From assembly GCA_034439735.1 (NCBI GenBank), contig JAWXAX010000011.1:1-36352 (forward strand): DNA of 36,352 nucleotides, in the 5' to 3' direction. Made by a program: the position numbers and the translations under genes. The notes beneath the pieces were generated by a model, which worked only from the letters and a program-made list of their open reading frames with translations, did no database searches and was not told where the DNA came from. This DNA is from Rhodothermales bacterium (GTDB lineage Bacteria; Bacteroidota; Rhodothermia; Rhodothermales; JAHQVL01). This document shows positions 1-36,352 of the stretch, one piece after another. Each line of letters opens with the position of its first letter. The stretch's first letter is position 1.

Positions 1-313
1 GGGTGTGCATGGCCTGGATCGCGAGCGAGTCGTCCTGGCATAACACCTGGATCCAAGCATCTTCGTTCGTGCCGGCGATTCCGATGCTGATCACGCCGGG
101 GATGGCCATGGCGCGGGCATCGATGTCGCTTGCCTTCCGAATCGAGGCGACTTCCGCCGCCGTAAACGCCGGCTTTTCGGCCAGTGAGTCGGGTTCGGCG
201 ACCGACGAGTCGATGGCCGTGTCGCCTGTTTTACAGCCGGGGGCGCATGCGAGGCAGAAGGATAGCGTCCCTGCCACCAGCGCCATCGGCCGGAAGAATC
301 TGGAATACACCAT
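1..313 (-). CDS. Secreted hypothetical protein, C-terminus cut by window edge
   Basis: An open frame starts with ATG at 313 and runs off the left edge without a stop, giving about 104 residues. The N-terminus looks like an export signal: a short basic start (RFFRP) followed by a hydrophobic run (MALVAGTLSFCLAC) and then CAPGCK, so secretion or lipidation is likely, though no cysteine sits in a clean lipobox. After a polar, Ser/Asp/Glu-rich linker comes a segment IPGVISIGIAGTNEDAWIQV, which resembles small periplasmic domains that carry a conserved IPGV-x-x-x-G-I motif. I do not recognise a function. The frame on the opposite strand over the same bases is a codon-bias shadow. The next gene on this strand upstream is tctA, whose stop is 128 bases away, so the two could be cotranscribed. 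Confidence 0.6.
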   Translation of the reverse strand, partial: MVYSRFFRPMALVAGTLSFCLACAPGCKTGDTAIDSSVAEPDSLAEKPAFTAAEVASIRKASDIDARAMAIPGVISIGIAGTNEDAWIQVLCQDDSLAIQAMHT

Positions 314-441
314 ACGGTCAGAGCGATGTGCGAATCGGGGGATCCGCGGTTTTGGGTAAACCCTGCTAGCTGGACCTGCTGCGTGTTCCTGACTGAGTGC
401 CGACTGGTACGCCCGAGTTTCCCGTATGTTTTTCGGCCTGC

Positions 442-1908
442 TCAACTGGTCCGCCCCTGCCGCACCAGACGGGCGCCGGCGATCACGATCAGCACGGTGA
501 GTGCCATCAGCGCCATCGCTATGGGGCGGTTGAAGAAGCTGGTCAGATCCCATCGGGACTTGATCGCGCTCACCATGAAGCTCTGCTCAAGGATTGGGCC
601 GAGCACCATGCCGAGGACGACCTGCGCCAGCGGGAATCCGCCGCGACGCAGGGCAAATGCCGCGGCCCCCATCGCCGCCATCACCCACACGTCGAACGGG
701 TTGTTGTTGATCGCGAAGGCGCCCACCACACACAATACGGTGATAATACCCAGCAGCAGGTTAAACGGAGCGCGGACGACGACATCCGCCAGCCGGCCGG
801 TCATGTAACCATATAGCGGAAGCAGTAAGAGGTTGGAGATAACAAATGTGGTGTACAGCGCCCAGATCAGCGGCATGTTCTGCTCGAACAGGAGCGGCCC
901 CGGGGTGATGCCTTTCATCAGGAAGACCCCGAGCACGATCGCCGTGACGGTGTCCCCGGGAAGGCCGAGTGATAAGGCGGGTATCCAGGCGCTCGCGACG
1001 GCGGCGTTGTTGCTGCACGTGCCGGCGAGCACCACGCGCTGGGCGTCGTCGTCATCCTGTGTCGCCCTCATCTTCTGCACGCTGGTCGCCACCCAGGCCC
1101 CGATGTCGGCTCCGGCGCCCGGCAGGAAGCCCACGATGACGCCCAGCAACGAGGACCGCGCAACGAGCCATCGCTCCCGCAGGATGAATCGTAGCGGAGG
1201 CATGAAGAAGGCGTGCATCGGCCGCGTTGGCGCCGGCGCACGCTCGATGCTGGCGGCCCCGGGACGGCGATAGAGGTATTCGAGCACCTCCGAGAACCCG
1301 AACAGCCCGATCATGACGACGATATAATTGAGGCCCCCCAGGAGATCCGGATGTCCGAAATCGAATCGCGGGAATCCCAGCGTGGGGTCGATCCCAATCG
1401 TCGCGAAAAAGAGCCCCAGCAGCAGCGACACGGCTCCTTTGATCGGGCGCCCGCCAGAAGCGAAGATGCCGGCCGTGAGCCCGAGGACCGCGATCCAGAA
1501 ATACTCGAAGGATGAGAACGTGCGGGCGACGGCGGCGATGCTCGTAGCGAAAAAGATGAGCAGGAGGGTCCCGATTACCCCACCCACGGCCGATCCCATC
1601 GCGCTGAGGCCCAGTCCGAACAGTGCGCCATTACGGCGGGCCAGCGTATAGAGCTCGTCGACGTACGCGGCGCTGGCCGGCGTACCTGGGATCCGCGCGA
1701 TCGCCGAGCCCACGTCGCCGGCATAGATGGCGACGGATGAGATGGCGATGATCGCCGGCAGCGCGATCATCGGGTCCAGGAAAAAGGCGATCGGGATAAA
1801 AAGCGCCACCGCCAGCGTGGCGGTCAGCCCCGGGATGGCGCCGAACAACGCGCCATACAGCCCGCCCAGGAACAGCGCCAGGATACCTTGCCAGGAGAAA
1901 AACGTCAT
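442..1908 (-). CDS. tctA: Tripartite tricarboxylate transporter, large permease subunit TctA
   Basis: This 488-residue protein is the large membrane subunit of a tripartite tricarboxylate (TTT) transporter, which imports carboxylates across the inner membrane using an ion gradient. It is very hydrophobic, with roughly ten to twelve membrane segments. The N-terminal family region GALFGAIPGLTATLAVAL and the pseudo-repeat GFLPGAGADIGAWVATSV near residue 260 are the typical glycine- and proline-rich elements of the two TctA halves. The length matches the family (about 500). It lies 10 bases after tctB and is the last gene of tctC-tctB-tctA, so the three are surely one operon. The family is recognised with confidence; the substrate is not, because TTT systems carry citrate, tartrate, aromatic acids and other compounds. 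Confidence 0.95.
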   Translation of the reverse strand: MTFFSWQGILALFLGGLYGALFGAIPGLTATLAVALFIPIAFFLDPMIALPAIIAISSVAIYAGDVGSAIARIPGTPASAAYVDELYTLARRNGALFGLGLSAMGSAVGGVIGTLLLIFFATSIAAVARTFSSFEYFWIAVLGLTAGIFASGGRPIKGAVSLLLGLFFATIGIDPTLGFPRFDFGHPDLLGGLNYIVVMIGLFGFSEVLEYLYRRPGAASIERAPAPTRPMHAFFMPPLRFILRERWLVARSSLLGVIVGFLPGAGADIGAWVATSVQKMRATQDDDDAQRVVLAGTCSNNAAVASAWIPALSLGLPGDTVTAIVLGVFLMKGITPGPLLFEQNMPLIWALYTTFVISNLLLLPLYGYMTGRLADVVVRAPFNLLLGIITVLCVVGAFAINNNPFDVWVMAAMGAAAFALRRGGFPLAQVVLGMVLGPILEQSFMVSAIKSRWDLTSFFNRPIAMALMALTVLIVIAGARLVRQGRTS

Positions 1909-1918
1909 ACGCCGGCAC

Positions 1919-2359
1919 TCACAGGGGCACGCCCAGCAAACGGGTGAACAGAAGGTATATCACACCGGAGGCCAGTGCGGAGGTCAGCGCGGCTGTCACC
2001 CAGCGGGCTCCGAGCATGAGCCCAACGCTCAGGGCGAGCAGGGTGGTGGCGATAAAAAAACCGACCACGCTATGCAGCCAGGGGAAAGCGATGACGAGGA
2101 GCAGGCCGGCGGCAAATCGAACACGCCCCAGCCATCCCATCTCATCTCCCCCTTCAGTGGCGCCCTCGGCCGAGCCCGGGCGCCAGACGAGCGCGAGACC
2201 GCAGGCCGCCAGGCCGATGCCGACAAGCCGGGGGAACAGCCCCGGACCCGGGTAGCCGCCATCCATCTCGGGAAAGACGCCGGCGTACCCGGCAATGCCA
2301 AGGCCCAGGGCGATGGCGCAGAGCCCCGGAAGCCGGCGCATCGCGTCCGCCATCGTCAT
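1919..2359 (-). CDS. tctB: Tripartite tricarboxylate transporter, small permease subunit TctB
   Basis: A 146-residue membrane protein with about four hydrophobic segments: roughly residues 10-28, 45-60, 80-110 and 118-140. The early motif PEMDGGYPGPGLFPRLVGIG is the characteristic TctB feature, in which the first helix is followed by a Gly/Pro-rich PxLFPR-type loop. TctB is the poorly conserved small permease subunit that pairs with TctA. The ATG overlaps the end of tctC by four bases (ATGA), which implies translational coupling, and the stop is 10 bases before tctA. A second in-frame ATG follows at codon 3. Assignment rests on both the loop and the operon position. Confidence 0.9.
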   Translation of the reverse strand: MTMADAMRRLPGLCAIALGLGIAGYAGVFPEMDGGYPGPGLFPRLVGIGLAACGLALVWRPGSAEGATEGGDEMGWLGRVRFAAGLLLVIAFPWLHSVVGFFIATTLLALSVGLMLGARWVTAALTSALASGVIYLLFTRLLGVPL

Positions 2360-3327
2360 GGCATCACCCCGCCCGATGCACCGAGCAGTTCCCCATTGAT
2401 TCGGTCTTGCTCGGCCAGAAAGGCATCAAACGCCTCGCCCGTAAGGAAGCGGAGGTTAAAGCCGGCGCGTTTTAGCGGCTCGGCGTAGAGCGGGTCCTGC
2501 ACGGTGACGGCGATCGCCTGACGGAGTTGCGTGACGACATCCGGAGGCAAGTCGGCCGGCGCCCCGATCGACACCCAGCCCCCCAGGCTCCAATCGATGC
2601 CCCGTTCCTTGAGTGTAGGCACCTCTGGAAACGCCTCGAGTCGCTCCTCTGCCATGACGGCCAGCACCTTCACCTGGCCCGCTCGGTACAGCGCCTCAGT
2701 TTCGGCGAGGGCGATGGTGACGACCTGGACGCCGCCGGCAAGCAGCTCCTGAAGCGCCGGCGCGGCCCCCTGGCTGGGCACCCACGGCAACGCCGATTCC
2801 GGCAGGCCGGCGGCCTTCAAGAACCCCATCCGGGCCAGATCCCAGATGCCGCCCTTCGAGGTGCCGGAGGCGAACATCCCACCCGGGTTCGCTCGAATGG
2901 CCTCAAGCAGTTCTTCCACCGTATCCCAGGGGGCGTCCGCGCGGACGGTGAGGGCGGCCGGGTTGTCCATCAACAGGGCGATCGGCGTAAAATCCCGATG
3001 GGTGAGTTCGGTGAGGCCGGCCCAGTGCATCATCGTGATCTCCACGGTCACGGCCCCGACTGTGTATCCGTCCGGCCGGGCCTGGGAAATCGCGAGGTGG
3101 CCCACCACCCCGCCGCCGCCCGTTCGGTTTACGACGTTGACGGGGGTGTCGAGGCTGTTCTGGAGTACGGCGGCCAGGGCGCGGGAGACGGTGTCGGTGC
3201 CGCCGCCGGGGTTCCAGGGAACCAGATACGTAATCGGCCGGCTCGGGTACGCGTCCGGCGACGAACCGCCCGGCTGGCAGCCGGCGAGGGTCGAGAGAAT
3301 AGCGGTCAGAGCTAGGAGGCGAATCAT
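2356..3327 (-). CDS. tctC: TTT transporter extracytoplasmic substrate-binding protein (TctC/Bug family), predicted lipoprotein
   Basis: A 323-residue binding protein of the Bug/TctC family, which captures a carboxylate outside the inner membrane and delivers it to TctAB. After the leader come the family motifs: YPSRPITYLVPWNPGGGTDT (the first ligand loop), NVVNRTGGGGVVGH, and near the C-terminus a helical stretch that includes a VPTLKERGID-like segment. The leader MIRLLALTAILSTLAGCQ has a good lipobox (LAGC, Cys17), so this copy is predicted to be lipid-anchored; most proteobacterial Bug proteins are free periplasmic proteins. It is the first gene of the tct operon and overlaps tctB by four bases. 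The ligand cannot be read from sequence. Confidence 0.93.
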   Translation of the reverse strand: MIRLLALTAILSTLAGCQPGGSSPDAYPSRPITYLVPWNPGGGTDTVSRALAAVLQNSLDTPVNVVNRTGGGGVVGHLAISQARPDGYTVGAVTVEITMMHWAGLTELTHRDFTPIALLMDNPAALTVRADAPWDTVEELLEAIRANPGGMFASGTSKGGIWDLARMGFLKAAGLPESALPWVPSQGAAPALQELLAGGVQVVTIALAETEALYRAGQVKVLAVMAEERLEAFPEVPTLKERGIDWSLGGWVSIGAPADLPPDVVTQLRQAIAVTVQDPLYAEPLKRAGFNLRFLTGEAFDAFLAEQDRINGELLGASGGVMP

Positions 3328-3399
3328 GTGCGAGGGCCGGGTGGGTGCTGGTTTAATCCGCGGGATGTTTTCAGTATACTTCGTTTTATGACATCTTAT

Positions 3400-3500
3400 G
3401 TAGAGACGCCCCGGTGGGGCGTCTCATCAAGGTTCTGGTATATCCGAAACTGAAAAGTTGAATGCGGCCGCCAGGAGACGCCCCACCGGGGCGTCTCTAC
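3400..3500. repeat. Pair of inverted 26-bp palindromic (REP-like) repeats
   Basis: Two identical 26-base units lie in opposite orientation at 3400-3425 and 3475-3500, separated by 49 bases. Each begins GTAGAGACGCCCC (read inward) and is itself a hairpin: GAGACGCCCC, a 3-base loop GGT, then GGGGCGTCTC. The pair can therefore form either two small hairpins or one long stem. They lie in the divergent gap between tctC and the FGE/sialidase gene. A unit with the same GTAGRGAC start and hairpin plan is at 18295-18318. The structure is seen directly; calling it a mobile REP-like family is inference. Confidence 0.85.
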
Positions 3501-3565
3501 AGAGTGGGCTTTAATAACCCGCGCATGTCCTTCAAATATAGACGCATCCGCTGAAACGATCCAAC

Positions 3566-6106
3566 ATGATCTTATCCAAGCCATTCCTGCTCGCCCTGCT
3601 CGTGGCTTTAGCCGGCCCCCTTCCAGCCGCCGGCCAGTCGCTGCGCCCCTACACGAATTCGATCGGGATGCCGATGACGCCCATCGAAGCCGGCTCCTTT
3701 CGGAGGGGGAGCGAGGATGGGGATCGGGACGAGGCGCCCGTCCACCGCGTGGCCATCTCCCATCCCTTTTATATTGGCGCCTACGAGGTCACGAACGCCC
3801 AGTACGAGCAGTTCGACCCCTCCCATCGCGCCCTCCGGGGCAAACTGGGATTCTCGAAGGAGGATGACGAGGCTGTGGTGTTTGTCGATTGGCATCGGGC
3901 AGTGGCGTTTACCGAGTGGCTCTCCGACAAAGAAGGCCGGCCCTACCGCCTTCCCACGGAGGCCGAGTGGGAGTACGCGGCCCGCGCCGGCACCACGTCG
4001 CCCTATTATACGGGCGACGCTCTGCCGGCGTCGATGCTCAAAAATCCCCGGGAAAGCTGGTACCCGGATACGGACCGGCCGCAGCCCGACGATGTCGTGC
4101 CTCTCCTGGTCGGGCTGGCGGCCCCCAACGCGTGGGGACTGTTCGATATCCACGGGAATGTCGAGGAGTGGACGCTTGATTGGTATGGGCCGTACGAGGC
4201 CGACGGCCAGATCGACCCCACGGGGTGGGCGGATGGAGATTTCAAGGTCACCCGCGGCGGCAGCCACTCGTCCGATCCCTACTACCTCCGGTCCGCGAAT
4301 CGGATGGGGACGCTTCCTGAGAATCAACACTGGCTGATTGGTTTTCGTGTTGTGCAGGCTCCGCTGCCGGCTACCTCGCCGCTGCCTGTCCGTCCCGTTT
4401 CGGCCCTCCACCAACGGGATGTGCAGCAGGAACGCCGCGCCGGCGCTACCGCCAACACTACGGCGGGTCCGGCCGGGCCGTATTTCGCCGAGCCCCGGCG
4501 TTACGTGATCCTCGATCCCACCGAAAAGGGGCCGTTTTATTACCACAATCACCAGGCCGCCATCACCGAGCTGCCCAACGGCGACCTGATGGCCATCTGG
4601 TACACGACGAAGTCGGAAACCGGCCGATACCTCGCGCAGGCCGCGAGCCGGCTGCGTTTTGGGAAGGAGCGCTGGGAGCCGGCGTCGATCTTCTGGGATG
4701 CGCCCGACCGGAACGACCACGGCAACGCGCTCTGGTGGGATGGCGCGGAGACCATCTTCCACGTTTCCGGACTCTCCGTCGCTGCCACGTGGGGTAACCT
4801 CGCGATGATCGTCCGTTCGTCGACCGACAACGGGGCCTCCTGGTCGAAGGCTCGCCTCGTCCATCCCGAACACGGCCTGCGCAACCAGGTGATCGCCTCG
4901 ATGGGGCGGACGGGCGACGGCGACCTCTTCGTCACGGCCGACGCCGTCTCGACCGGCAACGGAGGCACCTCGCTGCACACCAGCTCCGACGGCGGGCATA
5001 CCTGGCGGGACGCCGGTGGGACCATCGCCGGCATCCACGCCTCGGCCGTCGCCCTGGAGGATGGCCGGATGCTCGCCTTCGGCCGCGGCGACGCCATCGA
5101 CGGGCGGATGCCGAAGAGCCTCTCAACCGACGAAGGGGCGGCCTGGACGTCTACGGCCAGCGACTTCGACCCGCTCTCCAGCACCCAGCGTCTGGTGTTG
5201 CTCCGTCTTAAAGAGGGCCTCCAGGAGGGGCCGCTGTTTCTGGCGTCTTTTGCGGACAACATGACGTTCACGGATGCCGCCGGACACCCGTTCACGGGTT
5301 CGGGGATCTTCGGTGCGTTGTCGTACGACGAAGGGGAAACATGGCCTGTCCGTAAGCTAATTACCGCCTCGACCGAGCCCATCTGGAGGGAGACGGCCCG
5401 CGGCCGGCCCTTTGTGATGAGCGCCCACACGGCAGAGCCGCGCGGGTATATGGCCGGCACGCAGGCGACGGACGGCGTCATCCACCTGATCAGCACGGTC
5501 TACCACTACGCCTTTAACCAGGCCTGGCTTGAAGCGCCGCCCGTGCCGCCGGCGACACCGGCGCTGGCGGTCCGTGAAACCCTCTCGTCTGCAACGGAAG
5601 GGATGTGGCGTTTTGTGGGCCGCGGCCCGATGGCGGCGGCGACATCAAACGGAATGCTAGACGTGCCACCAGGCGCCGAGGCCTGGTGGGAAGCCGGCTG
5701 GGTGGGCGATGCCGGGGCGACCTTCGAAGCCGAAGTACAGGTTGAAGCCGCCGGCGAGCGGGGACGGGGCCTCGAATTCTACGTGCGCCCGCACGGGCAT
5801 CCAGGGATGCAGTACCACCTCGCGATCACCCCGACGGGCGTGTATAGCCACGACAGCTACGCCCTCGAGCCCCTGGCCGAAGGGCTGGACAATGCCTCGG
5901 CGGCGCACGTCTACCGCGTGGCCGTGGCGGCATCCGGACTGGTCCACGTGTTCCGGGATGGGGTGGAGTTGGGCCGGTATTCGCTGGCGCGGGTGGAGGA
6001 TGAGGAATGGTCGGCCCGGGTGCGGTGGGGCGCCGGGGCCGGCGTGAGGGGCTGGGTAGGATCGATGGGATTGGCGATGGATGGGGCCTTTGCGACATTC
6101 CCCTGA
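3566..6106 (+). CDS. Exported fusion of formylglycine-generating-enzyme-like domain and sialidase-type beta-propeller
   Basis: An 846-residue protein with a clear signal peptide (MILSKPFLLALLVALAGPLP, cleavage near AAG-Q). Residues about 30-268 form an FGE-sulfatase (SUMF1-like) domain: MTPIEAGSFRRGSEDGDRDE, then YRLPTEAEWEYAARAGT and WGLFDIHGNVEEWTLDW, ending in TRGGSHSSDP and GFRVV. Residues about 300-640 are a BNR/sialidase-like propeller with four Asp boxes (STDNGASW, SSDGGHTW, STDEGAAW, SYDEGETW). The last 170 residues look like a beta-sandwich of the laminin-G or glucanase-like kind. The cysteines that make FGE catalytic, normally after the RGGSW motif, are absent here, so the first domain is probably structural or ligand-binding. 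Likely role: binding or breaking down an extracellular glycan. The stop is 6 bases from the end of the convergent kinase gene. Confidence 0.85.
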   Translation: MILSKPFLLALLVALAGPLPAAGQSLRPYTNSIGMPMTPIEAGSFRRGSEDGDRDEAPVHRVAISHPFYIGAYEVTNAQYEQFDPSHRALRGKLGFSKEDDEAVVFVDWHRAVAFTEWLSDKEGRPYRLPTEAEWEYAARAGTTSPYYTGDALPASMLKNPRESWYPDTDRPQPDDVVPLLVGLAAPNAWGLFDIHGNVEEWTLDWYGPYEADGQIDPTGWADGDFKVTRGGSHSSDPYYLRSANRMGTLPENQHWLIGFRVVQAPLPATSPLPVRPVSALHQRDVQQERRAGATANTTAGPAGPYFAEPRRYVILDPTEKGPFYYHNHQAAITELPNGDLMAIWYTTKSETGRYLAQAASRLRFGKERWEPASIFWDAPDRNDHGNALWWDGAETIFHVSGLSVAATWGNLAMIVRSSTDNGASWSKARLVHPEHGLRNQVIASMGRTGDGDLFVTADAVSTGNGGTSLHTSSDGGHTWRDAGGTIAGIHASAVALEDGRMLAFGRGDAIDGRMPKSLSTDEGAAWTSTASDFDPLSSTQRLVLLRLKEGLQEGPLFLASFADNMTFTDAAGHPFTGSGIFGALSYDEGETWPVRKLITASTEPIWRETARGRPFVMSAHTAEPRGYMAGTQATDGVIHLISTVYHYAFNQAWLEAPPVPPATPALAVRETLSSATEGMWRFVGRGPMAAATSNGMLDVPPGAEAWWEAGWVGDAGATFEAEVQVEAAGERGRGLEFYVRPHGHPGMQYHLAITPTGVYSHDSYALEPLAEGLDNASAAHVYRVAVAASGLVHVFRDGVELGRYSLARVEDEEWSARVRWGAGAGVRGWVGSMGLAMDGAFATFP

Positions 6107-6112
6107 CCGCCC

Positions 6113-8779
6113 TCACACCCGGTCCGTCTTCAAATAATTAATCGCCAGACCCTTATTCCGCAGCGCCTCGGGATCCTCCGGGTTGATGTGGAGCGCGTTG
6201 TCGCAGGCCTGGATGGCCTCGCGGTAGCGGCGGAGCCGCATGAGGATGTTGCTCTTTTTAGTCCAGGCGCCGGCGTGACCGGGGTTGAGGTCGTTCACCC
6301 GGTCGTAGGCGACGTACGCCTCCGGGTACCGCTTGAGCAGTTCCAGCGCGATGCCTTTGTTATACCAGGCGTCTACATCCTCCCCATTCTGCACGAGCAC
6401 ACTGTCGTACGCGGCGATCGCTTCGTCGTAGCGGTTGAGCCGGGTGAGCGCGATGCCTTTATTGTAGGCGGCCTCGACATCGTCCGAATTGAGGCGGAGC
6501 GCGAGGTCGTAGGCGTCGACGGCTTCCACGAAGAGCCCCATGTTGGTCAGGGCATTCCCTTTGTTGTAGGAGGCGTCGCCGTAGCCGGGGTCGAGCGCGA
6601 GCGCGCGGTCGTACGCGGCGACGGCGTCGCGGTACCGGCCGAGGTGGTTGAGCGCAATGCCGTTATTGTACCAGACGTCTACCGACAGCGGGTCCAGCGC
6701 GAGGGCGCGGTCGTTGGCCTTCATGGCCTCCTGGTAGCGGCCGATTTTGATGAGAGCGATGCCCTTGTGGTACCAGATCTGGGGCGAGGCCGGGCTCAGG
6801 GCCAGGGCGCGGTCGTAGGCCTCGATGGCCTGGACGAAGCGGCCCACCTGGGCCAGGGCGATGCCTTTGTTATACCAGGAGCTAGGATCTTCGGGATTCA
6901 ACACCAGGGCGCGCACGAAGGCGGCCATGGCCTTGTCCATCTGGCCCAATTGGAGCAGCGCGTTGCCTTTGTTATTCCACGCGCCGGCGTCGTTCGGATC
7001 CAACTCGAGCGCCCTGTTATACGACACAACGGCCTCGTCGTACAGTCCGAGGTGTTTCAGGGCGATGCCCTTGTTGTTCCACGCTCCGGGGTCGTTGGGC
7101 GCCAGTGCCAGCACGCGGTCATAGGCGTCTACCGCCTCCTCGTACTGGTTGATCGTCATGAACGCGTTGCCCAGGTTGTACCACGAGTCCAGATCCGCGT
7201 CATCGAGGTCGACGGCATTCTGGTAGGCCTCCACGGCTTCCTGGAACCGTTCGAGTGCGATGAGGGCGTGGCCTCTGTTCTGCCAGGCGATGCTATTTTG
7301 CTCGATGGCCAATGCCCGATCGCAGGCGTCGAGCGCCTCCTGGTGCCGGCCGAGATGGTTGAGGGCGATGGCTTTGTTGTACCACGCGGCCACATCCTGC
7401 TTGCTGAGCGTCAGGGTTTCGTCGTAGGCCGTAACGGCCTGTTCATAGCGGCCGATGGCCATCAGGGCGTTGCCCTTGTGGTACTGCGCGCCGGCATCGC
7501 CGGGGTCGATCGCGAGCACCCGTTCGTACGCGGCGACGGCCTGTTCGTACCGTCCGATCTTGCCGAGCGCGATGCCTTTGTTATAGAGGGCCGTCGTGTT
7601 GCTGGCGTTGATGGCCAGTGCGCGGTCGCACACGTCCAGCACCTCCTCGTACTTACCGAGCTGGGTAAGCGAGTAACTCGCGTTGATGAGTTCGCCGGCT
7701 TCGAGATCATACGTGCTGAAGTCCAACGGCGCCTGTTTGCCGGCGACGCGCTCGTACCACGCGGCGCACTGGCGGACGACCTCATCCCAACCGCGCGGCC
7801 GATCGTGGGCGGATTTCGACAGACACTTCAGGACAAACGCTTCGAGTTCTGGAGGAATGGCGGGATTAAGCACACGCGGCGGCACGGCCCGCTGGTACAG
7901 GTGCACTTCCTGCCAGTCGTCGATCGTCTTGGCCGGAAAAAGGCGGTGGCCCGTGATCATCTCATAAAAAATACATCCGAACGCGTAGATGTCCGTCTGG
8001 GCCGTCACGTCCAGCCGTAGCCATTGCTCGGGCGCCATGTACGCCGGCGTGCCGCTACGGGCATCGTTCGCATAGACGAGGCCAAAATCGGCCACGAGCG
8101 CGCGCCGCTGCTCGTCGATGAGCACGTTGCCTGGCTTGAGGTCCCGATGCACCAGGCCGCTTACCTTACGCGTCGCATGTTGCAACGCCTGGGCGATCTG
8201 AAGGGAGAGGTCGATCGCGACCTCCAGGGTGAGCTGAGGATGGCCGAGCCACGCCCGGAGGTCGTTGCCCATGCCCGCCTGACCGCGGATATATTCGGTG
8301 ATCACAAACGGCTGGCCGTCGTAGATGTCCACCAGAAAGGCGCGCACGATAAACGGATGTTTCTCGATGCGCACCCACACCGATGCCTCCTCCACGAACA
8401 TGCGTTGCATCTCGTGGATATGCGCGAACCGCTGTTGGAGCGTCTTCAGCGCCCGGGGCATCTTCTCGACTTCGTCGAACGTCGCGTAAATCACCCCCAT
8501 CGAGCCGCTGTGGATGTCCAACACGGTGTACCGTTCCCCGATCCTATCCCCGATATTGTACCGTTCCGCGCGTTGGGGCGCGCGGAGCTGGTCGATTTGA
8601 GACAGGTGGATGGATTGATAGCCCGATTCGTCAACCGCCTCTTCGGAGGCGTTGGCGATGGATTCGTCGACGGGGAGGTTAGCCCAAGCGTTCTGCCGGG
8701 CGTACGAAGCGCCGGAACGCTCCGCCGGCCGGGTCACCACCGGCATTTTTCCATCGGCATATGAGTCGCTATAATCCAT
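6113..8779 (-). CDS. Cytoplasmic Ser/Thr protein kinase with about 15 C-terminal TPR repeats
   Basis: An 888-residue protein starting at ATG 8779; a TTG three codons upstream is an alternative. Residues about 84-345 are a Hanks-type kinase: glycine loop SGSMGVIY, ATP lysine in RALKTL (K112), helix-C glutamate (E130 or E131), catalytic loop HRDLKPGN (H211-N218), DFG (231-233) and GTPAYMAPE. All key residues are present, so it should be active. From about residue 359 to the end there are 15 full 34-residue TPR units plus a partial one, with the pattern W-Y-N-K-G-I-A-L and A-Y-D-R-A-L-A-L-D-P. There is no membrane segment, unlike PknB-type sensors, so signals or substrates are probably docked by the TPR solenoid. 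No phosphatase or FHA gene is nearby. Confidence 0.93.
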   Translation of the reverse strand: MDYSDSYADGKMPVVTRPAERSGASYARQNAWANLPVDESIANASEEAVDESGYQSIHLSQIDQLRAPQRAERYNIGDRIGERYTVLDIHSGSMGVIYATFDEVEKMPRALKTLQQRFAHIHEMQRMFVEEASVWVRIEKHPFIVRAFLVDIYDGQPFVITEYIRGQAGMGNDLRAWLGHPQLTLEVAIDLSLQIAQALQHATRKVSGLVHRDLKPGNVLIDEQRRALVADFGLVYANDARSGTPAYMAPEQWLRLDVTAQTDIYAFGCIFYEMITGHRLFPAKTIDDWQEVHLYQRAVPPRVLNPAIPPELEAFVLKCLSKSAHDRPRGWDEVVRQCAAWYERVAGKQAPLDFSTYDLEAGELINASYSLTQLGKYEEVLDVCDRALAINASNTTALYNKGIALGKIGRYEQAVAAYERVLAIDPGDAGAQYHKGNALMAIGRYEQAVTAYDETLTLSKQDVAAWYNKAIALNHLGRHQEALDACDRALAIEQNSIAWQNRGHALIALERFQEAVEAYQNAVDLDDADLDSWYNLGNAFMTINQYEEAVDAYDRVLALAPNDPGAWNNKGIALKHLGLYDEAVVSYNRALELDPNDAGAWNNKGNALLQLGQMDKAMAAFVRALVLNPEDPSSWYNKGIALAQVGRFVQAIEAYDRALALSPASPQIWYHKGIALIKIGRYQEAMKANDRALALDPLSVDVWYNNGIALNHLGRYRDAVAAYDRALALDPGYGDASYNKGNALTNMGLFVEAVDAYDLALRLNSDDVEAAYNKGIALTRLNRYDEAIAAYDSVLVQNGEDVDAWYNKGIALELLKRYPEAYVAYDRVNDLNPGHAGAWTKKSNILMRLRRYREAIQACDNALHINPEDPEALRNKGLAINYLKTDRV
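6116..7705. repeat. 102-bp coding tandem repeat (TPR array)
   Basis: The 3-prime 1.6 kb of the kinase gene is a degenerate tandem array with a 102-base period (34 codons), recognisable at the DNA level by recurring blocks such as GCGATGCCTTTGTT and TAGGCGTCGACGGC on the plus strand. It encodes the TPR units. The similarity between adjacent units suggests expansion by unequal recombination, and copy number may vary between strains. Confidence 0.8.
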
Positions 8780-9048
8780 GAGGCACAAACGGTAATATCC
8801 TCAAGACGAACCTGATGACCAGTAGGTCGCGTCCAGGATGCAGGGCGATCCGATCACGGGTCGGTGCTCGCCGGTATGGACTGCGTGAGGTGGGTCAAAC
8901 ATAGGACAAAATCCCAGTCAATGATACCCCACGAAGGGCATTGCGTCAAGCAGGTTTGGACATTAAGCTCGTCCATGGTCTTCTAATTGACCTCATCACT
9001 GCGGCGTAAAGTAGCGCTCCAGCTGGCGCACGGCCATGGGGGATATCC

Positions 9049-10374
9049 TTAATCTAGCCGCCCACAGGCTCGCCCCAACCGGGCTAGGCCTTCGTCGATT
9101 TCGGCCTCGGTGATCAGCAGCGAAGGGCCGATGCGGATGACATGACCGTTGAGCCCGCCCAGGCCGATCAGCAGGCCTTCTGCCTTCGCCGCGTGGAGCA
9201 ACGCCTGGGCGCGCTCGGGGTCGGGCTTTTTCGTTTCCCGGTCTGTGACGAGCTCCATGCCCTGCATGAGGCCCATGCCGCGGACATCCCCGACCCACGT
9301 GTACCGTTCCTGGAGGGCATCCAGCCCGCCTCGTAATTGCCGGCCCCGTATGGCGGCCCTGGCCGGCACATTCTCGCGCACCATGACGTCGAGCGTCGCC
9401 TCGGCGGCGGCCATACAAACGGGGTTGCCGCCGAAGGTCGAGATCATCTTTTTCTCCCACGCGGCGGCGACATCCGGCCGGGCGATGACGGCGCCGACGG
9501 GGAAGCCGTTGGCGATGCCTTTCGCCACGACCATGATGTCCGGCTCGACCTCCCAGTGCTCGATCCCGAACCAGTGGTCGCCAGTGCGGCCGAAGCCGGT
9601 CTGGACTTCGTCGCAGATGAACAGGCCGCCGTAGCTGCGCACGATCTCGGCCGCGCGCTGGAAATAGCCGGGCGGGGGGACGATGAACCCCCCTACCCCC
9701 AGGATGGTCTCGGCAAGGAGCGCCGCGGGCCGCCCGTTCGTGACGGTCTGGATGATGTTCTCGATATCGTCCGCGAAGCGCGCGGCGTTGACATCGGGGT
9801 CGTCGCCGAAGGGGCTGCGGTACGGATAGGGCGCCAGGGCGTGTTTGATGCCCGGGACGGTGCTCGACAGGGGCCGCCAGGGCGCATGCGCCGTCAGGTT
9901 GGTCGCCAGCAGGCTGTTGCCGGAATAGCCGAGACGGAGGGCGATGATTTCGTCGCGCCCGGTGTACATCCGGGCGAGCATGACGGCGGCGTCGATGGCG
10001 GCAGTGCCGCTGTTGAGGAAGAGCGATCGCTGGAGCCGGCCCGGCGCCAACTCCGCCAGCCGCTGCGCCACGCGGATCTGGGGCTCGGTGATGTAGAGCG
10101 TGGAGGCATGGCTCAACACGCCTACCTGCTCCCGAACCCGGGCCACGATTTCAGGATGGGCGTGCCCCAGCGAGGTGGTCAGGATGCCCGCGAATAGATC
10201 GAGATAGGGTCGATCCTGATCGTCGTACACCCAGACGCCCTCGGCGCGCCGGATGACCAGCGGGTCCTGATAATAGGGACGGACGCAGGGGAAGAGGAAA
10301 TTTCGTTGTTCGGCGGCCAGCGAGTCCTCGCGCTCGCGGAAGGGCAGGTCGTAGTCCATCGAGAACGAACTCAT
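9049..10374 (-). CDS. PLP-dependent class III aminotransferase
   Basis: A 441-residue class III (omega-type) aminotransferase. Visible family features are NSGT at 121-124 (phosphate binding), the helix and strand around FICDEVQTGFGRTG (D255 binds the pyridine nitrogen), VAKGIANGFPVGAV with the Schiff-base lysine K285, and STFGGNPVCMAAAEATL. The closest described relatives are the alanine-glyoxylate aminotransferase 2 and 4-aminobutyrate or ornithine aminotransferase group; the substrate cannot be fixed. I chose the ATG at 10374 (MSSFSMDYDL) because the longer frame up to 10476 would overlap the end of the upstream histidine kinase gene and adds a basic, low-complexity leader without similarity to the family. 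It follows that kinase by 64 bases and may be the last gene of the long minus-strand run. Downstream to the kinase-TPR gene (9048-8780) I see no further gene. Confidence 0.9.
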   Translation of the reverse strand: MSSFSMDYDLPFREREDSLAAEQRNFLFPCVRPYYQDPLVIRRAEGVWVYDDQDRPYLDLFAGILTTSLGHAHPEIVARVREQVGVLSHASTLYITEPQIRVAQRLAELAPGRLQRSLFLNSGTAAIDAAVMLARMYTGRDEIIALRLGYSGNSLLATNLTAHAPWRPLSSTVPGIKHALAPYPYRSPFGDDPDVNAARFADDIENIIQTVTNGRPAALLAETILGVGGFIVPPPGYFQRAAEIVRSYGGLFICDEVQTGFGRTGDHWFGIEHWEVEPDIMVVAKGIANGFPVGAVIARPDVAAAWEKKMISTFGGNPVCMAAAEATLDVMVRENVPARAAIRGRQLRGGLDALQERYTWVGDVRGMGLMQGMELVTDRETKKPDPERAQALLHAAKAEGLLIGLGGLNGHVIRIGPSLLITEAEIDEGLARLGRACGRLD

Positions 10375-10438
10375 GGCGCGCGGCCGGTTGGTGACGAAAA
10401 CGCGGCTTGTACGATACGTGCGGCGGCAAAGGTTCTGG

Positions 10439-11353
10439 TCAGGCGTGGGGCGTGCCGGCCGGGGCGCCGGCTTCACGCGGCAGCGCCACGCTGAATACGC
10501 TGCCTGTGCCGGGTTCGCTGGTGATGGTGAGGGTGCCGCCCATGAGGTCCACCATTCGCTTCGTCAGCGACAGCCCCAGGCCGGTGCCTGCGTAGGCGCG
10601 ATTCAGACCCTGGCTCCCCTGGGAAAACGGGACGAAGAGGTGTGGCAGCTGCGGCTGGGCGATGCCGATGCCGGTGTCGGCCACGTCAACGCGGATCCAG
10701 TCGCCCATTGGCTCGAAGCCGACCCGCACTTCGCCGGCCTCGGTAAACTTGATGGCGTTGTCGACCAGATTTCCGATCACCTTACGGAGCATCGCCGGAT
10801 CGCTTACCGCGGTGAAGGAGGCGTTTGCCGGCGGACCCACCAGGACGATGCCCTTGCGCGCCGCGAACGGCGCAAACGGTGCCACCGCCGCGCGGATTTC
10901 GTCGGCCAGATCAAACGGCTCCGAATGCACGGATGGGGCCGCGGCCTCCATCTCCACCAGTTCGAGCACGTTCGAGAGCGTCGCATGCATCCGCTGGCCG
11001 TCGCGGATGATCATCTCGGTCAACTCCCGCTGTTCCGTATCCACCCCCTCCCGCAGCATCTGGGCCGCGGCGAGGATGCCGGTCAGCGGGGTCCTGAATT
11101 CGTGGCTCACGTTGTCGAGCAACGCGGCCTGCATCCGCTCGGCCTGTGCTTCTTTGTTCTGGACCAGGCTCAGTGCCCGCTGCAGCAGGCTTTGTTCGGC
11201 CGCCAGATGCTGCAGCAGCGCCGCCGGCAGCAGATGCGGCCGCCACCGGGCGACGGCCAGGACCATGCTTAGCGTACATAACGCGCCGAGAAAGGCGACA
11301 GCCAGCAGAAAAGCAACAAGGGTCGCCGGCGAGGTGGAAGGCAGTGAAAGCAT
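10439..11353 (-). CDS. Membrane-anchored sensor histidine kinase
   Basis: A 304-residue histidine kinase starting at ATG 11353 (MLSLPSTSPA). It has one hydrophobic segment at residues about 11-36, a short helical linker, an H-box NVSHEFRTPLTG with H84 as the phosphorylation site, then the ATPase boxes NLVDNAIKF (N), DTGIGI (G1), FVPFSQG (F) and GTGLGLSL (G2). There is no PAS, HAMP or other recognisable sensor domain, so it may sense through the membrane segment or a partner. No response regulator is adjacent. It sits 128 bases downstream of the iron-sulfur/flavin oxidoreductase gene, on the same strand as the cytochrome cluster, so a redox-related role is possible but is only inferred. The longer frame to 11455 has no family-like sequence and was not used. 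Confidence 0.9.
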   Translation of the reverse strand: MLSLPSTSPATLVAFLLAVAFLGALCTLSMVLAVARWRPHLLPAALLQHLAAEQSLLQRALSLVQNKEAQAERMQAALLDNVSHEFRTPLTGILAAAQMLREGVDTEQRELTEMIIRDGQRMHATLSNVLELVEMEAAAPSVHSEPFDLADEIRAAVAPFAPFAARKGIVLVGPPANASFTAVSDPAMLRKVIGNLVDNAIKFTEAGEVRVGFEPMGDWIRVDVADTGIGIAQPQLPHLFVPFSQGSQGLNRAYAGTGLGLSLTKRMVDLMGGTLTITSEPGTGSVFSVALPREAGAPAGTPHA

Positions 11354-11481
11354 GTTCGGCACAACCTGATTGGAACGCCGCCATCCGGCACATCGCGTCC
11401 CTGGATCCGGAACAAATGGGCGCCAATGAGGGGAGGCTAGCGCCTTGCGGACCAAAAATCAAAAGGTGTACCTGACACGAG

Positions 11482-12822
11482 TTACCCGATGAGCGGCTGC
11501 CCGAACTTCGTGTCGATCTGGATGCCGAGGTCCTTGAGCATGCTGGTCGGAAGGGTGCCGCCGACCATCACAAAGACGTAGTCGTTCGCGATGCGGTGCA
11601 TACCGCCGCCGGCGTCGCGGTACGCCACGGAATCGGGGCCGATGTGGGTCACTTCGGTCTCGGGTAAAAAATGGACCTTGTGGGTGGCGATCGCTTCCTC
11701 GATGCGCCGGGTGTTGCCGGGTTTGATGCGCGCGAAGCTGGAACGGCGGTAGCTCAGGTGCACGGTGTTGCCCGGCTGCGCCGCCAGAGCACAAGCCGCC
11801 TCGATGGCGCTGTCTCCTCCGCCGACGACCAGGACGCGGTTGTGATGGAAGTGGTCGGGATCCAGGAGCGAGTAGGCGACTTTGGAGGTATCCTCCCCGG
11901 GCACATCGAGCTTGCGGGGCACGCCGCGCCGGCCGATGGCGAGGATCACTCGCCGCGCCTGGAACGTGTCCCCCGAAGTCGTGACCTCGAAGCATCCCTG
12001 GTCCATTTTCCGGACGTTCTGCAGGGTGACGCCCGTCAGGATCTTGCCGGCGATTCCGGTCCTCTCGACGATGCTGCTCCAGAGCTGGATCAGATCTTCC
12101 TTGAGGATGCTCTTGAAATCGAGCTTGCCGTATCCGGGCACGTCGAGCGGAAACGTCATCACCAGTTTCTTGCGAGGGTAGTACCGGACCGTCCCGCCGA
12201 TGTCTTCCTTCTCGATGGTGCGGAAGGGGAGGCCCAGGCTGTGGGCGTGGAGCGACGCCGCGAGGCCGGCGGGGCCGCACCCCACGATGATCACGTCCAG
12301 CACGTTCGGATCCGTCGAACGATCGGGCTGCGCCGCGATCCATCGCATACACTGGCGCGCTTGCTCGAACGCGTTGCGGAGCAACCCCATCCCCCCCAGT
12401 TCGCCGAGGATAAACAGGCCCTCGACGTTGGTTTCGAAGTTTTCCTTGATACGGGGAATATCTACCCCCCGCTTCGAGGTGCCCACCACCAGCTGGATGG
12501 CATCGACCGGGCAGGCACGTTCGCAGAGGCCGTGCCCCACACAGTGGGTGGGGTTGATGGCCAGCGCCATGCCCCCCAGCAGGCCCAGCACGTCTTTCTC
12601 AGGGCACACGGCGATACAGTTTCCCGTGCAAATACACGCCGTGGGGTTGATCACCGGATGAAGGGTGTCGGGCTCTTCGACGCCCATTTCGCGGGCCTTG
12701 TTGTACACCCGCTCGGCATGTTGCTCTTTCAGGACATGCGCGATGAGGTACGGTACGACGAACACGAACACCAACCCGATGCCGATCAGCCAGACGACAA
12801 TCGATTCGACCTCTATACCCAT
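11482..12822 (-). CDS. Membrane-tethered iron-sulfur and FAD-dependent pyridine nucleotide oxidoreductase
   Basis: A 446-residue three-part protein. Residues about 5-28 are a single membrane helix (IVVWLIGIGLVFVFVVPYLI). Residues about 55-115 are a two-cluster ferredoxin-like domain with CICTGNCIAVCP and CVGHGLCERACP. The rest is a thioredoxin-reductase-like flavoprotein: FAD site DVIIVGCGPAGLAAS and NAD(P) site VLVVGGGDSAIEAA, with no CxxC redox disulfide, as in ferredoxin-NAD(P)+ reductases of the YpdA/FNR type. In both cluster motifs the second cysteine of the usual CxxCxxCxxxCP is missing from its place (Thr and His stand there). It probably moves electrons between NAD(P)H and a membrane or periplasmic carrier. 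Its ATG is 3 bases after the stop of the beta-barrel gene, so it belongs to the cytochrome operon. Confidence 0.88.
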   Translation of the reverse strand: MGIEVESIVVWLIGIGLVFVFVVPYLIAHVLKEQHAERVYNKAREMGVEEPDTLHPVINPTACICTGNCIAVCPEKDVLGLLGGMALAINPTHCVGHGLCERACPVDAIQLVVGTSKRGVDIPRIKENFETNVEGLFILGELGGMGLLRNAFEQARQCMRWIAAQPDRSTDPNVLDVIIVGCGPAGLAASLHAHSLGLPFRTIEKEDIGGTVRYYPRKKLVMTFPLDVPGYGKLDFKSILKEDLIQLWSSIVERTGIAGKILTGVTLQNVRKMDQGCFEVTTSGDTFQARRVILAIGRRGVPRKLDVPGEDTSKVAYSLLDPDHFHHNRVLVVGGGDSAIEAACALAAQPGNTVHLSYRRSSFARIKPGNTRRIEEAIATHKVHFLPETEVTHIGPDSVAYRDAGGGMHRIANDYVFVMVGGTLPTSMLKDLGIQIDTKFGQPLIG

Positions 12823-12825
12823 ACG

Positions 12826-14433
12826 TCAGAAGCGGATTTGGAGGCTGGTCTGGCCCGAAACGCTGCTCAGGAACCGGCTCTGTTGGAGGGTGACACGGGC
12901 GTTCCAGTACAGCGTTCGTCCGAGCGGCACCGAGGCGGACGCGGAGTAGCGATGCGCATCGATCGGATCGGTCTGGTTGGCGGTCGTCGTCCGATAAAAA
13001 GCATACTCGAGACGCACATTGCCGCCGCCGAAGCCTTTCGTAAGGCCGGCCGCCGCGTACAGCGCCTCGCCGAAGTCGGACGTCCACCGGCTGCCGTTCG
13101 CGTTCAGCGAAAGGTTCAGCGGCTGAAAAAACGGCGTGGCGCCGTACACGATGATCGTCCGGCTGTCGTACGCGCCCTCGGTATACCGGGTGGCGTATTC
13201 ACCGCCGAAGGAAGCGTCGCCGCCGCGGACGGTAAAGCCGGCGCCGATCTGGTCCCGTCGCGTGGAAAACGGGGTGACGGTACTGTACATCCGGTAGGGC
13301 TGCCGCAGGCTGTACCGTCCACGGAGCTGGATCTGGTCGGTCAGGCGCACTCGCGGGTCGATCTGGAATTGCGAGACGACCAGGTCTTTTGTGAGCGGGT
13401 TCTGGTCTATGGCAATGTCCTGGTCGATCGAGAACGCCCCCCAATCGAATTCCTGCGAGAACTCGCTGAAACGATGATCGAGGTAGATGGCGGTGGGATG
13501 GACTTCGTGGTAGGAGACGGCGGCCCGGTATCGCCACGGTTTGCCTGCCGGCGTGCGGTACTGTGCAAACCCTGAAATCCGGGGGAAGTCGGTCGTGAAT
13601 CCTTCGTTTGCCTGTTCCGGCATGAAGCCGGCCGCCACGCCCATGCCGGCGTTTCGCGATCCAATCAAAAAGCTGCCCCCATCCCAGTAGCCGCCGTGCG
13701 GGGTCAGGTTGTTGTAGAACCTCCCGAATTGCATCTCACCAAACGACAGGTCTTTCTGGAGGCTGAGCTGATAGGTCCGCATCGAACGCTCGGGGAGAAT
13801 CGAAGCCACGGAGCTGCCTCGATGCTCGGCGCGCATGCTGGCGTGGAGCCGCGTCTGCGATGGGAGGTTGCGGACGGTTACGTTGAGGTTGAGCGATGGC
13901 GTGGCGAACTGCCGGCCCACCGGTGCGAAATCGGAACCGATCGGGCGTGTCTCGGAGGAGAGCAGGCTCAGGCCGAGCGTGGCCCGGCCATCTACACGAA
14001 CCGCTTGCCGGCGTTTTTTGTCGGGCGCCCTGGCGGACGTTGTGACTGGTACTTTTTCGGGCGCCGGCGCCTCGGCTATTACTTCCGCAGGCGTCGTCTC
14101 TATCGCGGCGGACCTACGCGTGAATGTGATCTCGACCTTCATCCCGCGCGTGATCGGGAACGACTGGTTCACAAAACGCAGTACGGACTGTTTGCTGGCC
14201 GTACTGAGTACGATCATCCGGCCCAACAGCCGGCCGCCCGCCCCGACGCGCAGCGTGTCCGTCGCCTGGATGCCCGCGTCGCGGCCTACGTTGATATACG
14301 CGTTGTCGCCGGCGATCTGCGTCACCGTCGCCGTCAGCGTCGTGTCCTGGGCCGATGCCTGGGCCGCGCCGGCGAGGAAGAGAAGGAGGAGCCAAAAGAA
14401 ACGGTTCAGGTTTCGGGTTCGCCGCTTCGGCAA
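12826..14433 (-). CDS. Outer-membrane beta-barrel protein with extra N-terminal periplasmic domain, in cytochrome operon
   Basis: An unnamed exported protein of about 535 residues. The start is uncertain: a TTG at 14433 gives a normal signal peptide (MPKRRTRNLNRFFWLLLLFL, cleavage after AQASA-Q), while the ATG at 14475 would begin inside a palindromic repeat and add an odd leader. The mature N-terminus (about 70 residues, with NVGRDAGIQATDTLRV) resembles the small all-beta domains with an AGI-x-x-GD-x-L pattern found in envelope proteins such as FlgT. After a Pro/Ala-rich linker, about 380 residues show alternating polar/hydrophobic strands rich in Tyr, Phe, Arg and Gly, ending in QIRF with a terminal Phe, the usual sign of an outer-membrane barrel. 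Its place between two multiheme cytochrome genes and a redox enzyme suggests it is the porin of an electron conduit. Confidence 0.72.
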   Translation of the reverse strand: MPKRRTRNLNRFFWLLLLFLAGAAQASAQDTTLTATVTQIAGDNAYINVGRDAGIQATDTLRVGAGGRLLGRMIVLSTASKQSVLRFVNQSFPITRGMKVEITFTRRSAAIETTPAEVIAEAPAPEKVPVTTSARAPDKKRRQAVRVDGRATLGLSLLSSETRPIGSDFAPVGRQFATPSLNLNVTVRNLPSQTRLHASMRAEHRGSSVASILPERSMRTYQLSLQKDLSFGEMQFGRFYNNLTPHGGYWDGGSFLIGSRNAGMGVAAGFMPEQANEGFTTDFPRISGFAQYRTPAGKPWRYRAAVSYHEVHPTAIYLDHRFSEFSQEFDWGAFSIDQDIAIDQNPLTKDLVVSQFQIDPRVRLTDQIQLRGRYSLRQPYRMYSTVTPFSTRRDQIGAGFTVRGGDASFGGEYATRYTEGAYDSRTIIVYGATPFFQPLNLSLNANGSRWTSDFGEALYAAAGLTKGFGGGNVRLEYAFYRTTTANQTDPIDAHRYSASASVPLGRTLYWNARVTLQQSRFLSSVSGQTSLQIRF

Positions 14434-14469
14434 GGCCCATGTGTGGCACTCGTTAACCCCCAAGCACCT

Positions 14470-14544
14470 CGTCATCCCGGCCTCCGAGCCGGGACCCAGT
14501 CGTGTTGTAATTCGGCTGGATCCCGCATCACATGCGGGATGACG
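14470..14544. repeat. 75-bp composite palindromic element
   Basis: The outer arms CGTCATCCCG (14470-14479) and CGGGATGACG (14535-14544) are perfect inverted repeats. Inside are two further hairpins: CCCGGC/GCCGGG with a 6-base loop (14476-14493) and TCCCGCAT/ATGCGGGA with a 3-base loop (14521-14539). The whole can fold as a three-way junction. Elements with GTCATCCCG ends are seen between genes in many unrelated bacteria. It lies between the 16-heme cytochrome gene and the beta-barrel gene, and could act as an RNA structure within that operon. Confidence 0.8.
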
Positions 14545-14606
14545 ATAAAGGAAAGGCATGGGAGTGTTCTCACCAAGTGCAAAAAGAATCATGGTCTGAA
14601 CGCGGT

Positions 14607-15890
14607 CTAATTCCCGTTGGGATGGCAATTCAGACACAGCGGGAAGTCGAAGGTATACCCGTTTTCACCCTGGTGTTCGTTGTCCATTTTGGCCTTCGTG
14701 TGCTCATGGCAGGCGCCTTCGCAACTGAACGAGGCGTAGTTCGCCGGCTGCAAATGGCAGGACTGGCAGTTGTTCGACCATTCGCCCCGGTGATTTCCCG
14801 AATAGATCGGGAAATACAGGTCGTCGTGATCGAACGTCGCGCCGTCCCAGGTGGTCGTGTTGTGGCAATCCAGACAGGTATTCGGGAAGCCCGTACCGGT
14901 GTGCTCATCCGAGTAGTCCTGCTGGTGGCAGGTGATGCAGTCCTGGTCGTTGGCCGGGGTAAAGAGCGGCGTGAGATCGGGCATGCTGTGGCAGGTTTCA
15001 CAGGCCAGGGCGTCGTGCGCCCCGATGAGGGCGAAGCCCTCGGAGGCGAGTACGTGGTCGAACGTCGCGCCGTCCCACGTCTCGGTGGAGTGACACTCGA
15101 GGCAGGTCGTCGGGAATCCGGAGCCGGCGTGTTCGTCGGTGTAATCGGGCTGGTGGCAGGAGATACAATCTTGATCGTTCTGTGCCGCAAAAATGGGGGT
15201 CAGATCCGGGGACCGATGGCAGGCCGAGCAGGGTTCTTGTTCGTGGGCTCCGAGCAGCACGAATCCGTTCGAGGCCAGCTGGTGATCGAACAGGGTGCCC
15301 TGCCAGTTCACCGTGTTGTGGCAGGTTTCACAGGTGAGCGGGAAGCCGGCGGCGACGTGGTCGAGGCTCGTCGCATGATCATAATCATCCTGGTGGCACG
15401 ATTCGCAGGTGGACTCAAGCGAAGTAAAGGCGCCGCCCACATCGTCGGTGTGGCAGGTAACGCACGTGAGTTGCGCGTGGGTGCCCGTCAGGGGGAAGCT
15501 GGTGCGCGCATGGACGCCGATGCCCTCGACATCCTGGAAAAGCGTGGTATTGTGGCAGTCGGCGCAGTTTTGGGAGTAGGCGCCCTGGTGGACATCCAGA
15601 TGGCACGTGGCGCACTCCGTCGCCGCGACATGGGGTTCGTCAAATCGGAGATCGATGTGGCAGGAAGCGCAGTTGACCCGCTGGTGACTCCCCGTGAGGG
15701 GGAAGTCGGTCTGCATGTTATGGGAAAACGCCATGGCCTCGCGCAGCGGGGCCCAGGCCTCGGTCCGATGGCAGGCATTGCAGTCGGAGTCGATCGTGAG
15801 CACGCCGTGTGGACTTGTCCCCTGTTGGGCGTAAGCGGTAGATCCGGCCAGTGTGAGCAGCCAGACGATGAGTAGAGCGGTGCGTCTCAT
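14607..15890 (-). CDS. Multiheme c-type cytochrome, 15 CxxCH plus one Cx3CH
   Basis: A 427-residue exported cytochrome, starting at ATG 15890 (MRRTALLIVWLL, cleavage near AYA-Q). The upstream in-frame extension to 16061 lies inside the preceding cytochrome gene and was dropped. I count 15 CxxCH heme-attachment sites and one CEGACH (Cx3CH) near the end, so 15 or 16 covalent hemes at about one per 27 residues. Most sites are preceded by an F-x-L-x-G-x-H motif that can supply the distal histidine. A 76-80 residue block containing NDQDCISCHQPDYTDEH and TWDGATFDH is repeated two to three times. It belongs to the loosely defined cytochrome c3-like multiheme group and is presumably a periplasmic electron wire. 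It begins one base after the stop of the 20-heme gene. Confidence 0.92.
   Translation of the reverse strand: MRRTALLIVWLLTLAGSTAYAQQGTSPHGVLTIDSDCNACHRTEAWAPLREAMAFSHNMQTDFPLTGSHQRVNCASCHIDLRFDEPHVAATECATCHLDVHQGAYSQNCADCHNTTLFQDVEGIGVHARTSFPLTGTHAQLTCVTCHTDDVGGAFTSLESTCESCHQDDYDHATSLDHVAAGFPLTCETCHNTVNWQGTLFDHQLASNGFVLLGAHEQEPCSACHRSPDLTPIFAAQNDQDCISCHQPDYTDEHAGSGFPTTCLECHSTETWDGATFDHVLASEGFALIGAHDALACETCHSMPDLTPLFTPANDQDCITCHQQDYSDEHTGTGFPNTCLDCHNTTTWDGATFDHDDLYFPIYSGNHRGEWSNNCQSCHLQPANYASFSCEGACHEHTKAKMDNEHQGENGYTFDFPLCLNCHPNGN
14800..15410. repeat. 228-240 bp internal coding repeat in the multiheme gene
   Basis: The DNA coding for CHQ-x-DY to NDQDC repeats with a spacing of 228 bases between the last two copies (the block TGGTGGCA on the plus strand at 14923 and 15151) and 240 bases to the earlier, more diverged copy (15391). 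Each unit encodes about five heme sites. This shows the cytochrome grew by internal duplication. Confidence 0.75.
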
Positions 15891-15891
15891 A

Positions 15892-17622
15892 TTATTCTTC
15901 CCCGTGGCAGTCTTCGCAGGCCGTTGGGAGCGGACGGTAGCGGGTGAAGGGGTCCCCCTGAGAGGGTTGTTCTTCGGTGTGACAGCTTTCACAGGCGACG
16001 CGGGTATGCGCGCCGGTGAGCGAGAACCGGGTTTTTTCGTGATCGAACGAGGGAATCTCAAACGCCTGCGTGTCGTGGCAATCGTTACAGGCCTTACCCG
16101 GGAATTGATCGAGGTGCGGGTCGTCTTCGGTGTGGCAGCTGGCGCATGCGGTATCCAGCCCCCGGTACGCCGGCCCCTCGAAGCCGGCCTCCGGGCCGGC
16201 GGCTTTGTGGCATCCGTCGCAGGCTACGGTTTCGTGTTTGCCAGTAAGCGCAAACAGCGTCTCGTCATGGTCGAAGCTGCGGGCGTCGTCCCAGCGCTCG
16301 GTCACGTGGCACGACGTGCAGGCCGTCAGCCCGCGCTCGTCGGCAAATTGATCGCCGTGTGGACTATCCTCGCGGTGGCAATCCTGGCACTCGGTCTCTT
16401 CGATGGCAAAGGTCGGACGGTCGCCATCGGGGTTGTGGCACGCGACGCAGGCCGTGGCGAGGTGAGCGCCCGTGAGTTCGAAGGAAGATTCTTTTAGATG
16501 CCGTGTGATATCGTACGTCGACGGGTAGAAATCGTGCTGGTCGTGGCAATTCTCACAGACCGCTCCACCGCCGGGGCTCTCGACGAATTCCTTCTGGTGG
16601 AAATCGACGTGGCAGGAGAGGCAGTTGGTCGCCTGGAGCCGCGGGTAGGTGTTGCCGGCGGTATTCCCGATGAGGGTCACCCGTATGTCGGCGTCGCGCC
16701 GGGCGGGTTTCTGGTGGCAGGAGGCGCACTCCAGGTCCGCATGGCTCCCTATCAGTTCGTAGCCCGTCTCGTCGTGGTCGAATTTCGTTTTACTAAGCTC
16801 GGTGAGTTCGTGCCAGTCGGCGGTTTTATGGCAGGAGACACAGTCCGCCCCGAACCGGCCTTCATGCTGATCTTCGTGGCAATTGCGGCAGGAGGCGAAC
16901 TCGATGGGGCGGTACAGGGCGTATTCAGCGCCGGCCGGCGTCTGCCGGGTTTCGTGGCAATTCTCGCAGGACACGTCCTGATGCCGGCCCGTCAGCTTGA
17001 ACCGGGCTTCGTCGTGGTCGAAAGCCACGGCCTCTTCCCATTTCTCCGTTTCGTGGCAGGTGTCGCAGGCTTCTGTCTCAAACTGATCCTGGTGCGGGCT
17101 GTCGGGTTCGTGGCAGGATTTACACGGAGTGAGCAGGCCCAGATAGGTTTTGTCGAGCGCGTTGTGTTTCTGGTTGTAGGCCAGCACATCCGGCGCCAGG
17201 ATATAGTCCGTCTGATGGCACGTCCGGCAGGCCGTTTCCTGGTGCGCCCCGGTCAGCTTAAACGTCGTTTTGTCATGCTCGAAGGCCGTGGTGTCGAAAC
17301 GAACGGGGACGAAGTCGACCCCGAAGTGTTCTTTATGGCAATCCCCGCACGGCTGGGCATCGACCGTGACGTGAAAGCCGGTTTTTGCGTTGATTCGGGC
17401 CTCGATCGGTGTGTGGCAGTTCAGGCACAGGTCGTCGTTCGCGCTCCGTTGCCCGAGCGCGTGGCATTGCGTGCAGTTGGCCACGCCTTCGAGGTCGGTG
17501 TGGGCACGCGTCAGTTTACCGGGCGAGATCAACTGGGATTGGCTCGCGGTTGGGGTGAGGCATGCCGCCAGCGCAACGATCAGCAACGCCAATCGAGCCG
17601 GCGACGACGACAGATTGAGCAT
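15892..17622 (-). CDS. 20-heme c-type cytochrome
   Basis: A 576-residue exported protein with 20 CxxCH motifs by my count (from CTQCH near residue 51 to CEDCH at the end), about one heme per 29 residues. It has six copies of a module FDH-x(6-8)-F-x-L-T-G-x-H-x4-C-x2-CH, whose two extra histidines could be distal heme ligands. The leader LALLIVALAACLTPTAS allows either signal peptidase I cleavage or lipidation at Cys21 (LAAC). I chose the ATG at 17622 because it forms TGATG with the stop of the upstream TPR gene. Such density indicates electron transfer or storage, not a small-molecule enzyme, although an active-site heme lacking a distal ligand cannot be excluded. No separate c-type cytochrome maturation genes are in the window. 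Confidence 0.93.
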   Translation of the reverse strand: MLNLSSSPARLALLIVALAACLTPTASQSQLISPGKLTRAHTDLEGVANCTQCHALGQRSANDDLCLNCHTPIEARINAKTGFHVTVDAQPCGDCHKEHFGVDFVPVRFDTTAFEHDKTTFKLTGAHQETACRTCHQTDYILAPDVLAYNQKHNALDKTYLGLLTPCKSCHEPDSPHQDQFETEACDTCHETEKWEEAVAFDHDEARFKLTGRHQDVSCENCHETRQTPAGAEYALYRPIEFASCRNCHEDQHEGRFGADCVSCHKTADWHELTELSKTKFDHDETGYELIGSHADLECASCHQKPARRDADIRVTLIGNTAGNTYPRLQATNCLSCHVDFHQKEFVESPGGGAVCENCHDQHDFYPSTYDITRHLKESSFELTGAHLATACVACHNPDGDRPTFAIEETECQDCHREDSPHGDQFADERGLTACTSCHVTERWDDARSFDHDETLFALTGKHETVACDGCHKAAGPEAGFEGPAYRGLDTACASCHTEDDPHLDQFPGKACNDCHDTQAFEIPSFDHEKTRFSLTGAHTRVACESCHTEEQPSQGDPFTRYRPLPTACEDCHGEE

Positions 17623-18236
17623 CAACCAGGGGGGAGTTTGTTCAGGGATTGGCGGGCCATCAGGGCCACGTCGGGGTCGTCGATCTGATCGGCAACCTCT
17701 GTCCAGATGGCGCGCGCATCTTGAAACCGGCTCATGTTCGCGAGGATAGCACCTTTGTTGTAGCGGCCGGCCGGATCGCCCGAGTAGCGCGCGAGCAGGT
17801 CATCCACCGCCTTGAGCGCCTCGTCCCACTGCTGTAGCTCGCCATAACATTGCGTGAGATCCAGCCAGACCTGCCGGTTCGCCGGGTGCAGCGCCAGATA
17901 GTGTCTATAGGTGCGAGCGGCCTCCTCGGGCTGATGCGCATCCTGCAGAAGCCGGCCAAAACGGATCAGATGCGTGGTATCATCGGGCGCTTCGACGAGG
18001 CGCATCCGTAGCGTCTCCAGCTGCGAGTGGGTCGTCGGATTGACGTTGCTCTTGTCCGGCGTGAAGGTCTCCGACGGGGTCGTGGAGGCGCTGGCCGCGG
18101 CGGGCGCGGCGGTCCATCCCGCCTCGGCGTGCGGATCCGTGGCCCGCTTCGCGCCGAACCAGAAGACAGCGAACAGCACGAAGCCGGCCAATACATAGGC
18201 CAGGAGAAATGGGCTTTGTTTCCATCGATTGGTCAT
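17622..18236 (-). CDS. Membrane-anchored TPR protein, CcmI/NrfG-like, in cytochrome operon
   Basis: A 204-residue protein starting at ATG 18236 (MTNRWKQSPF). It has one membrane segment at about residues 9-28, a Thr/Ser/Ala/Pro-rich linker, then about three TPR units (for example LIRFGRLLQDAHQPEEAART and GRYNKGAILANMSRFQDARA). Soluble TPR domains hung in the periplasm resemble NrfG and the C-terminal part of CcmI/CcmH, which present apocytochromes to the heme ligase; this is a plausible role next to genes encoding more than 30 heme sites. Its TGA overlaps the ATG of the 20-heme gene (TGATG), strong evidence of coupled translation. The function is inference from position and fold. Confidence 0.82.
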   Translation of the reverse strand: MTNRWKQSPFLLAYVLAGFVLFAVFWFGAKRATDPHAEAGWTAAPAAASASTTPSETFTPDKSNVNPTTHSQLETLRMRLVEAPDDTTHLIRFGRLLQDAHQPEEAARTYRHYLALHPANRQVWLDLTQCYGELQQWDEALKAVDDLLARYSGDPAGRYNKGAILANMSRFQDARAIWTEVADQIDDPDVALMARQSLNKLPPG

Positions 18237-18294
18237 GGTGTCAGCGTAGAATAGTGTCCGTCTGTTAGGTAGGTTAATGAGCCGGAAATTGGAT

Positions 18295-18318
18295 GTAGGG
18301 ACACGATACATCGTGTCC
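18295..18318. repeat. Single palindromic REP-like repeat
   Basis: The unit starts GTAG, followed by GGACACGAT, two bases, and ATCGTGTCC, a perfect 9-bp stem. It shares the GTAGRGAC start and palindromic plan with the pair at 3400-3500 but has a different stem sequence. It sits in the 110-base gap between the cytochrome b-like gene and the TPR gene. Confidence 0.7.
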
Positions 18319-18346
18319 GCCCCTTGGGACGCGTAACGCCATTGTG

Positions 18347-19204
18347 TTAAAGAATCCAGGTATATCCAAAGGCGATCGCGACGGCGATGTGGATCAGGAA
18401 GGCGGCCAGCATCACCAGGGCGAGCGGGATGTGCAGCACGTGCCAGTAGCCAAACGCGCGCACGAATGGGCCGAGCGTCTGCCGGCGGAGCTGTAATTCG
18501 ACCTGATGGAGCAGCAGGGGGACGGCTTCGCCAATCTGTTCGGTAGCGACGCCGCGTTCCAGCAATTGCCCCCGAAAACGATCCTTCAGGCCGCGTTTGC
18601 TCCATTGGAACCGCAGGGTCTGCGCCATGGCGCCCGGGATGCTGTTCGCCGCCGGCACGCCGGCCAGCAGCCGCGCGATTTCGGGCTGCCCCAGTCCCGT
18701 CATGTCGCCAAGCCGCTGCCCGAGCGCGGCCTGCGCGCGTATAATGTCGTTCGCCGAGTAGAACTGGCCGTTGGTGGTTTTGGGGATATGGACATAGACA
18801 TACCGCCCGAAGATGCCGCTTGCCACCACCACGGCCATACTCCAGAACGAGATGGACGCCACGTTGCCGAACTTAAATGTGGTGTGGAGCAACACGAGGA
18901 ATGGCCCCAACGTGCACAGGAAGATGTGGAATGTGAGCCAGGTCCGCAGCTTGCCGAACCGCTGCATCGCCGCCGAGCGCTTCCGAATCATATACGAACT
19001 CACCCCCACGATCATCATGAGGCTCCCGATGATGCCGAGTCCCTGGCCGATCAGGCCGGAGGGACGGAAGTGGGTGTGCGCCGGCATGTAGGCGCGCTCC
19101 TGGAGAGGCGCCATGTAATAGCCGTACCCTTCGATGAGGGGGTACACGGCAAGTGCCAGCCAGAGAACAACAAGCAGCACCGATCGGTGCGACGTCTTTT
19201 CCAT
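18347..19204 (-). CDS. Polytopic membrane protein with two H-x13-H pairs, putative diheme cytochrome b
   Basis: A 285-residue protein with about five membrane helices: residues about 8-30, 50-72, 90-110, 117-137 and 256-280. Two helices each carry histidines 14 residues apart, H93/H107 (FHIFLCTLGPFLVLLH) and H258/H272 (HIPLALVMLAAFLIH). This is the spacing of the four heme ligands on helices B and D of cytochrome b of the bc1/b6f family, so the protein could hold two stacked b hemes across the membrane. A soluble region of about 100 residues lies between helices 4 and 5. It is first in the cytochrome gene run, 110 bases before the TPR gene, and would be the natural quinol-oxidising entry point. 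No close named family is recognised. Confidence 0.75.
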   Translation of the reverse strand: MEKTSHRSVLLVVLWLALAVYPLIEGYGYYMAPLQERAYMPAHTHFRPSGLIGQGLGIIGSLMMIVGVSSYMIRKRSAAMQRFGKLRTWLTFHIFLCTLGPFLVLLHTTFKFGNVASISFWSMAVVVASGIFGRYVYVHIPKTTNGQFYSANDIIRAQAALGQRLGDMTGLGQPEIARLLAGVPAANSIPGAMAQTLRFQWSKRGLKDRFRGQLLERGVATEQIGEAVPLLLHQVELQLRRQTLGPFVRAFGYWHVLHIPLALVMLAAFLIHIAVAIAFGYTWIL

Positions 19205-19409
19205 GCGTCGGTATGGAGTACGATGCCGGCCAGGTCCGCGGGTCTAGTTGGAGATGGCGTCGTGCCGTGAGGAGGGTGATCCGCGAAGGGCCAGGACCAG
19301 CGGTCGAGCGACCGTGAGTCGCGTGATAGATGCTCGTTTGGAAGTCAAAAACGGTGCCGCTGCCCGGAAAAGATGCGGTAATTGCGATTAGAAGTGCGTG
19401 AGAACGCGA

Positions 19410-20120
19410 TTAGAAATGCACATTCAGCGAAATCCCGCCCCCGTTGGCCTGTACGCGGAAGTAGCGCCCCGGGGGGGCATCGCGTTGATGGAAGCGCGTG
19501 AGGCTCACTGCCATCGCCGTCCCGATCAGCCCGCCGGCCAGCACGTCCGACGCCCAATGGCGGTGTGTGGCGATGCGGGCCAGCGCCGTCCCTCCCGCGC
19601 CGGCCGCCACCAGGCCCCAGACGATCGGGTGGTTGTAATAAAGAGCCCACGGCACCAGGATGGCGGTGGCCGCGGTGGCATGGCCGGAGGGGAAAGAGGT
19701 GTCGCCCGAGAATGGAGAGAAGACAAACGGTGAGTCCGTCTCGTCCGGCCGATGCCGGCCAACAACGACTTTGATGCCCAGAATGAGCACGCTGGCCATC
19801 CCCATAGACTGAAACGAGGTGAACGCGGCATCCTGAAACCGCCGATCGTCGGTCAGCAGGGAGATCCCCAGCACCCCGGTCAGCGGCACCAGCACGATCC
19901 GTTCGCCGAGGTGGTTCGTTACATCCAGATACTGCTTAAACGGCCCTGAATACCCCCGGCCTACGACACGCGTGATGTCCCGGTCCAGCAGGCTGAGGGT
20001 TCCGACGGCGGCGATCGCTCCGGCGGCAACCCATGCGGTCCGGCCGTCCACGGAACTGGCGAGACGATCCGGGTCCCGGTGCCCAGTCCAGCATCCGCGC
20101 GTGCGCCGGCTGGTGCGCAT
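19410..20120 (-). CDS. PAP2-family phosphatase, N-terminus apparently out of frame
   Basis: The 236-residue frame holds a complete type 2 phosphatidic acid phosphatase domain: KVVVGRHRPDE (K-x6-RP), PSGHATA and RIATHRHWASDVLAGG, the three catalytic motifs, with hydrophobic helices between. It ends in SLNVHF. Family roles include dephosphorylating lipid phosphates such as undecaprenyl pyrophosphate or phosphatidate on the outer side of the inner membrane. The frame begins with a basic, unlikely leader (MRTSRRTRGCW), while a good signal peptide (MTGRLSFVIVLFMFCTPVAHA) starts at 20178 in another frame of the same strand. A one-base indel around 20060-20110 would join them. It may be a sequencing error or a real mutation; the catalytic part is intact. 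Confidence 0.8.
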   Translation of the reverse strand: MRTSRRTRGCWTGHRDPDRLASSVDGRTAWVAAGAIAAVGTLSLLDRDITRVVGRGYSGPFKQYLDVTNHLGERIVLVPLTGVLGISLLTDDRRFQDAAFTSFQSMGMASVLILGIKVVVGRHRPDETDSPFVFSPFSGDTSFPSGHATAATAILVPWALYYNHPIVWGLVAAGAGGTALARIATHRHWASDVLAGGLIGTAMAVSLTRFHQRDAPPGRYFRVQANGGGISLNVHF

Positions 20121-20178
20121 GGGCGACAGGTGTGCAAAACATGAACAGGACGATGACGAACGACAGCCTGCCTGTCAT
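20060..20178 (-). other. Signal-peptide fragment, probable displaced N-terminus of the PAP2 gene
   Basis: ATG at 20178 opens a frame reading MTGRLSFVIVLFMFCTPVAH followed by AHQPAHARMLDWAPGPGSS, a normal signal peptide and mature start. The frame then turns into Arg/Pro-rich nonsense and ends at 19936, inside the PAP2 domain, which is read in a different frame. The switch point is somewhere in the GC-rich stretch near 20060-20110. Confidence 0.55.
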
Positions 20179-20198
20179 CGCGCCCGGGAAAGGCTGAA

Positions 20199-21698
20199 TC
20201 ACTGCGCAAGAGGAGTTTCGACTGGCGGACGCGTGCCAGACTGGCGTGCAACATCACTCGCCAGGGGAAGATGAAGGCGGACGGTAGTGCCGGTCGCCGG
20301 CTCGGAGGTGATTTCGATCGAGCCGCCGTGCATGGCGATGATCTGGTCCACGAGCGACAACCCGAGCCCCGAGCCGCTGACGATGTCGGCCGTGGTATCG
20401 GCCCGGAAGAACCGCTCGGTAACGAAGGGCAACGCGGCAGGATCGATCCCGATCCCCGTATCGGTGACGGAAAACGTGATCCGGCCGGCTTCGATGCGGG
20501 CAACCAACTCGATGCCTCCGGCCAGCGTAAACTTGACGGCATTTTCCAGTACATTTCGCAGCGCGTCGCGCACGAGATCCACATGGCCCCGTACGGGCAG
20601 GGAGGCGTCGATACGCTCCGTCCAGGTCAGGCCCTTTTCGCGGGCCCGCCGGCTGAAAAACGCGGCCTCGTCCCGGATCAGATCGGCAAGGTCGAAGGCC
20701 GTATCGCCCACCATCGCCCGGTCGCGCTCCAGCCGTGTGAGGGTCAGCAGACTACGGATGGTGCGGCTCATGCCGTCGATCTCGACGCCCAGCGTGCGGA
20801 GTGTGTCCGCATACGACTCCGCGGTGCGCGGCCGGCGCAGGGACACCTCAACCTGTCCGCGCAGCACGGTGAGCGGGGTCTGCAACTCGTGCGCGGCGTT
20901 CGCGGTGAATCGACGCATGTTCTCAAAGGCGCTCCCGAGCCGGCCCAGCAGAGCATTCAGCGTCTCGGCGAGGCGCGTCGTCTCCCAGTCGGCATCCGCC
21001 GGCACGGGGATGCGCTCGTCCATCCGGGTCGGCGAGAGGGCGTCTGCCACACGGGTGATTGTTTGCAGCGGACCCAGCGCCCGGGCCGCCACGCGGTCCG
21101 TCAGCACCAGCAGGATGATCAGCAGCGCGACGAGCCCGAGGGAAAGCCCGATGGCAAACTCGCGCAGCCGGCCCGGAATGTCTGGCTTGTAGCGGGCGAT
21201 TTGCAGAAACCCGATCGCCTGCTCGTTGCGGCCCAGGATGGGGTAGTTGCCGAAATACAACGCTTCGCCATCGATCTCGATGGTATTTAGCGCGCTGATC
21301 GTTCCGATCGCCGAGGGCTGATAGGTGACCAGCGAGTCGGGAAACGGCGTGGTGAACAGCCGGGTGTTGCCCGATGCATAGACGATGGCGCCCTGGGTAT
21401 CAAAAATCTGCGCGAAGTAGGGGTCCACCCGTTGTTCACGGTACAGGTGGTGCGGCTCATGCCACGAATAACGGTCGGGCGCCAGCTTGCCGTCGAGCCC
21501 GACAATGTGGAAATTGATCTCGACCGCCTCCCGCTCAAGCAGCGTCCACGCGTGATAATGCAGCCATCCGTACGTAGCCAGCCAGCTCAGTACTCCGATG
21601 ATGAGAAAGGCAATCGCGAGCACCAGGCCCTGCGAGAACACCAGCCGGCGCCGGAACGTGATGCGCCGCGGGTTCGGATCGGATGAAGTGTCGGTCAA
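20199..21698 (-). CDS. Two-component sensor histidine kinase, HAMP type, partner of metal-efflux regulator
   Basis: A sensor kinase of about 499 residues. No ATG fits; TTG at 21698 (22 bases after the regulator stop) is the best start, as the longer frame overlaps the regulator by 100 bases. Helix 1 is at about 22-43, a periplasmic sensor loop at 44-182 and helix 2 at 183-201. HAMP follows to about 255, then the H-box FTANAAHELQTPLTVLRG (H270), NVLENAVKF, DTGIGI and GSGLGLSL. This layout is that of CusS/CopS/QseC-like kinases. With the regulator upstream and the metal RND operon divergent, a metal-sensing role is likely. The periplasmic loop has several histidines (for example WHEPHHLY), which could bind metal; that is inference. 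Confidence 0.88.
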   Translation of the reverse strand: MTDTSSDPNPRRITFRRRLVFSQGLVLAIAFLIIGVLSWLATYGWLHYHAWTLLEREAVEINFHIVGLDGKLAPDRYSWHEPHHLYREQRVDPYFAQIFDTQGAIVYASGNTRLFTTPFPDSLVTYQPSAIGTISALNTIEIDGEALYFGNYPILGRNEQAIGFLQIARYKPDIPGRLREFAIGLSLGLVALLIILLVLTDRVAARALGPLQTITRVADALSPTRMDERIPVPADADWETTRLAETLNALLGRLGSAFENMRRFTANAAHELQTPLTVLRGQVEVSLRRPRTAESYADTLRTLGVEIDGMSRTIRSLLTLTRLERDRAMVGDTAFDLADLIRDEAAFFSRRAREKGLTWTERIDASLPVRGHVDLVRDALRNVLENAVKFTLAGGIELVARIEAGRITFSVTDTGIGIDPAALPFVTERFFRADTTADIVSGSGLGLSLVDQIIAMHGGSIEITSEPATGTTVRLHLPLASDVARQSGTRPPVETPLAQ

Positions 21699-21720
21699 CG
21701 GCGTAGAGAGAAGTCGGAGA

Positions 21721-22401
21721 TCAGAGAGGTTCGGGCAAGAATCGGTACCCGACGCCGCGTACGGCCTCAATGCGCGCCACGCTACCCGCGTCCTGCAATT
21801 TGCGGCGGACGTACCCCACATAGACGTCGATCAAATTGGTGCCCCGGTCGAAATCGTGCCCCCATACGTCGCGATGGATATCTTCCCGGCGGAGCGCCTG
21901 TTCCTTGCGCACGATAAAATAGGCCAGCAGATCAAATTCCTTCTGCGTGAGATCGAGCGAGATGCCATCACTGAGGCACGTGCGAGCGACAGGGTCGAGC
22001 ACGAGTTGCCCCTCGCGCCGGGTCTGATTGCCCGGCACCAGACGGGCACGCCGGCTCAGCGCATCCATACGTGCCAGTAACTCGTTGAAGGCGAAGGGTT
22101 TGGGTAGATAATCGTCTGCTCCGGCACGCAGGCCGGCCACGCGGTCCTCGACGGCGTCCAGCGCGGTGAGCATCAGGATCGGGAGCGCGGGGGCGTGCAC
22201 TCGCAGTTGCCGGCACACTTCGATACCCGAAAGATCCGGCAATCGGATATCCAGCAATACAATGTCAAACGATTGCTCCAACCCCAGCGTGAGCGCTTTC
22301 GCGCCCTCCGTCACCCAGGTCACCTGGTAGCCTTCCTCGCGCAAGCCCTGTTCGACAAAGGCCGCGACGCGCGCCTCGTCCTCCACGAGCAAAATGTGCA
22401 T
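21721..22401 (-). CDS. OmpR/PhoB-family response regulator, probable metal-efflux regulator
   Basis: A 226-residue regulator. The receiver domain (1-118) has acidic E7/D8, the phosphoacceptor D51 in LLDIRLPDLSG, T79 and K101 in LPKPFAF. The C-terminal winged helix (about 128-225) has SLDLTQKEFDLLAYFIVRKE and the recognition-helix region TNLIDVYVGYVRRKL, ending in IEAVRGVGYRF, the typical OmpR/PhoB end. It is closest in pattern to CusR/CopR/QseB. It is the first gene of a two-gene operon with the histidine kinase and is divergent from the RND efflux operon 146 bases away, the usual arrangement when the regulator controls the pump. Confidence 0.93.
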   Translation of the reverse strand: MHILLVEDEARVAAFVEQGLREEGYQVTWVTEGAKALTLGLEQSFDIVLLDIRLPDLSGIEVCRQLRVHAPALPILMLTALDAVEDRVAGLRAGADDYLPKPFAFNELLARMDALSRRARLVPGNQTRREGQLVLDPVARTCLSDGISLDLTQKEFDLLAYFIVRKEQALRREDIHRDVWGHDFDRGTNLIDVYVGYVRRKLQDAGSVARIEAVRGVGYRFLPEPL

Positions 22402-22452
22402 GGCAATTCCCGGATAGATCGGACGTCGCTTGTTGTATCCCGCAAAATAGGT

Positions 22453-22493
22453 CTCACGAAGCGCGTCCGCTCACGAGAAAGGCCTTTCTCACG
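22453..22493. promoter_or_regulatory. Candidate operator: palindrome and three CTCACG repeats
   Basis: In the divergent gap between the regulator and the efflux operon there is a perfect 16-base palindrome GAGAAAGGCCTTTCTC (22475-22490). The hexamer CTCACG occurs at 22453, 22470 and 22488, spaced 17 and 18 bases apart, flanking and overlapping the palindrome. Position and symmetry fit a regulator binding site. No confident promoter hexamers can be picked. Confidence 0.45.
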
Positions 22494-22547
22494 GTCTTCT
22501 CATGGAGTGAAGCGGACAATTAGTTCGTCTTTCCATAGTCTTAGAAC

Positions 22548-23825
22548 ATGACGTGCTTCATCCACCCGTTGCACCCTGACCGTATGTTGCGATTTCTGTA
22601 TCCTTTCGTGCGCCGTGTTTCCCAAGCCGAGTCGACTCCGCTGCTCATGGCCGGAAGCGTATTCGGGCTGGCAACCCTTCTGGCGATCGGCTGCTCGGGG
22701 CCGGAGTTGCCGCCCCTGGCGCCGGCCGTCGAGGCGCCGCCGTCGCTGCAGCAGGAGGGCGAGGCGCCGGCTCGAATCGTACATCTCGATGCGCGCCAGC
22801 TCGCTCAGCTCGACGTTCAGACGGAAGCCGTATCGGCGTCCAGAATGCCATTTTCAGTACGTGCGCCGGGCGAAGTGCTGCCGGCGCCGGAGTACTTCGC
22901 GCTCGTCAGCGCGCCCATCAGCGGGCGTATCGTCCGGATCCTGGCGCACGAGGGGGAGGCTGTTCGCAAAGGGCAGGTGTTGCTCGAACTCGAAAGCCTC
23001 GAGTACGCCGGCCTGGTCGCCGACGTCCTCCGCGCCCGCGCTGAACTGAGTTACCAGCAGGCGCAGGTGGAGCGCCTTCGGCAACTCGTCGAGAAAAAGA
23101 TCGCGGCACAAAACACGCTGGAGAAGGGCGAGGCGGACCTGAGCCGGGCACGCGCCGAATACAGCGCGTCGAACGCCCGCGTCGCCGCTCTGGGCCTCTC
23201 GCCCGAAACCGTCGCCAGCTGGTCCGAGGACGCCGGCGCCGGCCCCACCCTCGCCGTACGCGCGCCCATCAGCGGCGCCATCGACCGGCACGAAATCGAC
23301 CTCGGCCAGTCGGTGACGGCCTATCAGGAGATGATGAGCCTGGTCGACCCCGCCCACGTCCTCGTGCGGGGCTATATCCCGCCGGAAGAAGCCGGCGCGC
23401 TGCAGGCCGGCGACTCGGTGGCGGTGCAGAGTGTCGAGGGGGAGGCGCGTTCGCTGGCGGCGGTGATCGCGACCATCAACCCGGCGCTCGGTGAGGAGAA
23501 CCGCTCGGTGGTCGTCAACATCCACGCGGACACGAAGGCCGGATGGCCCCGGCCGGGACAGGCCGTGCAGGTCCTCGTCCGCGGCCTCGGCGCCGAACGG
23601 GCGCTTTCGGTGCCGCTCGACGCCCTGCTCTACGAGGGCGCCCGCGCCTCGGTGTTCGTCCGCACCCCCGACGGCGGCTTCGAGCAGCGCCTGGTCACCC
23701 TCGGCCGGCTCACGGAGGATCGCGCGGAAGTGCTGGCAGGCGTGGAGGAAGGCGAGTCGGTGGCTGTGACGCAGGTGTTTAACCTCAAGGCGCTCAGCCG
23801 CTTCGAGTTATTCGGTGAGGAGTGA
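22548..23825 (+). CDS. RND efflux periplasmic adaptor (CusB/CzcB-like membrane fusion protein)
   Basis: A membrane fusion protein of up to 425 residues that links the RND pump to the outer-membrane channel. The order is a lipoprotein-type leader (LATLLAIGCSG, Cys49), a beta-barrel segment, a barrel-sandwich/lipoyl half (VSAPISGRIVRILAHEGEAV), a coiled-coil hairpin (about residues 145-220), the second lipoyl half (VRAPISGAIDRHEIDLGQSV) and the membrane-proximal domain. Candidate starts are 22548, 22584 and 22647; the last, MAGSVFGLATL, gives the most normal lipoprotein signal. There is no His-rich CzcB or Met-rich CusF-type extension that would name the metal. It is the first gene of the efflux operon, 54 bases before the pump. 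Confidence 0.92.
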   Translation: MTCFIHPLHPDRMLRFLYPFVRRVSQAESTPLLMAGSVFGLATLLAIGCSGPELPPLAPAVEAPPSLQQEGEAPARIVHLDARQLAQLDVQTEAVSASRMPFSVRAPGEVLPAPEYFALVSAPISGRIVRILAHEGEAVRKGQVLLELESLEYAGLVADVLRARAELSYQQAQVERLRQLVEKKIAAQNTLEKGEADLSRARAEYSASNARVAALGLSPETVASWSEDAGAGPTLAVRAPISGAIDRHEIDLGQSVTAYQEMMSLVDPAHVLVRGYIPPEEAGALQAGDSVAVQSVEGEARSLAAVIATINPALGEENRSVVVNIHADTKAGWPRPGQAVQVLVRGLGAERALSVPLDALLYEGARASVFVRTPDGGFEQRLVTLGRLTEDRAEVLAGVEEGESVAVTQVFNLKALSRFELFGEE

Positions 23826-23879
23826 CACCCCCAGACCCCCTCTGCCCCCGTCCCCATCGCACTTCGTCCGCACGTCGTC

Positions 23880-26800
23880 ATGCTGAACAGAATCATCGAT
23901 TTTAGCCTCCGCCAGAAGTTTGTGGCGCTGGCGCTTGTCGTGCTGGTCGCCTTCGGCGGCGTTTCGGCCCTGGTGAATCTCCCTATCAATTCCCTGCCGG
24001 ACGTCACGCCTATCCAGGTGCTGGTCATCACCAAAGCCGGCCGCTACTCGCCCATCGAGGTGGAGAAGTTGGTCAGTTTTCCGATCGAGACGGCCATGAA
24101 CGGCCTGCCCGAGGTGAAGGAGGTCCGCTCCATCTCCCAGTTTGGGCTGTCCGCCGTGACGGTCGAGTTCGAGGAATCCACGGACACCTACTTCGCCCGC
24201 CAGCTCGTCAGTCAGCGGTTGCAGAGTGTGGTGGATGTGCTGCCGGCCGGCGTCTCCGCCCCGCAGCTCGGGCCCATCTCTACGGCGCTTGGCGAGATCT
24301 ATCAGTACCGCGTCCGCGGGGACGGCCATACGCTGACCGAGTTGCGGACGATTCAGGACTGGCTCGTGGCGCCCCAGCTCAAAACCGTCGAGGGCGTCAC
24401 GGAAATCACGGCGTTCGGCGGGTACGTCAAACAATTTGATGTGATCATCTCGCCGGACCGTCTGCGGACCTATGGGATCGGGCTCAAGGAGGTGATGGAG
24501 GCGATCGAACAGAACAACAGCGTGTCCGGCGGTAACTACCTCACCCATAACCGCGAGCAATACATCATCCGCGGATTCGGGCAGATCGGGGCGGCGGCGG
24601 ATGTCGAGCAGGTGGTGGTGACACGCCTCGGCGGCCGGCCCATCTACGTCCGCGACGTCGCCACCGTCCGCGAGGGGCGGCAACTGCGCCAGGGGGCTGT
24701 CACGCAGGACGGGGAGGGCGAGGTGGTCACGGGGATTGTGATGATGCTCCGCGGCGGCAACGGGCGGGACGTCATCGCGGCCGTCGAGGCCCGGGTGGAG
24801 GAAATCAACGCCGGCCTGCCCGAGGGCGTGACGATTGAAAAGTTTTACGACCAGTCGGATCTCATCGAGCGCACCACCGGCACCCTGGAGGTCAACCTCG
24901 TCGAGGGCGGCCTGCTCGTCGTCGCGGTGCTGCTCATCATGCTCGGGGAGGTCTCGGGGGCGCTCATCGTGGCCTCGGTCATCCCCATCTCGATGCTCTT
25001 CGCGTTCATCGGGATGCGCGAGTTCGGGCTTGCGGCGAACCTGATGAGTCTGGGCGCCATCGACTTCGGGATGGTGGTCGATGGGTCGGTCGTGATGATC
25101 GAGAACATGGTGCACCGATTACAGGAGAACCAGCGCCGGCCGGTCCAACAAGTGCTCCGCGAAGCCGCGCACGAGGTCGCGCGCCCCATCTTCTTCGGGG
25201 TGCTCATCATTCTGCTCGTGTACGTCCCCATCGTCACGTTCGAGGGCATGGAGGGCATCCTGTTTCGCCCGATGGCCATAACGGTGGCGACGGCCGTCCT
25301 GGGGTCCCTGATCCTGACACTCGTCTACATCCCCGCCATGGCGGCCATCGTCTTCCGAAAAGGGATCCGGATGCGCCGCAACTACCTCATGGAATGGCTG
25401 CGTCCGCTGTACCGCCGGTTCCTTGAGGCGTTCCTGGATCGTAAGGTCGTCGTCTTCGGGGTCGCTCTTGTGGTTCTGGTGGGTGCGCTGCTGCTCGTCC
25501 CGTTGCTGGGCACCGAGTTTTTGCCCGAGCTAGACGAAGGGTCGATCCTGGTCGAACAGGTCCGCATGCCCAGCGTGACGCTCGAGGAGTCGGTCGAAAA
25601 CGCCAACTGGTTCGCCGGCAAGATCATGGCGAACATCCCCGAAGTGGCGACGGTGGTGCCCAAAACGGGACGGTCCGACCTGGCGAACGACTGGATGGGC
25701 GTGCACCAGACAGACGTCTGGATCCTGCTCAAACCGCGTGAGGAATGGCGGCCGGGGGTGACGAAGGAGCGCATCGAGCAAGAGATCCAGCCCTACCTCG
25801 AGTCGGAACCGGGCCTTGCCTACAACTTCACCCAGCCGATCGCGATGCGCGTGGACGAGCTGACGAGCGGCGTCAAGTCCGATGTCGCCGTCAAGGTCTT
25901 CGGCGAGGATCTGGACGTGCTGCAGGGCATCGGCGACGCCATCAGCCGCGTCTTACCTGCGCTGCCCGGGACTGCCAACTACTTTGTAGAGCAGACCATC
26001 GGCCAGCCCTATCTGAACATCGACATCGACCGCGCGGCGGTGGCCTCGTTCGGGTTGAATGTGGATGAGGTGCAGCGGATCGTGGAGGCCGGCATTGGCG
26101 GACAGGCGGCCGGCGAGGTCTTCGAGGGACAGCGCCGGTTCGACATCGTCGTTCGGTACCCCGAAGCCATTCGCGACGGGTTTCACGACATCATGAACGT
26201 CCCCGTCTCGCTGCCCAACGGCGACCACATCCCGCTGAACCGGGTGGCGCGGATCCACGCCGAAGAGGGGCCCCGCGAGATCGCGCGCGAAAACGGCTGG
26301 CGTCGCGTGATCGTGGGCGTCAATCTCGATGGGATCGACATCGGCACCTATGTTTCGAACTTGCAGGACGCCATCGAGCGGGAGGTGGATATTCCCGCCG
26401 GCAACTTCATCGTCTACAGCGGCGCCTTCGAGGAGCAGCAACGCGCGATGCGGCACCTGCTGGTGGTCGTCCCGCTCGCGCTCCTCATCATCCTCGTCCT
26501 CCTCTACATCACCTTCGGGCAGATGCGGTATGCGTGGATGATCTTCCTGAACCTCCCCTTCGCGCTCTCCGGCGGCATCTTCCTGCTCTGGGTCCGCGAC
26601 ATCTACCTCTCGGTCTCGGCCAGCATTGGCTTTGTCGCGCTGTTCGGGGTGGCCGTGCTGAACGGCGTCGTGCTCGTGGCACACCTCAATACGCTCCGCG
26701 CCCGCGGCCTCGGGGTACGGGAGGCGACGATCACGGGCGCCGTGGACCGCCTGCGGCCGGTGCTGATGACGGCCCTCGTGGCGAGCCTCGGGTTCATCCC

Positions 26801-27005
26801 GATGGCCTTTAATGTCGGCCCCGGATCGGAGGTGCAGCGCCCGCTCGCCACCGTCGTGATCGGCGGCCTCTTCACCGCGACGCTGCTCACCTTGTTGGTG
26901 CTGCCGATGGTCTACCACTGGCTCGAATCCGGCCGCCCGATGCGGAAGGAGGAGCATTGGGATGAGACGCCGCTGGAAACGTCGCCGAAAACGCTAGCTG
27001 AATAA
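23880..27005 (+). CDS. Heavy-metal RND efflux pump (CusA/CzcA family)
   Basis: A 1041-residue inner-membrane proton-driven pump of the heavy-metal efflux (HME) RND family. It starts MLNRIIDFSLRQKFVALAL, the usual HME-RND opening, and has the large periplasmic loops between helices 1-2 and 7-8. The proton-relay motif DFGMVVDGSVVMIEN (about residues 396-410) identifies HME pumps and separates them from drug RND proteins. Other family stretches are SISQFGLSAVTVEF and LPELDEGSILVEQVRMPSVT. The length is as expected. Whether it exports Cu(I)/Ag(I) or Zn/Co/Cd cannot be settled without aligning the porter-domain residues. Its stop overlaps the ATG of the channel gene (TAATG). Confidence 0.96.
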   Translation: MLNRIIDFSLRQKFVALALVVLVAFGGVSALVNLPINSLPDVTPIQVLVITKAGRYSPIEVEKLVSFPIETAMNGLPEVKEVRSISQFGLSAVTVEFEESTDTYFARQLVSQRLQSVVDVLPAGVSAPQLGPISTALGEIYQYRVRGDGHTLTELRTIQDWLVAPQLKTVEGVTEITAFGGYVKQFDVIISPDRLRTYGIGLKEVMEAIEQNNSVSGGNYLTHNREQYIIRGFGQIGAAADVEQVVVTRLGGRPIYVRDVATVREGRQLRQGAVTQDGEGEVVTGIVMMLRGGNGRDVIAAVEARVEEINAGLPEGVTIEKFYDQSDLIERTTGTLEVNLVEGGLLVVAVLLIMLGEVSGALIVASVIPISMLFAFIGMREFGLAANLMSLGAIDFGMVVDGSVVMIENMVHRLQENQRRPVQQVLREAAHEVARPIFFGVLIILLVYVPIVTFEGMEGILFRPMAITVATAVLGSLILTLVYIPAMAAIVFRKGIRMRRNYLMEWLRPLYRRFLEAFLDRKVVVFGVALVVLVGALLLVPLLGTEFLPELDEGSILVEQVRMPSVTLEESVENANWFAGKIMANIPEVATVVPKTGRSDLANDWMGVHQTDVWILLKPREEWRPGVTKERIEQEIQPYLESEPGLAYNFTQPIAMRVDELTSGVKSDVAVKVFGEDLDVLQGIGDAISRVLPALPGTANYFVEQTIGQPYLNIDIDRAAVASFGLNVDEVQRIVEAGIGGQAAGEVFEGQRRFDIVVRYPEAIRDGFHDIMNVPVSLPNGDHIPLNRVARIHAEEGPREIARENGWRRVIVGVNLDGIDIGTYVSNLQDAIEREVDIPAGNFIVYSGAFEEQQRAMRHLLVVVPLALLIILVLLYITFGQMRYAWMIFLNLPFALSGGIFLLWVRDIYLSVSASIGFVALFGVAVLNGVVLVAHLNTLRARGLGVREATITGAVDRLRPVLMTALVASLGFIPMAFNVGPGSEVQRPLATVVIGGLFTATLLTLLVLPMVYHWLESGRPMRKEEHWDETPLETSPKTLAE

Positions 27006-28282
27006 TGAGGATGGGTAGATCACATTGGATCGGGATGGCGATGCTGCCGCTGATGGCCGGCCTCGCCGGCGCTGCGGGCACCGCCGTCGCGCAGCAGCCC
27101 ACCGGCTGGCTGACCGTACAGGATGCGCTCACCTACGCGGAAGCGAATAGCCCCGCCCTGGGCCGGATGCGCGCATTACAAGAGGCCAGCGCCGGCGAAC
27201 GCCTCGCCAGCTTCGGGATCGACGACCTGCAGGTGAGTTACGCCCGCGAGGGCATCCCGACCGCCGGCGGCGACTTCAGCGAACAGCGCTGGGTGATCGG
27301 GCAGTCGTTTGATTTTCCGCTGCAGACCTACTACCGGCTCAAACGGGTGGGCGCGCAGTCCTCGGCGCTGACGCACGGCGTGGAAGCCGCCCGGCGCGAC
27401 CTGCGGAGCCGCGTCAAGACGGCGTATACGGAGGTGCTCTACACCCAGGAATTGCTCCATCTCAGCCTGCAGAGCGTCGAACTCGGCGAGTCGCTCAAAG
27501 CGGCTGTCGCGGCCCAGGTGGCGGCCGGCGCCGCCGCGGAGCTGGACGAGATGAAGGTGGATCTCCAACTCTCGGAAGCCCGCAGCGTGCTCGAGGATCG
27601 ACTCCGCCTCTATGAGGACGCGCGGTACGCGCTGTACCAGGTGATCGGCCTCGATCCCGGGGAACAGGTCTATGGCGTCGTCTTCCCGGATACGATGACG
27701 TATCTCGATATCGCGCTGTCTCAGCAAGAAGTGCTCGCCCGGTTGCCGGCGCAGCCGGAACTCGCCGGCGCCGACGCCACCGTCCGCGCCGCCCGGCTGT
27801 TCACCCTGGAAAAACGCAGTGCAGCCCTGCCGCGGCTGCAATTGGCCTATTGGCCGCAAGACTTTGGGGGTGGCTACCGCTTTCGGGCGTTCGAGGTGGG
27901 CTTCACCGTCCCCCTCTGGTTCGCCCTCAATAACCGGGGCGCCATCGTCCAGGCCCGCGCGCGAGAGCAATACGACCGATGGAGCCGGCAGGACGTCGGC
28001 CTCACCCTCAAACGGGACATCGAGCGCGCCTGGCACGGCTACGAGACCAGCAAGCTCACGATCGACCGCTACGCCGAAACCGTCCATGCCCTCGCCGACG
28101 ACCTCCTCGCCCGCACCCGCGAAGGCTACGAACTCGGCCAGCTCGACCTCCTCACCCTGCTCGATACCCAGCGGACGTATCTTTCGGCGCAGGCGCGGTA
28201 CTACGATGCCCTGCGCACCTACTACGTCAATCTTATCGCGCTCGAACGGTATCTCCAGCGCGAATTGGTCTTTACCAGGTAG
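27005..28282 (+). CDS. TolC-family outer-membrane efflux channel (CusC/CzcC-like)
   Basis: A 425-residue outer-membrane factor with a signal peptide (MLPLMAGLAGAAGTAVAQ, cleavage near AVA-Q). The two halves each have the long helical stretches of TolC proteins, for example VKTAYTEVLYTQELLHLSL and GYELGQLDLLTLLDTQRTYL, the second being the conserved G-x-x-x-x-L-DLL motif. It completes the adaptor-pump-channel export complex. Its ATG overlaps the pump stop by one base, so translation is coupled. A T-rich tract follows the stop at 28294-28320 without a convincing stem. Confidence 0.92.
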   Translation: MRMGRSHWIGMAMLPLMAGLAGAAGTAVAQQPTGWLTVQDALTYAEANSPALGRMRALQEASAGERLASFGIDDLQVSYAREGIPTAGGDFSEQRWVIGQSFDFPLQTYYRLKRVGAQSSALTHGVEAARRDLRSRVKTAYTEVLYTQELLHLSLQSVELGESLKAAVAAQVAAGAAAELDEMKVDLQLSEARSVLEDRLRLYEDARYALYQVIGLDPGEQVYGVVFPDTMTYLDIALSQQEVLARLPAQPELAGADATVRAARLFTLEKRSAALPRLQLAYWPQDFGGGYRFRAFEVGFTVPLWFALNNRGAIVQARAREQYDRWSRQDVGLTLKRDIERAWHGYETSKLTIDRYAETVHALADDLLARTREGYELGQLDLLTLLDTQRTYLSAQARYYDALRTYYVNLIALERYLQRELVFTR

Positions 28283-28453
28283 TCGAGGCCGCCTTTTTTC
28301 CTCCTGCGAGGGATTTTTTTGTCGTGCTCGAACTCCACGAAAAAACACTCGTTGAAGTGGGCTATGCGTAAAGCTACGTCACTGTTCCTTCACCTAGCTT
28401 CGCTGACTGCCTCGTGCTCGCAAGGCCCGGTGGAAAAGAGCGAGAGTACCGAC

Positions 28454-29056
28454 ATGACATTTTCCATTCAGGTGGCTGGGCCAGAGCATGCTCCTCTGGC
28501 GGAAGCTATTTGCACCCTTATCGAAGACGCGGCCAAAAAACGAGGGACCGGTATCGCCAAGCGGGACCCGGAATATATCCGCAAGAAAATGAACGACGGC
28601 AAGGCGGTCATCGCGCTCTGTGGCGACGCTCTTGCCGGCTTTTGTTACATCGAGACGTGGGGCCACGGGAAGTATGTGGCCAACTCGGGCCTGATCGTGG
28701 CGCAGGAGTACCGCAACTTCGGGCTGGCGCGTCGCATCAAAGAGCATGCGTTTACGCTTTCCCGCGAGAAATTCCCGCAGGCGAAGCTGTTCGGGATCAC
28801 GACCAGCCTGGCGGTCATGAAGATCAACTCGGACCTCGGCTATCGGCCGGTGACGTTCTCCGAGTTGACAACCGACGAGGAGTTCTGGAACGGCTGCCGC
28901 AGCTGCCCAAATTTCGATATCCTCACCCGCACCGAGCGCAAGATGTGCCTTTGCACCGGGATGTTATACGATCCGGAGGTAGAGGAAAAGCGGGAACGGA
29001 AGACCACGGAGCAGGTGCTCGAGGGCCAGGAAAAGCCCGTGGAAGCGGCGCATTGA
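28454..29056 (+). CDS. GNAT-family N-acetyltransferase with conserved C-terminal cysteines
   Basis: A 200-residue acetyltransferase starting at ATG 28454 (MTFSIQVAGPEHAPLAEAIC). The acetyl-CoA motif is visible as GLIVAQEYRNFGLARRIKEH (motif A, with a reduced Q/R-x-x-G/N-x-G/A loop), followed by FGITTSLAVMKINSDLGYRP (motif B). The C-terminus holds the cysteines GCRSCP and KMCLCTGML. In Bacteroidota, proteins of this kind are found with arginine biosynthesis genes and are suspected to replace N-acetylglutamate synthase; this link is from memory and no arg gene is adjacent here. Upstream in-frame starts (28319, 28364) add a leader without GNAT similarity. A strong terminator follows. Confidence 0.82.
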   Translation: MTFSIQVAGPEHAPLAEAICTLIEDAAKKRGTGIAKRDPEYIRKKMNDGKAVIALCGDALAGFCYIETWGHGKYVANSGLIVAQEYRNFGLARRIKEHAFTLSREKFPQAKLFGITTSLAVMKINSDLGYRPVTFSELTTDEEFWNGCRSCPNFDILTRTERKMCLCTGMLYDPEVEEKRERKTTEQVLEGQEKPVEAAH

Positions 29057-29089
29057 CGCCGGGCGACGTCTGAGCCTCTGACTATCCAG

Positions 29090-29120
29090 GCGGCCGGCAT
29101 CAGAGCCGGCCGCTTTTTTT
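29090..29120 (+). terminator. Rho-independent terminator after the acetyltransferase gene
   Basis: A perfect 9-bp stem GCGGCCGGC/GCCGGCCGC with a 6-base loop (ATCAGA), directly followed by seven T. It lies 33 bases after the stop and faces a gene on the opposite strand. Confidence 0.93.
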
Positions 29121-29138
29121 CGTGCCGATGGCCTGCCT

Positions 29139-29609
29139 TCAGGCCGTATACGGCTCTTCAACAGCCATTAGTTCTTCTAATTCCGGCAACTCAGGGACCC
29201 GCTCGAACGAGATCGACTCTTCCTCCGCATGGTCATCAGACGCCGCACGCTTCGGCTGGGGCAGCGGGAAGAGGTCGGCCGTCGACACGCCGTTGCCATC
29301 CAGCTTTTCGATGATCTCCCACAGATCCGTCGTGATCTCGATGAGCTGGTTCGAGCGCTCGCGCTCTTCTTCAAGCTGAGACTGCAGCCGCTTGTTCTCG
29401 GCGCGGAAGCTGACGTCCAACTTGCACAGATACTGATACATCTCCTTCAGCGCCCGGGCGTGCAGCTCTTTTTGCTCCTGGAGATGGGTGATGTGTAATT
29501 CGCAGGAGGCCAGTTTTTCCTCGCAGGAGGCGCGTTCACCCGTTTCCGCCACAGGGGTCTCGGGAGTGGCGTCCGCTTGCATGAGCTTGCGCAGGAAGTT
29601 CTTCGTCAT
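29139..29609 (-). CDS. Hypothetical coiled-coil protein
   Basis: A 156-residue soluble protein without signal peptide or membrane segment. Residues about 25-105 are strongly helical and charged with heptad-like spacing (for example HITHLQEQKELHARALKEM and AENKRLQSQLEEERERSNQL), suggesting a coiled coil. It contains two CEEKLASCE-type cysteines and an acidic C-terminal tail (PELPELEELMAVEEP). I recognise no family. It ends 18 bases from the acetyltransferase terminator and starts 98 bases after the stop of the photolyase gene on the same strand, so cotranscription is possible. Confidence 0.75.
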   Translation of the reverse strand: MTKNFLRKLMQADATPETPVAETGERASCEEKLASCELHITHLQEQKELHARALKEMYQYLCKLDVSFRAENKRLQSQLEEERERSNQLIEITTDLWEIIEKLDGNGVSTADLFPLPQPKRAASDDHAEEESISFERVPELPELEELMAVEEPYTA

Positions 29610-29707
29610 GACACACTGAATGGCTAGAGGTTCGTGCCGCGGGACGGGGGGATCGGCGGTAGAGCGATAATTTTAAGCTTCGCAAGATCTGTTCCACAAT
29701 CCTTGTC

Positions 29708-31120
29708 TCACGCCGGCGGCAACCGCGCGAACGCATCGAGGGCGGCGTCTCGCGCGCGACCGTGCTCGAGCATTGGTTCCGGATACCCCGCGCCTGCCGC
29801 AAAGAGGGGGGCCATCCAGGGGGCATGCACCTGTGCGGCCGGGAATCGAGCCAGTTCGGGCACCCAGCGGCGGACGTACGCCCCGTCGGGGTCGAAGCGC
29901 TCGCCCTGGCTGACGGGGTTGAAGATCCGGAAGAACGGTTGCGCGTCGGCCCCGCAGCCGGCGGACCACTGCCAGCCCTGGGTGTTGTTCGCCAGGTCGG
30001 CATCGACGAGGGTATCCCAGAACCAGCGCGCGCCGGCCTGCCAGGGGATCAAGAGGTCTTTTGTCAGAAACGACGCCACGATCATACGGACCCGGTTGTG
30101 CATCCACCCGGTGGCCCACAGTTCCCGCAAGCCGGCATCGACAATCGGATAGCCGGTCTGCCCGCGTTGCCAGAGACGCAGCGCGGCGGGGTCCTCCCGC
30201 CACGGGAAGGCGGTGAAGCGGGGGTTTAACGGCTGATCGGTGGTGCCGGGAAAATGGAACAGCAGGTGATAGGAGAACTCACGCCAGGCGATCTCGCTCA
30301 GAAACACCTGCGCCGGCTTGTCGCCCGCCGGCATACGCTCGCGTACGGCGCGCCAGATGGTGTGCGGGCTGATCTCCCCGAAACAGAGATGGGGGGACAG
30401 GCGCGACGTGCCCGGCCGGTCCGGGCGGTTGCGGTCCGTGTCATAAGCGCCGGCCGGCCCATCCAGGAAACGAGCCAGCGCCCGCCGGGCCCCCGCCTCG
30501 CCCGGCTCCCAGACGCCATAAAAGCCGGCGTCCCACGGGAGAGTCGGAAGGAGACGCAGCCGGTCAATGGGGACAGAGGCCGGCATCGATGCGGGGGCAC
30601 GCCCGATCGAGAGGTTGACCTCGGGCAGTGGCGCGCCCAGTTCGGGTTGCTGCTGGAGCTTTTTCCAGAACGGGGTGAAAACCCGGTAGGGGGTGTCTCC
30701 GCCCGTTCGGATCTCGTCCGGGTTGTGGAGTAGCGCCCCGTTGTGGATGGAAACCGTGACGCCCTCGGCGCGCAGCGCCCGCGCCACGGCATCGTCCACC
30801 CGACGACCGGCCGGCTCATACCGCTCGTTCCAGCAAATGGCCGTCGCCCCGGTTTCGCGTACCAGCGCCTGGATGGTTTCCAGCGACGTCCCTTCACGCA
30901 CGACCAGCCCCGTGCCGTGCTCCACGAGCTGGCGGTTCAGCGCGGTGAGAGCATGGTGCAGCCACCACCGGCTCGCGGCGCCGGGTTGCCACGGCGCCTC
31001 CTCTTCCGGGGCCCAGATGAATAGGGGGATGACCGCTCCCGGCCGGTTCAGCGCCCAGGCGAGCGCCGGATGGTCGGAGATGCGGAGGTCGCGACGAAAC
31101 CAGACAAGCGTGGCGGACAT
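29708..31120 (-). CDS. phrB: Deoxyribodipyrimidine photolyase (class I CPD photolyase family)
   Basis: A 470-residue flavoprotein that splits UV-induced pyrimidine dimers with blue light. The N-terminal alpha/beta antenna domain begins MSATLVWFRRDLRISDHPAL. The FAD domain shows GTSRLSPHLCFGEISP, WREFSYHLLFHFP, GQTGYPIVDAGLRELWATGW, MHNRVRMIVASFL and DADLANNTQGWQW, all hallmark stretches, including tryptophans of the electron-transfer chain. The asparagine in ANNTQGWQW near the flavin N5 is that of photolyases. The length matches the family. A bacterial cryptochrome-like role cannot be formally excluded. It has its own orientation block with the coiled-coil gene and is separated from the next gene by a terminator. 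Confidence 0.95.
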   Translation of the reverse strand: MSATLVWFRRDLRISDHPALAWALNRPGAVIPLFIWAPEEEAPWQPGAASRWWLHHALTALNRQLVEHGTGLVVREGTSLETIQALVRETGATAICWNERYEPAGRRVDDAVARALRAEGVTVSIHNGALLHNPDEIRTGGDTPYRVFTPFWKKLQQQPELGAPLPEVNLSIGRAPASMPASVPIDRLRLLPTLPWDAGFYGVWEPGEAGARRALARFLDGPAGAYDTDRNRPDRPGTSRLSPHLCFGEISPHTIWRAVRERMPAGDKPAQVFLSEIAWREFSYHLLFHFPGTTDQPLNPRFTAFPWREDPAALRLWQRGQTGYPIVDAGLRELWATGWMHNRVRMIVASFLTKDLLIPWQAGARWFWDTLVDADLANNTQGWQWSAGCGADAQPFFRIFNPVSQGERFDPDGAYVRRWVPELARFPAAQVHAPWMAPLFAAGAGYPEPMLEHGRARDAALDAFARLPPA

Positions 31121-31142
31121 GCGGGACGGGGCTAGTGTCGGG

Positions 31143-31184
31143 CAAAATAGAACCGGCCGGCATGTATCGCTACATACCGGCCGG
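31143..31184 (-). terminator. Rho-independent terminator after the DUF4397/T9SS gene
   Basis: CCGGCCGG (31153-31160) pairs with CCGGCCGG (31177-31184), and the inner bases extend the stem to about 14 bp closing a 4-base GCGA loop. On the minus strand it is followed by TTCTATTTTG, a modest U tract. It lies 22 bases after the stop of the secreted protein gene. Confidence 0.8.
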
Positions 31185-31205
31185 CCAAGGGTCTATCGGA
31201 TGGAG

Positions 31206-33035
31206 TTATTTGATCAGGAGCATCGTGCGCACCTGCGATCCGCTCGGACTTTCGATCCGGTACAGGTAGCTACCCGTGGGCAGGCCAGCGGCATCGAAGC
31301 TGACCTCCGCGCGGCCGGCGGCCATCGCCTGGTCCACGAGTACGCGCACCTGGCGGCCCAGCATGTCGTACACAGCAAGGCGAACCTGCCCGGCTTCGGG
31401 AAGCGCGAATGCGATGGTTGTCACGGGGTTAAACGGGTTCGGGTAGTTGGCCTCGAGGGCAAACTCCGTCGGGACGGCGTCGATGGCTTCGTCGGCGAGG
31501 GCGACCTCATCGAAGGCTTCTTCGCTGTGCCCGGAGATACCGGCCGAGCGGCCCACCTTGCCGGCCGAGTCGATCACGACAAACGAGGCGCTCAGGGCCG
31601 TGCCCGCGGTGCCGCCGGCACGCTTCTGGTCGTACGGCGTGGCCACCAGGGTATGATCGCCGACCGGGAAGGCCCCGTTCAAGTAGTCGCCGCCAAGGTC
31701 GCCAAACAGGGCGAATGGCGCGACGTTCTCGAGCCGGCTGTAGCCGATCGAATCGATCTTGAACCAGACGCTTTCGACCCCATCGCTCACGTCAGCCCGG
31801 AGGTTGACCTTCGCGGGTAGCGCGGCGACATCCAGGGTGTCGCCAGGCATGAGATGGACGAGATCCATATCGGTTTCGGCATCGACCAGCACAAACCCGG
31901 TTACCGCGTTATCGCTACTGACGACCGTGAAGGAGACGGTGGCCATCTCCAGCATCATCCCGCCGGCGTTGGCCTCGGCAAACGCTTTCGCCGTCAGCGT
32001 ATGCGATCCCACGGGCAGCCGCCCGCCGGCAAAATTACCGTCGACATCGCCGAAGAGGGCGTAGGGCGCGTCGTTTTCAACGCGGATCGCCACGAGGTCA
32101 TTCAGGTCGAACTGCACGCTGCCGGCATCGCCGGTCAGGTTGGCACGCACGTTCAAGCCCAGGGGCAGCGCGTTCAGGTCGAGCATCGCGCCGTCGACGA
32201 TGGGGTCGAATCCCGCTATCGGCTCGTCCGTCGCCGCGTCGATCAGTGACAGGCTGGCGCCGGCGGGTACGTTGGCCGGCAGCAGGGCCGTGGTGCCGTC
32301 GGCGAAGACGGCGAGGAGGCCAAAGGCCGGGTCGGTGCTGTCGGCCGGGGCGAGGAAGCCGGAGGCAAGGACCGCAATGGCGGCATTAGCGGCGCCGGAG
32401 AGGTCGGCCACGTAGGAAGCGGCGACGGCGCTGTTGTCGGCTAGTTCGATGTCGATCGCGTAGGAGGCCGGCGGGACGGACAGGTAGCCGGCGAATCCGC
32501 CGAAGCTGATGTCGTCCACCAGGATGCCGGCGCCGCGTGCGGAGACGTCGACCGTCGGGGCGTCGGGGGCGCCGTGGAAGACGAGGAGTTCGACATTGCC
32601 GGCGGTGGCGGCGGCCTCACGGGCGGGGGTGTAGATGAAGAGGTCGAACGCCGGGTTGCCGGCGCCCGCCAGCGGATCGCCGGCGGCGACGACGAGGTAG
32701 GTCTCATCGGCGGCGAGGCCCGGGGCATCGATGGTTTTGGTGAACACCGGGCTGCTGTTATCCGCGGCGGTTGCGCCGGTGATGTCGATCTTGACGGCGA
32801 CGCCGGCAGGGAGGTCGACAAACGGCGTGGCGGAACGGAAGACGAAGTCGTCGAGGGTCAGCACATCGTTGATGTAGACGTCGACGACGCCGGCGGCGGC
32901 GTAGGGCGAGTTGTGCACGACCTGTACGCGGGCCGTCTGCGCGAGAACAGATGGGGCGGCCAGGATGAGAGCCAGGCAGAGCAGGAGGAACCTGCCTGGT
33001 GCGCTGAGCTTTTTAGAGCGAGTTACAATGTTCAT
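31206..33035 (-). CDS. Secreted DUF4397-domain protein with T9SS C-terminal sorting signal
   Basis: A 609-residue secreted protein starting at ATG 33035 with a long signal peptide (core FLLLCLALILAAPSVLAQ). Residues about 33-250 are DUF4397 repeats, beginning ARVQVVHNSPYAAAGVVDVY and again at VELLVFHGAPDAPTVDV. Two Ig-like repeats of about 110 residues follow, each with LPxxxNxRA, ENxAPxALFGD and PVGxHTL blocks. The last 80 residues are a type A T9SS sorting domain: NYPNPFNPVTTIAFALPEAG, VYDMLGRQVRVLVD and LPTGSYLYRI, ending MLLIK. It should pass the outer membrane by the type IX secretion system and be anchored or released. The ligand and role are unknown. It is monocistronic, with a terminator after it. 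Confidence 0.9.
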   Translation of the reverse strand: MNIVTRSKKLSAPGRFLLLCLALILAAPSVLAQTARVQVVHNSPYAAAGVVDVYINDVLTLDDFVFRSATPFVDLPAGVAVKIDITGATAADNSSPVFTKTIDAPGLAADETYLVVAAGDPLAGAGNPAFDLFIYTPAREAAATAGNVELLVFHGAPDAPTVDVSARGAGILVDDISFGGFAGYLSVPPASYAIDIELADNSAVAASYVADLSGAANAAIAVLASGFLAPADSTDPAFGLLAVFADGTTALLPANVPAGASLSLIDAATDEPIAGFDPIVDGAMLDLNALPLGLNVRANLTGDAGSVQFDLNDLVAIRVENDAPYALFGDVDGNFAGGRLPVGSHTLTAKAFAEANAGGMMLEMATVSFTVVSSDNAVTGFVLVDAETDMDLVHLMPGDTLDVAALPAKVNLRADVSDGVESVWFKIDSIGYSRLENVAPFALFGDLGGDYLNGAFPVGDHTLVATPYDQKRAGGTAGTALSASFVVIDSAGKVGRSAGISGHSEEAFDEVALADEAIDAVPTEFALEANYPNPFNPVTTIAFALPEAGQVRLAVYDMLGRQVRVLVDQAMAAGRAEVSFDAAGLPTGSYLYRIESPSGSQVRTMLLIK

Positions 33036-33140
33036 AGCTAAATACGAGTCTGGGTGATTAAACGTGGGCCCCACCCGCGGTGGGTAACATCGAAGGTGGG
33101 GCCGTTCTCAGGGTATTGGTCGTGCTGCAGCTTTTCCATA

Positions 33141-33156
33141 ACACAGCCGGCTGTGT
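33141..33156. promoter_or_regulatory. Perfect 16-bp palindrome in a divergent gap
   Basis: ACACAGCCGGCTGTGT is a perfect dyad in the 204-base gap between the divergent T9SS-protein gene and the small exported protein gene. It could be an operator or a chance/structural palindrome; no regulator gene is adjacent. Confidence 0.35.
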
Positions 33157-33239
33157 AATTGACTACCCCGACGTGTATCTCGCAATAAACGCTTCCGAAC
33201 GAACCCACGGTATGTACTGGCGTACCCCCTGCGATCTCC

Positions 33240-33878
33240 ATGCATGACATCCCGTGTTCTACCACCCGCCCTCGTTGCCATCCGGCCACGCCGACTCGGG
33301 TGCGTCTGGTCGCGCTTGCGCTCTCCTTGATACTTATGGGTGTCGAATCGGCCAGCGGCCAGGCCTCTCCCATAGAGCGGCTGCGCGCCTTCTTCCTCGC
33401 AAGCGTCGAGGACGAGACCGCTATCGAGGCGGCGAACGTCTACCTGACGTCGCTTCCGGGTGAGGCTGCCCCTGAAATACGCGCGTACGGCGCCATATTT
33501 GAGATCATGCGTGCCCGACACGCCTTCTGGCCCGTGCGCAAGATGCACCATCTGAACGCCGGCCTGCCCGTGCTCGATGCCCTCGTCACCGATCATCCTG
33601 ACCATCTGGAGATCCGGTATCTTCGGCTCATGGCCTGTTATTATCTCCCCCGTTTACTGGGAAGGGGATGGTCCGTCGAGGCCGACCTCCTGGCGCTGGC
33701 GGAGCTGCTGCCGGGGGCGGCGAGGGCGTATCCGGCCGGGCTTTATCGCGAGATGGTGCGGTTCGTGGTCGACTCCGAGGTGGTATCCGAGGAGCAACGG
33801 CACGGGTTGCGCAACGCGCTCGCGGCGTCGGAACGCGCCGGCGGCGTCACCACGGGGCCGGCCGCCGGAGGATACTGA
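33240..33878 (+). CDS. Small exported hypothetical protein upstream of idi
   Basis: A 212-residue protein. Its first 40 residues include a hydrophobic export signal (LVALALSLILMGVESASG, cleavage near ASG-Q). The mature part is alpha-helical with TPR-like spacing (for example YLTSLPGEAAPEIRAYGAIF and HPDHLEIRYLRLMACYYLPR), and ends in a Gly/Ala-rich tail. I recognise no named family. The stop is 39 bases before idi on the same strand, so the two may be cotranscribed, but a functional link is not evident. Confidence 0.75.
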   Translation: MHDIPCSTTRPRCHPATPTRVRLVALALSLILMGVESASGQASPIERLRAFFLASVEDETAIEAANVYLTSLPGEAAPEIRAYGAIFEIMRARHAFWPVRKMHHLNAGLPVLDALVTDHPDHLEIRYLRLMACYYLPRLLGRGWSVEADLLALAELLPGAARAYPAGLYREMVRFVVDSEVVSEEQRHGLRNALAASERAGGVTTGPAAGGY

Positions 33879-33917
33879 TCCACCTACCGGTCCACCTGCA
33901 GATTCAACGCGTACGAT

Positions 33918-34430
33918 ATGATCGACGAAGTCATACTAGTAGATGCGGACGACCGCGTGCTCGGCTCGGCCGAGAAGCTGTCTGTCCACCGCGACGGCCA
34001 GCTGCATCGCGCGATCTCCGTCTTTGTGCTGAATACGCGTGGGGAAATGTTGCTGCAGCAGCGCGCCAGCGACAAGTACCATTCCGGAGGGCTGCTCTCG
34101 AACACGTGTTGCAGCCATCCGCGGCCCGGCGAGGCCACGGAGGCCGCCGCGCATCGCCGGCTTCAGGAAGAGATGGGATTTGACTGTCCGCTCAAGCCGA
34201 TTTTCTCGTTCACCTACCGCACCGATTTTGGAAACGGGTTGATTGAACACGAGCTGGACCACGTCTTTCTGGGTTATTTCGCCGGAACGCCGTCGCCGGA
34301 CCCCGCCGAGGTCGAGGCCTGGCGCTGGATGCGCGTCGATGCGATCGCCGACGACATGGCGCGCCGGCCCGAGGCGTACACCTACTGGTTTCGGCACATC
34401 TTCCAGCGCGTGGTGGACGTGCTCGATTGA
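33918..34430 (+). CDS. idi: Isopentenyl-diphosphate delta-isomerase type I (Nudix fold)
   Basis: A 170-residue cytosolic enzyme that interconverts isopentenyl and dimethylallyl diphosphate for isoprenoid synthesis. It has the metal-binding histidines (H24 and H30 region), the catalytic cysteine C65 in NTCCSHP, the Nudix-like AAAHRRLQEEMGF and the acidic E110/E112 in IEHELDHVFLGY. The length is as expected for bacterial type I IDI. It is preceded by the small exported protein gene and ends 7 bases before a convergent gene. Confidence 0.95.
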   Translation: MIDEVILVDADDRVLGSAEKLSVHRDGQLHRAISVFVLNTRGEMLLQQRASDKYHSGGLLSNTCCSHPRPGEATEAAAHRRLQEEMGFDCPLKPIFSFTYRTDFGNGLIEHELDHVFLGYFAGTPSPDPAEVEAWRWMRVDAIADDMARRPEAYTYWFRHIFQRVVDVLD

Positions 34431-34437
34431 TCCGGGT

Positions 34438-35331
34438 CTATTCTTTCCCGACCTGGATGCCCGCCAGATGCTCCAGCGCCTTGACAAGCGCGTGATTACC
34501 CTCCGCGCCGAGGCCCTGGTGCTGGAGGGTGCCGTAGAGTTGATAGACCAGGCTGGTGCCCAGCATCGGGACGCCGAGCGATTTGCCGGCCTCGAGTACG
34601 AGGCGCAGGTCCTTTTGCTGGAGGTCGATCGTAAACCCCGGACGCCAGTCGCGCTTGATCACCTGCGGGCCGCGGTTGCTGAGCATCCAACTGCCGGCCG
34701 CGCCGCCGGACACCGCCGCCAGCGTCTTCTCGAGGTCGAGTCCGCCAGCCTCCGCCAACACCAACGCCTCGCCGACGCCGAGCATCGTTACTACGACCAG
34801 GATTTGATTGATAAGCTTGACCGTCTGTCCCGCCCCGACGCCGCCGACGTGCGTGATCGTCTTGCCCATGGCCTCGAAATAAGGCATCGCCCGCTCTACC
34901 TGGGCGGCCTCCCCGCCGACCATGATGCTCAGCGTGCCGCGTGCGGCCCCCTCGCTGCCGCCGCTGACCGGAGCGTCCAGCATGTGGATGCCTCGTTCCT
35001 GCAACCGCTTCGCGATCCCGCGCGTGGCTTCCGGGCTGATCGTGCTCATGTCGATCACCAGCGAGCCCCGAGCCGCGCCCTCGAGCACGCCCCCCTCGCC
35101 TAGAATCACCTGTTCGACATCCGGCGTGTCGCTAACGCAGGTGATGATCATCTCGCAGCGCCGGGCAAGGCTGGCCGGGTCCGTCGCCTGCGTGGCGCCC
35201 GCCACCACCAGCGCCTCCGCGCGCGACGCCGTACGATTCCAGACACACACTTCGAAGCCGGCCTTGAGGAGGTTGGCGGCCATGCCGCGCCCCATGATGC
35301 CCAGCCCGATCAGACCGACGGGAGTTGCCAT
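34438..35331 (-). CDS. NAD(P)-dependent beta-hydroxyacid dehydrogenase (3-hydroxyisobutyrate dehydrogenase family)
   Basis: A 297-residue dehydrogenase. The N-terminal Rossmann motif is GLIGLGIMGRGMAANLLKAG, the substrate loop is DAPVSGG (119-125) and the catalytic lysine is K172 in GAGQTVKLINQI. The all-helical second half is typical (FTIDLQQKDLRLVLEAGKS). Members reduce or oxidise 3-hydroxyisobutyrate, tartronate semialdehyde or glyoxylate/succinic semialdehyde; sequence alone does not choose between them. After the fingerprint Gly-rich loop the residue WNRT (NRT) suggests NADP(H) preference. It stands alone, convergent with idi. Confidence 0.92.
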   Translation of the reverse strand: MATPVGLIGLGIMGRGMAANLLKAGFEVCVWNRTASRAEALVVAGATQATDPASLARRCEMIITCVSDTPDVEQVILGEGGVLEGAARGSLVIDMSTISPEATRGIAKRLQERGIHMLDAPVSGGSEGAARGTLSIMVGGEAAQVERAMPYFEAMGKTITHVGGVGAGQTVKLINQILVVVTMLGVGEALVLAEAGGLDLEKTLAAVSGGAAGSWMLSNRGPQVIKRDWRPGFTIDLQQKDLRLVLEAGKSLGVPMLGTSLVYQLYGTLQHQGLGAEGNHALVKALEHLAGIQVGKE

Positions 35332-35557
35332 AAAACGGATACTACGTTATTGGGTGGAAGGTGGCCACATGATAGGGGAAAAGCCATTGCGCATCAACCC
35401 GCTTTGGAAGCGCCGGCGCAGGGCGCGGGACAAAAGGCGCATAGGCGTTGCGTGGAAGACCCAGTCGGCGTGCGCGGAACAGGAATCGGATCCCCCGGGG
35501 CGTTGCCTATCATAGGACCACCCACTGCCTATCCTGGCTGAAAACCCCCAAAACGAT

Positions 35558-35827
35558 ATGAACCTGCTCCGCATCAACGATCAGCTTCTGAATGTCGATC
35601 TGATCCAGACGGTTAAAATCCGTGGCAACGAGGTCACCCTGTATCTGCTCGATCTCGAAATCCAGTTTCATGGCGAAGAGGCGGTGGCGCTGAAGCACTG
35701 GTTGCTCAACAATGCTCGGGACCTCTCGAACCAGAAAATGACGCAAGCCCTCGAGCCTTCCGGCTACAGTTCGGGAGATGGAGCGGCAAATTCGGGCGTC
35801 CAGCTGTTCAAAGTGCCGCTTACCTAA
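35558..35827 (+). CDS. Small hypothetical protein
   Basis: An 89-residue soluble protein, MNLLRINDQLLNVDLIQTVK, with alternating beta-like strands in its first half (VTLYLLDLEIQFHGEEAVAL) followed by a helix (LKHWLLNNARDLSN) and a Ser/Gly-rich tail. The strand-strand-helix order resembles small single-domain proteins of unknown function that bind ligands or partners. No neighbours on the same strand help. The flanking gaps (35332-35557 and 35828-36096) show no further gene. Confidence 0.65.
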   Translation: MNLLRINDQLLNVDLIQTVKIRGNEVTLYLLDLEIQFHGEEAVALKHWLLNNARDLSNQKMTQALEPSGYSSGDGAANSGVQLFKVPLT

Positions 35828-36096
35828 CTCGTTTATCTACGGCCGGCCACAATTGACCTAACCAAGCTGTGTCTAAAGTGTGGAATCTTTGCCTCAAAAG
35901 CATGGAGCCAGCCGCAAGCGAGGAGCTATGTGGCGAAATTATATCAGAATGAGGCTTCGGCAACCCGGGGAGCGAACACAGGGGGATTCCCCTACATGGC
36001 GCTCTTCTCTTTGAGCCAAAAGTAGATAGACGGCCTCATAGCGATTAGTTATACTAGTGTTGATCAATTATTACCTGCACAAAACTGTACATCAAC

Positions 36097-36352
36097 ATGG
36101 CACACGAAGAGAACAACAAGGTGGGATGCGATGCGTCCCCGGGTTCTGAGGTTTCGGCACCCGTAATCTGGAATCGAAGGGCCGTTTTGAAGACGGTCTG
36201 GTCCGTGCCCGTAATTGCGGGGCTCGCCCTCATGAACACCGCATCATCGATGAGCGGAGGAATGAACGGCGGACCCGGCAATGGCGGCGGACCCGGCAAC
36301 GGCGGTGGTCCCGGCAACGGCGGTGGTCCCGGCAACGGCGGCGGTCCCGGCA
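36097..36352 (+). CDS. Gly/Pro/Asn repeat protein with Tat-like signal, C-terminus cut by window edge
   Basis: ATG at 36097 opens a frame that runs off the right edge (85 codons seen). After a 27-residue polar start comes NRRAVLKTVWSVPVIAGLAL, a twin-arginine-like motif (RR-x-x-LK) and hydrophobic core, suggesting export by the Tat pathway. The mature part starts with Ser/Met/Gly and turns into a GGGPGN hexapeptide repeat, of which about four and a half units are visible. I cannot tell the full product. Similar low-complexity linkers join signal peptides to globular exported domains. The opposite-strand Pro-rich frame is a shadow. Confidence 0.65.
   Translation, partial: MAHEENNKVGCDASPGSEVSAPVIWNRRAVLKTVWSVPVIAGLALMNTASSMSGGMNGGPGNGGGPGNGGGPGNGGGPGNGGGPG
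36265..36352. repeat. 18-bp tandem repeat coding for GGGPGN
   Basis: An 18-base unit (GGCGGTGGTCCCGGCAAC and variants) is repeated in tandem from about 36265, in phase with the reading frame, and continues past the window edge. Two adjacent copies at 36301 and 36319 are identical, which suggests recent slippage. Confidence 0.9.

Follow-up and report, generated by a model that had tools for sequence, protein, structure and literature searches.

A widespread PCC3-type porin-cytochrome gene cluster with a candidate NAD(P)H-linked entry module in Bacteroidota, Ignavibacteria and Gemmatimonadota

Introduction

The models of extracellular electron transfer are Shewanella and Geobacter, in which the outward chain is quinol-fed. 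Among Geobacter cytochromes, those of the GSU1996 type are built of tandem triheme c7 domains.

PCC3 is a putative porin-cytochrome system that combines a porin and a periplasmic cytochrome with an extracellular cytochrome of variable heme number and an inner-membrane protein (IMP) of about 300 residues (PMC5566968). The IMP, which PCC3 and PCC4 have in common, has five transmembrane (TM) helices, with SGXXG on TM4 and WX3HX13H on TM3 and TM5, and the published model assumes a quinone link for it (PMC5566968). The periplasmic cytochrome of PCC3 carries 21-27 hemes in Gallionellaceae. The porins often have more than 22 strands, up to 42 (PMC5566968). PCC3 has been described mainly in Proteobacteria, including Sideroxydans lithotrophicus ES-1 and Leptothrix, and because it is found in iron oxidisers it has been discussed as a candidate for iron oxidation (PMC5566968). 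Our search found no literature joining PCC3, porin and Bacteroidota, and a Melioribacter multi-omics paper contained none of the terms sought.

Here we analyse a locus of a Rhodothermales bacterium whose core matches PCC3 and which adds a membrane-tethered Fe-S/flavin protein and a TPR protein. The window, i.e. the whole stretch of DNA analysed (36,352 nucleotides), is part of contig C11 of a 5.13-Mb draft genome.

Results

The original prediction, made from the letters of the window, described a minus-strand run of six genes in a T9SS-type bacterium. All six genes were found with the same junctions (Table 1): TPR and MHCa meet at TGATG, one base separates MHCa from MHCb and three bases separate the barrel gene from the FAD gene, while wider gaps precede TPR (110 bases) and the barrel gene (about 170 bases). 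The start codon of the barrel gene is ambiguous (TTG 14433, TTG 14463 or other). The T9SS assignment also holds, with 108 Por_Secre_tail matches in the genome, most of them above cut-off.

Table 1. Features of the cluster and its surroundings in the window.
Feature	Coordinates	Strand	Description
IMP	19204-18347	minus	285 aa, 5 TM helices, predicted diheme cytochrome b
TPR	18236-17622	minus	membrane-anchored, TM 10-28, TPR Pfam matches
MHCa	17622-15892	minus	exported c-type cytochrome, 576 residues, 20 CxxCH
MHCb	15890-14607	minus	exported cytochrome, 427 residues, 15 CxxCH and one CX3CH (CEGACH)
Dispersed repeat	14440-14606		in the gap upstream of the barrel gene; partial matches at 8 further sites of the genome (79-91%)
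BAR	about 14433-12826	minus	exported outer-membrane beta-barrel, signal peptide, C-terminal Phe
FAD protein	12822-11482	minus	TM 8-26, Fer4 and Pyr_redox Pfam domains
Ferredoxin motifs of the FAD protein	12510-12634		residues 63-104
Histidine kinase	11455-10439	minus	HisKA and HATPase_c; downstream of the cluster
Kinase/response-regulator pair	20199-22401		upstream of the cluster
DUF4397 protein	31206-33074		T9SS C-terminal sorting domain

The histidine kinase gene starts 26 bases downstream of the FAD gene and is possibly on the same transcript; it was not seen as a conserved member of the cluster in relatives. Two-component genes thus lie on both sides and may control the cluster. An AcrB-type RND efflux operon is located 3-9 kb from the cluster on the opposite strand.

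The IMP agrees with the PCC3 signature in its size of about 300 residues, five TM helices and both sequence motifs. WX3HX13H occurs at residues 89-107 and 254-272 (H93-x13-H107 and H258-x13-H272, the tryptophan standing four residues upstream of the first histidine in each) and SGXXG occurs as SGIFG at 129-133; none of 5,000 shuffles of the IMP contained two WX3HX13H motifs. Moreover, the four histidines are invariant even in homologs at 19-26% identity. Five membrane helices are seen in the structure model, with a long helical arm (about residues 140-250) connecting TM4 to TM5. Loop 2 contains six Arg/Lys and no acidic residue, and the arm is therefore assigned to the cytoplasm by the positive-inside rule. 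With this topology, H93 and H258 would lie near the cytoplasmic face and H107 and H272 near the periplasmic face, and the protein is predicted to bind heme b.

Profile, sequence and Foldseek searches returned no significant Pfam or solved-structure match to the IMP. Pfam searches of 30 family members gave no match to PF01794 and only weak ones to DUF4405 (17/30) and Ni_hydr_CYTB (4/30). Cytochrome b561 was considered as the fold (Z 6.7) and set aside, as it was tied with unrelated helical proteins. A scan of viral contigs found no IMP.

Basic residues follow the single N-terminal TM helix of the FAD protein, which probably places the rest of the protein in the cytoplasm. Its Pfam matches are to Pyr_redox_3/2 and Fer4, and YpdA, thioredoxin reductases and ferredoxin-NADP reductases are its relatives of solved structure. 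The protein joins a flavoprotein part of the FNR/YpdA type to a ferredoxin domain. The ferredoxin motifs, C63x5C69x3C73P and C94x2H97x2C100x3C104P, differ from the standard four-Cys motif, the first lacking its second Cys and the second being CxxHxxC; their cysteines and H97 are kept in 89/89 FAD-protein sequences. CxxHxxC ferredoxins studied to date were isolated with [3Fe-4S] clusters (PMC6237146). The FAD protein lacks the features of a thioredoxin or bacillithiol disulfide reductase: it does not carry the redox-active CxxC pair of thioredoxin reductase, no CxxC precedes the GGGDSA motif, C182 is not conserved (Ala in 82/89) and the NCBIfam YpdA score is 148 against a cut-off of 340.

In the model of the barrel protein (mean pLDDT 82), a disordered linker joins an N-terminal beta domain to 22 long strands, with Phe at the C-terminus. 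The nearest solved folds (Z about 20 and below) are barrels of TonB-dependent receptors and other porins, but unlike these receptors the model lacks a plug. This supports a wide, empty barrel, and the model does not say which cytochrome would fill it. The protein has no Pfam or NCBIfam family match and MtrB is not among the listed folds, although absence from such lists excludes nothing. The TPR protein, with one N-terminal TM helix, is probably a periplasmic scaffold.

The 20 CxxCH motifs of MHCa compare with a shuffle mean of 0.23 and a maximum of 3, and the 15 of MHCb with a shuffle mean of 0.19. Counting the single CX3CH motif, MHCb probably carries 16 hemes by its sequence, i.e. 10+3x2. 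Neither cytochrome has a sequence match in the PDB set. A clear assignment to a known respiratory reductase had been named as an outcome that would speak against a conduit; Pfam and NCBIfam profiles gave no catalytic reductase family above cut-off for either protein. HmcA and DmsE assignments were rejected because the scores are far below cut-off, the DmsE-family matches being also partial.

In relatives, MHCa has 20 hemes at 54 loci and 23 at 20 loci, with 17 or 26 in some, whereas MHCb ranges from 10 to 64 hemes on a ladder of 10+3n, a feature that the original prediction did not see. The CxxCH count of MHCb equals 1 modulo 3 in 58 of 63 complete genes, and in 60 of 63 when CX3CH is counted (binomial p = 2e-22, a statistic that ignores shared ancestry). 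Two exceptions with 23 hemes (L109, L121) seem to be genes of the MHCa type that were collected as MHCb. The ladder results from the layout of the protein, in which a 7-heme N-terminal cap is followed by n modules with a heme spacing of about 34/21/21 and by a 3-heme C-terminal cap. Two such modules lie between the caps in the window, and in the MHCb of the nearest relative there are 18 in tandem, each of 77 residues (231 nt). MHCb therefore seems to lengthen by whole three-heme blocks. Tandem triheme c7-like modules are shared with GSU1996-type cytochromes; however, MHCb relatives are much longer, bear the special caps and are encoded with a porin.

On a quick IMP tree of 60 loci, some of which may be close relatives, the heme number of MHCb changed at least 38 times and left its modulo-3 class once, whereas that of MHCa changed 3 times. 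This contrast in rate, itself a result, would be expected if one part spans the periplasm and the other lies free outside it: MHCa would have to fit the periplasm, and MHCb would be free to grow outward. MHCa is accordingly predicted to be the periplasm-spanning wire and MHCb the outer-membrane or extracellular wire. Against this placement, the MHCb of the window carries neither a lipobox nor a T9SS tail, so that its surface location is putative.

An IMP-like match is present in 46 of 296 sampled genomes of the same phylum, 28 of them, besides the window's own, at E <= 1e-42. In GTDB, at least 552 IMP loci were confirmed; the best 80 of these were kept for analysis and include no proteobacterial locus. 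The inspected loci with the cluster belong to Bacteroidota, Ignavibacteria/Chlorobiota and Gemmatimonadota, and the order IMP-(TPR)-[FAD]-MHCa-MHCb-BAR-[FAD] is conserved in about 100 loci. Three arrangements account for nearly all of the 102 parsed neighbourhoods that are not cut by a contig end: IMP-FAD-MHC-MHC-BAR, IMP-TPR-FAD-MHC-MHC-BAR and IMP-(TPR)-MHC-MHC-BAR-FAD, the last of which is that of the window. The FAD gene adjoins the cluster in most loci and is near-universal in complete clusters, and the TPR gene is often present, in a subset of relatives. Lack of conservation in relatives had been proposed as grounds for abandoning the conduit reading, and this objection fails because the gene order is widely conserved.

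Gemmatimonadota show the same gene order with a 17-heme MHCa; around a single MAG of this phylum, 6 of 61 genomes contain the IMP. In the cultured Emticicia oligotrophica DSM 17448, the cluster is located on plasmid pEMTOL02 beside the cytochrome-maturation gene ccsA. A search for PCC3 on plasmids with MHCa found only short porin-less modules.

Distant IMP homologs (19-26% identity) reside on plasmids of Methylophaga, Roseomonas, Bradyrhizobium, Variovorax and Rhizorhabdus, annotated as iron reductase or hypothetical. They adjoin a ferredoxin reductase, which in the four scanned has the domains FAD_binding_6/NAD_binding_1/Fer2; this NAD(P)H-FAD-2Fe2S reductase is non-homologous to the FAD protein of the cluster. 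Most of these operons also contain a small cytochrome c3-type gene. They are porin-less and often lie among copper/heavy-metal genes, and zwf, gnd and tal, which belong to the pentose phosphate pathway, lie around the operon on the Bradyrhizobium BTAi1 plasmid. On the Glaciecola plasmid pGLAAG01, genes for an IMP homolog, a ferredoxin and a cytochrome c lie directly upstream of a NiFe hydrogenase operon.

A second IMP locus is present in the window's own genome (contig C14, 3388-13086). It encodes 5-heme and 7-heme cytochromes, a 490-aa exported protein, a cNMP-binding/Fer4_11 (PF13247) FeS protein, an IMP homolog and a 10-heme cytochrome, and is similar to subgroup II of the published PCC4 (He et al. 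2017, PMC5566968).

Discussion

The original prediction proposed a trans-envelope electron conduit in an arrangement that it did not recognise. The conduit reading is likely, as the parts fit and the gene order is widely conserved, but the arrangement is less foreign than it seemed: the membrane protein, the cytochrome of about 20 hemes, the variable large cytochrome and the porin match PCC3 (PMC5566968), which is a closer comparison than the MtrCAB, Geobacter Pcc and Cbc systems first invoked. Like PCC3, the cluster pairs a porin gene with its cytochromes, has a predicted periplasmic cytochrome of about the same heme number and a second cytochrome family in which heme number varies. We therefore regard the cluster as PCC3-type by signature and composition, the proteobacterial PCC3 proteins being compared by description only. 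Most likely, it is related to the PCC3 conduits known from iron-oxidising bacteria and, though very widespread, has been little noticed.

New relative to published PCC3 are a dedicated NAD(P)H Fe-S/flavin module and the TPR protein, together with a distribution that covers Bacteroidota, Ignavibacteria and Gemmatimonadota rather than Proteobacteria, and the three-heme ladder, as the published Gallionellaceae counts do not step by exactly three. The barrel differs as well, with 22 predicted strands.

PCC4 shares the IMP signature, and the IMP of the PCC4-like locus on contig C14 is distantly homologous to that of the cluster; however, PCC4 has 4-, 5- and 10-heme cytochromes, a PF13247 FeS protein (subgroup II) and no variable large cytochrome. 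MtrCAB, MtoAB and PioAB likewise combine a barrel with multiheme cytochromes across the outer membrane, but the cluster encodes no decaheme MtrA, MtoA or MtrC, its cytochromes carrying 20 and 16 heme motifs, and inner-membrane entry in those systems is CymA-type or other. Ferric reductases/NADPH oxidases (NOX, PF01794) and MsrPQ resemble the cluster in having two HX13H pairs for two stacked hemes b, predicted here, and a cytoplasmic NAD(P)H flavoprotein. In contrast to them, the flavoprotein of the window is a separate protein of the FNR/TrxR type, the IMP family does not match PF01794 and the acceptor would be a multiheme wire.

We propose, with a probability of roughly 0.6, that the cluster encodes a porin-cytochrome conduit of the PCC3 type that has an NAD(P)H entry of its own and carries electrons outward through both membranes. 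In this proposal, we infer complex formation, protein locations, electron direction and substrate. The tethered flavoprotein would oxidise NAD(P)H at the cytoplasmic face, and its ferredoxin domain would hand the electrons to the heme b on the cytoplasmic side of the IMP, which would then move them across the inner membrane to the periplasmic-side heme, in the manner of an NADPH oxidase or ferric reductase. The 20-heme MHCa, perhaps held by the TPR protein, would bridge the periplasm, and MHCb would be seated in the 22-strand barrel and reach outward over a length set by its number of tandem triheme modules. The extracellular acceptor of MHCb may be an Fe(III) or Mn(IV) mineral, an electrode, quinone-like organic matter or another cell.

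The main argument concerns the point of entry. Distant IMPs stand beside a different NAD(P)H reductase, so that two unrelated NAD(P)H flavoproteins occur with one membrane family. This favours NAD(P)H as the point of entry over quinone, the route proposed for PCC3. The quinone-linked scheme is the published model for the PCC3/PCC4 IMP (PMC5566968). Applied here, it would make the IMP a menaquinol-active cytochrome b feeding MHCa and MHCb, with the flavoprotein topping up or sensing the chain or working with menaquinone, and the system would still be a trans-envelope conduit. It would suit the loci in which the FAD gene lies at the far end of the cluster and not beside the IMP, as well as the few cut contigs in which this gene was not seen. 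Given the non-homologous flavoproteins that pair with the IMP superfamily, and a flavoprotein that is membrane-tethered and nearly always present in complete clusters, we consider this scheme unlikely, though it is the strongest competitor.

Electrons could also run inward, from Fe(II), Mn(II) or another cell through MHCb to the quinone pool or, with energy input, to NAD(P)+. The occurrence of PCC3 in iron oxidisers, and its discussion as a candidate for iron oxidation (PMC5566968), would agree with this direction. Yet NAD(P)+ reduction by Fe(II) at neutral pH is steeply uphill, the cluster encodes no energy-coupling subunit and many carriers are, judging from their names, presumably organotrophic Bacteroidota; an inward conduit thus appears improbable. 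We give slightly less credence still to a reductase chain for metal handling or detoxification, or a periplasmic or outer-membrane respiratory reductase, in place of energy-conserving extracellular electron transfer. Such a role is suggested by the copper and heavy-metal genes around the distant plasmid modules and by the RND efflux operon in the window, but those modules have neither porin nor large cytochromes, the efflux operon is on the other strand and MHCa and MHCb resemble no catalytic reductase family above cut-off.

Returning to the outward, NAD(P)H-fed conduit, we tentatively suggest a broader view, which we hold with less than even confidence: a large class of quinone-independent exporters in Bacteroidota, Ignavibacteria and Gemmatimonadota may wire NAD(P)H directly to the outside and tune the outer wire by triheme cassettes (10+3n) while the periplasmic wire stays fixed. 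If true, very common environmental bacteria would export electrons by a different entry route, as the cluster is present in hundreds of species of the Bacteroidota group. The heme ladder offers natural wires of graded length, each made of a single cassette in repeat, and with them a direct way to measure how biological electron conduction depends on length.
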